From assembly GCF_017815135.1 (NCBI RefSeq), contig NZ_JAGJCF010000016.1:1-64000 (forward strand): DNA of 64,000 bases, written 5' to 3'. The stretch is from Jiella mangrovi (GTDB lineage Bacteria; Pseudomonadota; Alphaproteobacteria; Rhizobiales; Rhizobiaceae). The notes beneath the pieces were generated by a model that worked only from the letters and a program-made list of their open reading frames with translations, was not told the DNA's origin and did not search any database. Positions 1 through 64,000 of this stretch are shown here, piece after piece; position 1 is the first letter of the stretch, and every line of letters starts with the position of its first letter. A program made the translations under genes and the position numbers.

Positions 1-111
1 GCCGAGCGAACGGTCGACGGACTATGGGATGCTGTCGGAGCCGTCCTCCCGCTCTTCAAACCCGACGAGTGCGCCAACTACTTCGCCGCCGCCGGCTATG
101 AACCGGATTAA
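1..111 (+). CDS. IS630-family transposase, C-terminal end (partial)
   Basis: The window opens inside this reading frame, which stays open for 36 codons and ends at TAA 109-111. The residues read roughly TVDGLWDAVGAVLPLFKPDE followed by CANYFAAAGYEPD. That ending, with the ECANYF-AAAGY block, is the usual C-terminus of IS630-type DDE transposases of alphaproteobacteria. Only the tail is present, so neither the catalytic triad nor the left end of the element can be judged. The stop codon shares the tetranucleotide TTAA with the stop of the SIR2 gene on the other strand. The element's right inverted repeat should lie just beyond the stop, inside the end of that gene, but I could not define it. 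Confidence 0.75.
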   Translation, partial: AERTVDGLWDAVGAVLPLFKPDECANYFAAAGYEPD

Positions 112-3100
112 GCCGGATGCGCTCTAGGTTGCCCGGTCTCAGTATCAGGTGCGGCCCAACCGACCAACAACATGCCAGCCAGAACTTGTTCATGTGCTCG
201 CTTGGATATTGTGTTGGTGGTCGCGATGCGCATGAGCGCACCCTTCAATTTTCTGTATAGGGCTGGTGGCGGAATTTTTGCAGCCCAAAACAATCCTGCC
301 CAAGCCGCATCTCTATCGTCTCCGCTATCACTTCGTAAGACTGGCGAAAGATTCGTCTCCGTCCATTCGAGAGCAACGAAGTTTAACCACACGAGGTTGT
401 GGCAGAATATGACAAGGGCGTGGCACCTCGGCTCGCCCCCCAAGGCAAGAAGAGCATTGGCGTGTTTCAGCCAGTTTTCCGGCAGCCCTTGCCCTTTGCC
501 CACCCCGTTCGTCGATGGAGTATTGAAGAGGGCCTGTGCGATCTTTCCAGTGGGCGCATTTAGCGCCTCGGTTGCCCAATCGTGATCGCCAGTTCCCCGG
601 ATAATCGCAGAATTGCCGGAGGTAGGGTCGGCACGAATGATATCCGCAATTCTACCAACGACCTCGAAGAATAATGTCTCATCGCGCTGCGAAAGAGCCG
701 TGGACACGTTTACGGCCCACTCTGACAAGGGGTAGATCAGCCCTGAAACGTCCTTCAGCGGATAAGATAGAAGTCGTCTGGCAGTAAGCAGCACGAACCT
801 CGAGCTATCACTCTTGCGAGTCTCCGCCGTGAGGAATGTGCGCCACGCCCATTCAGGGTATTCCCCATTCTTTGCAGCGAGATGCAAGGCTGCCAGTGCT
901 CTAACGGGCTTTTCTTCCACTAATCCGGAGAAAGGCGACCTTTCCACAAACTCTTCGCTCCGCCCGCTGAGCTCTTTAGCCTTTGCCAAGATGGCGGACA
1001 GAGGAACTGAGACCAAGCCGGACGTGTCTTTTTCTGTTCGAACCCAGCCAACTCGGCCCTCTAATGATGCAGCTGCCGACGCGGAGTATTCAGGTTTCCA
1101 CTTGGGAGCGCGACGTTGAAGTTCCTCACTAAGCTTCGCCAGATCAACCCTAAGACTGCAACCTTGGTCTTCTAGCCAATGTACCCGATTGAGGACGGCG
1201 AATGCCGACCTTTCTATAAATTTCCGTTCCTCTTCATCCTTCCAGCGATCAGGTCCGGCAACGATTCTTTCCTCAATGCGCTGCTGTACCGTTTCGCTAA
1301 GTTCATTCCACCGACGTTTCAGTGACAGAAGCAAGTCCCGTTGGTCACGAGAGCCCCAGAACGCCTCATCGGGCAGAAGTCCGGCCTGTCGTAAAAAATC
1401 GTCCACAGGAACTAGCGTATTGTTCCCCATCGCCCATATTCGCAGACGATTGAAAACCGGATCGTCTGAACCCCACGCGCTGACTTCAAATTTGGCTGCT
1501 TGAGGATTGATTTCCGCTAACCGCTGCAAGAGAGCGGCATACTCGATTATATGAGAGCCAAGTCCGTGGTTGCGCTCGTATTGATCGTCGCCAACGTTGT
1601 CGTCCGCCACGATGGGGCAAATAGCCATCAAGCCGTAGCCCCCGATTTCCTTTTCCAGAAGAACTGCCACCTCTAGATTCCGGCTCAGGGCCCTTACCGT
1701 TTGTGCTAACCACTCGTCCGGAATTTCGATTTGCACGTGCTTTTCTGGATATTTTACATCCATCTGCGCAAGATCACCGACCTGCAAATCGGCCCCCGAA
1801 CTCGGCGGCTTTGGTCCTCCCCAATAGTTACTTTGGGATTCGAAATACGGCTGTCGAATAGATGAGTACTGTCTAACTGCGGCGGAATCCCATCCGTCCT
1901 TCGTTATCTGCGCCTCGAGTTCAAAGATATCTCGATGAAATTCGCCCCGATATGAATCCCAACTTTCGAAAAGATACCTCCAGGCCTTACGGATTTCCGG
2001 CTTCGAAGGTTGCGAAGCACTTTCCAACTGGCTCCTGATGCGGTCCCGTATGTCGGGATGAAGCGCAAATTGATGCGCCGCCCACCAAACGCTAGCGGCT
2101 TGGTTAGACACTCGCGTCAACCAATGGCTCAACACGGAAATGCGGGGCACCAATCGCGGTGCGTTTCTCGACCAGTGTCCACGCAGCGCCGGAAAATTAT
2201 CGTCTCTGAGCGCCTGACGATCTATGCGGTTTAGTGCGAATGCATCCCACGAACCACTTGGCACTTCTCGTCTTACGTTGTGCTCGTCGGGCTCGGGCTT
2301 GTCCGGAACAGAGTCGGAGTCCAACCCGTAAAGGTCGAAAGGATCGACGTATTCGCCCTTCTCTACAAAAGTTCCCAAATGCCCCGGTCTTGCATAGCGG
2401 CGATATGGATCAAAAACGCAAAGCCATTCCGCAGGAGGCGGGATTTCCTCTTCTGCAAAGCGTTTCGCACCTTCGTATGATGACACGACGTGTGCCACCT
2501 GCCCGCGCTCATGCGGAGCTAGAGCCTCAGGCCCTTGTTGCGACATGCGAATAACGTCTCGATGCCAGCCATCCACATCTCTGGCTCTTGCAGACCAAGC
2601 TTCCAATGTCCGCCAAAGCGCTGCATGACCATCAGAGTCATCGTAGGCGATAGCCTCCACTCCTTTGTGGCGCCATCGCGCCGCCGCGTCGGCCTCACCA
2701 CCGGACTGTAAAGCGTACACATAATCCAGCCGACCGGGAACTTTGTTCAGTGCTTCAAGTAGATATTGGACAGGGGGATCGTCGGCTGCATAACCGACAA
2801 AAACGACCACAAACCGCGCCAAAATGGATCGGAAGAACTCCGTCGCCCATCCGTCCGCGAGGTAAGCTCGCCCGAATTCCGAACTCGAGAGAACGAAGCC
2901 GTCACCCTCGGCGCCATCGTATGCTTCGGTGGCACGACCGTGGAGATACACAATTCCGTTTAGCTCACCTGCTCGTCGCGGATCGGGAAGTCGCGGCGGC
3001 TGCCAAGTCTGAAGATTGCGGCCACATTCATCAAACAATCGGTCAAAGTTGGTTGTGACGAGGCGAACCACGCCGTCGGTACTTGTTGCTAAGTCCAGCA

Positions 3101-3458
3101 AGACGCGGTGGGCGCTTAAGTCACAGGGTCTGCGTGGCTTCAGCGCGGATGCTACTGCCGCCTCTATATCTCGGGCAACGAATTCACGTTCCAAGAAGCC
3201 AAAGACACGATCAGCGGATATCACTCCGGCCACACCAACACGGTCATCGATCTCGCGTGCCTCTTCCACCAGTCGGCACGCAGGGCTGTCTTTAGGCACG
3301 CCCAGTGAAGTGATTACCTCTTCCGCAAGGCCGAAGAAGTCAGGAAGCTGCGCTCTAGCCCTAGAAACCCCTGCACCACAAAAGAATACGACGCGCCCCT
3401 GATCGCGTGCCCAAAGCAACTCATCAGGGATTGATGGCCCGTCTTTTATGAACCTCAC
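108..3458 (-). CDS. SIR2-domain protein, DUF4020-like C-terminus (defence-type sirtuin candidate)
   Basis: Large protein of about 1116 residues with an N-terminal SIR2_2-type NAD-binding domain. Counting from an upstream GTG at 3497 the motifs are GAGVS (41-45), TTNFD (148-152), YLHGR (184-188) and GYAADDPP (235-242). The remaining 850 residues are helical with no second catalytic motif that I recognise; the end resembles the DUF4020 region often joined to SIR2_2. I start it at GTG 3458, giving a protein beginning (M)RFIKDGPSIPDELL, because AAGGGGG lies about six bases upstream; the GTG at 3497 has no such site. Known defence sirtuins (DSR1/DSR2, ThsA) deplete NAD on phage infection; that role is inferred here. 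Base composition is less GC-rich than uvrB. The last codons (108 to about 150) may be DNA of the IS630 element, so the native C-terminus could be altered. Confidence 0.8.
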   Translation of the reverse strand: MRFIKDGPSIPDELLWARDQGRVVFFCGAGVSRARAQLPDFFGLAEEVITSLGVPKDSPACRLVEEAREIDDRVGVAGVISADRVFGFLEREFVARDIEAAVASALKPRRPCDLSAHRVLLDLATSTDGVVRLVTTNFDRLFDECGRNLQTWQPPRLPDPRRAGELNGIVYLHGRATEAYDGAEGDGFVLSSSEFGRAYLADGWATEFFRSILARFVVVFVGYAADDPPVQYLLEALNKVPGRLDYVYALQSGGEADAAARWRHKGVEAIAYDDSDGHAALWRTLEAWSARARDVDGWHRDVIRMSQQGPEALAPHERGQVAHVVSSYEGAKRFAEEEIPPPAEWLCVFDPYRRYARPGHLGTFVEKGEYVDPFDLYGLDSDSVPDKPEPDEHNVRREVPSGSWDAFALNRIDRQALRDDNFPALRGHWSRNAPRLVPRISVLSHWLTRVSNQAASVWWAAHQFALHPDIRDRIRSQLESASQPSKPEIRKAWRYLFESWDSYRGEFHRDIFELEAQITKDGWDSAAVRQYSSIRQPYFESQSNYWGGPKPPSSGADLQVGDLAQMDVKYPEKHVQIEIPDEWLAQTVRALSRNLEVAVLLEKEIGGYGLMAICPIVADDNVGDDQYERNHGLGSHIIEYAALLQRLAEINPQAAKFEVSAWGSDDPVFNRLRIWAMGNNTLVPVDDFLRQAGLLPDEAFWGSRDQRDLLLSLKRRWNELSETVQQRIEERIVAGPDRWKDEEERKFIERSAFAVLNRVHWLEDQGCSLRVDLAKLSEELQRRAPKWKPEYSASAAASLEGRVGWVRTEKDTSGLVSVPLSAILAKAKELSGRSEEFVERSPFSGLVEEKPVRALAALHLAAKNGEYPEWAWRTFLTAETRKSDSSRFVLLTARRLLSYPLKDVSGLIYPLSEWAVNVSTALSQRDETLFFEVVGRIADIIRADPTSGNSAIIRGTGDHDWATEALNAPTGKIAQALFNTPSTNGVGKGQGLPENWLKHANALLALGGEPRCHALVIFCHNLVWLNFVALEWTETNLSPVLRSDSGDDRDAAWAGLFWAAKIPPPALYRKLKGALMRIATTNTISKRAHEQVLAGMLLVGWAAPDTETGQPRAHPA

Positions 3459-3761
3459 GTGCGCCCCCTTATGCGCGAAAATAATAGAACCCGACACGTA
3501 GGGGTCAGACTACAACATTTGTGAGTTGCGTCACCATGCAGCCTCACCTTGCGTCGGGGCGTGACGCTTGGGCGCAGGAGTCAAATGACCCTTTTGGCAT
3601 GCGCAATGGCCCCTGCTTGGTCACCCGTGATGTCCGCTTTCAGGCATTGGTAAGGTGAACCTTGACGGCTGAGATGGGCGCAAACCCACCGTCGCCTTCC
3701 ACAACCAAACACCCCAGCCACCACCTTCCCTCCCCGCCGGCTGATCTCTATATGTTCCGGC
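3459..3761. other. Divergent intergenic region between SIR2 gene and uvrB
   Basis: About 300 bases hold the promoters of two divergent genes. The side near the SIR2 gene is relatively AT-rich, including an ATTATTTTCGCGCATAAGG stretch just before its start on the minus strand. No convincing SOS (LexA) box of the GTTC-N7-GTTC type was seen in front of uvrB, and I could not place -35/-10 boxes with confidence. Confidence 0.4.
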
Positions 3762-6700
3762 ATGGCTTCCAGACCCCGCAAATCCCCCCGCCGCCCCGAG
3801 TCCTCTGACTCGGCGCCCGATGAACCGGCCTTCGATCCGTCCGCGCCGGCGCGGCGCGGGCCGTTGCAGGATTTTTCGGAGGCCTCGACGCGCGCCGACG
3901 ATGCCGGCGAACGGCAGGGGTTCGGCGAGGCGCCGCAGGCGTCCTTCGACGCTGGCGAAGCCTATGCCGGCTCGATCTCCGGTTGGGCCGAGGAGATCGC
4001 CCGGGCGACCGAGACCACGGCGGAACGGGCGGCCGATGCCGGCGTCGATCCGGGCAAGGCAGCGGCTGCCAAGCCGAAGACCGCGCGCGGGCCCAAGGCG
4101 AAAGCCGAGCAGAAACCCGGCAAGACCTCCCGTGGCACCTCCATGGGCGGCACCTCCGACCCGAAGCAGCGCGCTGCCGCCGGGCTCAATCCTGTCGCCG
4201 GCATGGATGTCAGCCTGGAGGATGCCAAGTCGCTGCCCGAAGGCGGCGTCACCGCGACGGTCGAGGCGCTCACCAAGCTGATCTCCGAGGGCAACCCGCT
4301 GATCAAGAACGGCGAGGTCTGGCTGCCGCACCGGCCGGCCCGGCCGGACAAGTCGGAAGGCGGCGTGCCCTTCCGCATCGCCTCGGACTACACGCCCATG
4401 GGCGACCAGCCGACCGCCATCGCCGATCTCGTCTCGGGCATTGCCGATCACGACAAGACCCAGGTCCTCCTCGGCGTCACCGGTTCGGGCAAGACCTTCA
4501 CAGTCGCCAACGTCATCGAGCGCACCCAGCGCCCGGCGCTGATCCTCGCGCCGAACAAGACGCTGGCGGCCCAGCTCTATGGCGAGTTCAAGTCCTTCTT
4601 CCCCGACAACGCCGTCGAGTATTTCGTCTCCTATTACGACTACTACCAGCCCGAGGCCTACGTCCCGCGCTCCGACACCTTCATCGAGAAGGAATCCTCG
4701 ATCAACGAGCAGATCGACCGGATGCGCCACGCCGCCACCCGCGCTCTGCTCGAGCGCGACGACGTCATCATCGTCGCCTCGGTCTCCTGCATCTATGGTA
4801 TTGGCTCGGTCGAAACCTACACGGCGATGACGTTTCAGATGAGCATCGGCGACCGGCTCGACCAGCGCCAGCTCCTCGCCGATCTCGTCGCCCAGCAATA
4901 CAAGCGCCGCGACATGGATTTTCAGCGCGGCAGTTTCAGGGTCAGGGGCGACACGATCGAGATCTTCCCCGCCCACCTTGAGGATCGCGCCTGGCGCATC
5001 TCCCTCTTCGGCGACGAGATCGAGGCGATCCAGGAGTTCGATCCCCTCACCGGCTCCAAGACCGACGACCTGAAGTCGGTGAAGATCTACGCCAACTCGC
5101 ACTACGTCACCCCCCGCCCGACCCTCAATCAGGCGGTCAAGCAGATCAAGGAAGAGCTCAAGCATCGCCTCGTCGAACTGGAAAAGGCCGGCCGCCTGCT
5201 CGAGGCCCAGCGGCTCGAACAGCGCACCCGCTTCGACATCGAGATGATCGAGGCCACCGGCTCTTGTGCCGGCATCGAGAACTATTCGCGCTATCTCACC
5301 GGCCGCCAGCCCGGCCACCCGCCGCCGACCTTGTTTGAATATCTCCCCGACAACGCGCTGGTCTTCATCGACGAGAGCCACGTCACCGTGCCGCAGATCG
5401 GCGCCATGTATCGCGGCGACTTCCGGCGCAAGGCGACGCTGGCCGAATACGGCTTTCGCCTGCCCTCCTGCATGGACAACCGGCCGCTGCGCTTCGAGGA
5501 ATGGGACGCCATGCGCCCGCAGACCGTGGCGGTCTCGGCCACGCCCTCGACCTGGGAGCTCGAAGAATCCGGCGGCGTCTTCGCCGAACAGGTGATCCGC
5601 CCCACCGGCCTCACCGACCCGCCCGTCGAGGTGCGCCCCGCCCGCTCGCAGGTCGACGACCTCCTCGGCGAGATCCGCGAGACCGTCGACAAGGGCTACC
5701 GCGTCCTCTGCACGGTCTTGACCAAGCGCATGGCCGAGGACCTCACCGAATATCTGCACGAGCAGGGCATTCGGGTCAGGTACATGCATTCCGACATCGA
5801 CACGCTGGAGCGCATCGAGATCATCCGTGATCTGCGCCTCGGCGCCTTCGACGTGCTGGTCGGCATCAACCTGTTGCGCGAGGGCCTCGACATCCCCGAA
5901 TGCGGCCTCGTCGCCATTCTCGACGCCGACAAGGAAGGGTTTTTGCGCTCCGAAACCTCCCTCGTGCAGACGATCGGCCGCGCCGCACGCAATGTCGACG
6001 GCAAGGTCATCCTCTATGCCGACCAGGTCACCGGCTCGATGGAACGGGCGATGGCCGAGACCACCCGCCGCCGCGAAAAGCAGGAGGCCTACAACGCCGA
6101 ACACGGCATCACGCCGGCGAGCGTCAAGGCCAAGATCGCCGACATTCTCGACAGCTACTACGAAAAGGACCACGTCCGCGTCGACGTCGGGCCGAACGCC
6201 AGGGAAGGCGAGCTCGTCGGCAACAATCTGCGCGCCCATATCGAGCATCTGGAAAAGCAGATGCGCGAGGCGGCCGCCGACCTGGATTTCGAAAAAGCGG
6301 CCCGCCTTCGGGATGAGATCAAGAAACTCAATGCCAAGGAACTGGAATTCGGCGGCAACGTCTCCCTCGACGCCGTCGCCGACGCTGGCGCCTCAAAACT
6401 GAGCCCTCATCCTGAGGCGGCCGGAACGGCCCTCGAAGGACGAGGGCGCGGCGGAAACGGCGGCGGGACATCCCCTCGCCCTTCGAGGCGCGCTTCGCGC
6501 GCACCTCAGGATGAGGGGATGACTGACGCCGACCCCCTTGCCGACGCCGTCGCCATGGAGGAATCCGTCATGGGCCCCTCCACCGGCCGCACCAAGCACG
6601 GCAAGAAGGCCAAGCGCGACCGCGCCCCGCAAGGCGACGAACGCTTCGGCCCCCGCGGCGAGGTCCTCAAGGCCCCCGGCTCCGGCACAGTCGCTGCCCC

Positions 6701-7061
6701 CGCCTCGCTGTTCCGCAAGCCGTCCTTGGATGACATGGGCCCCGGCACAGACACGGCGGTCCCCGACCGCCCGTCCCTGTTCCGCAAGAACACCCTCGAC
6801 GAAATGACCGTCGGCCGCACCGAAAAGCCCACCGGCAAGGCAAAACCAGAAAAGCCGGCGCCCTCAAAACAGCCGATCTCCCCCCCGGCGGGGGAGATGT
6901 CCGGCAGGACAGAGGGGGGCGCGCCGGGCTCGACGTCACAGGCAAGGGACGACTCCCCCGCCCCCATCCGCCGCGAACGCGTCGGCCGCGGCTCCTACGA
7001 GGACCCCGGCGACCAGAAGCGAAAGCGGCGGCCTTCGAAGACCGGGCGGCCGGGGCGGTAA
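3762..7061 (+). CDS. uvrB: Excinuclease ABC subunit B (UvrB) with long N- and C-terminal extensions
   Basis: Helicase-like damage-verification subunit of UvrABC nucleotide excision repair. Of 1099 residues, the conserved core starts near residue 205 ([15 protein letters not shown]). It has Walker A GVTGSGKT (about 238-245), the beta-hairpin region [20 protein letters not shown] (about 291 on), the DESH box near 537, the helicase motifs GLDIPE and IGRAARN, and a UVR motif near 824-857 ([20 protein letters not shown]). UvrB is usually about 670-700 residues. The first 200 residues are charged and low-complexity, a tail type seen in Rhizobiales. The C-terminal 240 residues are disordered-looking and contain two palindromic repeats translated in frame (6404-6517 and 6875-6919). 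The tail repeats an SLFRK-type motif ([26 protein letters not shown]). Start ATG 3762 gives the typical [11 protein letters not shown] opening. Confidence 0.95.
6404..6517. repeat. Palindromic repeat translated inside uvrB
   Basis: Outer arms CCCTCATCCTGAGG (6404-6417) and CCTCAGGATGAGGG (6504-6517) are exact reverse complements. The interior carries further GAAGG/CGAGGG-type arms. This is the style of Rhizobiales intergenic palindromes, yet here it encodes about 38 residues of UvrB after the UVR domain without breaking the frame. Confidence 0.8.
6875..6919 (+). repeat. GATCTCCCCC-type palindromic repeat (family A) translated inside uvrB
   Basis: Same element as six other copies in the window: a GATCTCCCCC / GGGGGAGATG hairpin, then a conserved CCGGCAGG-ACAGAGGGGGG tail. 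In uvrB it is read as [16 protein letters not shown]. This is the only solitary copy seen; the other six lie in inverted pairs. Confidence 0.85.
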
Positions 7062-7848
7062 GGCCGCAAACACGGGCGCCCCTCTCTCCCCCTTGTGGGA
7101 GAGAAAGCCATTCCAAGGCGTTGGGCCGAGCGAAGCGAGGTCCAAACCTTGAGAATGGCAAGAGAGGGGTCTCACCGCGTCAATCGCCGCTAACATCGAC
7201 CCGTGACACCGCAACGAGGTCGCCGACGTCGGCAAAACCGGATCCGGTGAAACCCCTCTCTTGCGATTTCTATCACTTGGCTACGCCAAGACGATGAAGT
7301 CGCTTTCTCTCCCACAAGGGGGCAGGGGTATCGCATATGGAAATGCGCAAAGAACTGAGGGGCGAAAATCTGGAGCCATGGAACGCTTTCGCGGGGAAAA
7401 GGAAACTTTCTGCGAGTATCGATTTCGTCCAACGAGCGCCGAATTCGCCATATGCGATAGCCCTGCACAAGGGGGAGAGACGGCGCTCTCGCCCGACGTC
7501 ATGCACACGCCTCCCAACCGGGCGCCCACCCCTCCGCTTCGTCATCCTCGGCCCGCAGCGTCGGGGATGACGAAGCGTTGGTGACGCGCCCCTTCCGAAT
7601 ACCACCCCCTCCGCCGCGAACGCATCGGCCGGGGCGCCTAACAACCCCGGCAACCAGAAGCGCAAGCGCCGCCCGACCAAGGCCGGCCGGCCGGCCGGGG
7701 CGGGGAGGTCGCAAGCACCGGCCAATAGTGTCGCTCCGGCCGAGGCCAAAAGACCCCAATTACCCGCGCATCCTCCGGAGTTTAAAATAGGCCGTCGCAT
7801 CAAGCCAAAGACAGAGGCAACGGCAACGAAAGCAGCACTCCATCACCT
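7062..7848. repeat. uvrB downstream region: mosaic of inverted repeats and a decayed uvrB tail copy
   Basis: No gene supported. Near-matching inverted segments are 7079-7108 against 7301-7330 (CTCTCCC, CTTGTGGGAGAGAAAGC) and about 7151-7170 against 7250-7269 (CAAGAGAGGGGT). Another inverted pair is 7322-7340 and 7448-7466 (around CCATATGCGATA). A perfect 13-bp hairpin lies at 7535-7547 / 7564-7576 (CGCTTCGTCATCC). Bases 7611-7718 match the 3' end of uvrB (6968-7073) at most positions but with a stop and an indel in the matching frame. From about 7790 the composition becomes AT-rich, entering the ATPase island. Confidence 0.6.
7611..7718 (+). pseudogene. Decayed duplicate of the uvrB 3' end
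   Basis: In the frame matching uvrB this reads RRERIGRGA then a stop; one base-phase later it continues NQKRKRRPTKAGRPAGAGRS. The true uvrB end reads [20 protein letters not shown] then [10 protein letters not shown]. The match over about 105 bases covers the last codons and the bases just after the stop. It looks like a remnant left by insertion or duplication at the end of uvrB. Confidence 0.6.
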
Positions 7849-8093
7849 TCATGATTTATCGAATATTGCCATCCTCGAGATACCACGTCGATCGGCGGAA
7901 CTGAATTTTTTCCAAAGAGAACGATGAACCGCCATGCGTTCGTCGAGAAATATCTCTGCATTGCCCCGAAATATCCAGCGTTGCCGATACTCCTTCCGCT
8001 GAACATTTTGCACTTGAAAATCATTACCGACAGCACCCAGCCGATACAAATCAATGATTGCTGCTCTTATAAACTCTTGAGTGAGTATTTTTT
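7849..8093 (-). other. -1 frame C-terminal tail of the P-loop ATPase (frameshift product or frameshift lesion)
   Basis: From the A8 run (8088-8095 on the plus strand as T8) the -1 frame reads KKILTQEFIRAAIDLYRLGA then VGNDFQVQNVQRKEYRQRWI and on to FDKS and TGA 7849-7851, about 78 residues. The DLYRLGAVGN and MAVHRSLWKKF segments look like the usual end of this ATPase class. Zero-frame codons at the run are CAA AAA AAA TAC, so the canonical heptamer A_AAA_AAA is in phase for a -1 slip onto ATA CTC ACT. No strong hairpin downstream was recognised. A simple one-base deletion (A9 to A8) or a sequencing error would give the same picture. Confidence 0.65.
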
Positions 8094-9455
8094 TTGAGCG
8101 GCACTGGAGATTTTCGACTTCGCTCTGTAGAAAAGTTCTTCCAAGAAAAAATACGAATAAAAACCGAGAAAAAGCGACTCTATTGCTCTAGCTTCCTCGA
8201 TTGTATATGTTGTAATCAATTCGTCAAAAACCTCTTCCCAGATACCATTTGAGTACGACAATGATGTCTCATCGAATGACGCCTGAGAAAACGATGTTGC
8301 CGCCGGCCTAAAATCGCGGGCTACTGACAGACGCCTCACAATATCTCTCGGGCGAAACAAAGAATTGTATAGTAAGAATTGTTTGATCGGTAAATCTCCG
8401 ATTTTTTCTGGAAAATACACACTCCACACATCACCTTGAAGTGGCACTCCCATTTTCTCTTCGTATGAATTTCGTATCTTCCTTTCGACAATATCTAGAA
8501 GCGGATGAGCATCGCTATTCATACCCTCGTCCCAATTAATTCGAAAACCTAGGTCCTGCACATCCCGCGTGACCTCTTGACCAATTTCAGAAACAGAGTG
8601 CAAGACCTCAGAACGGACGGCCGAAATAAAGAAGAAACTTGAGCTGTACTCTGACAATTTTTGGTTGAAATTCGTCAAGGCGAATATAAGGTCCCGAACC
8701 ATTCTACGATCTCGGTCGAACTGATCGGATTTATTGAAAAAAATTTCAAGCTCGTCGAATATTATATAGACCTTTTTTGGAATTCCAGGTATTGCGAGTA
8801 GCAATTCATCGAGATCATTGACGATGTCAGAAAATGAATTATACGTTCGATCGCCCTTACCCGCAACGCCTATGTTCAGAGATGCCGTGAGCTTCTCTAA
8901 ATTTAGCTTAAGATCTATCGATCCGTTGACGGTAAACGGAAGTATCTTTGTGATTTTCTGCCACCAGGTATCCGATTCACTCGCAAATACACTCACATAG
9001 TTGGCGACTGATTCCGGTACATCGCCCTCATCATAAATACCCTTGACGAGAAACGCAATCGTCTTGTGAATGTATATCATCCAAAACTGCTTGAAATCTT
9101 GCTCAAAGGCAAGACTTCGAGAGTTATCCCTTTCAACAATTGAAAAGCCTGCGATTTTTGAAAGTCCGCTACGCTCTTCCTCCGTAATGTTCGACTTGAA
9201 TAATACCATATGGGTTACGCAACGCGGATCAGAATCCAGCTGTTCTTTTATAAATCTCAGGAGCGCAGTCTTACCTGTTCCCTTGTTTCCGGCGACAAAC
9301 ACGGTCGATCCGCCCAGTATTTGTCCGATATCAAGAGCCGGAGGCATCACGAATGAATTGAAAAAGACACTTGATCCTATCTTGTTCTGCTTGATTATTT
9401 CATTTTTTGCATCAAGATCTCCAAACCGCATATCTGACAAATTGAATGTTTTCAT
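8067..9455 (-). CDS. P-loop ATPase, Sll1717/KAP-like, zero-frame product
   Basis: Protein of 462 residues with Walker A GNKGTGKT (56-63) and Walker B VYIIFDELE (229-237). The N-terminal MRFGDLDAKNE block is typical of stand-alone P-loop ATPases of the Sll1717 type that occur in defence and mobile regions. No transmembrane segment is evident. The gene is strikingly AT-rich against its surroundings and uses AT-rich codons, so it was probably acquired by transfer. ATG 9455 is preceded by AGAGGCAGTGAG. The frame ends at TAA 8067 only six codons after an A_AAA_AAA slippery heptamer. A conserved-looking C-terminal tail continues in the -1 frame to 7849, so the full product is probably about 534 residues. 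Function is unknown; nucleotide-driven sensing or defence is an inference. Confidence 0.75.
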   Translation of the reverse strand: MKTFNLSDMRFGDLDAKNEIIKQNKIGSSVFFNSFVMPPALDIGQILGGSTVFVAGNKGTGKTALLRFIKEQLDSDPRCVTHMVLFKSNITEEERSGLSKIAGFSIVERDNSRSLAFEQDFKQFWMIYIHKTIAFLVKGIYDEGDVPESVANYVSVFASESDTWWQKITKILPFTVNGSIDLKLNLEKLTASLNIGVAGKGDRTYNSFSDIVNDLDELLLAIPGIPKKVYIIFDELEIFFNKSDQFDRDRRMVRDLIFALTNFNQKLSEYSSSFFFISAVRSEVLHSVSEIGQEVTRDVQDLGFRINWDEGMNSDAHPLLDIVERKIRNSYEEKMGVPLQGDVWSVYFPEKIGDLPIKQFLLYNSLFRPRDIVRRLSVARDFRPAATSFSQASFDETSLSYSNGIWEEVFDELITTYTIEEARAIESLFLGFYSYFFLEELFYRAKSKISSAAQKKYSLKSL

Positions 9456-10117
9456 CTCACTGCCTCTAAGGTGTCCTCGTAGCCTCCGTCATAGCGCCGC
9501 CCGGCATGTATGGCAATGTAAGGTGGTGCTGAACTTCTCTGCACGTAGGATACGCCTCGGAAGCCAAAGACGACGCGCACGCGTTGGGCGCTGCACCGCA
9601 ACTCGGCAAAACCACGCTCTTGCGATTTTTATCATTTTGTCTCCCCTGAGGGAGAAAGAACGCTTCGTCCTTCCCCCGCCAATATCTCCCTCCCCATTGC
9701 CTACCAACCCCCTGATTCCCCTCACACTCCCCAAAAATCTTATCCCCACCCCCTCACCCTTCCCCCATACTCCCCCCATCGCCGGTCTACCCGACACCAG
9801 TCGACGGGAACCGGGCACGGGCGCTCGCCGGCAGCGTTCGCGGGCTGGCGACGCGGTCTTGGCGCTGTTCGCCCTTCCGGAGGGCGGGCGTCCCGGACCG
9901 CCTCCCGGTGCCGCTTCCTGAGCCTTTCGAAGGGTGCTCGCGTCATACGGCGCCGGTGCGGATCGGTCCGCTTGGGGTCGCCGCGCTGAAAAGGCGCGGC
10001 GGGTGAAGCGCCGGCCGGCGCCTGAACCCTTCGATCAGGTAGGCGACTGTCCCTTGGGAGGCAGACAAAAGCCGCGCAGCGCCCCCCAGAGGCGAGCCGG
10101 GCAGCCCTGGCAGTGTC
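9456..10117. other. Intergenic region, about 660 bases, no gene supported
   Basis: Bases about 9595-9665 share scattered blocks (TCGGCAAAACC, CTCTTGCGATTT, TATCA) with the mosaic at 7225-7290, in the same orientation. Related repeat fragments therefore lie on both sides of the AT-rich ATPase island. The rest is C-rich then GC-rich sequence without a plausible frame or recognised RNA. Confidence 0.4.
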
Positions 10118-10897
10118 CTACCCCGCCGCCATCATGTGATCGCAGTGGCGGATCTTCAGGCTGTAATAGCCGCGCTTCGTCTCGTCCGCCGTTGCCAGGG
10201 CGCGGTCGTAATAGGCGCGCGAGACGGGGTAGACGCCGGTCTTTTCCAGAAGCTCGGCATAGTGCGGATAGGCCGGCTCATAGTCCGGCACGCAGCGCAG
10301 GAGCTTCTGGATGGCGATGAAGGCCTTGGGCCATTCGTTGCGGTTGCGGTGATAAAGGGCGACGGCGAGAACGAAGGCGGCGCTGGCGTCGTCGATCTCG
10401 ATCTGGACGCTTTCGTCGCCGATCAGGTTGATCATCGCATCGAGGCGTTCGGGGAAGCGTTCGACAGCGGGGTCGACCGGCGCCAGCGGCAGGGCGACCT
10501 CGGCGGAGGCGAAGGCCAGGGAATGGCCGAGGCGGTTTTCGATGTATCGCTTCGCATTGGGAAACCTGTCGGAGATCATCCCGACCGTGACGTAATGGCG
10601 ATAGGCCTCTTCGAGCGGCATGTCGGGCCGGTGCAGATAGGTCGTGGCGTAGAACGCCCGGTCGAAGTGAAAGCCCTCGCGAAACGGCAGGCCCTTTTCC
10701 AGACCCCGCGTCATGAAATGCTCGATGCAGGTGGCCTTCGTCAGGCTGCGATCGGGCTTTGCGCCGGGCTTCGAAGAGGCCAGGAAACGACTGCCGTAAT
10801 ATCTCTCGTCGAAATAGGAGATGAACATCAGCGGCAGGGCGGGGAACATCTTCTTGATGCGAAGGATGTCGGTGTCTTTCCGGGTTTCCGCTTCCAT
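10118..10897 (-). CDS. Hypothetical protein with tandem FDxxYY-type repeats
   Basis: About 259 residues. The first half has two copies of a motif seen beside glycosyltransferases in exopolysaccharide loci: FDERYYGSRF...HFMTRGLEKGLPFREG, then FDRAFYATTYL...YRHYVTVGMISDRFPN. The second half is helical and TPR-like (AFVLAVALYHRNRNEWPKAF, PHYAELLEKTGVYPVSRAYY). There is no signal peptide or membrane segment. The start is uncertain: ATG 10897 has GGAAGG about 11 bases upstream, while ATG 10945 would add 16 residues of unconvincing composition. It stands alone, divergent from the ABC operon, with no glycosyltransferase near. Role unknown; a link to cell-surface polysaccharide is only an inference. 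Confidence 0.65.
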   Translation of the reverse strand: MEAETRKDTDILRIKKMFPALPLMFISYFDERYYGSRFLASSKPGAKPDRSLTKATCIEHFMTRGLEKGLPFREGFHFDRAFYATTYLHRPDMPLEEAYRHYVTVGMISDRFPNAKRYIENRLGHSLAFASAEVALPLAPVDPAVERFPERLDAMINLIGDESVQIEIDDASAAFVLAVALYHRNRNEWPKAFIAIQKLLRCVPDYEPAYPHYAELLEKTGVYPVSRAYYDRALATADETKRGYYSLKIRHCDHMMAAG

Positions 10898-11172
10898 CTG
10901 ATCGTGGCCTTCCAGTGCACCGTGGCGAGCGCCGGGCGCCCGCATGACATTCTGCGCGGCTTATCATATGGCCCCATCGCCGGACAATGGATTTGCGCGT
11001 GCGGGGACTTTTCGCGTGCGGCGACCGCCATGCGCCAAGGGGGCGGCATGAGACGCCCGTGCCCACGGCCGGCAACGGTCCCCCGGCCCGCGACGGCGGC
11101 GGTGGTCGGCACGCTTGCCCTTGGCCTGGAAACTTGATTGTATCCGTTCCAGATCAAACGGAGACCGCCGCC

Positions 11173-12834
11173 ATGTCTCGCATCATCCGAAATCTCGGGA
11201 AGTGGCGGCTTGGCCGCAACGACCTCGAGAACCACGTGCTCGACGCGTTCCTGTCGGGCCGGCTCGACCGTCGCTCCTTCCTGCGCCATGGCGCCTGCGT
11301 CGGGCTGTCGGTCGCGGCGATGGCCGCGGCCATGAAGGGCTTCGGCTTCGATCCGGTCACGAGCGCGCTCGCCCAGAACGGCAAGCCGGGCGGCACCATC
11401 CGCATCGCGCTGATCGCGCCCTCGGGCCTGATCGACCCGGTGACGGTCGCCGACCAGTACGGCCTGCTCGTCCTGCAACAGGTCGGCGACTTCCTGGTGC
11501 TCGACGGGCCGGACCTCGTGCTGAAGCCGATGCTCGCCACCGAATGGTCGCCCAACGAGGACGGCTCGGTCTGGACCTTCAAGCTGCGCGACGACGTTAA
11601 ATTCCACGATGGGCGCAAGATGACGGCGGACGACGTCGTCGCCTCGATCGAGCGGCTCGCCGACCCGGACAACGGCTCGAACGCACTCTCCGCCTTCAAG
11701 GGCGTGTTGTCGAAGGGCGGCACGAAGAAAGTCGACGACCACACCGTCGCCTTCCATCTCGACGCGCCGAACGGCAACTTTCCCTATTATCTCTCCTCCG
11801 ACAATTACAACGCCATCATCCTGCCGGCGGACTATTCCGGCAATTTCGAAGCCGAGATGAATGGGACCGGCCCCTTCAAGCTGGAAAAATACACGCCGAA
11901 GGTCGGCGCGACCTTCGTGAAGAACGCCGATTACTGGGGCGGCGCGCCGCTGCTCGATCGCGTCGAGCTGAGCTTCTACGACGACCAGCAGCCGCAGGTG
12001 CTCGCCCTTCTCGGCGGCCAGGTCGACGTCATCCAGCAGGTGACGGTGCAGGGCTCGCAGAGCCTGTTCAACAATCCGGCGGTGAAGATCATCCAGCTGC
12101 CGTCGAATGCCCATCGCGAGATCCACATGAAGTGCCAGTCCGGGCCCTTCGCCGACAAGCGGGTGCGCCAGGCCATGGCGCTGACCCTCGACCGGCCGCG
12201 TCTCGTCCAGGGCCTGTTCCGCGGCATGGGCGTCGTCGGCAACGACTCGCCCTTCGCGCCGATCTTCCCCTCCACCGACAAGACGGTCGAGCAGCGGGTG
12301 AAGGACATCGCAAAGGCCAAGCAGCTGATGGCGGATGCGGGAACGAGCGGCTTCGACGTCACCTTCACCACCATGCAGATTCAGGAACTTCCCGCGCTCG
12401 CCAGCCTGATCAAGAATGCGGCGGCCGAGATCGGCATCAACGTCAATCTCAAGATCGAGGATTCCGGCGCCTATTACGGCGATGCCGTCCCCGGCAAGTC
12501 GGACTGGCTGGATTCGGAATTCGGCATGACCGACTACGGCCATCGCGGCATTCCGAACGTCTTCCTCACCGCGCCCCTGAAGAGCGACGGCACCTGGAAC
12601 GCGGCGAATTTCAAGAACGCCGAATACGACAAGCTGGTCACCGACTACGTCGCCGCCCTCGATCTCGACGCGCAAAAGGAGGTCGCCGGCAAGATCCAGC
12701 GGCTGCTGCTCGACGAAACGCCGATCATCTACCCGTATTTCTACGACTATCTGACCGCCACTTCGCCCAATGTGCAGGGCATTCAGCCGACGGCCATGGG
12801 GCAGATCTTCCTCGAAAAAGCGACCGTCGGCTGA
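11173..12834 (+). CDS. Peptide-type ABC transporter, periplasmic substrate-binding protein (SBP_bac_5)
   Basis: 553 residues of the DppA/OppA family, which binds peptides, opines or related solutes and hands them to the permease. The N-terminus has a Tat-type signal: RRSFLRHGACVGLSVAAMAA at about residues 33-52, cleaved near SALAQ. The family blocks TIRIALIAPSGLIDPVTVA, LATEWSPNEDGSVWTFKLRD and VRQAMALTLDRPRLVQG are present. ATG 11173 is chosen because the upstream extension of the frame is arginine- and glycine-rich noise. It is first in an operon with two permeases and a double ATPase (12840-16749). The substrate cannot be read from the sequence. Confidence 0.9.
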   Translation: MSRIIRNLGKWRLGRNDLENHVLDAFLSGRLDRRSFLRHGACVGLSVAAMAAAMKGFGFDPVTSALAQNGKPGGTIRIALIAPSGLIDPVTVADQYGLLVLQQVGDFLVLDGPDLVLKPMLATEWSPNEDGSVWTFKLRDDVKFHDGRKMTADDVVASIERLADPDNGSNALSAFKGVLSKGGTKKVDDHTVAFHLDAPNGNFPYYLSSDNYNAIILPADYSGNFEAEMNGTGPFKLEKYTPKVGATFVKNADYWGGAPLLDRVELSFYDDQQPQVLALLGGQVDVIQQVTVQGSQSLFNNPAVKIIQLPSNAHREIHMKCQSGPFADKRVRQAMALTLDRPRLVQGLFRGMGVVGNDSPFAPIFPSTDKTVEQRVKDIAKAKQLMADAGTSGFDVTFTTMQIQELPALASLIKNAAAEIGINVNLKIEDSGAYYGDAVPGKSDWLDSEFGMTDYGHRGIPNVFLTAPLKSDGTWNAANFKNAEYDKLVTDYVAALDLDAQKEVAGKIQRLLLDETPIIYPYFYDYLTATSPNVQGIQPTAMGQIFLEKATVG

Positions 12835-12839
12835 CGGCT

Positions 12840-13805
12840 GTGAAATCGCTCTTCGGGCGCTTCCTGCTGCGCCGTCTCGGCCTCAGCCTTCTGACATTGT
12901 GGCTGGTGAGCGTCGTCGTCTTTCTCGGCGCGCAGGTCCTGCCCGGCGATCCGGGCCGGGCCGTGCTCGGGCCGCTCGCCGATGCGCGGGCGGTCGCCGC
13001 GCTTAACAAGGAGCTCGGCGCCGACCGACCGCCGGTGGAGATCTACCTCTCCTGGGTCGGCGGCATGCTTGAGGGCGACATGGGCCAGTCCTACGCCTAC
13101 CGGGCGCCGGTGGCGCCCTTCGTCGGCGAAGCGCTGCTGCGCTCCCTGAAGCTCGTCGGGGTGATCTTCATCATCGTCGTGCCGCTTGGCGTTGGGGCCG
13201 GCGTCGTCGCCGCGCTGAACGTCGGCAAGCCGATCGACCGGATCATCTCGGTGGCGAGCCTGTCCTTGACCGTGATCCCCGAATTCGTCTCGGCCATCGC
13301 ACTGATCCTCGTCTTCGCAGTGATCCTCAGATGGCTGCCGCTTTCGGCAAGCTGGCCGGACGGTGCCGGGCCGCTCGTCCAGATCGAACATCTGATCCTG
13401 CCGGCGCTGCCGCTGGTGATCGTCCTTTTCGGCTATATCGCGCGGATGGCGCGCGCCGGCACGATCGAGGCACTGTCGTCAGATTACACCCGAACGGCGA
13501 TCCTCAAGGGCCTGCCCTGGCGAACGGTGCTGATCCGCCATGTCCTGCGCAACGCGCTGGTGCCGACCATCGCCGTCATCGCCGCCCAGACCGGCTATGC
13601 GCTCGGCGGCCTCGTCGTCGTCGAGGCACTGTTTCGCTATCAGGGCATCGGCAATCTCGTCCTCAGCGCCGCCAAGGCGAAGGATTTCGCCATGCTGCAG
13701 GCCGGCATCCTGACGATCGGCGCCTTCTTCGTCATCGCGACACTGATCGCCGACTGCCTCACCGTGATGCTGAACCCACGCCTTCGCGCGGAGCTGGGCA
13801 AATGA
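12840..13805 (+). CDS. ABC transporter permease, DppB/OppB type
   Basis: 321 residues, six predicted membrane segments and the BPD_transp_1 fold. The N-terminal LRRLGLSLLTLWLVSVVVFL segment and VLPGDPGRAVLG are typical of the DppB class. The EAA loop reads DYTRTAILKGLPWRTVLIRH and contacts the ATPase. I take GTG 12840, six bases after the binding-protein stop, because frames further upstream overlap that gene. It overlaps the next permease by ATGA at 13802-13805, indicating translational coupling. Confidence 0.9.
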   Translation: MKSLFGRFLLRRLGLSLLTLWLVSVVVFLGAQVLPGDPGRAVLGPLADARAVAALNKELGADRPPVEIYLSWVGGMLEGDMGQSYAYRAPVAPFVGEALLRSLKLVGVIFIIVVPLGVGAGVVAALNVGKPIDRIISVASLSLTVIPEFVSAIALILVFAVILRWLPLSASWPDGAGPLVQIEHLILPALPLVIVLFGYIARMARAGTIEALSSDYTRTAILKGLPWRTVLIRHVLRNALVPTIAVIAAQTGYALGGLVVVEALFRYQGIGNLVLSAAKAKDFAMLQAGILTIGAFFVIATLIADCLTVMLNPRLRAELGK

Positions 13806-14695
13806 GCGCCACGAGCGACGGCGCCGAAGCCGCGACGACCTCGCCGCCGGCACCCGCGCCGACGATGCGCAAGGAGCGTACGACCCTCGGCATCCTGATG
13901 CGCAGCCCGGCCTTTCTCATCGGCGCGGCGATCGTCCTGTTCTGGGCCTTCTGTGCGGCCTTCGCGCCCTACTTCGTGCCCTACGATCCGCTGGCCGACG
14001 ATCTCCTCAATACGCTGGCGCCGCCTTCGGCCGCACACTGGTTCGGCACCGATCAGATCGGCCGCGACGTCTTCTCCCGCGTCCTCGTCGGCGCGCGGGA
14101 CATTCTCACCATCGCCCCGCTCGCGACCCTTCTCGGCACGGTTCTCGGCACCATCGTCGGCCTCGTCATGGGCTATTTCGGCGGCTGGGTGGATGCGATC
14201 GTCGGCCGGCTGATCGAGGTGATGCTGTCGCTACCGCTGATCATCGTCGCCTTGATGGTGCTCGTCGCGCTCGGGCCCTCGACGCCCACCGTCGCGGTCG
14301 TCGTCGGCCTCGTCTTCACGCCGCTCGTCGCCCGCACGGTCAGGGCCGCCGTCCTCTCCGAGCGCCATCTCGACTATGTGCCTGCCGCCGCGGTGCGCGG
14401 CGAAGGCGCGCTGCATGTGATGTTCGTCGAGATCCTGCCGAATATCTGGCCGCCGATCATCGTCGAGACGACGGTGCGGCTCGGCTATGCGATCTTCACC
14501 ATCGCCTCGCTCTCCTTCCTCGGCTTCGGCGTGCAGCCGCCCTCGCCCGACTGGGGCCTTGCGATCGCCGAGAATTACGGCGTTCTCGTCGGCGGCTTCT
14601 GGTGGACGGTGGTCCCCGCGACCGTCGCGACGGCCTCGCTGGTGGTGGGCGTCAATCTCGTCGCCGAGGGTTTGCAGAGGGCCGTTGCCGAATGA
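13802..14695 (+). CDS. ABC transporter permease, DppC/OppC type
   Basis: 297 residues: a DppC-type N-terminal segment (LMRSPAFLIGAAIVLFWAFC), then HWFGTDQIGRDVFSRVLVGA, which is the family hallmark, and a BPD_transp_1 domain. The EAA loop lies around VPAAAVRGEGALHVMFVEIL, and GFGVQPPSPDWGLAIAENYG is near the end. It forms the heterodimeric channel with the preceding permease. ATG overlaps the upstream stop, and its own stop overlaps the ATPase start (ATGA 14692-14695). Confidence 0.9.
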   Translation: MSATSDGAEAATTSPPAPAPTMRKERTTLGILMRSPAFLIGAAIVLFWAFCAAFAPYFVPYDPLADDLLNTLAPPSAAHWFGTDQIGRDVFSRVLVGARDILTIAPLATLLGTVLGTIVGLVMGYFGGWVDAIVGRLIEVMLSLPLIIVALMVLVALGPSTPTVAVVVGLVFTPLVARTVRAAVLSERHLDYVPAAAVRGEGALHVMFVEILPNIWPPIIVETTVRLGYAIFTIASLSFLGFGVQPPSPDWGLAIAENYGVLVGGFWWTVVPATVATASLVVGVNLVAEGLQRAVAE

Positions 14696-16749
14696 CAGAC
14701 CGCGCCCGCGACGCCTCGGCTCCGGCCCTTCATCTCGACGATCTCAGCGTCGCCTATACCGTGCGCGGCCGCGATCTGCCGGTTCTGTCGAATGTCGGCC
14801 TGACGATCGAGCGAGGCGAGGCCTATGGTCTCGTCGGCGAATCCGGCTCCGGCAAGTCGACCGTCGCGCTCGCGCTCCAGCGCGTCCTGCCGCCGAACGG
14901 GCGGATTTCCGGCGGACATGCCCGGGTCGCCGGCAAGGACGTGATGGAGCTCGGCACGGCGGCGCTGCGCAAGATGCGCGCCAACGACGTCGCCATGGTG
15001 TTCCAGGATCCCGGCAAGGCGCTCAACCCCTCACTCACCGTCGGCCGCCAGATGGCCGAGGTCTACGAGATCCTCGGCGCATCATCCGCCGAGGCGCGAA
15101 AACGCGGCGAGGCGATCCTCGGCCGGGTGCGCATCTCCGATCCCGGCCGCGTCATGGCGAGCTTTCCGCACCAGCTTTCGGGCGGCATGCAGCAGCGCGT
15201 CGTCATCGCCATGGCGCTGGCGAAAGACCCCGCCCTTCTCATCCTCGACGAGCCGACCACCGGCCTCGACGCGACGATCGAGGCGGAGGTGCTCGACCTC
15301 GTCGACACGCTGCGCCAGGAATTTGGCGCGGCCGTCCTGTTCATCAGCCACAATCTCGCGGCCGTCGCCTCGCTGTGCAATCGGGTGGGCGTGCTCTATG
15401 CCGGCAAGCTCGTCGAGGAAGGCCCGGCCCGGGCGCTGTTTGCCGATCCGCGCCACCCCTACACGGCCGGGCTCTTGCGCTGCCTGCCGCGTGCCGGCTT
15501 CAAGGGCGGGCCGGCGCTCGACAACATTCCCGGCTTTCCGCCGGTGCCGGGTTCGATCACGAAAGGCTGCGTCTTCGCCCCGCGATGCGGCCTTGCCGAG
15601 GATCGCTGCCGCTCCGAGGAACCGCCGCTCTACGACGTCGGCGAAGGGCGCGGTAGCCGCTGCCACTTCCACGACCGCATCGACGACCTGCCGCGCATGA
15701 GCGAGCCGCCGCCCGTCAACACGCCCGAGCGCGGCCCCGACGTCCAGCCGGTGCTGATGCTCGAACGCCTGTCGAAGACCTACGAGCTTCCCGGCAACCG
15801 CCAGGTCCAGGCGCTGCGCGACGTCTCGCTGACGCTCAACCCCGGCGAAACCCTCGGCCTCGTCGGCGAATCCGGCTCCGGCAAGTCAACCCTTGCCAAT
15901 CTGATCCTCGGCCTTGCCGAGCATGATGAAGGCGGTGCCATCAGCCTCGACGGGACGCCGGTGGCGGCGAGCGTCCACGCTCGCCCACGTGAAGCGATCC
16001 AGGCCATCCAGATCATCTTCCAGAACCCGGATTCGGCGCTCAACCGCGCCCATACGGTCAAGCATCTGATCGGCCGGGCGGTAGAACGGCTCGCCGGCAT
16101 CACGGGCGCGAAACGCAACACCCGCGTGACGCAGCTGCTCGAGGCCGTGCGCCTCACCCCGCGCCAGCTGCCGGCCAAGCCGCGCCAGCTCTCCGGCGGC
16201 ATGAAGCAGCGTGTCGCGGTCGCCAGGGCGTTTGCCGCCGATCCGCGCGTCATCGTCTGCGACGAGCCAACTTCGGCCCTCGACGTCTCGGTGCAGTCGG
16301 CGATCCTCAATCTTCTCTCCGAGCTGCAGGCCGAGCGGCAGGTGAGCTACATCCTGATCTCCCACGATCTCGGCGTCGTGCGGCATCTGTCGGACCGCAT
16401 CGCGGTGATGTATCTCGGCCGGCTGATGGAGATCGGCCCGGCGAAGAGCGTCCTTACGGGCCCGCACCACCCCTATACCGAGGCCCTGCTCTCGGCCGCG
16501 CCGACGGTCACCGGCGAGCGCGGCACGCGCATCCGGCTCGAAGGCCAGATCCCGAGCCCGGTCAATCCGCCGTCCGGCTGCGTCTTCCACACGCGCTGCC
16601 CGCGGAAATTCGGCCCGATCTGCGAAACCGAGGAGCCGGGCTTTTCCGCCGACACCGAGGGCCACGCCATCCGCTGCCATCTCGACCGCAGCGAGATGGG
16701 GCGCGGACGGGAGATGAAGGGTGTCGAAATCGTCGAGGCGAATGGTTGA
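14692..16749 (+). CDS. ABC transporter ATP-binding protein with two fused nucleotide-binding domains (DppD-DppF type)
   Basis: 685 residues holding two complete ATPases. Domain 1 has Walker A GESGSGKST near residue 45, signature LSGGMQQR and Walker B LLILDEPTTGLD. It ends with the oligopeptide C-terminal cysteine motif (GCVFAPRCGLAEDRC). Domain 2 has GESGSGKST near residue 392, LSGGMKQR and VIVCDEPTSALD. It ends with SGCVFHTRCPRKFGPICETE. Both cysteine tails belong to the oligo_HPY class. One polypeptide replaces the usual DppD/DppF pair, a known arrangement. It energises the importer encoded just upstream. Downstream 16750-17000 holds only palindromic repeats before a convergent gene. Confidence 0.92.
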   Translation: MTDRARDASAPALHLDDLSVAYTVRGRDLPVLSNVGLTIERGEAYGLVGESGSGKSTVALALQRVLPPNGRISGGHARVAGKDVMELGTAALRKMRANDVAMVFQDPGKALNPSLTVGRQMAEVYEILGASSAEARKRGEAILGRVRISDPGRVMASFPHQLSGGMQQRVVIAMALAKDPALLILDEPTTGLDATIEAEVLDLVDTLRQEFGAAVLFISHNLAAVASLCNRVGVLYAGKLVEEGPARALFADPRHPYTAGLLRCLPRAGFKGGPALDNIPGFPPVPGSITKGCVFAPRCGLAEDRCRSEEPPLYDVGEGRGSRCHFHDRIDDLPRMSEPPPVNTPERGPDVQPVLMLERLSKTYELPGNRQVQALRDVSLTLNPGETLGLVGESGSGKSTLANLILGLAEHDEGGAISLDGTPVAASVHARPREAIQAIQIIFQNPDSALNRAHTVKHLIGRAVERLAGITGAKRNTRVTQLLEAVRLTPRQLPAKPRQLSGGMKQRVAVARAFAADPRVIVCDEPTSALDVSVQSAILNLLSELQAERQVSYILISHDLGVVRHLSDRIAVMYLGRLMEIGPAKSVLTGPHHPYTEALLSAAPTVTGERGTRIRLEGQIPSPVNPPSGCVFHTRCPRKFGPICETEEPGFSADTEGHAIRCHLDRSEMGRGREMKGVEIVEANG

Positions 16750-16813
16750 GGAGGCGCGGCGGTGGGAACCGCTGTGGTTGCGCCGTCAAGTGCGAAGGCT
16801 CGGCGCCGAGGCG

Positions 16814-16985
16814 CCCCCCTCTGCCCTGCCGGGCATCTCCCCCACAAGGGGGGAGATCGCTTGGAACCTCTGCCTGTCCCACCTTGCAACGCTTTAGCCT
16901 TGCAGATCCGGTGAAAGAAACGCGATCGACTGCAAAGCCTCCGATCTCCCCCCTTGGGGGGGAGATGCCGGCAGGCAGAGGGGGG
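16814..16985. repeat. Inverted pair of family A palindromic repeats
   Basis: Copy 16814-16858 (minus orientation, CCCCCCTCTGCC...GGGGAGATC) faces copy 16943-16985 (plus orientation, GATCTCCCCC...GGCAGAGGGGGG) across an 84-base spacer. Together they could fold into one long hairpin between the convergent ends of the ABC operon and the PhnD-like gene, and may act as a transcription end. Confidence 0.85.
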
Positions 16986-17000
16986 TAACCGGGCGCGACG

Positions 17001-17822
17001 TCAAACCAAAGTCGGATATCCCGCCGCAACCGCCTCCTCTTCAAGACCGAGCACGACCGCGTAGTCCTGCGCCGAAACCGGCTCTATCCCCCGCAAACCC
17101 AGCTCTTCCACCGCCCCGCCAAGGCCCGGATCGGCAATCGCATCGAACACCGCCTCACGCAGCAATGCGATCTCATCCGGCGTTGCGCCGGCGCGGGTGA
17201 CGAACGGCAAGGCCGGGCTCTTGGCAGTCTCACCGATCACCCGGACGGCTTCGACGAGCTCCGGCCGGTGCCGCGCGATCAGAGCGAAGGTGACGCAATC
17301 GATCGCTGCGATATCCGCTTTCCCTCGAGCGACGTGGTCGAGGCTCGCAAGATGGCTGCCGGTCGTGACGACGTGTGAGAAGAACCGCCCGCCGCCGGCA
17401 AGCTTCGCAACCGCGTGGCGGAACAGATTCATGCCGGAATTGGAGTCCGGCCCGTTGATCGCCGCGCGCCTGCCGCGAAGGTCGGCAAGGGTCTCGACGG
17501 GCGATCCGGCGGCGACGACGATGAAGCTGCAATGGCGAGCACCCTCGCAGCCGGGCCAAGCGTAGACCGGCGCGGCAAACGGCGTGACGGTGCCCTGCAA
17601 GGCCGTCATCAGCGGATAACCGCAGGTCTGGGCGAAAAGCAGCGCCGGGTCGCGCCAGATTTCCAGGAGCGGCCGGTGCCGATCGAGCCGGTCGGGAACG
17701 TCGATCGTTCCAGCGGCCGCGAGCCGCGCGGCAATCTGTTCCCAAAGCGCGTCATTCGCCCGATTCAGCCATGGCATGTCGTACATTCCAAGGCTGGCGA
17801 CGGGGCTGGCGATGCGGGGCAC
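17001..17822 (-). CDS. PhnD-like phosphate/phosphonate-type solute-binding protein without signal peptide
   Basis: 273 residues of the PBP2 PhnD-like fold: YDMPWLNRANDALWEQIAAR, LFAQTCGYPL, LADLRGRRAAINGPDSNSGM, then DIAAIDCVTFALIARHRPEL. Proteins of this type bind phosphonates or other small oxyanions and amines, but this one has no signal sequence and no ABC permease or ATPase beside it. A cytoplasmic or sensory role is therefore possible. GTG 17822 is used as start; ATG 17786 (MYDMPWL) is a shorter alternative. It lies 21 bases after the desaturase gene on the same strand, so the two are probably co-transcribed. The true ligand is unknown. Confidence 0.75.
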   Translation of the reverse strand: MPRIASPVASLGMYDMPWLNRANDALWEQIAARLAAAGTIDVPDRLDRHRPLLEIWRDPALLFAQTCGYPLMTALQGTVTPFAAPVYAWPGCEGARHCSFIVVAAGSPVETLADLRGRRAAINGPDSNSGMNLFRHAVAKLAGGGRFFSHVVTTGSHLASLDHVARGKADIAAIDCVTFALIARHRPELVEAVRVIGETAKSPALPFVTRAGATPDEIALLREAVFDAIADPGLGGAVEELGLRGIEPVSAQDYAVVLGLEEEAVAAGYPTLV

Positions 17823-17843
17823 GGCGTATCCCTCCAGAAATGC

Positions 17844-18806
17844 TCAGGCCGCCGCCTCGCCGCCATCCACCTTGTCCGGTGCACGTCCGAGCGGATGCGG
17901 CGGCCGGTCATGCGGGGCGAGCAGGAACCGCCGGAAGACCTCGCCATAGCCTTCGTAGAGGAGGCCGCCATTGCCGCCAAGCAGCGCCCCGCGGTTCTCG
18001 CGATACCAGCTTGGCAGGCAATACCACGGAAGCGTCGGATGGGCATGATGGGCAGCATGGAGGTTGTTGTTGAGGAAGAGCAGCGCCAGGATCGGCGAGC
18101 CCTCGACGATCGCCGTGCGCTTCGACACCGCCCCGTCCGCCTTGTGCTCGGCAAAGGAGCGCACGAGCTGCAGCGCGGTGCCCGGATAGACGAAGATCAG
18201 GAGATAGGCGAGCGGCGAGAGCCCGCAGACGCTCCACAGCCAGGCGAGGATCACCGCGACGCCGACGAGATGGCGCGCCCAGATCGCCGCAACGACGCGG
18301 TCGCCGGCCCGCATCGCCCGAAACTCGGTGAACAGGAAGCGCGAGATCGACCAGAGAGGGCCGATGACCAGCCGGCCGGCGAGGCAGGTCTGCGCCTCGA
18401 CCAGACCGCGAGCGAGGGGGCTCAGCCTCGCCCAGTCCTCGTCGGACCAGTAGTAGGATTCGGGATCGTCGAGCGGGTCGGTCAGCCGATCGTCGCGATG
18501 GTGGCACAGATGCAGCGTCCGGTAGCGCTCGAACGGCACGAAAAGCGACAGCGGCACGAAGCCGAGCGCGCGATTGACTCTTCGCCAGCGTGTCGGATGG
18601 CCGTGAATGATCTCATGCTGCAGCGAGCCGTGCCAGGCGATCGTCCAGGCCGCGGCAGGTACGAGCAGCCACAGGGGAATGAGATGGTGGAAAAAGCCGA
18701 GGAGCCCCCAGCCGGCGTAGATCGTGATTGCCAAGAGGGCCGTCGGCCATTCGAGGGCCTGGCCGTGCCGAAAGGGCTTTGCTGAGATTCGAGGCGCTGT
18801 CGTCAT
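17844..18806 (-). CDS. Membrane fatty acid desaturase family protein
   Basis: 320 residues from ATG 18806 (MTTAPRISAK). The three histidine boxes of the di-iron membrane desaturase/hydroxylase family are present: HEIIHGH (64-70), HLCHH (99-103) and LHAAHHAHP near residue 248. Hydrophobic spans lie at about 22-40, 45-60, 80-92 and 180-215. The family desaturates or hydroxylates acyl chains, carotenoids or other lipophilic or small substrates in the membrane. The surroundings (binding protein and amine-oxidising flavoproteins) leave open a non-lipid substrate. The frame extends upstream to 18842, but that part lacks a good start context. Confidence 0.85.
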   Translation of the reverse strand: MTTAPRISAKPFRHGQALEWPTALLAITIYAGWGLLGFFHHLIPLWLLVPAAAWTIAWHGSLQHEIIHGHPTRWRRVNRALGFVPLSLFVPFERYRTLHLCHHRDDRLTDPLDDPESYYWSDEDWARLSPLARGLVEAQTCLAGRLVIGPLWSISRFLFTEFRAMRAGDRVVAAIWARHLVGVAVILAWLWSVCGLSPLAYLLIFVYPGTALQLVRSFAEHKADGAVSKRTAIVEGSPILALLFLNNNLHAAHHAHPTLPWYCLPSWYRENRGALLGGNGGLLYEGYGEVFRRFLLAPHDRPPHPLGRAPDKVDGGEAAA

Positions 18807-19025
18807 GCGCCCATGATTCGGGCAAAACAGTTGCGCATACAATCACGCACTTCACCAAGCCGTGATGACAGTTGTCGCTGTTTGCCTAGGAGTTATGATT
18901 TTTATCAACAGCCGGGAGAAGAATCCCGCTAAATAGTCAGCCGCCTATTCATACGATCTCACCGCTCCTGTCCCGAGCGCCGAACGACCACGTCCCGATC
19001 GCACAGCCGCCCCCGCTCCCGACGT

Positions 19026-20186
19026 TCACGTCCCTGCCCGCTCCAGCGCAAGCGCCTCTTCCAGCGACATGCGGCCCGCCGCATAGCGAACCATGTCCTC
19101 GTGCGAGCGTTCGCCGGCGATCGCCGCCGCGACGCCGTCGCCGATCAGCGGGCCGAGCTTGAAGCCGTGGCCGGAACAGGCGCTGACGACCCAGGCCCTG
19201 GAGCCCAAGGGCCTCACCTGAAACTCTTCGCTGGCGTCGCGGGTGGTGGTGTAGAAGCAGATCTTTCGCTCCAGCACCCGGTAGCGATCGAAGTCCTTGT
19301 AGGCGAGCCGCGCCGCGCGGTTCAGCCGGGCGAGATCGGCCTCGGTGGCGATGCGGTCGCCATCGGCGTCGCCCTGGCGCGTAAAGACGTGATCGCCGAT
19401 CTTCAGCCGCGTGCCGTTCTTCGGCGGCAGCGTGTAGGTGCCACTGTCGGTGCCGAGATCGATCATCACCGGAGCCTTGCTCCAGGCGTCGACCATGTCG
19501 GTCGGTGCGCTGATATACATCAGCGCCTGGCGCGAGGGCACGACCACGTCCTCGACCAGCGACGTCAGCTTGTTGACCCAGGCTCCGGCGGCGATGACGA
19601 TCCTGTCGGCGCGATGGGTCTGTCCGTTGGCGACGAGCGTGCCGGCCTCGGGGTCGATGTCGCTGACCCTTGCGTCGGAATGGAACACGACACCCTGATT
19701 CCCGAGCCAGACGGTGAGATCGGTGAGGATGCGGATCGGAAAGAGCATGCCGCCCTCCTCCGTCTCGACCACCCGTGTCAGACCGTCCGTCTCGATCATC
19801 GGGAAGCGGTCCGGCACCTCGGCGAGCGGAATGTCGAAGAAGCGCTTGCCCATGGCCGTCATCGTCCGCGAGACCGGCTCGTACCAGTCGACGTCGTCGC
19901 GCATGAAGTAGACGACGCTGCCCGGCAGGAAGTGCCGCGCGCCGATATCGGCAAACAGTTCGTCATAGAGCGCGAAGGCGCGCGGCATCAGATAGCCGTA
20001 GCCCTCGAGCGTGCCATAGGCATGGCGGGTGATGCGGTGCTCGTCATAGGAGGAGGCGCGGGGATTGGGGATCGCCCCCTGCTCGAAGACCTCGACGGAA
20101 AAGCCCCGGCGCGTCAGCGCCCAGGCAGTGGACAGACCGGCAATGCCGGCGCCGACGACGAAGATCTTGCCGCGGGATTGTGACAT
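19026..20186 (-). CDS. FAD-dependent oxidoreductase, monomeric sarcosine oxidase / N-methyltryptophan oxidase type
   Basis: 386 residues of the DAO superfamily. The N-terminal FAD fold reads KIFVVGAGIAGLSTAWALTR and EVFEQGAIPNP. The SSYDEHRITRHAYG stretch resembles the SSHG-x-RI-x-R segment of monomeric sarcosine oxidases, and SACSGHGFKLGPLIGDGVAA is the usual C-terminal FAD and substrate region. Such enzymes oxidatively demethylate secondary or tertiary amino acids, releasing formaldehyde and peroxide. A conserved C-terminal cysteine (SACSGHGF) would fit covalent flavin. Start ATG 20186 (MSQSRGK) is preferred over 20258. It is a member of the minus-strand catabolic cluster but separated from the next oxidase gene by a repeat-bearing gap. 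Confidence 0.85.
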   Translation of the reverse strand: MSQSRGKIFVVGAGIAGLSTAWALTRRGFSVEVFEQGAIPNPRASSYDEHRITRHAYGTLEGYGYLMPRAFALYDELFADIGARHFLPGSVVYFMRDDVDWYEPVSRTMTAMGKRFFDIPLAEVPDRFPMIETDGLTRVVETEEGGMLFPIRILTDLTVWLGNQGVVFHSDARVSDIDPEAGTLVANGQTHRADRIVIAAGAWVNKLTSLVEDVVVPSRQALMYISAPTDMVDAWSKAPVMIDLGTDSGTYTLPPKNGTRLKIGDHVFTRQGDADGDRIATEADLARLNRAARLAYKDFDRYRVLERKICFYTTTRDASEEFQVRPLGSRAWVVSACSGHGFKLGPLIGDGVAAAIAGERSHEDMVRYAAGRMSLEEALALERAGT

Positions 20187-20549
20187 GGGATCAGAGGCTT
20201 TCTGCAAGAGGCTTCTGGGCCGATGGGTGCCAGTTCTCAATGGCATTTTAGCTGGCAAACGCCGAATGTTGAAAGCGCGTCTTCATCCAACGCGTCGTCA
20301 TTCTCGGGCCCCGTCCCGAGAATCTAGAGATCGTCGGGCGCTCTCCGTCTCCGCTGCAAAGGCGGGCGTTGCCGGCGCAGCGGCGGCCGCCCCTGGATTC
20401 TCGGGACGGGGCCCGAGAATGACGATGGTGGCGTCGCCGCGGCCCTGCCGGAGCGGTTTGCGAAAGACAAGGGCGCTTGATCACGCCGGGTTTTCCATCC
20501 GCTCCAGTCGCTCGTGCGGCAACGTCGCCGGGCTCGGCGAAGTCCCGCA
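20187..20549. repeat. Intergenic region with a perfect 29-bp inverted repeat
   Basis: Arms 20296-20324 and 20396-20424 are perfect 29-bp reverse complements (outer end CGTCATTCTCGGG) around a 71-base GC-rich spacer. A related pair with slightly different arms lies at 53592-53722. It separates two genes of the same strand, so it may end or attenuate the transcript from the upstream oxidase gene. Confidence 0.85.
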
Positions 20550-21719
20550 TCAACGCGCCGCCACCCTTGCTTCCACCGCCCCCGGCGCCAGCCAGCCGAG
20601 ATGCTCGCGCCAGTCGGGCCTCAGCCCCTCGAAACGCGACAGCGACAGCTTCGACAGGTCGGCGAAGCTGCAGGCGCCGTCGATGACGAGATCGCGGATC
20701 GCGTGGCCCGTCGCCGGGGACAGGCCGAAGCCGACGCTGGACATGGTGGCGACGGTGACGTTGTCGGGCGAGGCCAGCCGTTCGATCACCGGCCGGCCAT
20801 CGGGCGTGTTCTCGATGACGCCGGACCAGGAGCGGATCACCCGGGCATGGGCGGCTTTGGGCAACAGCTCGGCGACGCGCTTCGCCAGATTGCGTGTGAC
20901 CGAGCCCGAGGGCTTCGGCGGCGCCTCTTCGAGCCCGACGTCGTCGAACCATTCATGCGGGCCGCCGCCATAGGCGAGATTGCCGCGCAGGGTCTGGCGG
21001 CCATAAAGGCCGTTGCCGTCGACACCGGTGAAGGGCATCATTTCCAGAGGCTCTGTGACGATCATCTCGGCCCGCGCCGCCGCCATCGGCAGGTCGATGC
21101 CTAGCATGGCGAGGAGCTTGCCGGTCTGCGGGCCCGCCGCGACGACGAGCGCATCGCAGCCGATCGTGCATCGCGCGGTCTCGACACCCGTCACCCTTCC
21201 GCCTGAGGTGACAAGACCCGTGACGGCGGTGTGCTGCATGATTTTCGCGCCGAGATCCTGCGCGGCCCAGGCATAGGCCTGCGAGGTCCGCTGCGGATTG
21301 GCATGGCCGCCGAAATGAAAGCGCACACCCGAGACGACGTTGTCGCCGGCGAGCGGAACGAGCCCGCGAACCTGTCTCGGCTCCAGCACCTCCCAGTCAT
21401 AGCCCTTGGGAAGCCGCAGGCCGAGGCCCTCGTGGAAACGCTCCTTGCGCGGATCGACCTGGAAGATGACGCGGCCGCGCTGATATTCGGTCGGATAGCC
21501 GAGAAGCTCGTCCATCTGCGGCCACAGCCGCTGCTCCTCGTGAAACAGCGGGCTTTGATAATGGGTGCAGCCGCCGCCATTGCGGCCCGACGCCTCGAAG
21601 CCGACGATGCCCTTTTCGATCACCGTCACGGCAACGCCGGAGCGCGCCAGCCACCAGGCGGCGGAAAGCCCGGTCACGCCGCCGCCGACGATGACGACCG
21701 ATGTGCCCTTGTCGCTCAT
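20550..21719 (-). CDS. FAD-dependent oxidoreductase, glycine/D-amino acid oxidase (SoxB/DadA-like)
   Basis: 389 residues. The Rossmann FAD motif is VVIVGGGVTGLSAAWWLARS, followed by EKGIVGFEASGRNGGG, the usual G-x-SGRNGG motif of the class. The C-terminal half carries GVIENTPDGRPVIER and SSVGFGLSPATGHAIRDLVI. It is a flavin amine/imino-acid oxidase; the exact substrate cannot be told. ATG 21719 is used (MSDKGTSVVIV) with GGAGACACCC just upstream. The gene follows the 2Fe-2S flavoprotein gene by 64 bases, so a shared transcript is likely. This subunit may pair with that protein as in heteromeric opine or proline dehydrogenases (alpha plus beta). Confidence 0.85.
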   Translation of the reverse strand: MSDKGTSVVIVGGGVTGLSAAWWLARSGVAVTVIEKGIVGFEASGRNGGGCTHYQSPLFHEEQRLWPQMDELLGYPTEYQRGRVIFQVDPRKERFHEGLGLRLPKGYDWEVLEPRQVRGLVPLAGDNVVSGVRFHFGGHANPQRTSQAYAWAAQDLGAKIMQHTAVTGLVTSGGRVTGVETARCTIGCDALVVAAGPQTGKLLAMLGIDLPMAAARAEMIVTEPLEMMPFTGVDGNGLYGRQTLRGNLAYGGGPHEWFDDVGLEEAPPKPSGSVTRNLAKRVAELLPKAAHARVIRSWSGVIENTPDGRPVIERLASPDNVTVATMSSVGFGLSPATGHAIRDLVIDGACSFADLSKLSLSRFEGLRPDWREHLGWLAPGAVEARVAAR

Positions 21720-21783
21720 GGGTGTCTCCTCACAGCATCGGCCGAAAATCCGAAAGGATTTTTGCAAAGCACGATGCGTCGCT

Positions 21784-23391
21784 TCAATAGGGCATGCCGG
21801 CGCGAAGCTGCTCGGCCTCGCGTTCGGTGCCGATGTCTTCGTAGCCGATCCACTGGGTGGCTATGCCGAACCAGACGTTCCAGCCGGCATCCATGTCGGC
21901 GCCCTCCTCCCAGTCCGCCAGTACCGACAAAGGCAGCGGCCGCACCGGCGCGCGGTAGCCGGCAAGCGGCACGCTTTCGGCCGGGACCCCCGCCCCGATC
22001 GCCATCATCAGCGCCACCTGCTCGCGGCAGCGCCGCGCCTGGCACTGGCCCATGCAGGCCCGGGTCAGCCGCTTGATCTGATCCTGATTGACCGGCCCCT
22101 CTTCTGCCAATGTCGCAAGATCGCGCCGGCCGGGAGCATTCGAACGCCAGTCGAGATAGCGCGGCGGCCTGACGCCAAGGAGATCGCCGCGGGTCACGCC
22201 CTCGCAGATGCAGGCAAGGACGTCGTCGCCGCCCGTCGCGAGCATCGCGCGGGCCCAATCGAGCTGATAGGCAAGCCCGGCGGGCTGCTTGAGCGCGGCG
22301 TCCTGCGTCACTGTTTCGTCGGCGCCTGTCGCGCTGACCGCCTTGCCGAGCGAGGCGAGCGCCGCGCGCCCTGCCCGTCGTCCGGCCGCCTCGGCGCCGC
22401 TTCCAAGGCCGGCGCAATCGCCCGCGACGAAGATCTCGCCAAGCGACGTCGCGCCGTCCTCCCCGACCACCGGCACGTGGCCGCCGCGATCCGGGGCCAT
22501 CTCGCGCTTCGCGCCGAGGACGTCGAGAAGTTCGATGACCGGCACGCTTCCAACCGCCATGACGACGGTATCGCAGGCGATCTCGCGGCGGTGATCGGCG
22601 TCGTCACGATCGGCGACGACGAGACCGGTGACGCCCTCGGCATTGCCATGGGCGGCCAGCGGGACGTGGCCTGTGACGATCTCGACGCCCCTCGCCTCGA
22701 GCGCCGCGACCGCATCGGCCGGCCCCTGCGGCTCATCGCGGACTTCGATCAGCGCCGCCACCTCAAGGCCCCGCTCCAGCGCCGATTGCGCCGTCTGGGT
22801 GGCAAGAGCGCCCGAGCCGACGATGACCAGCCGCCGGCCGGCGAAGGCGTCGTAGCGCGCGATCAGCGTGTGAAAGCCTTGCGCGCCCATCACGCCCGGC
22901 TGGTCCGAGCCGGCAAAGGTGAAGTTGAGATCCCGGGCCCCGGTGGCGATGACCAGCCTGTCGAAGCCGACGAGCCAGCTTTTCCTCTCGTCCGCCAGAC
23001 CGGCGACGCCGCTCGCAAGGCCGCAAAGGCCGGGCGCATTGACCCATGCGCCCCACACGCTCGTCGAAAGCCGTATGTCGACGCCGAGTTCCAGAGCCTC
23101 CGCCAGCGCGGGGCTCGTCTCCAAAGCCTGTTCGACCAGACGTTCAGGCGTCTGCACGGCGTTGGTCGCGCGCCCGCCGAAATAGAACGGAACGTCCATC
23201 CCCACGAGCCCCGCCGAGACCGGATTCTCGTCGACCAGCACCACCGAGGCGCCGGCTTTCGCAGCCTCGATCGCCGCCGCGCAACCGGCGGCGCCGGCAC
23301 CGACGACGAGGATTTCGGCGCGCTCCTCGACGGCGACGGTCTTGCCCCTGAGCGAGAAGCGATCGGGGGGCGGAAGCGTGACTGCGGTCAT
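21784..23391 (-). CDS. FAD/NAD-binding oxidoreductase with BFD-like 2Fe-2S domain (opine oxidase / HcnB-like alpha subunit)
   Basis: 535 residues from ATG 23391 (MTAVTLPPPD). The N-terminal FAD motif is EILVVGAGAAGCAAAIEAAK (about 27-46). A second dinucleotide motif, RLVIVGSGALATQTAQSALE, lies mid-protein, followed by the FVAGDCAGLGSGAEAAG flavin-closing block. The C-terminal third has a BFD-type 2Fe-2S set of cysteines (CICEG ... CMGQCQARRC). This is the architecture of the large subunit of octopine/nopaline oxidases, hydrogen cyanide synthase and related heteromeric amine dehydrogenases. Its start overlaps the stop of the PLP-enzyme gene (ATGA 23388-23391). It probably works with the small DAO subunit encoded next. 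Confidence 0.88.
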   Translation of the reverse strand: MTAVTLPPPDRFSLRGKTVAVEERAEILVVGAGAAGCAAAIEAAKAGASVVLVDENPVSAGLVGMDVPFYFGGRATNAVQTPERLVEQALETSPALAEALELGVDIRLSTSVWGAWVNAPGLCGLASGVAGLADERKSWLVGFDRLVIATGARDLNFTFAGSDQPGVMGAQGFHTLIARYDAFAGRRLVIVGSGALATQTAQSALERGLEVAALIEVRDEPQGPADAVAALEARGVEIVTGHVPLAAHGNAEGVTGLVVADRDDADHRREIACDTVVMAVGSVPVIELLDVLGAKREMAPDRGGHVPVVGEDGATSLGEIFVAGDCAGLGSGAEAAGRRAGRAALASLGKAVSATGADETVTQDAALKQPAGLAYQLDWARAMLATGGDDVLACICEGVTRGDLLGVRPPRYLDWRSNAPGRRDLATLAEEGPVNQDQIKRLTRACMGQCQARRCREQVALMMAIGAGVPAESVPLAGYRAPVRPLPLSVLADWEEGADMDAGWNVWFGIATQWIGYEDIGTEREAEQLRAGMPY

Positions 23392-24674
23392 CGGATTGCG
23401 TCCAGGGCCTGAGCGAGATCGGCGATGAGATCGTCCGGATGTTCGATCCCGACGGAGATGCGAAGCGAGGAATCGGTGACGCCGACCTCGCGGCGGATTT
23501 CGGCCGGCACCAGATAATGCGTGGTCGAGGCCGAATGGCAAATCAGGCTTTCCGTGCCCCCGAGGCTGACCGCCATGCGGAAGACCTTCAAGCGGTCGAG
23601 CATCGCGAAGGCTTCAGCCTCGCCGCCCTTGATGGAGAAGGAGAAGGTCGATCCCGCCCCGCCGCATTGCCGATCGTAGACCGCCTTTGCCGGCGAGCCC
23701 TCGTCGAGAAAGCCGAGATAGGTGACGCTCTCGACCTTTGGATGATCCCGCAGAAAGGCGGCGATCGCGCCGGCATTGGCATTGGCCCGGCCGTTGCGAA
23801 GCGGATAGGTCTCCAGCGAGCGCAGCAACAGCCAGCTCGTGAACGGGTCCATATGCGTGCCGAGAAGCGTGCGCAGCATGCGCACCGGGCCGACCCGCTC
23901 GAGCGATCCGGTGAGACAGCCGCCGAGAAGGTCGCTGTGCCCGGCGGCATATTTGGTCAGCGACGTGATGCACAGATCGGCGCCGTGCTTCAGCGGCTGT
24001 TGCAGCAGCGAGCCGAGAAAGGTGTTGTCGACCGAGATGACCGGGCGCTTCTCCTGCCGCCTTGCCAGCTCGTCGGCAAATTCCGCGATCATCTCGATGT
24101 CCGCGATGCCGGCCGTCGGATTGGCGGGGGACTCCACATGGATGAGAGCAATCGGCCCGTGCTGGCGCGCGACCTCCGCCGCCTTCGCGACGCTCTCTTC
24201 GCTGAGGCCGTCGGCGATCGGCACCGCCTTGATGCCGAGCCCGGCGAGCGGTCCGTAAAGGAGGCCGTGCGTCCCGCCATAGAGCGGCGTCGTATGGATG
24301 ACGCTGTCGCCGGGTTTGAGATGAGCGAGCATCGTCGCCGAGATCGCCGCCATGCCCGAAGCGAAGGCCGCCGCATCCTCGGCACCGTCGAGGACGGCGA
24401 GCCGCTTTTGCAGCAGCGACAATCCCGGATGGTCGAGCCGGGCATAGATGTAGGGCGCGTCGCGCTCCGGAGACGGACCGTCGAAATAGGCTTCGTGCAC
24501 GGCCTTGGCGGCCGCCGCCGAGGGATAGGCGAAGGTCGAGGAGAGGACGATCGGCGGCTTCACCGCGCCATAGGCGGTCTCGGGATCGTAGCCGAAGCCG
24601 ACAGCCAGCGTATCGGGATGGAGATCGCTGCCGGGGGCCGACCCCGGTCTTTCCGGCCGTTTCACGCCGCTCAC
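23388..24674 (-). CDS. PLP-dependent enzyme, cystathionine gamma-synthase / methionine gamma-lyase family
   Basis: 428 residues of the Cys/Met metabolism PLP family. The Schiff-base lysine is K241 in CITSLTKYAAGHSD. Other family blocks are AAFASGMAAISATMLAHLKP (PLP phosphate loop), TTPLYGGTHGLLYG, HVESPANPT and SVDNTFLGSLLQQPL. The usual YSR-x-x-NPT segment is replaced by YARLDHPG, so specificity may differ from sulfur amino acid enzymes. The gene sits between a Rieske oxygenase (overlap ATGA 24671-24674) and a 2Fe-2S flavoprotein. It therefore probably does a beta- or gamma-elimination or replacement on an amine-derived substrate, not biosynthesis. Product identity is inference. Confidence 0.85.
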   Translation of the reverse strand: MSGVKRPERPGSAPGSDLHPDTLAVGFGYDPETAYGAVKPPIVLSSTFAYPSAAAAKAVHEAYFDGPSPERDAPYIYARLDHPGLSLLQKRLAVLDGAEDAAAFASGMAAISATMLAHLKPGDSVIHTTPLYGGTHGLLYGPLAGLGIKAVPIADGLSEESVAKAAEVARQHGPIALIHVESPANPTAGIADIEMIAEFADELARRQEKRPVISVDNTFLGSLLQQPLKHGADLCITSLTKYAAGHSDLLGGCLTGSLERVGPVRMLRTLLGTHMDPFTSWLLLRSLETYPLRNGRANANAGAIAAFLRDHPKVESVTYLGFLDEGSPAKAVYDRQCGGAGSTFSFSIKGGEAEAFAMLDRLKVFRMAVSLGGTESLICHSASTTHYLVPAEIRREVGVTDSSLRISVGIEHPDDLIADLAQALDAIR

Positions 24675-26050
24675 GCCTGATCCGGCCGCTGCTCGGCCGC
24701 CTCACCCTCGAAGGGGTAGGCCGGCGAGCGGTCTGCCCATGCGTACCCGGTGGCAGGTTCGCTCCCGGCGAGCGCGCCGGCGAAGGTCTCAGCGACGGTC
24801 GACGCCACCTCCGCCGCCCGCGGCCGCCGGTCGATGCCACTGCGCGCGGCGATGAAATCCTGCGCCTTGTCGCAATACCAGTCGACGAAAAGCTGCACGT
24901 AGGATTCGCGGTCCGTGCAATAGGGCCCCGGCGTATAACCCAGCGAATTGACGCCGCGCTGGTTGAGCTCGACGAGATCGCGATCCTGCATGTTCGTGAC
25001 GTTCCAGAGCCTCGTCAGCCGCTCGACGTCGTAATCCACGCCCTCGACCGCGTCCTTGTGGACCAGCCATTTGCAGGTCACCACCGTCTCACCCGCGGCG
25101 GTCGGCATGGCGCTGAAATAGACGGTCGTGTCGGCCGTCGAATGACAGAAGCTGTGCGGCTCGATCGCCCAGCGCAGCGAGCCGACGTCGGGATCGTCGC
25201 CTTCGATCATCAGCTTCTTGACCGCCGGCTGCCCGTCCATCGTCAGGGACACCTGGCCTTCACGAAGCGGGAAGCGCTCGATCTGCCACCAGGGCCCGAG
25301 ACACGGCCCCTTGGCGAGACCGGCGGCGGCGAGCCGCGCGTCGAACGAGAGGTGATGCGGATCGTTTTCCTTGGCGAACTGGCCCCCGCGCGCCTCGTTG
25401 ATCGGGAAGGTCACGGCGAGTTCCGGATGGCCGACGGCGCAGTGATAGCACTCGCGGGCGTTCTCCATCACGAGCTTCCAGTTGCCCTTTTCCACCAGCG
25501 TGTTCTGGTGGGCGATCTTGGCTTCGCCCAGGCGATGCGGCGCGAGCAAGGGTTCGAGCCCGGCACGGAACCGGTCGAAGGCGTCCGGTCGCTCGGCCAT
25601 CGAGACGAAGACCGCGCCGGCGACCTCTTCGACATGGATCGGCTTCAGCCCATGCTCGCCGGCATCGAAGCTCGGCTGCATGTCGCCGGCATGGACGAGC
25701 TTTCCGTCGAGGCCGTAGACCCACTGATGATAAGGGCAGGTCAGGCGCGCCTTGCCGCCCGATCCGTCGGCGCAGACCTGCGCCCCGCGATGCCGGCAGG
25801 AATTGTGGAAGGCCCTGAGCGCCCCGTCGCGATCTCTCGTGATCACCACCGGCGAGCGGCCGATGGTCAAGGCCATGTAGCCGCGTGGCTGCGGGATTTC
25901 GCAGGAAAAGCCCGCGAGGATCCAGGACTGCCCGAAGATCGCCTCGAGATCGAACTCGTAGACGTCCGCGCTGTTGTAGAGAGCCTGGGGCAGTGAATGG
26001 CCCGGCTTGCGCTCGGCGAAAAGTGCCGCAATCATGGACAAGTCGCGCAT
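24671..26050 (-). CDS. Rieske non-heme iron oxygenase, alpha subunit (GbcA / carnitine oxygenase-like)
   Basis: 459 residues. The Rieske 2Fe-2S ligands are C85 and H87 (CRHRGAQVC) with C105 and H108 (CPYHQW). The mononuclear iron site is in ENARECYHCAVGHPE with H203 and H208. These residues and the overall length fit the oxygenases that demethylate or cleave quaternary amines (glycine betaine GbcA, stachydrine Stc2, carnitine CntA). No ferredoxin-reductase partner is encoded nearby, so electrons may come from elsewhere. It is the first gene of the minus-strand cluster, divergent from a LysR regulator with only 89 bases between. The substrate is probably an N-methylated or quaternary amine, as inferred from the flavin demethylase-like neighbours. 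Confidence 0.88.
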   Translation of the reverse strand: MRDLSMIAALFAERKPGHSLPQALYNSADVYEFDLEAIFGQSWILAGFSCEIPQPRGYMALTIGRSPVVITRDRDGALRAFHNSCRHRGAQVCADGSGGKARLTCPYHQWVYGLDGKLVHAGDMQPSFDAGEHGLKPIHVEEVAGAVFVSMAERPDAFDRFRAGLEPLLAPHRLGEAKIAHQNTLVEKGNWKLVMENARECYHCAVGHPELAVTFPINEARGGQFAKENDPHHLSFDARLAAAGLAKGPCLGPWWQIERFPLREGQVSLTMDGQPAVKKLMIEGDDPDVGSLRWAIEPHSFCHSTADTTVYFSAMPTAAGETVVTCKWLVHKDAVEGVDYDVERLTRLWNVTNMQDRDLVELNQRGVNSLGYTPGPYCTDRESYVQLFVDWYCDKAQDFIAARSGIDRRPRAAEVASTVAETFAGALAGSEPATGYAWADRSPAYPFEGEAAEQRPDQA

Positions 26051-26139
26051 GGTGTCTCCTTTATGGGCAGGAGCCTGTCAGCGACGACGTCGGCGGGCAA
26101 ATATCGTTTTTGCATCGCCCTATCGAATTGAGGCAAGAC
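26051..26139. promoter_or_regulatory. Divergent promoter region between Rieske operon and LysR regulator
   Basis: The 89-base gap between two divergent starts is the expected binding site for the LysR protein. It contains ATATCGTTTTTGCATCGCCC and CTATCGAATTG, more AT-rich than the surroundings. I could not fix a T-N11-A box unambiguously. Confidence 0.45.
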
Positions 26140-27132
26140 ATGCCGGTGCGTGCACCAGAGCCGGTCGATGACCCGCGAGACCAGCCGAAAGTTGCAGTCG
26201 CGGCGGGAGCGGACGGCGCGCGGCTCTGGCTGCCGCTGAACGCGCTTCGCGCCTTCGAAGCGGTGGCCCGGTGCCTGAGCTTCACGGGGGCGGCGACCTC
26301 GCTGCATATTTCCCAGAGCGCGCTCTCGCGCCATGTCAGCCGGCTTGAGGACCTCATCGGCTGCAAGCTTTTGGAGCGGCGGCCACAGGGGCTCGCGCTG
26401 ACGCCGGCCGGCGCTGCCCTGCTGCCGGTGGTGACGAAGTCCTTCGACGGCATCGAGACCACGATGCAGGGGCTGCGCCGCAAGGCCGGCACGAGCGGGC
26501 GGATGCTGCGCGTTCACATGCCGCCGACATTTCTCCACGTCATGGGCATGGCGCTGCTTCGCGAATTTCGCCTCGCTTTTCCCAATATCTCGATCGACCT
26601 CTTCTCCTGGAACGGCGTCGGCCTGCCGAGGGCCAGCGCCTCGGACATCGCCATCGTCTTCGATCGGCCGAAATACGACGACGCGGTGCGCGATCCGCTC
26701 TGGCTGATCAGCCAGACCCCGGCCGCGACGCCGGAAATCGCCGAGCGCTGCAAGGGCATGGATCTCGAGACCTTTCTCCGCTCGAACGAGCTCTTGCACA
26801 CGCGGCTAGAGGGAGAACCCTTCGGCGTCCTCTGGTCGGCCTTCGCGAGGCGTTTCGATCTCGACATCGACGCCGAACGCGGCCTGACACTCGACAGCGA
26901 GGCCCTGACCGTCGAATGGGCCAAGGGCGGCAATGGCGTCATTCTGGTCGATGTCGACATGTTCGCCAAGGACCTCGCCGACGGGCATCTGGTGACGCCC
27001 TACGACGCCACCTGTGAATCGGGCTTCGGCTACTATCTCGCCGTCCATCCGGACGATATTTCGGACCCCGCCATCGCCCTCTTCCGCTCCTGGGTGCTGG
27101 AGCGCTTCGCCCGCATCAAGACGTCCGACTGA
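26140..27132 (+). CDS. LysR-family transcriptional regulator (GcvA-like)
   Basis: 330 residues. The N-terminal winged helix-turn-helix reads LNALRAFEAVARCLSFTGAA then LHISQSALSRHVSRLEDLIG, followed by a type 2 periplasmic-binding-protein effector domain. NALRAFEA and the overall pattern match GcvA-type LysR regulators. ATG 26140 is chosen, with GAGG upstream; it gives about 28 extra residues before the HTH. It is transcribed away from the Rieske/PLP/flavoprotein cluster and is the likely regulator of that cluster, probably using the cluster's substrate as effector. Confidence 0.88.
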   Translation: MPVRAPEPVDDPRDQPKVAVAAGADGARLWLPLNALRAFEAVARCLSFTGAATSLHISQSALSRHVSRLEDLIGCKLLERRPQGLALTPAGAALLPVVTKSFDGIETTMQGLRRKAGTSGRMLRVHMPPTFLHVMGMALLREFRLAFPNISIDLFSWNGVGLPRASASDIAIVFDRPKYDDAVRDPLWLISQTPAATPEIAERCKGMDLETFLRSNELLHTRLEGEPFGVLWSAFARRFDLDIDAERGLTLDSEALTVEWAKGGNGVILVDVDMFAKDLADGHLVTPYDATCESGFGYYLAVHPDDISDPAIALFRSWVLERFARIKTSD

Positions 27133-27177
27133 GAATGACGGTCTGCGCCGTCCAAAGCGCGTGTTTCGTCAGCCCGA

Positions 27178-28233
27178 TCAGGCCGCACCGTCCGGTGTCC
27201 GGCTGCGGGGCGCTGGAATGCTCTGGCGCCAGATCAGGCGTCCGGGCACCTGCACGTCGATCCCCGGCTGGATCGGCCTCAAAGGCTCGTCGAGATGCAG
27301 GATGTCGAGCGCCTTTTCGACCATCGTGTCGATCGGCTGGCGGACGGTCGTCAGCCGGTAGGGAAAACGGCGACCTTCGGCGATGTCGTCGAAGCCGCCG
27401 ATCATGACGTCGTCGGGGACCTTCAGGCCAAAGCGTTGCCCGAGTGCGTCGATCGCCCCCATCGCCATGATGTCGTTGATGCCGAAGATCGCATCGGGAA
27501 GCTTCGCCTTTCCGTCGCGATAGTGACGGCTGACGGCATTGAACGCGCCGTCGTAGACGGAATGGCCTTCGAGCGAGGTGATGGCGCTGCGCGCGATGCC
27601 GGCCTCCGCCAGCTTATCAACGAAGCCGCGGGCCCTGTCCTGGCTCGTCGTACCCTTGGGATCGCCATGGATCATCGCGAAGGTGCGCGCGCCGGCCGCC
27701 AGAAAGGCTTCGGCGATGAGCCGCCCGCCCTCGGCATTGGCGCAGCGCACGCCGGAGGCGTCGCTGCCCGGGATGTAGCGGTTGAACAGGACGACGGGAA
27801 TGCCGCGATCGTGGCACAGGCTGACCATGCGCGTCGAAAGCTGCGCCGATGTGAGAATGACCCCGTCGACCTGGTAGCGGAGCACCCGAAGGATCGCCTC
27901 GTCGCTGTCGCCACCATTCGGCACCGTGAAGGTCAGCACCTGGCGCCCCTGCCCCTGCAGGCGCAGGATGAACGCCTCGAGCACCTGGAGATAGAAGGGA
28001 TTGGCCGTATTGCCGAGAATAACGGCGACGATGTTCGATCGCCGCGTCGTCAGGCTTCGCGCGATCGAATTGGGGACGTAGTTGAGCTTCTTCGCCGCCT
28101 CGACGATCCGAAGACGCTTCTCCTCGGCCAGACTCGATCCCGGCGTGAAGGCGCGGGAGACGGCCGATTGCGACACTCCAGCCAGCGCGGCGACGTCGGA
28201 TGATGTGGCGCCAGATCGCTGACGGGTGCTCAT
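27178..28233 (-). CDS. LacI-family transcriptional regulator
   Basis: 351 residues. The LacI-type HTH is SSDVAALAGVSQSAVSRAFT with hinge YVPNSIARSLTTRRSNIVAV, followed by a periplasmic-binding-protein-like sensor. ATG 28233 (MSTRQRSG) is used; the frame's TTG at 28239 adds two residues. It is divergent from a sugar-type ABC operon. The gap carries TTGAATGCGTATTCAA (28434-28449), a palindrome with the central CG usual for LacI-family operators. Very similar palindromes occur at 36749, 36905 and 45776, so this protein is the probable regulator of five operons over 20 kb. Its binding domain is of the ribose/monosaccharide class, but the effector is unknown. Confidence 0.9.
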   Translation of the reverse strand: MSTRQRSGATSSDVAALAGVSQSAVSRAFTPGSSLAEEKRLRIVEAAKKLNYVPNSIARSLTTRRSNIVAVILGNTANPFYLQVLEAFILRLQGQGRQVLTFTVPNGGDSDEAILRVLRYQVDGVILTSAQLSTRMVSLCHDRGIPVVLFNRYIPGSDASGVRCANAEGGRLIAEAFLAAGARTFAMIHGDPKGTTSQDRARGFVDKLAEAGIARSAITSLEGHSVYDGAFNAVSRHYRDGKAKLPDAIFGINDIMAMGAIDALGQRFGLKVPDDVMIGGFDDIAEGRRFPYRLTTVRQPIDTMVEKALDILHLDEPLRPIQPGIDVQVPGRLIWRQSIPAPRSRTPDGAA

Positions 28234-28433
28234 TGCCAAGGAACCTCTCGCAATGCGTGAATTCGGCGTCCGTCACTCACCTGATTGCGCTCGCAACTTT
28301 TGCATGGGCCGCGCCATCTGCCGAAAACTGCATCATGCCTGATGTTTTTCTCGGCAATACTGTGAGCGGCATGAAATTTCAATCCTTCCGGCCGACCTGC
28401 GGCGATTGACACCCCTGCCGTCGTCGCGCAAAG

Positions 28434-28449
28434 TTGAATGCGTATTCAA
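28434..28449. promoter_or_regulatory. Predicted LacI-family operator TTGAATGCGTATTCAA
   Basis: A 16-base near-perfect palindrome, 58 bases before the ABC binding-protein start and 200 bases before the divergent LacI start. It differs at one position from the perfect palindrome at 45776-45791. Confidence 0.7.
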
Positions 28450-28506
28450 GGGGCGGGCTGACTGCAACTGCATGGTTGCCTCGCCGGATATGGCAATGAG
28501 GGAGAC

Positions 28507-29637
28507 ATGATGGTGCGCGTTCGCTTGGATCTCGTGAGCTTTGTCGCCGGCGCCGTGCTGGCTGCGGGAACGTTGCCCGCCTTCGCCCAGGACGCAGAAG
28601 CCGGTGTCGAGCGCGCCAGGCAGGCGCTCGCCGTCTATCAGGAAAAGCCGGTCTTCAAGGCGCCGGCCGAGCCCTTCGATGCCAAGGCCTGCGCCAAGGG
28701 CAAGCGAATGCTCTCCATTCCCAATTCGAGCGCAAACCCCTTCCTGAAAGGGATCATCGACCGGATGAAGCTCGTCGGCAAGGAGCTCGGCCTCGACGTC
28801 GTGGAGTGGGAGAACCAGGGCCAGCCGAGCCAATGGGTGCAGGGCTTCGAATATGCGATCCGCGACAAGTTCGATATCATCGACCTGATCTCGGGCATCG
28901 ATCCGGCGACGGTGGCGCCGCAGGTCAAGGCGGCGTCGGACGCCGGGGTCAAGGTGATGACCTCGCACTTCTACGACCCGTCGGACAAGCAGAGCCCGCT
29001 CGTCTCCAGTTCGCTGACGATCGGCTTCAACGAGATCGGCAAGATCCTCGGCAATTGGGCGATCGCCAACACCGACGGCAAGGCCAATATCATCCTCGTC
29101 GTGTCCAACGAGGTTCCCCCGACGGCTCCCCTGGTCAGGGGCATCAAGTCCGCGCTCGCCGACAATTGCCCGGACTGCAAGATCGCGCAGGAGATCAATG
29201 TCGGCGTCACCGAATGGGCGACCAAGATCCAGCCCTCGGTGCAGTCGGCGGTCCAGGCCGATCCCGACGTCAACGTCGTCATCCCGATCTACGATTCCAT
29301 GTCGCAATTCGTGGTTCCGGCCCTCAGGCTGACCGGCAAGACGGGCAGCGTGAAGGTCGCCACCTTCAACGGCACGCCCTTCGTGCTTGATTTCATCTCG
29401 CAAGGCGTCGTCGACATGGACATCGGCGAAAGCCTCGACTGGATCGCCTATGCCACGATCGACGGCCATCTCCGCGACGCCTGCGGCCTGAAATCGCCGA
29501 GCGCATTGAACGTGCCGTTCTACATCTTCGACAAGAACAACGTCGCCGACGCCGGCTCGCCGGCGAAATTCGACACCGGCTATGGCGACGCCTATGTCGC
29601 CGGGTTCAGAAAGCTCTGGGGCCTCGGCGCAGAGTGA
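28507..29637 (+). CDS. Sugar-type ABC transporter substrate-binding protein
   Basis: 376 residues with a Sec signal peptide (residues 1-27, ending PAFA before QD) and a periplasmic-binding-protein type 1 (RbsB-like, Peripla_BP_4) domain. Recognisable blocks are KRMLSIPNSSANPFLKGIID, IIDLISGIDPATVAPQVKAA and the C-terminal VDMDIGESLDWIAYATIDGH. An internal NCPDCK segment could form a disulfide. GAGGGAG lies just before the ATG; a second ATG follows immediately. It heads a three-gene import operon, overlapping the ATPase start by GTGA. Although the class is sugar-binding, the regulon context suggests a sugar acid, polyol or other small polar solute. Confidence 0.88.
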   Translation: MMVRVRLDLVSFVAGAVLAAGTLPAFAQDAEAGVERARQALAVYQEKPVFKAPAEPFDAKACAKGKRMLSIPNSSANPFLKGIIDRMKLVGKELGLDVVEWENQGQPSQWVQGFEYAIRDKFDIIDLISGIDPATVAPQVKAASDAGVKVMTSHFYDPSDKQSPLVSSSLTIGFNEIGKILGNWAIANTDGKANIILVVSNEVPPTAPLVRGIKSALADNCPDCKIAQEINVGVTEWATKIQPSVQSAVQADPDVNVVIPIYDSMSQFVVPALRLTGKTGSVKVATFNGTPFVLDFISQGVVDMDIGESLDWIAYATIDGHLRDACGLKSPSALNVPFYIFDKNNVADAGSPAKFDTGYGDAYVAGFRKLWGLGAE

Positions 29638-31283
29638 GTTTCGGTGATGGCGAAGGGGCGCTGACGGCCCGGTCCGAAGGTTCCGCCTCGCGGACAGGTT
29701 TACCCCCGGTTCTGCGCCTTCGAAATGTCGCGAAGACCTTCGGCGGCGCCGTCGCGCTGGGCGGCGTATCGCTCGATGTCGCGGCCGGCGAGGTCCACGG
29801 CCTCCTCGGCAAGAACGGCTCCGGCAAATCGACGCTGGTGAAGATCCTTGCCGGCTTCCATGCGCCCGATCCCGGCAGCAGCATGGAGGTCGACGGCCAG
29901 CCGGTGGCGCTGCCGCTGAAGCCGGGTGATTTCCGCCGGCTGGGCATGAGCTTCGTCCACCAGAATCTCGGCCTCATCCCTTCGCTGACCGTGCTGGAGA
30001 ACCTGCGGCTTTCCGCCCTCACGTCGCCCGGCCGGGCGTGGATCGACTGGAAGGCGGAGCGCAGCGCGGCGCGCGAGGCACTGGAGACGTTCGGCCTTCG
30101 CCTCGACATCCTGGAGCGGGTCGACCGGCTGAGCCCGGTCAACCGGGCGCTTCTCGCCATCGTCAGGGCCTTCGAGGATATTCGCAGCGGCCTCGAAGGC
30201 AGCGGCCGTCCGGGCCTTGTCCTGCTCGACGAACCGACGCCCTTCCTGCCGCGCGAGGGCGTCGAAAAGCTGTTCGGGCTGGTTCGCTCTATTTCCGACC
30301 GAGGCTCCAGCGTCGTCTTCATTTCCCACGACATCGATGAAGTCATGGCCATCACCGACCGTGTCACCGTCCTGCGCGACGGCCACGTCGCCGGCAGCCT
30401 CGTGACGAAGGATGCCAGCCACGACGCGGTCGTCCAGCTGATCGTCGGACGCGAGCTCGCGCGCTCGGCGCCCGCCCGCACGGCCCGGAAGGTCGAGCGC
30501 CCCGTCCGCGCCGTCATCGAGGGTGTCGAGGGCCCGCGCCTCGCCCCTTGCAGCGTCACCATCGCGCAAGGCGAAATTCTCGGCCTGACCGGCCTGATCG
30601 GCTCGGGCTACGAGGAACTGGCCTATCTCGTCTTCGGCGCGACCAGGGCTGCCGGCGGGACGCTCGCTCTCGACGGCGCTGAACCGCTCGAGCTCCCGGC
30701 CATGACGCCGCGGCGCGCCATCGATCGGGGACTGGCGCTTCTGCCCGGCGACCGCCAGAATGCAAGCGGCGTCGATTCCCTCTCCCTTCTCGACAATATG
30801 TTTCTGCCGGACGTGGACCGCTTCTTCCGGCGCGGCCTGCTCGACCATCGCGCCATGCGGCAGGAGGCCGAGGCCCTTGGCAAAGCCTTCGAGGTCCGCC
30901 CCAACGACCCGATTCAGAAGCTCTCGGCCCTGTCCGGCGGCAACGCCCAGAAGGTGCTGATCGCGCGCTGGATGAACCGCAAGCCGAGCCTCCTGCTCCT
31001 CGACGAGCCGACCCAGGGCGTCGATGTCGGCACGCGCCAGCAGATCTTCGCGGCGCTGAGGGCCGCCGCCGCCGACGGCATGTCCGTCATCTGCGCCAGT
31101 TCCGACGCCGAGCAGCTCGCCGAAATCTGCGACCGCGTCCTGATCTTCGCTCGCGGCCGGATCGTCAAAGAACTCGTCGGCGCCGAGATCACCAAGGACC
31201 GCATTGCCGAGGCAACCTACGCCTCGCTGGACGGCATGGGCGCTCTCCCGCCCGACGAACGACCCGAGGACGAGATGCAATGA
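29634..31283 (+). CDS. Sugar-type ABC transporter, double ATP-binding protein (RbsA/XylG-like)
   Basis: 549 residues with two ABC domains in the RbsA arrangement. Domain 1 has Walker A GKNGSGKST and Walker B LVLLDEPT but a divergent signature (LSPVNRALLAIVRAF). Domain 2 has a degenerate P-loop (GLIGSGYEEL), intact signature LSGGNAQKVLIARWM and Walker B LLLLDEPTQGVDVG. This asymmetry is normal for the family, in which one site hydrolyses ATP. The start is GTG 29634, inside the binding-protein stop. Its stop overlaps the permease ATG at 31280. Confidence 0.9.
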   Translation: MSFGDGEGALTARSEGSASRTGLPPVLRLRNVAKTFGGAVALGGVSLDVAAGEVHGLLGKNGSGKSTLVKILAGFHAPDPGSSMEVDGQPVALPLKPGDFRRLGMSFVHQNLGLIPSLTVLENLRLSALTSPGRAWIDWKAERSAAREALETFGLRLDILERVDRLSPVNRALLAIVRAFEDIRSGLEGSGRPGLVLLDEPTPFLPREGVEKLFGLVRSISDRGSSVVFISHDIDEVMAITDRVTVLRDGHVAGSLVTKDASHDAVVQLIVGRELARSAPARTARKVERPVRAVIEGVEGPRLAPCSVTIAQGEILGLTGLIGSGYEELAYLVFGATRAAGGTLALDGAEPLELPAMTPRRAIDRGLALLPGDRQNASGVDSLSLLDNMFLPDVDRFFRRGLLDHRAMRQEAEALGKAFEVRPNDPIQKLSALSGGNAQKVLIARWMNRKPSLLLLDEPTQGVDVGTRQQIFAALRAAAADGMSVICASSDAEQLAEICDRVLIFARGRIVKELVGAEITKDRIAEATYASLDGMGALPPDERPEDEMQ

Positions 31284-32272
31284 CAGAAGCCGTGGCCACC
31301 CGAAAAAAGCCCGCCGTCAATTACCACCGGCTGTTCGAGCGGGTCGCGCTCGTCCTCGTCTGGCTGATCATCATCGCGGTGTTCGGCGCGATCATGCCCC
31401 GCTCGTTTCTGAACTGGGGCAACTTCTCGATCATGTTCGCGTCCTATGCGCCGGCCGCGCTTCTGGCGCTCGCGATCATCGTGCCTTTGACGGCCGGCGA
31501 TTATGATCTTTCCGTCGGGGCGACGCTGACGCTGTCCTCCTGCGTCATCGGTGTCCTCAACGTCTGGGCGGGGCTGCCGATCCTCCTCGTCGTCCTTTTG
31601 GCGCTGCTCGCCGGGCTCGTTGTCGGCCTCGTCAATGCGTTCTTCATCGTCTATGTGCGCATTCCCTCGCTGGTCGTCACGCTGGGCACCACCTCGCTGA
31701 TGACCGGCATCGTCCAGTGGATGACGAATTCCTCGACCATCGGCGGCATCGACAATGCGCTGATCATGGCCGTCGTCGGCGGCCGGCTGTTCGGCGTGCC
31801 CTACGCCTTCTACTATGCGCTCGTCGCGGCGATCGCGATGTCCTACGTCTTCGACTTCACCCCGCTCGGCCGGCGGCTCCTGTTCGTCGGGCGCGGGCGC
31901 GAAGTCGCGCGGCTGAACGGCATCGCGGTCGATCGGGTGCGGGTCGGCGCCCTCGTCGCTTCGGGCGTCATCTCTGCCGCGGCCGGCGTCCTTTATGCCG
32001 GCGTCCTCGGTTCGGCCGATCCCTATTCCGGCCTGAACTATCTCTTGCCGGCCTTTGCAGCCGCCTTCCTCGGCGCGACGACCATCCTGCCGGGGCGTTT
32101 CAACCCGTGGGGCGCCATCGTCGCGGTCTATTTCCTCGCAACGGGGATCACGGGCCTCACCATGCTCGGCATTCCGCTCTGGGTGACCAACGTCTTCAAT
32201 GGCGGCGCCCTGATCCTCGCGGTGACGATCTCGCAGCTGACCCGCGGCCGCGAGGCGAGCGACATCGGCTGA
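31280..32272 (+). CDS. Sugar-type ABC transporter permease (RbsC-like, BPD_transp_2)
   Basis: 330 residues, eight or more hydrophobic segments. The family blocks include LLALAIIVPLTAGDYDLSVG (the GGIDLSVG-like motif near residue 75), YVRIPSLVVTLGTTSLMTGI and FLGATTILPGRFNPWGAIVA. It forms the membrane channel for the ABC importer encoded just upstream. It ends 43 bases before the convergent TRAP permease gene. Confidence 0.92.
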   Translation: MTEAVATRKKPAVNYHRLFERVALVLVWLIIIAVFGAIMPRSFLNWGNFSIMFASYAPAALLALAIIVPLTAGDYDLSVGATLTLSSCVIGVLNVWAGLPILLVVLLALLAGLVVGLVNAFFIVYVRIPSLVVTLGTTSLMTGIVQWMTNSSTIGGIDNALIMAVVGGRLFGVPYAFYYALVAAIAMSYVFDFTPLGRRLLFVGRGREVARLNGIAVDRVRVGALVASGVISAAAGVLYAGVLGSADPYSGLNYLLPAFAAAFLGATTILPGRFNPWGAIVAVYFLATGITGLTMLGIPLWVTNVFNGGALILAVTISQLTRGREASDIG

Positions 32273-32314
32273 CGACCGCGCGAGCGCCGGCAAGGCCATC
32301 AGTCTCCCGGCCGT

Positions 32315-33595
32315 TCAGTATCCGGCCAGTCTCGGCAGGAAGAGAAACACGCTCGGCAGGAACACGACGGCGAGCGTCACTGCGATCTCGATCGCGATAT
32401 AGGGCCAGACCTCGCGGATGATGTCGCCGACCTTCAGACCAGTGATCCCGGCCATCAGGAACAAGAGCACCCCGACGGGCGGCGTCAGCATGCCGACGAT
32501 CAGCGTCAGGATGAAGACCAGCGCGAATTGCAGCGGATCGACACCGTAGGTGAGCGCCATCGGCGCGAAGATCGGCACCAGCATGACATAGGCGGCGGTC
32601 GATTCCATGAACATGCCAACGATGACGAGCATGACGAAGATCAGAAGCAGGAAGACCGTCGGATCGCCGGTCAGGCCCTGCAAGAGCGCACGCAGATCCA
32701 TCGGCAGGTGATCGATCGAGAAAATGAAGGTGACTGTGGAGGCAAAGGCGATGATCACCGTGACGACGCCGGTCGTCATCGCCGCGTCGCGCAGTGCCGG
32801 CACGACGTCGGAGAGCTTCAGTTCCCGCGTGTAGAGAAAGCCGAGAAGCGCCGCCATGACGACGGCGATCGCCCCGCCCTCTGTGGCCGTGAAGGCGCCG
32901 CCCATGATGCCGCCGATGACGACGACGGGAAGCGCGATCACCGGGAGCGAGCGCAAGCCGCTGCGAATGACCGCCCTGATGGAAAATGGCGTGCCCGAAA
33001 CCGGGAAACCCCGGCGCCGCGCGGCGAAATAGACATAGACGGACATCAGCCCGGCAATCAGACATGCGGGCAGGACGCCGCCGATGAACAGGGCCGGCAG
33101 GGACAGGCTCGGGCCGGCGATCGTCGCATAGACGATCATCGCGGTCGACGGCGGCAGGATCGGGCCGAGATTGCCGGTGGCCGCGATCAGCGCGGCACCG
33201 AATGGGCGGCCATAGCTCTCGCCGAGCGGCTTGATCAGTGCGGAGCCGAGCGCCGCCGCATCGGCGACCGCAGCGCCCGAAACCGATGCCAGCCCGAGCC
33301 CTGAAGCGATGGTCACATGGCCGAGACCGCCATCGACCCGGCCGACCACGGTGTTGGCGAAATCGATCGCCACGCGCACGACGCCGCCGCGCACCATCAG
33401 TTCGCCGGCGAGCATGAAGAAGGGGATCGCGAGCAGCGGAAACGAGTTGATCGCGAACATCATCTTCGAGGCCAGAAGTTCGATCGGCAGACCGCTCATC
33501 CACAGACCGGTCATGCCGGCAAGGCCGAAGGCGAAGGCGAGCGGCACTCCGATCAGGCAGACCGCGAAGAAGACAGCGGCAATCGTTGCGCTCAT
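32315..33595 (-). CDS. TRAP transporter large permease subunit (DctM-like)
   Basis: 426 residues of the DctM family with about 12 membrane segments. Blocks include FFMLAGELMVRGG, SGAAVADAAALGSALIKPLG, LPPSTAMIVYATIAGPSLSL and GMLTPPVGVLLFLMAGITGL. ATG 33595 (MSATIAAVFFAV) overlaps the DctQ stop (ATGA 33592-33595). With the small permease and the binding protein it forms a secondary, sodium-driven importer for organic acids. It belongs to the transcription unit that starts with the flavoprotein at 36660. Confidence 0.92.
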   Translation of the reverse strand: MSATIAAVFFAVCLIGVPLAFAFGLAGMTGLWMSGLPIELLASKMMFAINSFPLLAIPFFMLAGELMVRGGVVRVAIDFANTVVGRVDGGLGHVTIASGLGLASVSGAAVADAAALGSALIKPLGESYGRPFGAALIAATGNLGPILPPSTAMIVYATIAGPSLSLPALFIGGVLPACLIAGLMSVYVYFAARRRGFPVSGTPFSIRAVIRSGLRSLPVIALPVVVIGGIMGGAFTATEGGAIAVVMAALLGFLYTRELKLSDVVPALRDAAMTTGVVTVIIAFASTVTFIFSIDHLPMDLRALLQGLTGDPTVFLLLIFVMLVIVGMFMESTAAYVMLVPIFAPMALTYGVDPLQFALVFILTLIVGMLTPPVGVLLFLMAGITGLKVGDIIREVWPYIAIEIAVTLAVVFLPSVFLFLPRLAGY

Positions 33596-34092
33596 GATGG
33601 CATCCCGGCTGTCGTTTCCGAAACGGCCCGCTGCCGGCTTCCGCCTTCCACCAGAAGAACGAGGAGGTGGACGATCGACCAGGCGGATCCGAAAGCCAGC
33701 GGATAGAAGAACCAGGCCGCCGAAATCGGCAGCGTGTTCAGCATCTCGACCGAGCGCCGTTCGATGCTGATCCATGCGCCGGCAAAGACGACCCCCATGA
33801 GGACGATCGTGGCAAGGCAGCCCGCCCGGACGAGAAGACCCCTGAAAACGGCGGGGACGCCGTCGATGACACTCGTTATGGAGACGTGCATCCCCCGCGA
33901 GATGCCGAGGGGCATGACCAGGAAGGACATCCAGAGGAAGGCCAGGCGGCTCAACTCGTTGGCGAAGATCAGCGAATGGCCGAAGCCATACCGGCCCACC
34001 ACGTCGATGGCGACCACCACGACGATGATCGCCAGTGCGATGACGACGACGCCCGTCATGACGCGATCGACGAAATCCAGCACCTTGTGCAT
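33592..34092 (-). CDS. TRAP transporter small permease subunit (DctQ-like)
   Basis: 166 residues with four predicted membrane helices. The typical EL-x-R-LAFLWMSFLVMPLGIS and GMHVSITSVIDGVP segments are seen (ELSRLAFLWMSFLVMPLGIS, residues about 43-62). ATG 34092 (MHKVLDF) is chosen because it follows the DctP stop by four bases; an upstream start at 34158 would overlap the DctP gene. Confidence 0.88.
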   Translation of the reverse strand: MHKVLDFVDRVMTGVVVIALAIIVVVVAIDVVGRYGFGHSLIFANELSRLAFLWMSFLVMPLGISRGMHVSITSVIDGVPAVFRGLLVRAGCLATIVLMGVVFAGAWISIERRSVEMLNTLPISAAWFFYPLAFGSAWSIVHLLVLLVEGGSRQRAVSETTAGMPS

Positions 34093-34096
34093 CAGG

Positions 34097-35101
34097 CTAC
34101 TTGGCAGCGTCGACGTCTGCGAGGAACTCGTCGACGAGCCCGGCTCCGAGCCGCTCACGGACCAGATCGTAGACCGGCAGGGTCGCCTTGCGGAAATCCT
34201 CCCGCTCCTCGGGCGTCAGCCTGGTGAAGGTCACGCCGTGCGAGAGGATCGACTTCAGATCCGCCGCCTCGTCTTCCTTGGCGAATTTTCGTTGCGCCTC
34301 GGTGGCGAGCCGGCCCGCGTTGAGGATCGCCTGGCGGTCTTCGGCGCTCATGGCGTCGAGCATGGACTTGCTCCCTGCAAAGACGATGACGTCGAAGAAG
34401 TGGCCGGTGTCGGACATGTATTTCTGTCCGGCGTCGTAGAGACGGAAGGCGTTGATCACCGAATAGGGGTTTTCCTGCGCGTCGACGACGCCCTGGCTGA
34501 GCGCCGCGAACATCTCGCTGCCGTCGATCGACACCGGGTTCGCGCCGAGCTGGCGGAAGGTCGCAATGTGGACGGGGTTGTTCTGCAGGCGGATCTTCAG
34601 GCCCTTGAGGTCTGCCGGCTCGGCGATCTTGCGCACGGAATTGGTCACATTGCGAAAGCCGAGTTCCATATAGCCGAGAACGACAAGCCCGCTCTTTTCG
34701 AACAGCGGCTTGAACTTGTCGCCGAACGGACCGTCGAAGACCTTGAAGGCGGTCTCGCGGTCGGGAAAGACGAAGGGCAGATTGGTGACGCCAAGCTCCG
34801 GCACCTGCGAATTGTAGAAGGCCGACGAGACGTAGACGCCGAAATTGATGCCGCTCTGGGCCTGGTTGACCATTTCGGTCGCCTGGCCGAGTTCGCTGTT
34901 GGGGAAAACCGAGACGGTGTAGCGGCCGTCGGTCAGTTCTTCGACCTTGCGAGCGAACACCTCGCGCAGCGCCCTCGTCGCGGAGTGGTTGTCGCCGAAA
35001 CCGGATGCGATTCTGAGCTCCGTGGCACTGGCCTGCGAGATTCCGGCAGTCAGCATCAGCGCGCCGGCAAACAGGCCGATCATCGTCTTAAGGCGAAACA
35101 T
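34097..35101 (-). CDS. TRAP transporter solute-binding protein (DctP-like)
   Basis: 334 residues. The Sec signal peptide is MFRLKTMIGLFAGALMLTAG ending ASA before TELRIASG. The DctP fold includes YTVSVFPNSELGQATEMVNQ, the conserved arginine segment DLKGLKIRLQNNPVHIATFR and the SQGVVDAQENPYSVINAFRL block. The arginine in KIRLQ normally salt-bridges a substrate carboxylate, so an organic acid ligand is likely. ATG 35101 is used; a longer frame upstream is antisense to nothing useful and lacks a signal. It lies 149 bases after the flavoprotein gene on the same strand. Confidence 0.9.
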   Translation of the reverse strand: MFRLKTMIGLFAGALMLTAGISQASATELRIASGFGDNHSATRALREVFARKVEELTDGRYTVSVFPNSELGQATEMVNQAQSGINFGVYVSSAFYNSQVPELGVTNLPFVFPDRETAFKVFDGPFGDKFKPLFEKSGLVVLGYMELGFRNVTNSVRKIAEPADLKGLKIRLQNNPVHIATFRQLGANPVSIDGSEMFAALSQGVVDAQENPYSVINAFRLYDAGQKYMSDTGHFFDVIVFAGSKSMLDAMSAEDRQAILNAGRLATEAQRKFAKEDEAADLKSILSHGVTFTRLTPEEREDFRKATLPVYDLVRERLGAGLVDEFLADVDAAK

Positions 35102-35250
35102 GGCAACTCCGTTGGTCTGGTTCGTGCCGCGGGCAGCGGCGAGGTTGGCAAGGACGCGATCTTTACGAATGGCCGCCGCGCAGAGCGGCCGGGACCATGC
35201 TTCATGAGTTTCCAGCCGGGCGGGCGCGCGCCGCCCGAGGCTTGCGAGTT

Positions 35251-36660
35251 TCACGCGGCCGCGAGGCCGGCCGCCGTCGCGCCGGCGAGCCGGCCGAGCG
35301 TGATCGCCGTTGCAAGGCCGGCGGCCGGCAGATAGCCGTCGACGCCGTTGCCGGAGATGCTGCACGCCGTGCCGCCGCCGGCCAGGAGATTGGGCAGCGG
35401 AGTGCCGTCCTCGCGAAGGACGCGGGCGCCGGCATCGACCTTTAGGCCGCCCTGGGTGTGAAACAGCGCGCCGGTCGTCTTCAAAGCGTGAAGCCGGCCC
35501 GAAAGCGGCGGATGCCTGGTGAAGTCGCGGCCGAAGGGGCAGGTTATTTCGCCCTTCGTCAGGCGCTCGACGTCGTCGAGCGTCCGGCGCAGCGCGTCGG
35601 CGGGCACCTTGATGAGGGCGGCGAGCGCGTCGGAGGTTTCGGCGGTGCGCACGGCGCCGAGCGACGCCAGTTCCCTGTATTCGGGCAGATCCTCGACCAG
35701 CGCACGACGCTCGTCGTCGAAAATGATCCAGCCGATCCCGTCGGGCTGCCGCAGGATGTTCAGGGCCTGCGCGGATATGTCGGCGTTCTCGTTCGAAAAC
35801 CTTTCGCCGAGGGTGTTCACGGTGATCGCCCCTTGCATCACCATGTCGTAATTCACGATGATCCCGTAGGGTTCGGCGAGAGCGCCGTAGCCTTGATAGG
35901 CGTCCATGCAGCCGAGGGCACCGCCCAGTTCGACGCCCCACTGGATGCCCTCGCCGTCGTTCCCCTCATGGCCGAAATAGCGGTAGTAGGGCGCCGTTCC
36001 GAAAGAGGGAATGAACTTGCGGACCATCTCGTGATTGGCGCCGAAGCCGCAGGTCGTCAAAACCAGCGCGTCGCAGCCGACCTTCTCGACGCCGCCATCG
36101 CGGCGCTGGATGCGAACACCCCTGACCGTTCCGTCCGCATCGGCATAGACCTCGTCGACATGCGCGCCTGTCACCAGCGTGACGCCCGCCTCCTCGGCGG
36201 CGCGGATCAAAGATCCGTGCAGTTCCTCGCCGGTCCGCGACGGAACGCCGTGCATGCGATTGACCGAATGGCCGAAAAAGCCGGCCCATGAGATGTTGAG
36301 ACGAAACGGGATCGCATGGCGCTCCACCAGCCAGTCGATCGTCTCGCCGGCATTGTCGGCGACGGTGCGGGCGACGACCGGATCGGCGGTGCCCTTCGTG
36401 CGGGCCATGATGTCGGCGAAGAATGTCTCGCTGCCGTCCTCGATGCCCTGTTCGCGCTGGATCTTCGTCCCGGCGGCGCAGGCATAGCCCTGGGACATGC
36501 TCGTGCTGCCGCGCGGATGGGGATCGCGCTCCAGCAGGAGCACCTCGGCGCCGGCGTCTCTCGCCGCGAGTGCCGCGGTCAGGCCGGCCGCCCCGGCGCC
36601 GACGACGACGACCGGCATGTGAAAGTCGAATGCCTGATCCGTGGCTCGCGAGACACCCAT
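35251..36660 (-). CDS. FAD-dependent oxidoreductase, fumarate reductase / tricarballylate dehydrogenase-like (FAD_binding_2)
   Basis: About 469 residues. The FAD motif is VVVVGAGAAGLTAALAARDA with LLLERDPHPRGSTSMSQGY. The C-terminal FAD block GLKVDAGARVLREDGTPLPN is followed by LLAGGGTACSISGNGVDGYL. The family (flavocytochrome c fumarate reductase, KstD, TcuA, urocanate reductase) adds or removes hydrogen across a C=C next to a carboxylate or ketone. The TRAP genes downstream suggest an imported acid as substrate. I place the start at ATG 36660, with GGGGGA seven bases upstream. ATG 36666 and GTG 36717 are alternatives. The palindromes at 36749 and 36905 lie upstream. Confidence 0.85.
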   Translation of the reverse strand: MGVSRATDQAFDFHMPVVVVGAGAAGLTAALAARDAGAEVLLLERDPHPRGSTSMSQGYACAAGTKIQREQGIEDGSETFFADIMARTKGTADPVVARTVADNAGETIDWLVERHAIPFRLNISWAGFFGHSVNRMHGVPSRTGEELHGSLIRAAEEAGVTLVTGAHVDEVYADADGTVRGVRIQRRDGGVEKVGCDALVLTTCGFGANHEMVRKFIPSFGTAPYYRYFGHEGNDGEGIQWGVELGGALGCMDAYQGYGALAEPYGIIVNYDMVMQGAITVNTLGERFSNENADISAQALNILRQPDGIGWIIFDDERRALVEDLPEYRELASLGAVRTAETSDALAALIKVPADALRRTLDDVERLTKGEITCPFGRDFTRHPPLSGRLHALKTTGALFHTQGGLKVDAGARVLREDGTPLPNLLAGGGTACSISGNGVDGYLPAAGLATAITLGRLAGATAAGLAAA

Positions 36661-36748
36661 GCCCATTCCCCCGTCCAGCGTCCTTTTGGCGACCGCCGAC
36701 CTGCCGCGCATGATCACGAAGGCTCAGGGAGCACGACGACGATCATTT

Positions 36749-36764
36749 TTGAATACGCTTTCAT
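36749..36764. promoter_or_regulatory. Predicted LacI-family operator (imperfect) TTGAATACGCTTTCAT
   Basis: Left arm TTGAAT matches the other three sites and the central CG is kept; the right arm is degenerate. It is near the start of the minus-strand flavoprotein unit. Confidence 0.5.
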
Positions 36765-36904
36765 AGTTCTTGAGTGATGCGCCGCCTGTCAAGATAGCAA
36801 ATGAAATGGCCGGGTTGTCCAGCGGATTGTCCGGCAATCCAGCGATGAAGCCAGCAATTGTCCACAAACCCGACTTGGGCATTGACAGGAGGCGGAGCCC
36901 AGCT

Positions 36905-36920
36905 TTGAATAGGAATTCAA
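36905..36920. promoter_or_regulatory. Predicted LacI-family operator TTGAATAGGAATTCAA
   Basis: Arms TTGAAT and ATTCAA are exact reverse complements, matching the sites at 28434 and 45776. It lies 207 bases before the MmgE/PrpD start. Confidence 0.6.
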
Positions 36921-37127
36921 GCCGGAATCAAACGACAGGCCGTCATCATGTCGGCGGGACGGTGAGGGTCGTTCGGGAAAGGCATGCGGGCCGTCGCCTG
37001 CCATGGCTTTCGACGCCCGAAAAGACCGATCGCTCAGCGGCGGCCGCGTTCTTCGGGTCGCATGTATTTCTGAAGGCCGTCAGGCCTCCATCCACGTCAT
37101 GCTCCATCCATTCATGAGGGAAATACC

Positions 37128-38534
37128 GTGAAGGACGCCTCCAATCCGCTGCCTTTTCTGGCGAAAAGAGTGGCCGATCAGCGCTATGACGATCTTCCCC
37201 CCAATGCCGTCGAAAAAGCCAAGACGTTCCTGCTCGACACCTACGGCGTCGGCGTGGCGGGCTGCTACGGCTTTCGCCTGAAGAACATCATCGCGGTCGC
37301 GCAATCCTGGGGCCATGGTGACGAGGCTAGCGTCTGGGTCAGCGGCGAACGTCTGCCGGCGCCGGCCGCGGCCTTCGTCAACGCCTATCAGATCCACAGC
37401 CTGGAATTCGATTGCGTCAACGAGGATGCGGTCCTGCATCCCTTCGCGACCATCCTTTCCGCCGTCATGGCCTATTGCGAGAGGCGGTCGGCCGCCGGAC
37501 GCCCGGTCGACGGGCGGGACTTTTTGACCGCCATCGTCATGGGCGTCGACGTCTCGATCTTCCTCGGCAAGGCGTCCAACGGCCCGATCCGCTTCTTCCG
37601 GCCGGCCGCCGCCGGCGGGTTCGGCGCGGCGGCGGCGATCGGCAAGCTCGAAGGCTTCGATGCAAAGACGATCATCCACGCGCTCGGCAATCAATACGGC
37701 CAGAGCAGCGGGACATTGCAGCCGCATGTCGAGGGCTCGCCGCTTCTCGGAATGCAGGTCGGCTTCAATTCGAGGGCCGCGATCGGCGCCTGCGATTTTG
37801 CCAGAGAGGGCATTCTCGGCCCCAGCGACGTCCTGACCGGCCAATACGGCTATTTCCGCCTGTTCGAGAACGACGAATTCGACGTCGAACATGGCCTAGC
37901 GCAGCTTGCGGCGCATTTCGAGATCGAATGCATGTCGCACAAGCCGTTCCCCTCCGGCCGGCTGACCCACGGCGTCATCGACGGGCTCGGACGGCTCTTG
38001 TGGACCCATGACTTTGCCGTGGACGACATTGCCGCGATCGACTGCGAGGTGCCGCAGCTCGTCAACCGCCTCGTCGGACGCCCCGATATCCCAGACCCGG
38101 CCCCGAACTACGCCAAGCTGTGCCTGCCCTTCGTCGCCGCCACCTACCTCGTCCACGGGACCGTCGATGTCGAGCATTTCATCGGCGACGAGATGCTGAA
38201 GAACCCGCGCACCCATGCACTGGCATCGCTGGTGACGGTGCGCCAGAACGACAATCCGAGCCACAGCGCCATGGCCCCGGTGACGGTCAGCGTCACGCTG
38301 AAATCGGGAAAGACCCACCACGTCGTCGTCGAGGCGGTCTACGGCAATCCCGACAATCCCCTCAGCCGCGAGGAGAATCTCGACAAGTTCTGGCGTTGCT
38401 GGCGCCGGGCGGACGGCATGGACGACGAAGCGGGCGAAGAGCTGATCGCAACCGTCGACGCCATTGAGGAGGTCGAGGACGTGGCGACCATCACCTCCCT
38501 GCTCGTTCGCAAAGACGCCGGGCGAAGGTCTTAG
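37128..38534 (+). CDS. MmgE/PrpD family protein
   Basis: 468 residues, MmgE/PrpD fold: AKTFLLDTYGVGVAGCYGFR, VNAYQIHSLEFDCVNEDAVL (the active-site histidine/aspartate region), PAAAGGFGAAAAIGKLEGFD, and KPFPSGRLTHGVIDG. The family includes 2-methylcitrate dehydratase, cis-aconitate decarboxylase and iminodisuccinate epimerase, all acting on di- or tricarboxylates. GTG 37128 is the likely start, after AGGGAAATACC. It is first in a plus-strand unit followed by DctQ, DctM and DctP. The substrate is presumably the acid moved by that TRAP system, which is inference. Confidence 0.88.
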   Translation: MKDASNPLPFLAKRVADQRYDDLPPNAVEKAKTFLLDTYGVGVAGCYGFRLKNIIAVAQSWGHGDEASVWVSGERLPAPAAAFVNAYQIHSLEFDCVNEDAVLHPFATILSAVMAYCERRSAAGRPVDGRDFLTAIVMGVDVSIFLGKASNGPIRFFRPAAAGGFGAAAAIGKLEGFDAKTIIHALGNQYGQSSGTLQPHVEGSPLLGMQVGFNSRAAIGACDFAREGILGPSDVLTGQYGYFRLFENDEFDVEHGLAQLAAHFEIECMSHKPFPSGRLTHGVIDGLGRLLWTHDFAVDDIAAIDCEVPQLVNRLVGRPDIPDPAPNYAKLCLPFVAATYLVHGTVDVEHFIGDEMLKNPRTHALASLVTVRQNDNPSHSAMAPVTVSVTLKSGKTHHVVVEAVYGNPDNPLSREENLDKFWRCWRRADGMDDEAGEELIATVDAIEEVEDVATITSLLVRKDAGRRS

Positions 38535-38537
38535 CTC

Positions 38538-39116
38538 TTGGGCAGGCTGGAACGCGCCGTCGGCGCCCTCTCGCGCGCATTCGCCCGCCTCGGCGGTCTC
38601 ATGATCCTCGTCATCGCAGTGATCGTCTCGATCGACGTTCTGACGCGCAACGTGCTCGGCATATCGATCCTGAATTCGCTCGAACTCAGCGTCTATCTCT
38701 TCGCGGTCGCAATCAGTTTCGGCATGTCCTATACGGCGCTTTGCGGCGCCCATATCCGCGTCGACGTTCTTTATGCGCGATTTCCCGCCCCGCTTCGCCG
38801 GGCGATGGACTTTCTCGCCTTCGCTTCGCTGGCGGCGCTCAGCATCTTCCTGTTCGTGTCTACTTTCGGCCTCGTGGTCGAGAACGCCGAGCACGGGACA
38901 CGGTCGAATTCGGTCATCGCCGTTCCCCTCGCGATCCCCCAGGCATTCTGGGCACTGGGTCTGTTCGTCTTCGCCGTGACCGCGAGCCTGCTCGCTCTGC
39001 GCCATGCGACGCTGCTTTTCAGGGGCGATGGCGCACAGGCCGATCGCGTCGGCCGCTTCGACGCCAGCGACGAGGTGTCGGAAGCCGTCGACGACGCGCT
39101 CGTCCGGGAGGGCTGA
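38538..39116 (+). CDS. TRAP transporter small permease subunit (DctQ-like)
   Basis: 192 residues with four hydrophobic helices (LMILVIAVIVSIDVLTRNVL; LELSVYLFAVAISFGMSYTA; FLAFASLAALSIFLFVST; IPQAFWALGLFVFAVTASLL). The GAHIRVDVLYARFP segment is typical of DctQ. The start appears to be TTG 38538, three bases after the MmgE/PrpD stop, a rare start codon; GTG or ATG codons further in would remove part of the first helix. The C-terminal 25 residues are polar. It pairs with the large permease that starts at 39118. Confidence 0.85.
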   Translation: MGRLERAVGALSRAFARLGGLMILVIAVIVSIDVLTRNVLGISILNSLELSVYLFAVAISFGMSYTALCGAHIRVDVLYARFPAPLRRAMDFLAFASLAALSIFLFVSTFGLVVENAEHGTRSNSVIAVPLAIPQAFWALGLFVFAVTASLLALRHATLLFRGDGAQADRVGRFDASDEVSEAVDDALVREG

Positions 39117-39117
39117 C

Positions 39118-40407
39118 ATGCTGACCACCCTCCTCGTCCTGCTCTTCGGCCTGATCGCCATCGGCATTCCGGTCGCCGCCGTTCTCGTCGCGGTGACCGT
39201 CGTTCTCGATCAGCTGTTCTCGTTCTTTCCGGTGCTGCCGGCGGTCGGCGACATGATCTGGGGCGGCGCGACGAACTTCTCGCTGGTCGCCGTGCCGCTG
39301 TTCATCCTGACAGGCGAACTCCTGCTCAGCTCCGGCATCGCCGCCGGCATGTTCGCCGCGATCGACCGCTGGGTGAGCGTCGTGCCGGGCGGCCTGCTTC
39401 ACACCGTGATCGGTTCGAGCGCGCTGTTCTCCGCAACGTCGGGCTCGTCCGTCGCGACCGCCGCGACGATCGGCACGGTCGCCATCCCGCAGATGAAGGC
39501 CGGCGGCTATTCGCCGCCTCTGTTTCTCGGATCGATCGCCGCCGGCGGCACGCTCGGCATCCTCATCCCGCCATCGATCAACATGATCATCTACGGCGTT
39601 CTCGCCGACGTCTCGATCGGGCGCCTGTATCTTGCGGGGCTGATCCCGGGGATCATCCTTGCATTGATCTTTTCCGCGGTCATTCTCGGCGCCTGCATCG
39701 CCAAACCCGCGATCGGTGGCGGACGCCGCTTGCATCCCTCATGGGCGGAGCGGTTTTCCGCCCTGCCGGGGCTGCTCCCGCCCCTCCTCCTCTTCGTCCT
39801 GATGGTCGGCTCGATCTATCTCGGCATCGCGACGCCGACCGAGGCAGCCGCGCTCGGACTGATGGCGGCGCTGGCGCTGACGGCGCTTCGCCGCAAGCTG
39901 TCGGTCGCCATGCTGATGCGCGCCTTCGAGCGGACGATGCGCACCACATGCATGGTCATGCTGATCGTCCTTGCGGCGGAGCTCCTGAACTTCGTCATGG
40001 TCTCGATCGGCCTTGCCGAGCAGATCCGCGGGCTCGTCGAGAGCCTCGATGCTCCCCCCCTCCTCGTCATGCTCGGGATCGTCGCCACCTATCTCGTTCT
40101 CGGCTGCTTCATGGAGACGCTGTCGCTGATGATCGCGACGACGCCCATCGTCGTGCCGATCATCGTCGGCATCGGCTACGATCCGATCTGGTTCGGGGTC
40201 GTCTTCATGATCCTGATCGAGGCGGCGCTGATCACCCCGCCGATCGGAATGAACCTCTTCGTCGTCCAGTCCGTGCGCCGGGACGGCCCGTTTCGGGACG
40301 TCGCCCTCGGCGCGCTGCCATTCGTCGTCGCCATGCTGGCGATGATCTTCCTTTTGATCGCCCTGCCGCAAATCGCGACATGGCTGCCGTCGATCGTCCG
40401 CTTCTAG
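39118..40407 (+). CDS. TRAP transporter large permease subunit (DctM-like)
   Basis: 429 residues, DctM family: VAVPLFILTGELLLSSGIAA, SGSSVATAATIGTVAIPQMK, GTLGILIPPSINMIIYGVLA, EAALITPPIGMNLFVVQSVR. About 12 membrane helices. ATG 39118 follows the DctQ stop directly (one base apart). It is the ion-coupled transport subunit of the second TRAP system in this regulon and differs clearly in sequence from the DctM at 32315-33595, so it probably carries a different substrate. Confidence 0.92.
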   Translation: MLTTLLVLLFGLIAIGIPVAAVLVAVTVVLDQLFSFFPVLPAVGDMIWGGATNFSLVAVPLFILTGELLLSSGIAAGMFAAIDRWVSVVPGGLLHTVIGSSALFSATSGSSVATAATIGTVAIPQMKAGGYSPPLFLGSIAAGGTLGILIPPSINMIIYGVLADVSIGRLYLAGLIPGIILALIFSAVILGACIAKPAIGGGRRLHPSWAERFSALPGLLPPLLLFVLMVGSIYLGIATPTEAAALGLMAALALTALRRKLSVAMLMRAFERTMRTTCMVMLIVLAAELLNFVMVSIGLAEQIRGLVESLDAPPLLVMLGIVATYLVLGCFMETLSLMIATTPIVVPIIVGIGYDPIWFGVVFMILIEAALITPPIGMNLFVVQSVRRDGPFRDVALGALPFVVAMLAMIFLLIALPQIATWLPSIVRF

Positions 40408-40440
40408 CCACCATCCCAAGCCCCTACGAAGGACCTCCTG

Positions 40441-41484
40441 ATGAAGACTTTGATCGGAACCCTGACGGCAATTCCCCTCCTGGCCTCCACGGCTCTCGCC
40501 CAGGATCTGCCGAAGACGGAAATCAACGTCGTCGGCAATCTCGGCACGACGACCCAGAGCCGCCAGCTCGAAACGCCGTTCTGGACCGAGCAGGTCGAAA
40601 AGGATTCGGACGGCGCGATCACCGCGAGGTTCCGGCCGATGAACGAACTCGGCCTCAAGGGGTCCGAAATGTTCGGCCTTCTCGGCAAGGGCGTGATGAA
40701 TATCGCGACAGGCCAGCTCGGCCATCATTCCGGCCAGGACCCGATCAACGACGGCAACGATCTCGCCGGCATGTCGGCGAACTACGACGAATTCGAGAAG
40801 GTCTCCAAGGCCTTCTTCCCGATCCTCTCGGACTATTACAAGGAGAAGCTCGGCCTGCATCTCCTGACGCTGCAGTCCTATCAGAGCCAGGTCCTCTACT
40901 GCGCCAAGGAGTTCAAGGGCCTCACCGATCTGAAAGGCAAGCGGGTGCGCACCTCGGGCGCCTCGCAGTCGGATTTCGTCGCCTATCTCGGCGGCTCTCC
41001 GATCGACATGCCCTTCGGCGAAGTGCAGCAGGCCCTGCAGCAGGGTGTGATCGATTGCGCGATAACCTCGACCGTCGGCGGCTACACCTCCCGCTGGTAC
41101 GAAGGCTCGAACTACATTTACGATCTGCCGGTCAATTTCGGCGCCGGCGCGACGGTCGCCAACGGCGCCTGGTGGGACAAGCTCGATCCCGCCGTGCAGA
41201 GCTTCCTGACCAAGGAACTCGACGAACTCTCCGCCAAGATGTGGGAACAGAACCGCCGCGAGGATCGCGAAGGCATCGCCTGCAACACCGACGGCCCCTG
41301 CTCGATCGGCGAGCCGGCCGGCCAGACACTGGTCGAGGCGAGCGACGCGGATCTGAAGCTGCGCCGCCAGGCCTTTCTGGAGGGTGTCCTTCCCGGCTGG
41401 CTGAAGCGTTGCGGCGAGACCTGCAAGAACGCCTGGGACAACGGCCTCGCCGAGGCAGCCGGCATGAGCGCGAAGGCCGACTGA
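40441..41484 (+). CDS. TRAP transporter solute-binding protein (DctP-like)
   Basis: 347 residues with Sec signal peptide (MKTLIGTLTAIPLLASTALA, cleavage before QDLP). The binding domain has SRQLETPFWTEQVEKDSDGA, LTDLKGKRVRTSGASQSDFV with the ligand-contacting arginine region, and FGEVQQALQQGVIDCAITST. Four or more cysteines in the C-terminal 100 residues (GIACNTDGPCSIG; RCGETCKNAW) suggest two disulfides, more than is usual. AAGGACCTCCTG precedes the ATG. A strong hairpin terminator follows at 41509-41545. Confidence 0.9.
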   Translation: MKTLIGTLTAIPLLASTALAQDLPKTEINVVGNLGTTTQSRQLETPFWTEQVEKDSDGAITARFRPMNELGLKGSEMFGLLGKGVMNIATGQLGHHSGQDPINDGNDLAGMSANYDEFEKVSKAFFPILSDYYKEKLGLHLLTLQSYQSQVLYCAKEFKGLTDLKGKRVRTSGASQSDFVAYLGGSPIDMPFGEVQQALQQGVIDCAITSTVGGYTSRWYEGSNYIYDLPVNFGAGATVANGAWWDKLDPAVQSFLTKELDELSAKMWEQNRREDREGIACNTDGPCSIGEPAGQTLVEASDADLKLRRQAFLEGVLPGWLKRCGETCKNAWDNGLAEAAGMSAKAD

Positions 41485-41508
41485 CCGTCGTCAGACAGGG
41501 CTGCATGA

Positions 41509-41545
41509 AAAAGGCGGGGATTGCCTGGGGCAATTCCCGCCTTTT
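41509..41545. terminator. Bidirectional hairpin terminator
   Basis: Arms 41509-41525 (AAAAGGCGGGGATTGCC) and 41529-41545 (GGCAATTCCCGCCTTTT) pair with one mismatch around TGG, flanked by A-run and T-run on either side. It sits between the convergent ends of the TRAP gene and the hydantoinase gene, so it can serve both strands. Confidence 0.85.
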
Positions 41546-41655
41546 CCGTTCTGGCGCCCTTCCACAGATGGGGGCCTACACCAAGCGTGGTGTCCGCGAT
41601 CGGTCCGCTGCGCGACGCCGAGCGGGAGCCAAAATCCCGCTCGACACATCCTGCC

Positions 41656-43542
41656 TCAGGCGACCTTCATGAACTTGCGGAACACCGGCGCACGTGGCGC
41701 TTCGAAGCCGGTTTCCGCCTTGCATCGGCCCTTCAGTTCCTCGATCGAAACAAAGCCGCGATTGAACAGGCCGTCCGGCTTGGCGCTCGCAGCCATCTCG
41801 GCCCTCAGCGTTTCGGTCGCCTGCTCGTCGACGGCGCCGTCCGCGATCACCACGCCGTAGCGGCGGGCGCCGTCGACGGTGACGAGCTTGCGCTTGACGT
41901 CGAGGAGCACGGTTTCGGCCGGACGCTTGGCCGGATCGCCCCAGCCGCCACCGCCCCAGGTGTTGAAGTAGAGGATGTCCCCCGGGTTCACCGCGATGCG
42001 GTCGCATTTCGACGGGAGGTTTTCCTCGGTGCCGTCGGTGCGCACCAGACGCTTGGTCGAGCGCTGGCCCGGCTCGCCGCCATTGACGCCCCAGGGATAG
42101 GTCAGCCAGCGGTCGTCATGGATCGAGATCTCGCCGGTCTCGAGCATCTCATAGGCGATGACGATGGCATTGCCGCCGCGGTGCAGGCCCGCCCCGCCGC
42201 TGTCCGGGATGGTCGCATATTCGCGGATCCTGAGAGGGAAATAGGCTTCGAGAAACTCGTTCGGCACGTTGGTGAACGCCGGCCACATGGAATGTCCGTC
42301 CGGCCCGTCGCCGGCCGGGCGGCCCGGCACGCCGCCGAAGCCGATCTGGAAGAGCTGATACCACTCGCCGTTCTTGTCGAAGCCCGAATACATGAAATGC
42401 GGGCTGTCGGAGAAGCCGGCCGCATTCAGGGCGTCCGGCGCGCCCTGGCCGAGAAGGCCGCCCATCAGGTCGAAGATCCGGCCGAGCATATGGGTCCGGC
42501 AGGAGAGCGCCGCCGGCTTCTTCGGCTTGAGGATGCAGCCCTCGGGGATCTTCACCTCGACGAGATCGTAGAAGCCGTCATTGAACAGGATCTGCGGGTC
42601 GAAGAGATTGATGGTGAAGGCTCCGAAGAACATCTTGAACATCTCTTCGTTGAGCAGGAAGTTGATCGACGACAGGCTCTGCGGATCGCTTTCGGAGAAG
42701 TCGAAATAGGCGATCTCGCCCTCGCGGTGCAGCGAGCAGGCGATCTTGTAGGGGCCGTTGCCCATGCCGTCATCGTCGATCCAGTCCTCGAAGCTGGCTT
42801 TCTTGCCGTCCTTGGCCTCGGGGATGATCATCTGGATGATCGCGCTCATCGCCGCCCGATTACGGTCGAGCATGTCCCACATGGCGGAGATGTATTCATC
42901 GACGCCGAAGCGGTCGATGTTCTCGCGCACCCGGCGCTCGGCGAGGCGGAGCGCGGCGATGATGGCGAAAAAGTCCGACTTGTTCCATTCGGGCATGCGG
43001 GTGTTGGCCAGCATGATGGCGAGGATTTCCTCGGCGAGCTTGCCGCCACGATAGATCTTGGTCGGCGGGACGATCAGACCCTCCTCGTAAATCATCTTGG
43101 CGTCGGTCGGCAGCGAGCCGGGCACCTTGCCGCCGACATCGGTCATGTGGCCGAACATCGCCGCCCAGCTGACCAGCCGGCCCTCGTGGAAGATCGGCAT
43201 CATCATCAGCCAGTCGTTCAGATGGCTGATCGCGCCGCCGCAGCTGTAGGGATCATTGGTGATGAAGATGTCGCCATCCTCGATGGTGCCCTCATAGCCG
43301 GCGATAAAGCCGTAGAGAAAGCTGCCGAACTGGCCGACGACCATCTTGCCTTCGTGATTGGCGATCATCGGAAAGGCGTCGTGCTGCTCGCGGATGCCCG
43401 GTGACATGGCGGTGCGGAAGAGCACGGCGTCCATCTCGTTGCGGGCGTTCCTGAGCGCATTCTCGACGATGTCGAGCATGATCGGATCGACGTCGACACG
43501 GTTGAAGGGAGCGGGTTTGGCTTCGATAATCGTTGCAGGCAT
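41656..43542 (-). CDS. Hydantoinase B / oxoprolinase family protein (HyuB-like)
   Basis: 628 residues of the Hydantoinase_B family: MLDIVENALRNARNEMDAVL, SPGIREQHDAFPMIANHEGK, EDGDIFITNDPYSCGGAISH, HLNDW and GRPAGDGPDGHSMWPAF. The C-terminal glycine-rich NTWGGGGWGDPAKRP is typical. With HyuA it makes an ATP-dependent amidohydrolase acting on 5-oxoproline, hydantoins or other cyclic amides, or a carboxylase of the acetone/acetophenone type. ATG 43542 lies 14 bases after the hyuA-like stop. It forms the second gene of a two-gene unit preceded by the operator at 45776. Confidence 0.92.
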   Translation of the reverse strand: MPATIIEAKPAPFNRVDVDPIMLDIVENALRNARNEMDAVLFRTAMSPGIREQHDAFPMIANHEGKMVVGQFGSFLYGFIAGYEGTIEDGDIFITNDPYSCGGAISHLNDWLMMMPIFHEGRLVSWAAMFGHMTDVGGKVPGSLPTDAKMIYEEGLIVPPTKIYRGGKLAEEILAIMLANTRMPEWNKSDFFAIIAALRLAERRVRENIDRFGVDEYISAMWDMLDRNRAAMSAIIQMIIPEAKDGKKASFEDWIDDDGMGNGPYKIACSLHREGEIAYFDFSESDPQSLSSINFLLNEEMFKMFFGAFTINLFDPQILFNDGFYDLVEVKIPEGCILKPKKPAALSCRTHMLGRIFDLMGGLLGQGAPDALNAAGFSDSPHFMYSGFDKNGEWYQLFQIGFGGVPGRPAGDGPDGHSMWPAFTNVPNEFLEAYFPLRIREYATIPDSGGAGLHRGGNAIVIAYEMLETGEISIHDDRWLTYPWGVNGGEPGQRSTKRLVRTDGTEENLPSKCDRIAVNPGDILYFNTWGGGGWGDPAKRPAETVLLDVKRKLVTVDGARRYGVVIADGAVDEQATETLRAEMAASAKPDGLFNRGFVSIEELKGRCKAETGFEAPRAPVFRKFMKVA

Positions 43543-43556
43543 GGTTCTAGGCTCCC

Positions 43557-45671
43557 TCAGCGTGCGTTCTGATGATCGGCGGGCCAGATCAGGATGTTGC
43601 CGACCGCATCGACGATGCCGACATGGCCGGGCAGGATGACGCTGGTCGAATCCATCTCGGTCACGATGGCGGGTCCCGGCACCTTGTTGCCGGGCTTCAG
43701 CTTGCCGCGATCGTAGATGAAGCCTTCCTGCCAGGCGCCGTCGGCGTAAAGCCGCGTCGGCTGGACCTTTGCCGAGGATGCATCTTCACCGGCCGTTTCG
43801 CCTTCGGCATTGACGAAGCTCATCTCTGCGCCCTGGACGACCGCTCTGAGGCCGACAAGTTCGTGCTCAGCGTCGAGAGCGAAGGTGAAGAGCTGTTCGT
43901 GCTCGGCATCGAAGCGGCGGGTGATGCCGGCAAGGCCCTCGCTTTCGAACTCGGCCTTGTCGACATTGACCGTGAGCTTCATGCCCTGGCCCTTGTAGCG
44001 GATGTCGACCTGATAGGTGACGGCCTGCTCGTCCGGGCCGACGCCCTCGGCGGTGATCTCCTCGGCGGCGGCGGTCTCGAGGTCGGCAAGGCGCGCCTTG
44101 ATCTCCTCGTCGGAGGTCTCGCGCACCAGCGTCACGAAGGTCTGGCTGGCCTCGTTGCGCAGCCGCGTCGTCGCATCGCCGTAAGCGCAGAGGACGCCCG
44201 GGCCCGGCGGCACGACGGCCGGCCAGGACTGGGTGATGCGCGCCAGCGCGTTGACATGCAGGGGGCCTGCGCCGCCAAAGCCGATCAGCGCGAAGTCGCG
44301 GGGATCATAGCCCTGCTCGACCGAGACGAGGCGGAGCGCGCCGACCATGTTCTCGTTGACGATGCGGATGATGCCTTCGGCCGCGTCCTCGACCGAAATC
44401 GACAGCGCGTCTGCGACCTTGCCGACCGCCTCTGCCGCCATGTCCCGGCTGATCGCCATGTCGCCGCCGAGCTTGGCGTCGGACGGCAGATAGCCGAGGA
44501 CGACGTTTGCGTCGGTCACGGTGGGTTCGGTGCCGCCCTTCTGATAGGCCGCCGGCCCCGGCATCGCGCCGGCCGACTGTGGCCCGACGCGCAGCGCCTT
44601 GGTGAGCTCCGGAATGTAGGCGATCGAGCCACCGCCGGCGCCGACGGTTCTGACGTCGATCGACGGCGCGCGGACGGTGACGTCGCCGACGCGGGTCTCG
44701 CGGCGGGTTCTGGCAACGGAATTCTGGATCAGCGCCACATCGGTGGACGTGCCGCCCATGTCGAAAGTGAGAAGGTTCTCGATCTTCGCCTGCTTGGCGA
44801 TCCAAAGGGCACCGGAAACGCCGCCGGCGGGGCCGGACATCAGCAGGTTGACCGGCGCATCCATCGCCGCCTGGGCCGAGGACAGGCCGCCGTCCGAACG
44901 CAGGATGCGCAGATTGACGTTCTCGCCCATCCGGCTCTTCAATTCGCCCTCGAGATTGGAGACGTAGGTCGAGACCACGGGCTTGACGTAGGAATTGACC
45001 ACCGTCGTCTCGGTGCGCTCGTATTCGTACATCTCCGGCATGACCGCGGCCGAGGTCGATACCGGAATATTCGGGGCGATCTCTCTGGCGATCTCCGCGA
45101 TTCGACGTTCATGCACGTCGTTCACATAGGCGTTGAACAGCGCCACCGTCAGCGCCTCGATGCCAGACGACAGGAGCGTCTCGAGGTCCCGGCGGATCGC
45201 CGCCTCGTCGAGCTCCACCAGCACGTTGCCCTCGGCATCGAGACGCTCGTCGGCCTCGATCGTGTATTCCAGCGGGGCGAGCGGCGCCGTCTTGTTCCAG
45301 ATGACCCAGCCGCCGAGGCCGCCGGGAACATAGGAACGGGCGATCTGCAGCGTGTCGCGGTAGCCCTTGGTCGTCACCAGCCCGACGAGCGCGCCGGAGA
45401 GCGTCAGAACCGTGTTGGTGGCGACGGTCGTGCCGTGCATCACCTCGGCAATGTCATGGGGATCGATGCCGGCGGTCCGGCAGATCTTCTCGATGCCGTT
45501 GAGAACGCCCACCGAGCTGTCCTTCGGCGTCGAGGGAACCTTCGCCGTATGGGTGCGCCCGCTGGCCCTGTCGAGGAGCAACAGATCGGTGAACGTTCCC
45601 CCGACGTCGACGCCAAGACGCCATCCCGTCCCTGCCCGCCGTTTCATCGGCGCAGCTTCATTATCCGTCAT
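43557..45671 (-). CDS. Hydantoinase / oxoprolinase family protein, ATP-binding subunit (HyuA-like)
   Basis: 704 residues. The actin-like ATPase motif is WRLGVDVGGTFTDLLLLDRA (N-terminal), then VMHGTTVATNTVL, followed by Hydantoinase_A blocks: GPAGGVSGALWIAKQAKIEN, LTFDMGGTSTDVALI and VGAGGGSIAYI. A C-terminal acetone-carboxylase-like domain follows. The start is ATG 45671, with GGGAGG six bases upstream; the open frame continues to 45824 through the promoter region but is not expected to be translated. It is divergent from the LeuC-like gene, and the perfect palindrome at 45776-45791 lies between them. Confidence 0.92.
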   Translation of the reverse strand: MTDNEAAPMKRRAGTGWRLGVDVGGTFTDLLLLDRASGRTHTAKVPSTPKDSSVGVLNGIEKICRTAGIDPHDIAEVMHGTTVATNTVLTLSGALVGLVTTKGYRDTLQIARSYVPGGLGGWVIWNKTAPLAPLEYTIEADERLDAEGNVLVELDEAAIRRDLETLLSSGIEALTVALFNAYVNDVHERRIAEIAREIAPNIPVSTSAAVMPEMYEYERTETTVVNSYVKPVVSTYVSNLEGELKSRMGENVNLRILRSDGGLSSAQAAMDAPVNLLMSGPAGGVSGALWIAKQAKIENLLTFDMGGTSTDVALIQNSVARTRRETRVGDVTVRAPSIDVRTVGAGGGSIAYIPELTKALRVGPQSAGAMPGPAAYQKGGTEPTVTDANVVLGYLPSDAKLGGDMAISRDMAAEAVGKVADALSISVEDAAEGIIRIVNENMVGALRLVSVEQGYDPRDFALIGFGGAGPLHVNALARITQSWPAVVPPGPGVLCAYGDATTRLRNEASQTFVTLVRETSDEEIKARLADLETAAAEEITAEGVGPDEQAVTYQVDIRYKGQGMKLTVNVDKAEFESEGLAGITRRFDAEHEQLFTFALDAEHELVGLRAVVQGAEMSFVNAEGETAGEDASSAKVQPTRLYADGAWQEGFIYDRGKLKPGNKVPGPAIVTEMDSTSVILPGHVGIVDAVGNILIWPADHQNAR

Positions 45672-45775
45672 GCGTGCCTCCCTGCTCCCGGCCACTTCCC
45701 GCTTGCTCGATCGGGGCCGACAGCGACGGACCGAGCTTAGCGACAGCGGCTCGACATTGCGTCGACGCGCTGTCA

Positions 45776-45791
45776 TTGAATGCGCATTCAA
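45776..45791. promoter_or_regulatory. Predicted LacI-family operator TTGAATGCGCATTCAA (perfect palindrome)
   Basis: A perfect 16-base palindrome with central CG, 105 bases before the hyuA-like start and 120 bases before the LeuC-like start. It is the best copy of the motif also seen at 28434, 36749 and 36905. Confidence 0.75.
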
Positions 45792-45895
45792 GGCAGCATA
45801 GTTTGTGATTGCAACGTCATGCAAGGGGTCTCTCCGACCGGCTCATTGAAATGGCGAAAGACAGTGGACGGCAGCGCGCAGGGAGCGGCAAGGCG

Positions 45896-47302
45896 ATGAG
45901 CGGGCAGACACTTTACGACAAGATCTGGGACAGCCACCGCGTCAGGGACTATGACGACGGCACCTCGCTCCTTTATATCGACCGGCATCTCGTCCAGGAG
46001 GTCTCGAGCCCGCAGGCCTTCGATGGCCTCGCCGAGCGCGGCGTCACGCTGCGCAGACCGGACGCGCATGTCGCGGTGGCCGATCACGCCGTTCCGACAC
46101 GGTTGCGGGCCAATCATCTGCCGAGGGGCCTTGCCGGCGACCAGATCTCGCGGCTCGTTCGAAACGCAAGGGCCTTCGGCATTCCCTACATTCCGATGAA
46201 CGACCGGCGACACGGCATCGTCCACGTCATCGGCCCGGAACTCGGCTTCACCCTGCCGGGCGTGACGCTGGTTTGCGGCGACAGCCATACCTGCACCCAC
46301 GGCGCCTTCGGCGCGCTCGCCTTCGGCATCGGCGCGAGCGAATGCGAGACGGTATTCGCCACCCAGACCCTGCGCCAGCGCAAGCAGAAGCGCATGCGCG
46401 TGACGCTGGCCGGCCAGCTCGGCACGGGCGTCTACGTGAAGGACATCATTCTCGCACTGATCGCGAAGATCGGGACCGGCGGCGGCTTCGGCCATGCAAT
46501 CGAGTTCGCCGGCGAGGCCATCGCCGATCTGTCGATGGAGGCGCGGATGACCCTCTGCAACATGTCGATCGAGGCCGGCAGCCGGGTCGGGATGGTCGCG
46601 CCCGACGAAAAGACCATCGCCTATGTCAAAGGTCGCCCCCTCGCCCCCGAAGGCGATATGTGGACGCGCGCCGTCGAGACCTGGCGAAATCTCGGCAGCG
46701 ATCCCGACGCCGTGTTCGATCGCGAGGTCGAACTCGACGTCTCGCAGATCGCGCCGCATGTCTCTTGGGGCACGACGCCGGAGGAGACGCTGCCGGTGAC
46801 GGCCGCCGTGCCGGACCCCAGGCTCGAGCCGGAGCCCGACCGGCGCGCGAGGATGGAGCGCAGCCTCGCCTATATGGGGCTCGCCCCCGGAACCGCGCTC
46901 AGCGACGTGTCCATCGACAGGGTCTTCATCGGCTCCTGCACCAACGGCCGCATCGAGGATCTTCGAAACGCCGCGGCAATCGTCAGGGGCCGGCGCATCG
47001 CCGACCACGTGGTGGGCATCGTCGTGCCAGGTTCGGCGGCGGTGCGCAGCGAGGCCGAGGCCGAAGGGCTCGACGCCGTCTTCCGGGCGGCGGGCTTCGA
47101 GTGGCGCGATTCGGGCTGTTCGATGTGCGTTGCGATGAACGACGACCGCCTGCGCCCGGGCGAGCGCTGTGCCTCGACCTCGAACCGCAACTTCGAAGGC
47201 CGGCAGGGCCAAGGGGGGCGGACCCATCTGATGAGCCCGGCAATGGCGGCGGCGGCCGCCGTAGCGGGCCGTCTCACCGATGTGCGCAATCTCGACGCCT
47301 GA
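45896..47302 (+). CDS. 3-isopropylmalate dehydratase large subunit-like hydro-lyase (LeuC/DmdA family)
   Basis: 468 residues, the usual LeuC length. Opening [16 protein letters not shown]; substrate and cluster blocks [40 protein letters not shown] and [11 protein letters not shown] supply the three cysteines of the 4Fe-4S cluster (C in SHTCTH, SCTN and SGCSMC). ATG 45896 has AAGG upstream and gives the family start; ATG 45851 lacks a site. With the following small subunit it hydrates or dehydrates a 2- or 3-hydroxy di- or tricarboxylate. The catabolic neighbours (HyuAB, PrpD, TRAP) argue against leucine synthesis; relatives include dimethylmaleate hydratase. Substrate not determined. Confidence 0.88.
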
Positions 47303-47312
47303 AAGAACAATC

Positions 47313-47960
47313 ATGCAGAAATTCACGAAACTCTCGGGCGTCGCCGCGCCGCTCCCGGAGACGAATGTCGACACCGACGTGATCTTCCCCGCCCGCTTCC
47401 TCTTGCTTCCCAACAAGACGGGGCTCGGCGCTCAGCTCTTTCACGAACGCCGGATGAGAAAGGACGAAGACGAGACGCCGCCCTTCGTCCTCGACACGCC
47501 GCCTTACGACAGGTCCGAAATCCTCGTGGCGGGCCGGGCGTTCGGGACCGGATCGAGCCGCGAACAGGCGGTGTGGGCGCTTGCCGATTTCGGCATACGC
47601 TGCGTCATCGCGCCGAGCTTCGGCGAGATCTTCTTCGCCAATTGCTTCAAAAACGGCATCCTGCCGATCGTTTTGTCCGAAAAGGAGCACGCCGCAGTCC
47701 TCGCCGAAGCGATCGCTGCCCGGCCGATCGTCGTCGATCTGGAAAGCCTTGCCATCACCCTTGAAAACGGTCGTTCCATCGGCTTCGAGGTCGAGGCGCA
47801 TCGCCGACGCTCGCTGCTTCTCGGCCTCGACGAGATCGGCTCGATCCTGATCGACGACGCCGGCGCGATCACCGCCTTCGAAACGCGCCAGCGCGAGACC
47901 CATCCCTGGCTCTTTCTCAACCAGGCCCGGCTCGGGCGTTTCGGCGACGAGGTCGAGTGA
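47313..47960 (+). CDS. 3-isopropylmalate dehydratase small subunit-like (LeuD/DmdB family)
   Basis: 215 residues: FTKLSGVAAPLPETNVDTDV, IFPARFL, LVAGRAFGTGSSREQAVWAL (the mobile substrate loop and GSSRE motif), FGIRCVIAPSFGEIFFANCF and KNGILPIVL. This is the swivelling small subunit of the aconitase superfamily. ATG 47313 (MQKFTKL) is chosen, with GAAAGAA upstream; it is ten bases after the large-subunit stop. It ends 20 bases from the convergent NtrC-type gene. Confidence 0.9.
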   Translation: MQKFTKLSGVAAPLPETNVDTDVIFPARFLLLPNKTGLGAQLFHERRMRKDEDETPPFVLDTPPYDRSEILVAGRAFGTGSSREQAVWALADFGIRCVIAPSFGEIFFANCFKNGILPIVLSEKEHAAVLAEAIAARPIVVDLESLAITLENGRSIGFEVEAHRRRSLLLGLDEIGSILIDDAGAITAFETRQRETHPWLFLNQARLGRFGDEVE

Positions 47961-47980
47961 ATGTCTGCGAGCGCAGACGG

Positions 47981-49489
<1,509 letters not shown>

Positions 49490-49738
49490 TGACGCCTCCG
49501 GTCTCGTCTTGCTGCGAGAGTGACCCACTTTGGCACGGGTCGCCTGAAATCCGACTGAACGAGCGCGGACAATGAATTCTCTGTAAATTCAGTCGAATTT
49601 GAACAAATCGCAGCCTGTCACGATATGCTGGGGCACGCAGCCGGCCCGGGCACGAGACTTGGCCAAGCCCGGAAGAACCGGTATTCGGGACGAGAATTTC
49701 GCGGACATTCGAGACCGCCGCAGAACAGCGAAAGAGAT
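49490..49738. other. Divergent intergenic region between NtrC-type gene and oligopeptidase gene
   Basis: An AT-richer block (ATGAATTCTCTGTAAATTCA and TCGAATTTGAAC, about 49570-49605) probably holds the promoters. No operator or sigma-54 GG-N10-GC box was recognised with confidence. Confidence 0.35.
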
Positions 49739-51574
49739 ATGAGGACGATGAAGACCACGATCATGCCGGTCCGTTCCGCGGTCGAGGCCGCAGCATCCAA
49801 CGATACCGCGCTGCCGGAATGGAACCTTGCCGACCTCTATCCCGCGATGGATAGCCCCGAGCTTGCAGCCGATCTGGCAAAGGCGCGGGAGACGGCGACG
49901 GCGTTCCAGGATCGCTGGCGCGGGAAGCTTGCCGAGGCGGCAGCATCGCAGGAGGGCAATCTCGTCGAGGCGATCCGGGAATACGAGCGCCTCGAGGAAT
50001 TGCTCGGCCGGATCATTTCCTATGCCGGCCTCGTCTATTCCGGCGACACGTCGGACCCCGCGCGCGCCAAGTTCTATGGCGACACCCAGTCGAACGTCAC
50101 CGACATCGCCACGAAGCTTCTGTTCTTCGCGCTCGAACTGAACCGGATCGAGGATGGCGTCATGGACGCCGCGATGGAGCGCGACCCGGCCCTCGCCCAC
50201 TACCAGCCCTGGATCGTCGATCTGCGGAAGGACAAGCCCTACCAGCTCGAGGACCGGGTCGAGGAATTGTTCCACGACAAGGCCGTCAGCGGCGCCGGCG
50301 CCTGGAACCGCCTGTTCGACGAGACGCTGACCTCGCTGCGGTTTTCCGTCGACGGCGAGGACATGGCGATCGAGGCTGCCCTCAATATGCTGCAGGATCC
50401 CGAGCCCGAGAAGCGCCGCAAGGCCGCCAACGCGCTCGCCAACGTGTTCTCGGAAAATCTCCGCGTCTTCACGCTGATCACCAACACGCTGGCCAAGGAT
50501 AAGGAAATCTCCGACCGCTGGCGCGGCTTTACCGACGTCGCCGACAGCCGCCATCTCGCCAACCGGGTGGAGCGCGAGGTCGTCGACGCTCTGACCGCCG
50601 CCGTCGACGAGGCCTATCCGCGCATCTCCCACCGCTACTATGCGATGAAGGCGAAGTGGCTGGGCGTCGACCAGCTCGAATACTGGGACCGCAACGCGCC
50701 GCTGCCCGACGCCAGGCGCCGGGACATTCCGTGGAGCGAGGCCCGCTCGACGGTGCTGTCGGCCTATTCCGGCTTTTCGCCGGAAATGGCCGACATCGCC
50801 GAGCGCTTCTTCGACAATTCATGGATCGACGCGGCGGTTCGCCCCGGCAAGGCGCCGGGCGCCTTTGCCCATCCGACGGTGCCGAGCGTCCACCCCTATG
50901 TGCTGCTCAACTACATGGGCAAGCCGCGTGACGTCATGACGCTCGCCCACGAGCTCGGCCACGGCGTCCATCAGGTGCTGGCCGGACGTCAGGGCGCACT
51001 GATGGCGCCGACGCCGCTGACGCTCGCCGAGACCGCCTCGGTCTTCGGCGAGATGCTGACCTTCCGCTCGCTCTTGGATCAGGCCAAGACCGACGCCGAG
51101 CGCAAGACCATGCTCGCCTCCAAGGTCGAGGACATGATCAACACGGTGGTGCGCCAGATCGCCTTCTACCAGTTCGAGCGCCGGCTCCACACCGAGCGGC
51201 GGCAGGGCGAACTGACCGCCGAGCGGATCGGCGAGATCTGGCTGGAAGTCCAGGGCCGGAGCCTCGGGCCCGCCATCCGGCTCGGCGACGGCTACGAGAC
51301 CTACTGGACCTACGTCCCGCACTTCATCCACACGCCGTTCTACGTCTATGCCTATGCCTTCGGCGACTGCCTCGTGAACTCGCTCTATGCGGTCTACCGC
51401 AATTCCGAGACGGGTTTTCAGGAGAAGTATTTCGAGATGCTGAAGGCCGGCGGAACCAAGCACCATTCAGAGCTTCTGGCGCCTTTCGGCCTCGACGCCT
51501 CGGACCCCGCCTTCTGGTCGAAGGGGCTCGGCATGATCTCCGGCTTCATCGACGAACTGGAAGCCATGGGCTGA
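49739..51574 (+). CDS. M3 family oligoendopeptidase (PepF-like)
   Basis: About 611 residues, zinc metallopeptidase. The catalytic motif HELGHGVH is near residue 404, followed about 25 residues on by the glutamate ligand in LAETASVFGEMLT. N-terminal helical domain: PEWNLADLYPAM, AISYAGLVYSGDTS-type segment and the helical lid. There is no signal peptide, so it cleaves short peptides in the cytoplasm. ATG 49739 has AAAGAGAT directly upstream; ATG 49748 after GAGG is an equally good start. It lies just before a peptide-type ABC operon, a sensible pairing of uptake and hydrolysis. A strong terminator separates them. Confidence 0.92.
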   Translation: MRTMKTTIMPVRSAVEAAASNDTALPEWNLADLYPAMDSPELAADLAKARETATAFQDRWRGKLAEAAASQEGNLVEAIREYERLEELLGRIISYAGLVYSGDTSDPARAKFYGDTQSNVTDIATKLLFFALELNRIEDGVMDAAMERDPALAHYQPWIVDLRKDKPYQLEDRVEELFHDKAVSGAGAWNRLFDETLTSLRFSVDGEDMAIEAALNMLQDPEPEKRRKAANALANVFSENLRVFTLITNTLAKDKEISDRWRGFTDVADSRHLANRVEREVVDALTAAVDEAYPRISHRYYAMKAKWLGVDQLEYWDRNAPLPDARRRDIPWSEARSTVLSAYSGFSPEMADIAERFFDNSWIDAAVRPGKAPGAFAHPTVPSVHPYVLLNYMGKPRDVMTLAHELGHGVHQVLAGRQGALMAPTPLTLAETASVFGEMLTFRSLLDQAKTDAERKTMLASKVEDMINTVVRQIAFYQFERRLHTERRQGELTAERIGEIWLEVQGRSLGPAIRLGDGYETYWTYVPHFIHTPFYVYAYAFGDCLVNSLYAVYRNSETGFQEKYFEMLKAGGTKHHSELLAPFGLDASDPAFWSKGLGMISGFIDELEAMG

Positions 51575-51605
51575 GGCAGGCCCCGATCCCGTCACATCCA
51601 ACGGC

Positions 51606-51637
51606 AAAGGCCGCCCCGAGTGGGGCGGCCTTTTTCC
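51606..51637 (+). terminator. Rho-independent terminator after the oligopeptidase gene
   Basis: Stem AAAGGCCGCCCC / GGGGCGGCCTTT with loop GAGT, followed by a T-run, 32 bases after the stop codon. A textbook intrinsic terminator. Confidence 0.9.
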
Positions 51638-51733
51638 ATTCGGCCAGCGCGCCCTGCCGCGAAATGGGAACAATTGCTTGCCATCCGTCACCATCCCCTA
51701 GTTTTGAAACGACCGCCCCGGAAAGGAGACCCG

Positions 51734-53290
51734 ATGCGAAAACTCGTTGCCGCCGCGTTCGCCTTGTGCGCCATGGTCCTGACGCTTCCAGCCTTCGCCC
51801 AGACGCCGCCGAACGTCCTCATCGTCGGCCAGATCGCCGAGCCGAAATCGCTCGACCCGCAGGCCGTGACCGCGACCAACGATTTTCGCATTCTGATGAA
51901 CGTCTATGACGGGCTGGTGCGGTTCAAAAAGGGCACGCTCGAGGTCGAGCCGGCGCTGGCCAAGAGCTGGGACATCACCGACGACGGCACGACCTACACC
52001 TTTCATCTGCGAGACGGCGTGACGTTTCAGGACGGAACGCCCTTCGACGCCGAGGCTGTGAAGTTCACCTTCGATCGCATGCTGAAGGACGACCATCCGT
52101 TCCACGACACCGGCCCCTTTCCCCTCGCCTTCTTCTTCTCGCAGGTCGACACGGTGACCGCCAAGGATCCCCAGACCGTCGTCTTCAAGCTGAAGGAGCC
52201 CTTCGCTCCCTTCCTGTCGAACCTCGCCTATCCGACCGGGCTGATCGTCTCGCCGGCGGCGGTGAAGAAATACGGCAAGGAATTCGGCCGCCACCCCGTC
52301 GGCACGGGGGCGTTCAAGTTCGAGGGCTGGGACCCCAACTCCAAGGTCGTCGTCTCGCGCAACGAGAACTACTGGGATGGCGCACCGCAGCTCGAAGCCG
52401 TCGTCTTCCGCCCGATCACCGATGCCAACACACGGGTTGCCGAGATGCTGTCTGGCGGGATCGACCTGATGGTCGAGGTGCCGCCGGATGGTCTTAGCCA
52501 GTTCAAGCAGGACGACAACTTCAAGGTCTACGAGGAAGCCGGCCCGCATCTGTGGTTCTTGATCCTCAACACTGAGGAGGGTCCATTTTCCGACAAGCGT
52601 GTCCGGCAGGCCGTCAACTATGCCATCGACAAGAAGGCCTTGACCGAGGACGTTCTTCAGGGCACGGCGACGATCGCCGCGGGGCCGATCCCCAAGGCGT
52701 TTTCCTGGGCGAATGACGGCTCTGTGAAGCCCTATCCCAACGACCCGGAAAAGGCCCGCGAGCTGATCAAACAGGCCGGCGTCGAGGGCAAGACGCTGAC
52801 CTTCTACGTGCCGGAGGGCGGCTCCGGCATGCTCGACCCGGTGGCCATGGCAACGGCGATCCAGGCGGATCTGAAGAAGGTCGGTCTCAACGTCAACATC
52901 CAGACCTACGAGTGGAACACCTATCTCGCCAACGTCAATCCGGGCCTCAAGGGCAAGGCCGACATGGCCGAGATGGCCTGGATGACGAACGATCCGGACA
53001 CGCTTCCCTTCCTGGCGCTGAGGACCGACGCGATGCCCGACAAGGGCGGCTTCAACTCCGGCTACTACTCCAACCCGGAGGTCGACAAGCTGCTCGACGA
53101 GGCGCGGCGGACCACGGACCAGAAAGAGCGCGGCAAGCTCTACGAAAAGGTCCAGAAGATCGTCCATGACGATGCCCCCTGGGCCTTCATCGCCAACTGG
53201 AAGCAGAACGCGGTTTCGACCGCGCAAGTGAAGGGCTTCGAACTGGAGCCGTCCTTCCTGCTCGTCTTGAAGGGCGTGACAAAGGGGTGA
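51734..53290 (+). CDS. Peptide-type ABC transporter substrate-binding protein (SBP_bac_5)
   Basis: 518 residues with Sec signal peptide MRKLVAAAFALCAMVLTLPA ending FAQ. Family blocks: QIAEPKSLDPQAVTATNDFR, LAKSWDITDDGTTYTFHLRD, NENYWDGAPQLEAVVFRPIT, VRQAVNYAIDKKALTEDVLQ. GGAAAGGAGACCCG precedes ATG 51734. It resembles GsiB/DppA-type binding proteins for dipeptides, glutathione or nickel. Its permease gene starts 484 bases downstream, across a repeat-filled gap, so transcript continuity is uncertain. Confidence 0.9.
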   Translation: MRKLVAAAFALCAMVLTLPAFAQTPPNVLIVGQIAEPKSLDPQAVTATNDFRILMNVYDGLVRFKKGTLEVEPALAKSWDITDDGTTYTFHLRDGVTFQDGTPFDAEAVKFTFDRMLKDDHPFHDTGPFPLAFFFSQVDTVTAKDPQTVVFKLKEPFAPFLSNLAYPTGLIVSPAAVKKYGKEFGRHPVGTGAFKFEGWDPNSKVVVSRNENYWDGAPQLEAVVFRPITDANTRVAEMLSGGIDLMVEVPPDGLSQFKQDDNFKVYEEAGPHLWFLILNTEEGPFSDKRVRQAVNYAIDKKALTEDVLQGTATIAAGPIPKAFSWANDGSVKPYPNDPEKARELIKQAGVEGKTLTFYVPEGGSGMLDPVAMATAIQADLKKVGLNVNIQTYEWNTYLANVNPGLKGKADMAEMAWMTNDPDTLPFLALRTDAMPDKGGFNSGYYSNPEVDKLLDEARRTTDQKERGKLYEKVQKIVHDDAPWAFIANWKQNAVSTAQVKGFELEPSFLLVLKGVTKG

Positions 53291-53774
53291 GCCGGGACAT
53301 GCCCGCCTGCTCGGCTCCGATGCGTTTGCGCAGTACCCCCCTCTGGGCTGCCGCCCATCTCCCCCAAAAGGGGGGAGATCAGCCGCTTCGACATCCTGCC
53401 CGGCTCTCAGGCGTTGAGAGTACGGACCGTCGTTTGATCATGACCCGATGCGCCGAAACAGGGGCGATCTCCCCCCTCGTGGGGGAGATGTCCGGCAGGA
53501 CAGAGGGGGGCGTGCAGCCGCCACTCGACAACGCAGTTGCCGCACGCGCCCACGCGTCTGCCCCACGCGCCCGCGCGTTTGCCCCACACGGCGTCATCCT
53601 CGGCCTTGTCCCGAGGATCTCCCGCCCCATCCGTAACAGAAGCGGCGCCGGCGTGCTGCCATTCGCCGACGCTTCTTTCGCGACACCGGCGGTAGATCCT
53701 CGGGACAAGCCCGAGGATGACGGCGGGGCCGTGGCGATCACGACCGGCCGCAGGTCGGCGCAACGGCTCCGCCC
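53291..53774. repeat. Repeat-filled gap inside the second ABC operon
   Basis: No gene supported. Contains an inverted pair of family A elements (53336-53380 minus orientation and 53466-53510 plus orientation, 85-base spacer). It also has a near-perfect 28-bp inverted repeat 53592-53619 / 53695-53722 (outer end CGTCATCCTCGG, one mismatch). Such hairpins inside an operon can lower expression of the permease and ATPase genes relative to the binding protein. Confidence 0.85.
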
Positions 53775-54719
53775 ATGACAGCCACCATCGCCAGGCGCCT
53801 CCTCGCCGCCATCCCCGTCCTCTTCGGTCTCTCCGTCATCGTCTTTCTGATGATCGCCCTTATCCCCGGCGATCCCGCGACCGCCATTCTCGGCTCCTAC
53901 GCAACGCCCGAGAATGTCGCCAGGCTGAACGCCTCGCTCGGCCTCGATAAAAGCCTGCCGCAGCAATATCTCGCCTGGATCTCCGGCGTCCTCACCGGCG
54001 ATTTCGGCCGCTCCTATGCTCTCAACCGACCAGTCATCGACATCGTCATGGAGCGCTTCTCGGCGACACTGCTTCTTGCCGGCGCCTCGCTGCTGCTCGC
54101 CACCGTCTTCGGCCTCCTCGCCGGCATCGTCTCGGCGGTGCGTCAGTTCGGCTTTGCCGACAAGGCGATCACGCTCGCCGTCCTGATCGGCATCTCGGTG
54201 CCGTCCTTCTGGCTGGGGCTGCTGCTGATTCTCTTCTTCGCGGTGAGGATCAAGCTGTTTCCGGCGAGCGGCATGGTGGCGATCTATGGCGGCGGCGGGC
54301 CGCTCGACATTCTGCATCACCTCGTCCTGCCGGCGATCACGCTCGCCCTCGTCGCCACCGGCGTCATCGCACGGCTCACCCGCACGGCGATGCTGGAGGT
54401 GCTGCGTCAGGACTATATCCGCACCGCCCGGGCCAAGGGCCTTTCCGAGCGCCGGGTGATCTTTCGCCATGCCTTCATGGCCGCGCTGGTCTCGGTGATC
54501 CCGGTGATCGGCATTCAGGCCGGCTTCGTGCTGGGCGGTGCGGTCTATGTGGAGACGGTGTTCCAGTGGCCGGGCATCGGCGCGATGCTGGTCAACGCCA
54601 TCTCACAGCGCGACATCCTGCTCGTCCAGGGCGGCGTCCTCGTCGTCGCGGCGTCCTACGTCCTGTTCAATCTTCTGGCCGACGTCTGCCAGACCCTGCT
54701 CGATCCGAGGCTGAAATGA
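53775..54719 (+). CDS. ABC transporter permease, DppB/GsiC type
   Basis: 314 residues: ARRLLAAIPVLFGLSVIVFL and IALIPGDPATAILG at the N-terminus, EAA loop DYIRTARAKGLSERRVIFRH, and VETVFQWPGIGAMLVNAISQ near the end, all standard for the DppB/GsiC permease. Six membrane helices. ATG 53775 is the first start; its stop overlaps the next gene's start (ATGA 54716-54719). Confidence 0.92.
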   Translation: MTATIARRLLAAIPVLFGLSVIVFLMIALIPGDPATAILGSYATPENVARLNASLGLDKSLPQQYLAWISGVLTGDFGRSYALNRPVIDIVMERFSATLLLAGASLLLATVFGLLAGIVSAVRQFGFADKAITLAVLIGISVPSFWLGLLLILFFAVRIKLFPASGMVAIYGGGGPLDILHHLVLPAITLALVATGVIARLTRTAMLEVLRQDYIRTARAKGLSERRVIFRHAFMAALVSVIPVIGIQAGFVLGGAVYVETVFQWPGIGAMLVNAISQRDILLVQGGVLVVAASYVLFNLLADVCQTLLDPRLK

Positions 54720-56905
54720 CCAGCGCGGCGACGACCTCCGACACGAAAGCCCAGACCACGGCCAGGGAGCGGCGCGAGCGCCCCTCGACTTTCGCCCTGA
54801 TCCTCAACAACCGGCTTGCGGCGGCGGGCCTCGTCGTTCTCGGCCTCATCGTCGTCACAGCCTTGGCGGCCCCCATCCTGCCGCTCGCAGATCCGAACGC
54901 GACCGATCCGGCGAGCCGCCTCGCGCCGCTGTTTTCCGAAAATCATCTTCTCGGCACCGACGCGCTCGGCCGCGACATGCTCTCCCGTCTCGTCTGGGGA
55001 ACGCGGGTCTCCCTCGTCGTCGGCTTTTCCGCCTCGTTGATCGCCGCGCTCTTCGGCTCGGCCATCGGCCTTACCGCCGGCTATGCGGGCGGGCGCACCG
55101 ACCAGATCCTCATGCGGCTGATCGATCTGATGATGGCCTTCCCCTACATTCTTCTGGCGCTCGCCATCGTCGCGATCCTCGGGCCGGGTCTGGTCAACGC
55201 GCTCTATGCGATCGCCATCGTCAACGTGCCGTTCTTCGCCCGCAACATCCGCGGCATCACCGTCGGCCTCGCGCGCCGCGAATTCGTCGACGCCGCCCGC
55301 CTCTCCGGCAAGGGACCGCTGCGGATCCTGTGGTCCGACATCCTGCCCAACGTGCTCCCGACCATCGTCATCACGCTCTCGACCACCGTCGGCTGGATGA
55401 TCCTCGAAACGGCGGGGCTCTCCTTCCTCGGCCTCGGCGCCCAGCCGCCCCAGGCCGATCTCGGCTCGATGCTCGGCGACGGCCGCAAGGTGATGTTCAC
55501 CGCCCCGACCATCTCGCTGGTGCCCGGCCTGATGATTTTTCTCATCGTCATGAGCATCAACCTGATCGGCGACGGAATACGGGATGCGCTCGATCCGCGG
55601 CTGCGGTCGGGGGCTTCGGCGCGGCCGTCGTTTCGCACGAGGGTGGCGAAGGGGCGGGAGACGCCGGCAGGGGATACCGGGCGACAGCCTGGCAAAGCTA
55701 GCGGCAGCGTTCACCCCCCTCTGCCTGCCGGCATCTCCCCCACAAGGGGGGAGATCGATAGGACGGAGACGTCGGCGGCAGCTGATCTCCCCCCTTGTGG
55801 GGGAGATGCCCGGCAGGGCAGAGGGGGGTCGTCGCGAAGCGACAAGGACGACCAATCTGTCCACCCCACCCTCGCCGTCCGCGGCCTCGAAACCCAGTTC
55901 CACATTGGCCAATCGGTCTACCGCGCCTCAAATGGCGTCGACCTGACCATCCGCCCCGGCGAATGCCTCGGCCTCGTCGGCGAGTCCGGCTCCGGCAAGT
56001 CGGTGACGGCGATGAGCATCATGGGGCTCGTCCCCTCGCCCCCGGGCGTCATTGCCGGCGGGCGTATCGGCTTCAAGGGCGAGGACCTCACTGACGCCAG
56101 CAACGCCCGCATCCGGCAGCTGCGCGGCGGCGCCGTCAGCCATGTGTTCCAGGACCCGCTGGCGACTCTCCACCCGCTGTTTTCCGTCGGCGACCAGATC
56201 GTCGAGGCGATCAGAGCTCATCAATCGCTATCGACGCGCGAGGCCGACGCGAAGGCCCGCGACCTCCTCGATCTCGTGCGCGTGCCCAATGCCGCCCAGC
56301 GGATGAAGGCCCTGCCGCACGAGCTGTCCGGCGGCCTGAGGCAGCGGGTCTCGATCGCCATGGCGCTCGCCAACGACCCGGAGCTGATCATCGCCGACGA
56401 GCCGACGACGGCCCTCGACGTGACCGTGCAGGCAGAGGTTCTGCGGCTCCTCGACGGTCTTCGGCGCGACCGCAACACCGCCGTCCTGTTCATCACCCAT
56501 GATTTCGGCGTCGTCTCGGAAATCGCCGACCGGGTCGCGGTGATGTATGCTGGCCGCATCGTCGAGACCGGCCCGACGGCGGAAATCCTCACCCGACCCG
56601 CCCATCCCTATACGCGCATGCTGATCGACTGCGTGCCGGTGATGGGGGAGCCCGGACGCCGCCTCGACGCCGTGCCCGGCCGGCCACCGGCGGTGAACCG
56701 TCTGCCCGCCGGCTGCGCATTTGCCGACCGCTGCCCGCGTGTCGAGAGCGACTGCCGCAGGGGCGAAATCCCGCTGGAGGAAAAGCGCGGCAATCTTGAA
56801 GCGCGCTGCCTGCATCCGCTGGAGGCCGGCGAAGCCCTTTCCGGCGATGTGCGAACGGCCGCGACGACGTCGGATGGCACCCCTCGACACGGCAGATCGG
56901 CATGA
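54716..56905 (+). CDS. Permease-ATPase fusion: DppC-type permease joined to DppD-type ATP-binding domain
   Basis: 729 residues in one open frame. Residues 1 to about 297 are a DppC permease: HLLGTDALGRDMLSRLVWGT, EAA loop FVDAARLSGKGPLRILWSDI, and the usual closing DGIRDALDPRLR. The normal stop after that block is missing. A linker of about 85 residues follows, largely encoded by two family A palindromic repeats (55714-55756 and 55784-55828, residues about 333-347 and 356-371). Then comes a DppD ATPase: Walker A GESGSGKS (422-429), LSGGLRQR, Walker B LIIADEPTTALD and the oligo_HPY cysteines (AGCAFADRCPRVESDC). The two parts are normally separate proteins. Function of the fusion is plausible because they contact each other in the complex; a sequencing slip restoring the frame cannot be excluded. 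Confidence 0.85.
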   Translation: MTSAATTSDTKAQTTARERRERPSTFALILNNRLAAAGLVVLGLIVVTALAAPILPLADPNATDPASRLAPLFSENHLLGTDALGRDMLSRLVWGTRVSLVVGFSASLIAALFGSAIGLTAGYAGGRTDQILMRLIDLMMAFPYILLALAIVAILGPGLVNALYAIAIVNVPFFARNIRGITVGLARREFVDAARLSGKGPLRILWSDILPNVLPTIVITLSTTVGWMILETAGLSFLGLGAQPPQADLGSMLGDGRKVMFTAPTISLVPGLMIFLIVMSINLIGDGIRDALDPRLRSGASARPSFRTRVAKGRETPAGDTGRQPGKASGSVHPPLPAGISPTRGEIDRTETSAAADLPPCGGDARQGRGGSSRSDKDDQSVHPTLAVRGLETQFHIGQSVYRASNGVDLTIRPGECLGLVGESGSGKSVTAMSIMGLVPSPPGVIAGGRIGFKGEDLTDASNARIRQLRGGAVSHVFQDPLATLHPLFSVGDQIVEAIRAHQSLSTREADAKARDLLDLVRVPNAAQRMKALPHELSGGLRQRVSIAMALANDPELIIADEPTTALDVTVQAEVLRLLDGLRRDRNTAVLFITHDFGVVSEIADRVAVMYAGRIVETGPTAEILTRPAHPYTRMLIDCVPVMGEPGRRLDAVPGRPPAVNRLPAGCAFADRCPRVESDCRRGEIPLEEKRGNLEARCLHPLEAGEALSGDVRTAATTSDGTPRHGRSA
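55714..55828. repeat. Inverted pair of family A palindromic repeats, translated as fusion linker
   Basis: Copy 55714-55756 (minus orientation) and copy 55784-55828 (plus orientation) are separated by 27 bases. They are read as HPPLPAGISPTRGEID and ADLPPCGGDARQGRGGSS inside the permease-ATPase protein. Confidence 0.88.
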
Positions 56906-57888
56906 ACACCTCCCCCGACCCGTCCCTCATCGAAATCCGCAATCTTGCCCGAACATTCGGTGGCGGCCGCTCGCTCTTCGGCACGAAGAAGCCGGAGCTG
57001 ACGGCGGTGCGCGGGGTCTCTCTGGACCTTGAAAAGGGCGAGACGCTGGGCGTCGTCGGCGAATCCGGCTGCGGCAAGTCCACCCTCGCCCGCATGCTGG
57101 TCGGCCTCGACACCCCGTCGCGCGGCACCATCCGCCTGTCCGGCGAAAACCTCACCGACGGCGGCACCAGGGCGCTGGCGCGCAGGGTGCAATACGTCTT
57201 TCAGGATCCGGTCTCCTCCCTCAACCCGCGCCAGACCATCCGCGACATCCTCGAAGCGCCGATGCGCCATCTCCTCGGCCTCGGCAGCAGGGAGCGCAAG
57301 GAGCGGCTGGAAAGGCTGATCGAGGACGTGAACCTTCGGCCGGAATTCCTCGAGCGCTATCCGCATGAGTTCTCCGGCGGTCAGGCCCAGCGCATCGGCA
57401 TCGCCCGGGCGCTCGCCGCAGAGCCCGCCGTCGTCGTCCTCGACGAGCCGGTCTCGGCCCTCGACGTCTCGGTACAGGCGCAGGTTCTGAACCTCCTCGA
57501 CCGGCTGAAACGCGAGCGCGGCCTCACCTATGTCTTCATCAGCCACGACCTCGCCGTCGTCGAAAGCGTCGCGACGCGGGTGGCGGTGATGTATTTCGGC
57601 GAGATCGTCGAGACCGCCCCGGCGCGCGAGATGTTCCGGGCGCCGCTGCACCCCTATACCAAGCTCCTGATCGACTCCGCCCCTGTCCCGAACCGCAAGC
57701 GGGCGGCAAGCGCCGGAGACAGCGGCGAGCTGCCGGACCCCTATGATCCGCCGCCCGGCTGCCCCTTCGCGCCGCGATGCCCGCGGGCGGACGAGGACTG
57801 CCGCGCGGCGATGCCACGGCTGGAAGCGAAGGATCGCGGCAAGGAGCACCTCGCTGCGTGTTGCCATCCGACACCACGTCGCGCCTGA
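56902..57888 (+). CDS. ABC transporter ATP-binding protein, DppF/GsiA C-half type
   Basis: 328 residues. Walker A GESGCGKST near residue 53, Q-loop YVFQDPVSSLNPRQT, signature FSGGQAQRIGIARAL, Walker B VVVLDEPVSALDVS, H-loop ISHDLAVVE. The oligo_HPY C-terminus has the cysteine block GCPFAPRCPRADEDCRA. It is the second ATPase of the complex with the fused ATPase. ATG 56902 overlaps the upstream stop (ATGA 56902-56905). It ends the operon. Confidence 0.93.
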   Translation: MNTSPDPSLIEIRNLARTFGGGRSLFGTKKPELTAVRGVSLDLEKGETLGVVGESGCGKSTLARMLVGLDTPSRGTIRLSGENLTDGGTRALARRVQYVFQDPVSSLNPRQTIRDILEAPMRHLLGLGSRERKERLERLIEDVNLRPEFLERYPHEFSGGQAQRIGIARALAAEPAVVVLDEPVSALDVSVQAQVLNLLDRLKRERGLTYVFISHDLAVVESVATRVAVMYFGEIVETAPAREMFRAPLHPYTKLLIDSAPVPNRKRAASAGDSGELPDPYDPPPGCPFAPRCPRADEDCRAAMPRLEAKDRGKEHLAACCHPTPRRA

Positions 57889-58007
57889 GTTGTCTCCGTT
57901 TGCCAATCACACCTAATACCACCTCTTAAAGTTGTGATTTGATATTCTTTCCTGCCTAAATTATCAGACGCGTGGGGCTGAAGTCGATCGAACCGGGAGG
58001 TTTACGC
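57889..58007 (+). promoter_or_regulatory. AT-rich leader upstream of the three-gene glycosidase/lipase cassette
   Basis: A short AT-rich stretch (TTGTGATTTGATATTC, then TGCCTAAATTATCAG, about 57930-57965) stands out from the GC-rich flanks and probably contains the promoter. GGGAGG lies seven bases before ATG 58008. Exact -35/-10 assignment is not secure. Confidence 0.4.
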
Positions 58008-58556
58008 ATGGCCGTGCTGTCAGCATTCGAGATTCTCGCCGAAACTCTCGTACCCGATGGCCTCCTGCCGCCTGGCGCGAGCAACCCGGTCATCATCCAG
58101 GGCTACTGGGTGCAGATTTCCGTTGCACAGGGCTATTCATCGGCGAATTTCAATCTCATTTTTCAGGAGACGACCGACTTCGATCAGGGCATTGGCAAGA
58201 AAGCTCTGAACGCCCAGATCATCGACGCCAAAGGCGAGGCCAACGTCTATCCACAGTCGTCGTTTTTCGCTTCGACCGGACGCGGCTTCCTCGGCCAGAC
58301 GATCGTGGCGAACCAGACGCTGATCTTCGGCGTCCAGGCGCTTCCTTTCTCGCGCGGCGAGGAACTCGCCGCAATCCCTCAGAACGGTACCGGATGGCGC
58401 GGGACGGTGCGCATCGAAGGTCAGCAGCCAGGCTCGCTCATCGCGACGCCGACACAGCGGCTCATCTACTACCGCCAGAAGGACACGACCTTTTCGGACT
58501 TCGTCGATGCAACGGTCTACCCGGTTCCGACTGTTAGCGGCACGACGCAGATCTGA
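58008..58556 (+). CDS. Hypothetical protein, first gene of glycosidase/lipase cassette
   Basis: 182 residues from ATG 58008 with strong GGGAGG site; the open frame begins 12 codons earlier without one. I do not recognise the family. The sequence is rich in beta-branched and aromatic residues (PVIIQGYWVQISVAQGYSSA; TLIFGVQALPFSRGEELAAI; LIYYRQKDTTF), suggesting a beta-sandwich. There is no signal peptide, membrane segment, cysteine or repeat. It overlaps the GH18-like gene by one base (TGATG), so the products are likely made together and may interact. Confidence 0.65.
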   Translation: MAVLSAFEILAETLVPDGLLPPGASNPVIIQGYWVQISVAQGYSSANFNLIFQETTDFDQGIGKKALNAQIIDAKGEANVYPQSSFFASTGRGFLGQTIVANQTLIFGVQALPFSRGEELAAIPQNGTGWRGTVRIEGQQPGSLIATPTQRLIYYRQKDTTFSDFVDATVYPVPTVSGTTQI

Positions 58557-59356
58557 TGGCGAAGGAACAATTCACCGCCTTCTGGCTGGGTTACCGGCCG
58601 TCCGGCCCCGGCAAGGCGCCGCCCCTTCAGGCGACGCCGGATTACATCGACGTTCTCGTCCTTGCCTTCTCCAACATCTTCCCAGGCAATACAACCTGCG
58701 AAGGTTTTCTGCAGAAGTCGCACACGGCCGATGAACTGCATGCCGGCATCGCTTCCCTCCGCCAGTCGAACCCGAACACGAAGATCCTCCTGTCGATCCA
58801 GGGCACGCCACAGCCTCCGGTCGGCTGGAATACCGGCATCACCGATCCACAGGCCTTCGGCGGATGGCTCGGATACATCATTGACACGTGGAATCTCGAC
58901 GGATTCGACGTCGACAACGAAGACCTCGACAGCTTTCCGGGCCAGCAATTCGTCGATGCGGTGATCGGCATGCGCAAAGCGATGCCACAGGCGATCATCA
59001 CGCTCGACACATACAAGTTCGATCGCGACAAGGAGGTCATCAAGGAGCTCGCGCCCTATCTCACGAGCATCAATACGATCGCATATTTCCTCGACTACGA
59101 CGACATGACGTCGCTCGTCGAGCAGTATGCGACCGTCATCGATCACGCGAAGATTTCCATCGGCGTCAAATCCGCCGAGGTCGGCCCGATCAGCCAGGGA
59201 ACCTCGGTGGACGATACGGCGAAACTCTGTACGTTCGAACCCTCGCAAGGCAGCAAGCTCGGCATGACGCTCTGGGACCTCAGTGAGGACATTACGAGCG
59301 TCACGGGCAAGCCGGACGGCACCTGGACGCGAACGATCCACGAGCATCTGCCATGA
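58556..59356 (+). CDS. Glycoside hydrolase family 18-like protein (endo-N-acetylglucosaminidase/chitinase fold)
   Basis: 266 residues. The GH18 catalytic motif DGFDVDNE (115-122) is intact, with E122 as acid/base. Other barrel strands are DVLVLAFSN (33-41), KILLSIQG (76-83) and LGMTLWDLSED near the C-terminus, where the WDLS block matches the substrate-binding tryptophan of the family. It is short for a chitinase and nearer to single-domain endo-beta-N-acetylglucosaminidases. No signal peptide is visible, which is unusual for a GH18. The gene is coupled on both sides (TGATG before, ATGA after). Confidence 0.8.
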   Translation: MAKEQFTAFWLGYRPSGPGKAPPLQATPDYIDVLVLAFSNIFPGNTTCEGFLQKSHTADELHAGIASLRQSNPNTKILLSIQGTPQPPVGWNTGITDPQAFGGWLGYIIDTWNLDGFDVDNEDLDSFPGQQFVDAVIGMRKAMPQAIITLDTYKFDRDKEVIKELAPYLTSINTIAYFLDYDDMTSLVEQYATVIDHAKISIGVKSAEVGPISQGTSVDDTAKLCTFEPSQGSKLGMTLWDLSEDITSVTGKPDGTWTRTIHEHLP

Positions 59357-60351
59357 CGAGCGCGGCGGCAGCCGTCGACGACGCGCAGCTGATGACCCTT
59401 GCCGGCATCGCCTATGGCGATCCGGCGCGCATTGCCGGATATCTCGCCGAGGCCACCGTGCTCGATGGGGCATGGTCGCTCGGCTGGCTTCCGGTTCCGC
59501 CCGATCCGCCGGTGAACTTTGCTTTCGCGGCACGCAACATGGAAGCGGACGTCGCCGTCGTCGCCATTCGCGGCACCTATCCCAACCCCCTGTCGCCCGC
59601 CTACTGGTCGGACGCATCGCAGGACAGCCCCTTCGGCCCGATGAGCCCCTGGCCCGGCTCGGGCGATGCCAAGATCGGCGGTGGAACGGCGGCCGGCCTC
59701 AAGGGGCTTCTCGAATTGACGGACGGCAGCGGCGCGGCGCTGCAATCCTTTGTCGGATCGCTCCCGCCCTCGACCACCCTTGTAGTGACAGGCCACAGCC
59801 TCGGTGGCACCCTGGCGCCCGTCCTGGCGCTCATACTCGCAGAGACCTTCCAGGATCGCCCCGTCGCCGCGACGAGCTATGCCGGCATGACGCCCGGAAA
59901 CGCGGCCTTCGCGGCGCTCTTCGGGCCGGGATCGCGCCTCGATGGCAAGGTCCGCCGGGTGTACAACACACTCGATACGGTCGCCTATGGCTGGGACGCC
60001 GTCCTACAAACGCGCGGGTTCTACGATCCCGCGCCGAAGGGCGGCGCGGTCGTCGATGCCTTCCTGCTGGCGACTGCCGCCCGGCTCGATGCCGGCGGCT
60101 ATGACTACGGCGCTGTCGGGACGCCTGTTCCGCTCGAGGGCACCCTTCGCCCCGAACAGCCAGACTGCACGCTGATCGCCTACATGCTGGAGAACCTCCA
60201 CCAGCACCTGCCGGACACCTATCTGGCGCTGCTCGGTGCCCCGCCTCTGCCCTTCTCGATCCTGTTCGGAACGATCGTGGCGGACAAGCCGGCCACTGAA
60301 CTGGCGAGGGCCGAAACGGGATTGCCCGTCGCTTACGCGAGCACCGCCTGA
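59353..60351 (+). CDS. Class 3 lipase family protein
   Basis: 332 residues, alpha/beta-hydrolase of the lipase 3 type. The nucleophile elbow is GHSLGG (147-152, S149) within TTLVVTGHSLGGTLAPVLAL. An upstream strand VAVVAIRGTYPNP supplies the oxyanion region, and VYNTLDTVAYGWD probably contributes the catalytic aspartate. No signal peptide, membrane anchor or cysteine pair is seen. ATG 59353 overlaps the GH18-like stop. Lipid or ester substrate and cellular location are unknown. Together with the two preceding genes it forms a cassette of predicted polymer- and lipid-degrading enzymes lacking a known export route. Confidence 0.82.
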   Translation: MTSAAAAVDDAQLMTLAGIAYGDPARIAGYLAEATVLDGAWSLGWLPVPPDPPVNFAFAARNMEADVAVVAIRGTYPNPLSPAYWSDASQDSPFGPMSPWPGSGDAKIGGGTAAGLKGLLELTDGSGAALQSFVGSLPPSTTLVVTGHSLGGTLAPVLALILAETFQDRPVAATSYAGMTPGNAAFAALFGPGSRLDGKVRRVYNTLDTVAYGWDAVLQTRGFYDPAPKGGAVVDAFLLATAARLDAGGYDYGAVGTPVPLEGTLRPEQPDCTLIAYMLENLHQHLPDTYLALLGAPPLPFSILFGTIVADKPATELARAETGLPVAYASTA

Positions 60352-60376
60352 CGTCGGCGTTCACGCAAGAAGACCT

Positions 60377-60394
60377 GTGGGCGGCCCCGCCCAC
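60377..60394. terminator. Weak hairpin between convergent lipase and TRAP genes
   Basis: GTGGGCGG / CCGCCCAC stem of 8 bp with a two-base loop, no T-run. It is the only candidate transcription end in this 91-base convergent gap. Confidence 0.3.
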
Positions 60395-60442
60395 CCCTGG
60401 TAAGAGGTGCGGGCGACGCCGGCAGCCAGCCGGTCGGTTCGA

Positions 60443-61549
60443 TCACAGAGCGCCGCTGCGCTGCTGGATCATCATGAAGGTGTCGAAGTTGTATTCGGCG
60501 AGCTGCTCCCAGAGATAGCTCTCGCCGCGAAACTTGGTCTGGCTGTCATAGAGCGCCTTGAAGGTTTCGTTCTTCGCCGCGATGTCGTTCAAGACCTCCT
60601 TGGAGGCCTTGAAGCTCGCCTGCATGATCTCCTGGCTGAACGGGCGCAGCTGCGCCCCCTCGCCGACGAGGCGCTTGATCGCCTTCGGGTTCTCCCAGTC
60701 ATAGGTGGCGAGCATGTGGCCGTTGGCCGCCGCGCAGGCGGCCTTGAGGATCGCCTGATAGGGCTTCGGCAAGCCGTTCCACTTGTCGAGATTGAACATC
60801 GCATGGGTCGCGGCGCCGCCTTCCCACCAGGCGGGATAATAGTAGTAGGGCGCGACCTTCACGAAGCCGAGCTTCTCGTCGTCATAGGGGCCGACGAACT
60901 CGACCGCGTCGAGGGTGCCCTTTTCCAGCGCGGCGTAGATGTCGCCGGCGGGGATCTGCTGGGGCACGACGCCGAGCTTGGCCATCACCTGGCCGGCGAG
61001 GCCCGCGATGCGCATCTTCAGCCCCTTCATGTCGTCGAGGGAGTTGATTTCCTTGCGGTACCAGCCGCCCATCTGGGCCCCGGTATTGCCGGCCGGCCGG
61101 GCGAAGATGCCCTGCTTTTCGAAGAATTTGTCGAGCAGCTCGTTGCCGCCGCCGACGTCGAACCAGGCGTTCTGCTGGCGGGCGTTCAGCATGAAGGGCA
61201 CCGTCGTGCCGAAGGCGAAGGACGGGTCCTTGCCGACGTAGTAATACGAAGCGGTATGACCCATTTCGACCGTGTCGCCCTGCACAGCGTCTAGCACCTG
61301 ACCGCCGGGGACGATCTCGCCGGCCGCAAAAGGCTGGATCTCGAACTGGCCGTCAGTCATCTCCTTCACGTAGTTCGAGATATATTCCGCTGCGCCGAAG
61401 AGCGCCGGCAGCGAGCGCGGGAAGGACGAGACGCAGCGCCACTGAAGATTCGGCTTGTCCTGGGCGATGGCTGGAGCTGCAAGGCTCGAAGCCGCACCGA
61501 GGCCGGCGGCGCCGGTGGCGACACCGCGGATGAATTTGCGTCTGTCCAT
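60443..61549 (-). CDS. TRAP transporter solute-binding protein (TakP-like, Tat signal)
   Basis: 368 residues from ATG 61549. A Tat signal MDRRKFIRGVATGAAGLGAA runs to APAIAQ. The DctP fold includes QWRCVSSFPRSLPALFGAAE, GEIVPGGQVLDAVQGDTVEM, MGGWYRKEINSLDDMKGLKM and the ALEKGTLDAVEFVGPYDDEK block. The sequence resembles the alpha-keto acid-binding TakP group, in which a conserved arginine and glutamine bind a 2-oxo acid. No DctQ/DctM genes follow in the window on this strand (the next gene on the left is convergent), so it is an orphan binding protein here. Confidence 0.88.
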   Translation of the reverse strand: MDRRKFIRGVATGAAGLGAASSLAAPAIAQDKPNLQWRCVSSFPRSLPALFGAAEYISNYVKEMTDGQFEIQPFAAGEIVPGGQVLDAVQGDTVEMGHTASYYYVGKDPSFAFGTTVPFMLNARQQNAWFDVGGGNELLDKFFEKQGIFARPAGNTGAQMGGWYRKEINSLDDMKGLKMRIAGLAGQVMAKLGVVPQQIPAGDIYAALEKGTLDAVEFVGPYDDEKLGFVKVAPYYYYPAWWEGGAATHAMFNLDKWNGLPKPYQAILKAACAAANGHMLATYDWENPKAIKRLVGEGAQLRPFSQEIMQASFKASKEVLNDIAAKNETFKALYDSQTKFRGESYLWEQLAEYNFDTFMMIQQRSGAL

Positions 61550-61770
61550 GGAACTCTTTCCTACAAAACCGGCGCCGCCCACGAGGCAGCGCCCTGAAGC
61601 TCGTCGTCGGTCCGAAGCCGGACCGGTTGGCGGCGGGACCATAGGCCTGGCTGACGAAAATGCAACAGTTTGACGATGGTACCGGATCGCGTCGATCTGG
61701 AGGCAATTATGTCATCTCCGTGTCATCTGCCCCGCCTAGTCGCCGCGCAGTGACAGGGGGACAGATTCAC
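61550..61770. other. Divergent intergenic region between TRAP binding protein and autotransporter genes
   Basis: About 220 bases containing both promoters. AGGGGG at 61754-61760 region precedes ATG 61771 by about 11 bases. No operator recognised. Confidence 0.4.
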
Positions 61771-64000
61771 ATGACGAGACTCGTTGCAGGCGCCAGCCTC
61801 ATTGCCATAGCCGTTTGCCTCGGCCTGCCGAATGCGGGCTCTGCAAGGGCGGACAGCTTCAGCATCGACAGCGGCACCGAGACGGAGGCGCAGACCGTCA
61901 CGGGGACCGACACCGGCAGCGTCGCCGCCGGAGCAGCCCTCACCACCAAGAAGGACCCCGCCATCACCTGGACGGGCGTCTCCGACGACCAGGGTGTGGT
62001 CATCACCAATGCCGGAACGATCTCCTCCACGAAGGATCGCGGCATCGACACCGACGACGCCAGCGGTTCCTTTACCCTCGACAATCTTGAGGGCGCGACA
62101 CTTTCGGCCGACGACGACGCCTTCCGCATCAAGGATGACGCCGACGTCACCGTGGTGATCAACAATGACGGCACCATCACCTCCGACACCGGCCAGGCGA
62201 TCGACTTCGGCAAGCTGGAATCGGCCGATGCCTCCGTCACCATCAACAATGGCGCCACCGGCGTGATCGAAGCCCTCGACAACGACGCGATCCGCCCCGG
62301 CTCCGGCACGATCGTGATCGACAATGCCGGGCTGATCGACGCGACCGCCGGCACCGACCGCGGCATCAATGTCGAGAACTACACCTCGATCGTCTCGCTG
62401 ATCATCACCAACGAGGAAGGCGGCACGATCAAGGCGACCGGCGATGCGATCCGCGTCACCGAGGACGACGACGACGCCGACCTCGATGCCGCCACCGGAA
62501 CGTTCGTCATCGACAATGCCGGCACCATCGCCTCGACCGGCACGGGCGACGACAGCGGCCAGGCGATCGATCTGAACAATCTCGAATCGCCGTCGATCGG
62601 GGCGACGATCATCAATCGCGAGACGGGGGTGATCACCGCCGCCGACGCCGATGCGATCCGCCCGGGCACCAACGGCACCGTTTACAACTCCGGCACGATC
62701 TATGGCGGCACGGCCTCCGACGAAGGCAATGACGGCATCGACTTTCAGGACGATACCGGCGGCGTCGTCACCAACACTTCGACGGGCACGATCACCGGCA
62801 CCCGCCACGGCATCACCGGCGACGAGGCGGTGACCGTCTATAATGACGGCACGATCACCGGCCTCGCCGGCTCGGGCATCAACATCGACAACGGCATCTA
62901 CGATCCAGACAATGACGAGGCCGTCATCGCCTCCAACGGCACGGTGGTCGTCTACAATTCGGGAACCATCACCGGCACCGCCAATGGTGGCGACGGCGAC
63001 GGCATCGATGTCGACGGCCTGCTCTATCTCGAAAACTCCGGCACCATCCAGGCGGTCGGCACCTCGGAAGACCAGATCAACGAGGGCCTTGCGATCGGCG
63101 GCGGCACCATCATCAACACCGAGACCGGCGTCATCACCGGCACCGGCCGCGCCATCACCGTCAATGACAGCGATCTCGGCGACGCGGTGGGCGCAACGAC
63201 GATCACCAATGCCGGCTCGATCGTCGGCGGGACCGACGGGGCGATCAAGATCACCGGCCCCTATGCCGATACATTGACCAACAGCGGCACGATCAGCGGC
63301 GACGTCTGGCTCGGCGCCGGCGACGACACGCTGAACGCCTATACCGGCTCGAGCATCGACGGGACGGTCGACGGCGAGGACGGCGAAGACACCGTCAACC
63401 TCGAGGGAACCGGCACCGGCACCCTGTTCGACACGGTCGATTTCGAGGTTCTCAACGTCAATGGCGGCAGCTGGACGGTCGATACCGACCAGAGCTTTTC
63501 CAGCGGCACGACCATTGCCGACGCGGCGTCGCTTTACGCCGATGCCAACCTCGACAGCGTCGTCACGGTGAACAGCGGCGGCACGCTCGGCGGCACGGGC
63601 ACCGTCTCCGGCCTCGATGTCTCCGGCACGGTCACGCCCGGCGACACTGACGGCGACGTCGCCAGTTTGACCGTCGCCGGCGACGCCGCTTTCCAATCCG
63701 GCTCCACCTACGCCGTCGACATCTCCGGCACGACAGCCGACAGCATCGCCGTTTCAGGCATCGCAACCCTTTCCGGCGGCACGGTCGTCGCCGGCGCTTT
63801 GACCAATCCAGACGCGACCTATGTGATCCTGACCGCAGACGGAGGCGTCACTGGCACCTTCGACGCGGTGACAGCCGACGAGGACTTCCTCTTCCTCGAT
63901 CCCGCCCTCACCTATGCCGCGACCTCAGTATCCCTCGGCCTCGACCGCAACGCGGTGGCCTTCGCCGACCTTGCCGTCAGCGACAACGGCCGCAGCGTCG
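61771..64000 (+). CDS. Autotransporter-like repeat protein, N-terminal part (runs off the window)
   Basis: Open from ATG 61771 to the window edge, 743 residues visible. A Sec signal (MTRLVAGASLIAIAVCLGLP, cleavage near SARA-DS) is followed by many imperfect repeats of about 20-40 residues built on INNDGTI / ITNAGTI / NSGTITG with DGID or AIRPG turns. This is a parallel beta-helix passenger pattern. After a segment like DDTLNAYTGSSIDGTVDGED, an autotransporter-associated strand pattern appears (VTVNSGGTLGGTGTVSGLDV, TVTPGD). The end (LTYAATSVSLGLDRNAVAFA) is the usual lead into a C-terminal outer-membrane beta-barrel. The barrel itself is beyond the window. It is acidic and cysteine-poor. Likely a surface or secreted adhesin-type protein. 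Confidence 0.85.
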   Translation, partial: MTRLVAGASLIAIAVCLGLPNAGSARADSFSIDSGTETEAQTVTGTDTGSVAAGAALTTKKDPAITWTGVSDDQGVVITNAGTISSTKDRGIDTDDASGSFTLDNLEGATLSADDDAFRIKDDADVTVVINNDGTITSDTGQAIDFGKLESADASVTINNGATGVIEALDNDAIRPGSGTIVIDNAGLIDATAGTDRGINVENYTSIVSLIITNEEGGTIKATGDAIRVTEDDDDADLDAATGTFVIDNAGTIASTGTGDDSGQAIDLNNLESPSIGATIINRETGVITAADADAIRPGTNGTVYNSGTIYGGTASDEGNDGIDFQDDTGGVVTNTSTGTITGTRHGITGDEAVTVYNDGTITGLAGSGINIDNGIYDPDNDEAVIASNGTVVVYNSGTITGTANGGDGDGIDVDGLLYLENSGTIQAVGTSEDQINEGLAIGGGTIINTETGVITGTGRAITVNDSDLGDAVGATTITNAGSIVGGTDGAIKITGPYADTLTNSGTISGDVWLGAGDDTLNAYTGSSIDGTVDGEDGEDTVNLEGTGTGTLFDTVDFEVLNVNGGSWTVDTDQSFSSGTTIADAASLYADANLDSVVTVNSGGTLGGTGTVSGLDVSGTVTPGDTDGDVASLTVAGDAAFQSGSTYAVDISGTTADSIAVSGIATLSGGTVVAGALTNPDATYVILTADGGVTGTFDAVTADEDFLFLDPALTYAATSVSLGLDRNAVAFADLAVSDNGRSV

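Follow-up and report, generated by a model that had tools for sequence, protein, structure and literature searches.

A frame break at an A-run in a Sll1717-family ATPase gene beside uvrB of Jiella mangrovi, probably a recent one-base loss

The heptamer A_AAA_AAA is a known site of -1 frameshifting and A-runs longer than 7 are a known site of transcriptional slippage (PMC3711429); in E. coli, A_AAA_AAA is much less shift-prone than A_AAA_AAG (PMC5009743). Two described systems come close to the gene analysed here. In dnaX (shift site from PMC5009743), an in-phase A-heptamer is followed soon by a zero-frame stop. In M.HaeIII, the likeness is a frame-shifting indel in an A-run of about eight: indels concentrate in long homopolymers, and those in an 8A repeat were shown experimentally to be bypassed in E. 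coli, leakily and to an extent sufficient for active enzyme (Rockah-Shmuel et al. 2013, PMC3812077). The GeneTack criteria for recoded genes (Table 1 of PMC3711429) ask for a conserved site and for five or more genes. A literature search found no paper on Sll1717, and among the titles listed none on programmed frameshifting in an anti-phage defence gene.

The window, the whole stretch of 64,000 nucleotides of J. mangrovi DNA that was analysed, holds a P-loop ATPase gene that runs on the minus strand from 9455 to 7849 and has the following features.

8067..9455, minus strand: zero-frame ORF of 462 aa, a Sll1717-family P-loop ATPase cut before its C-terminus (positions 1-393 of 454 in the NCBIfam profile NF047389, 188.7 bits, E 2.1e-55)
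8088..8095, minus strand: A8 run in the codons CAA AAA AAA TAC, the site of the frame break, with A_AAA_AAA at codons 455-456
7849..8088, minus strand: -1 frame tail of 79 codons and a stop, homologous to the family C-terminus (NF047389 positions 405-453 of 454, E 0.0019, 17.4 bits; 30/64 residues identical to residues 443-506 of the Paracoccus protein described below)

The zero frame ends with a TAA six codons past the A8 run, at 8067, and the -1 frame stays open to 7849. This layout, including the heptamer in phase, agrees with the original prediction, the residue counts of which were off by one (79 instead of about 78 residues for the tail; 535 instead of 534 for the joined product of body and tail). 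Further decay, in the form of a second stop or shift, was looked for in the gene and none was seen.

The zero-frame body alone reaches the membership score of the Sll1717 family (188.7 bits against a cut-off of 75 for NF047389), and the rest of this profile, up to its end, is matched weakly by the tail. The frame of the window gene is broken between profile positions 393 and 405, and the end of the profile is found only in the -1 frame, not in that of the body. A Paracoccus marcusii plasmid gene (CP157_RS19400, WP_217846984.1; locus L006) is homologous over body and tail, and its protein is 37% identical to the joined window product over 523 columns; unlike the window gene, it encodes both parts in a single frame of 513 aa, and no run near the joint reaches six A's. 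Since body and tail match consecutive parts of NF047389 and the Paracoccus relative holds both in one frame, the tail is, as judged from homology, the normal C-terminus of Sll1717-family ATPases. The earlier impression that it reads like the natural end of such proteins was thus borne out, by the profile match, by the Paracoccus alignment and by nine relatives with open frames (see below). Solved structures gave no convincing relative of the ATPase, the best matches being designed TIM barrels (E 4.5e-4).

Relatives were present in 1/10 genomes of the genus, 9/394 of the family, 4/397 of the order, 3/385 of the class and 3/398 of the phylum; these counts include the own genome, the samples overlap, and the pattern-based scans can miss distant relatives. 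Among plasmids the body was found in 2 records and the tail in 1, genome contigs yielded one relative (L041), and viral contigs and phages yielded none. Weak or partial matches (L004, L005, L008 and L046-L048) were left out of the alignments, as was a plasmid match (H2) covered over 46% at 23% identity. Nine relatives with open frames were examined, of which seven are alignable (L003, L006, L009 and L042-L045) and two more distant (L002 and L007). All nine read through the joint in a single frame and keep the C-terminus. Six or more consecutive A's within 15 codons of this joint were found in 0/9, where the longest run has 3 to 5. All nine are distant: over the body, the seven alignable ones share 26-36% identity with the window protein, and the nearest relatives that the searches yielded share about 35-42%. 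Some 31 codons before the joint L045 has an A7 and L002 an A8, each within an open frame.

These comparisons bear on the possibility that the A8 run serves programmed -1 ribosomal frameshifting or transcriptional slippage, which would yield two ATPases, one short and one long, at a fixed ratio. The in-phase A_AAA_AAA, the stop close behind it and the conserved tail in the right frame are what such a gene would have; the absence of the site from all nine single-frame relatives argues against it, with the reservation that site conservation could be judged among distant homologues only. Single-frame homologues combined with a break at an unconserved site are the picture expected of a frameshifted pseudogene, and the one observed here. 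The Pseudogemmobacter relative L041 (280-1817) is broken at two points: codon 29 reads TAG, and the frame changes to -1 at an A7 (GCA AAA AAA TAT) in a different part of the gene from the break in the window. It is 71-76% identical to the Paracoccus protein and, in pieces, 35-42% identical to the window body and 54% to the window tail. Its A7 break has the same outward form as that of the window gene, an in-phase A_AAA_AAA with a -1 continuation; an alternative account would make it a second slip site, in favour of programming. L041 looks like a pseudogene or a poor contig, and in our reading it demonstrates that such a pattern comes about in the Sll1717 family without programming.

The heptamer itself is less special than it appears. 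Of the three phases that an A8 run can take within a frame, two contain an in-phase A_AAA_AAA, and a broken frame stays open in -1 about half the time, so that the coincidence is weaker than it looks. When the synonymous codons of the window gene were shuffled (5000 versions), at least one in-phase A_AAA_AAA was present in 15% and an A8 in 11% of the versions; shuffling the codon order gave A_AAA_AAA in 9%. The phase match is real, as predicted. The zero frame of the window gene contains six in-phase X_XXY_YYZ heptamers. After A_AAA_AAG at codon 227 the -1 frame closes within 8 residues; from T_TTT_TTC at codon 436 it stays open for 98 residues and leads into the same tail, which would favour a programmed shift.

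Long A-runs also occur inside open frames of the same genome and of the same family. A paralogue in the same genome (L002; L034:3639-5207, minus strand) has two A8 runs in an open frame of 523 codons, with A_AAA_AAA at codon 201. L045 has A_AAA_AAA at codon 473 of 578 in an open frame; from there the -1 frame runs for 11 residues. A PAAR-motif gene of the same genome has an A8 in the same phase (GAA AAA AAA TAC) at codon 322 of an open frame of 442 codons, the motif match (129-178) not spanning the run. Because open frames carry A_AAA_AAA too, an in-phase A_AAA_AAA in an AT-rich foreign gene should be regarded with caution, as weak evidence of recoding. In the genome, 26 A-runs reach a length of at least eight (31 matches, counting overlaps). 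Pfam was run on ten ORFs that cross seven of them, leaving out two long ORFs at the other L022 run; three gave a match (PAAR motif, SRP54-type GTPase and peptidoglycan-binding) and the seven without a match were not used as controls. The ORF with the peptidoglycan-binding match (L038:2972-6010, minus strand) has an A10 11 codons before the end of its open frame, and another frame is open for 304 codons beyond the A10, possibly a second homopolymer break. This A10 is counted among the points against reading the window site as a lesion.

No clear stimulator was found for the window heptamer. Five folds around and downstream of the A8 run were weak (z -0.87, -1.56, -1.52, -0.67 and +0.76), without a strong hairpin, and the Shine-Dalgarno-like tetramers GGAG, GAGG, AGGA and AAGG are missing from the 40 bases upstream of the run. 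In contrast to dnaX, the window gene has the less shift-prone A_AAA_AAA, no clear stimulator that could be found and a site that was not found in the relatives examined, and it offers neither the conserved site nor the five or more genes that GeneTack asks for. The proposal of short and long products made as in dnaX is therefore not supported: besides these differences, none of the open relatives examined divides its coding sequence between two frames, open frames elsewhere contain the heptamer as well, and L041 is broken at another A-run and by a nonsense codon. We regard a programmed shift as very improbable. A related proposal, in which the ATPase serves defence and its A8 run is a slip site, leaky or tuned, so that mostly truncated and little full-length, active protein is made, is improbable as well, if not to the same degree. 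Were it true, a tuned slip site would keep a costly immune gene at a low dose, and replication slippage at the A8 run would restore or remove full expression.

The -1 tail has not decayed. Between the window gene and the Paracoccus relative (L006) identity is 0.57 over the tail and 0.36 over the body; the corresponding values between open relatives are 0.69 and 0.53 (L042/L043) and 0.61 and 0.53 (L044/L003). For the window gene the tail is more conserved than the body in comparison with 6/7 relatives and about level with it for L045 (0.25 and 0.26); L002 and L007 were aligned and left out of this comparison. An undecayed tail indicates, as far as the alignments can tell, that the break is recent, or is bypassed, or is an error, and if real the break would be young. 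A frameshift in use would also conserve the tail as well as the body, and this counts against reading the break as a lesion. Another explanation, that selection has kept the 462-aa product as a functional truncation and the tail is a relic, agrees with a P-loop body left whole by loss of the tail alone; it is at odds with the undecayed state of the tail and with its retention in 9/9 open relatives examined, and is the least probable of the readings considered.

An error of sequencing or assembly, with the gene intact in the cell and the run miscounted, would equally leave the tail undecayed. The break is known from a single genome and lies in a homopolymer, and where a frame break stands outside any cluster and is confirmed by BLASTp, the GeneTack authors expect a sequencing error, not an indel mutation (PMC3711429). 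Recognisable genes of this assembly contain three other A8 runs with the frame open, two of them in the paralogue and one in the PAAR-motif gene, and 2/5 sister cargo loci (see below) also hold a broken gene, in neither case at a long A-run; both observations speak against a miscount. We consider such an error unlikely, although it deserves more weight than the other alternatives. Phase variation, in which the length of the A-run would toggle the gene on and off in the population, might be suspected from the position of the break in an A-run and from the break of L041 at another A7. Eight A's are short for known phase-variable runs, near the joint no run of more than five A's occurs in the nine open relatives, and the broken relative L041 also carries a nonsense codon, so that this mechanism has a very small probability, below even that of a programmed shift.

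The loss of one base from the homopolymer, offered in the original prediction as the simpler alternative, fits best. We think it likely that a recent one-base loss occurred in the A-run near the 3' end of a horizontally acquired, defence-like Sll1717 ATPase gene, and that the break is perhaps leakily bypassed. A foreign P-loop ATPase gene would have been acquired horizontally beside uvrB, as a transient resident, and the loss of one base from the A-run would have broken its reading frame recently. Translation by ribosomes would then yield mostly the 462-aa product, which lacks the ~75 C-terminal residues of the family protein, and the truncated ATPase would presumably be impaired. Because indels in an 8A repeat are bypassed in E. 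coli (PMC3812077), some full-length protein may still be made, through low-level slippage of RNA polymerase or ribosomes on the A8 run; unlike the bypass in M.HaeIII this is a possibility only, and it would represent accidental leakiness, not an evolved switch. As found, the window gene matters little, being another frame-broken member of a little-studied ATPase family.

The ATPase gene forms an AT-rich island, with 40-44% GC in most 500-base steps against mostly 60-72% in the region. The segment that carries it is absent from one of the sister species (G002).

7323..9649, no strand assigned: 2.3-kb segment with the ATPase gene, missing from G002; GC content 40-51% between 7751 and 9750, in steps of 500 bases

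In G002 (L065) window positions 7322 and 9650 adjoin, which makes it an empty site; a repeat-like stretch of the absent segment (7612-7714) has a match elsewhere in L065. No RNA family reached its gathering score between 3000 and 13000. The loci downstream of uvrB could be read in 7/9 sisters (G001 is represented only by a short locus, L052, and G004 ends at a contig end). Other AT-rich genes lie beside uvrB in 5/7 of these (G005-G009) and none in G002 and G003.

G005 cargo: ORC-CDC6-like ATPase with sub-threshold similarity to the Sll1717 family, and a transposase-like ORF (named by eye)
G006 cargo: TPR-like protein (weak match)
G007 cargo (L060): NACHT ATPase
G008 cargo: M78 peptidase, Beta protein and cll-like protein
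G009 cargo (L062): PDC-S28 homologue

Two stretches of sister cargo (L066:8850-9521 and the transposase-like ORF of L064) were left out of the scans, and L060:10985-11608 was left out of PADLOC. The right flank, about 9650-10100 of the window (450 bases), is common to 5/7 sister loci, in which it lies between variable stretches; G003 and G009 have a different right-hand neighbour, so that for the G009 cargo only the side towards uvrB is common. A swap spot lies on the 3' side of uvrB, with different AT-rich, defence-like modules in the individual sisters (L059, L060, L062, L064 and L066) and an empty site in L065. Direct matches of the window ATPase to defence families are weak: PADLOC gave only PifA (E 0.021), and NF053860 (DS41_1_antiphage) matched with an E of 9.8e-06 but 24.8 bits against a cut-off of 370. 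Together with the defence-like cargo of the neighbouring loci, these matches are suggestive of a role of the ATPase in defence.

A broken gene is present in 3/6 occupied sites beside uvrB, the window included: the window ATPase, the G007 NACHT ATPase and the G009 PDC-S28 homologue. The G007 gene (L060:8797-11099, minus strand) has an apparent frame change near 9980, not at a long homopolymer, its two frames probably belonging to one gene. The G009 gene (L062:4123-6648, minus strand), a candidate defence gene, has an in-frame TAG at 5170-5172. In the cargo of G005, G006 and G008, loci without an alignment to relatives, no break was seen. With related species carrying different defence-like modules, half of the occupied sites with a broken gene, the uvrB swap spot is the better lead.

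On the other side of uvrB, at 108-3497 of the window (minus strand, 51-59% GC), lies a gene for a SIR2-like protein of 1129 aa that resembles the anti-phage sirtuin Dsr1; it scores 339.7 bits with NF041818, below the cut-off of 1400. The uvrB gene itself (3762-7061, plus strand) contains dispersed-repeat-like stretches at about 6456-6528 and 6849-6938, inside the C-terminal part of its open frame, and a query of 1281 bases (5800-7080) has 84 matches in the own genome, counting the query region, besides many in the sister genomes.
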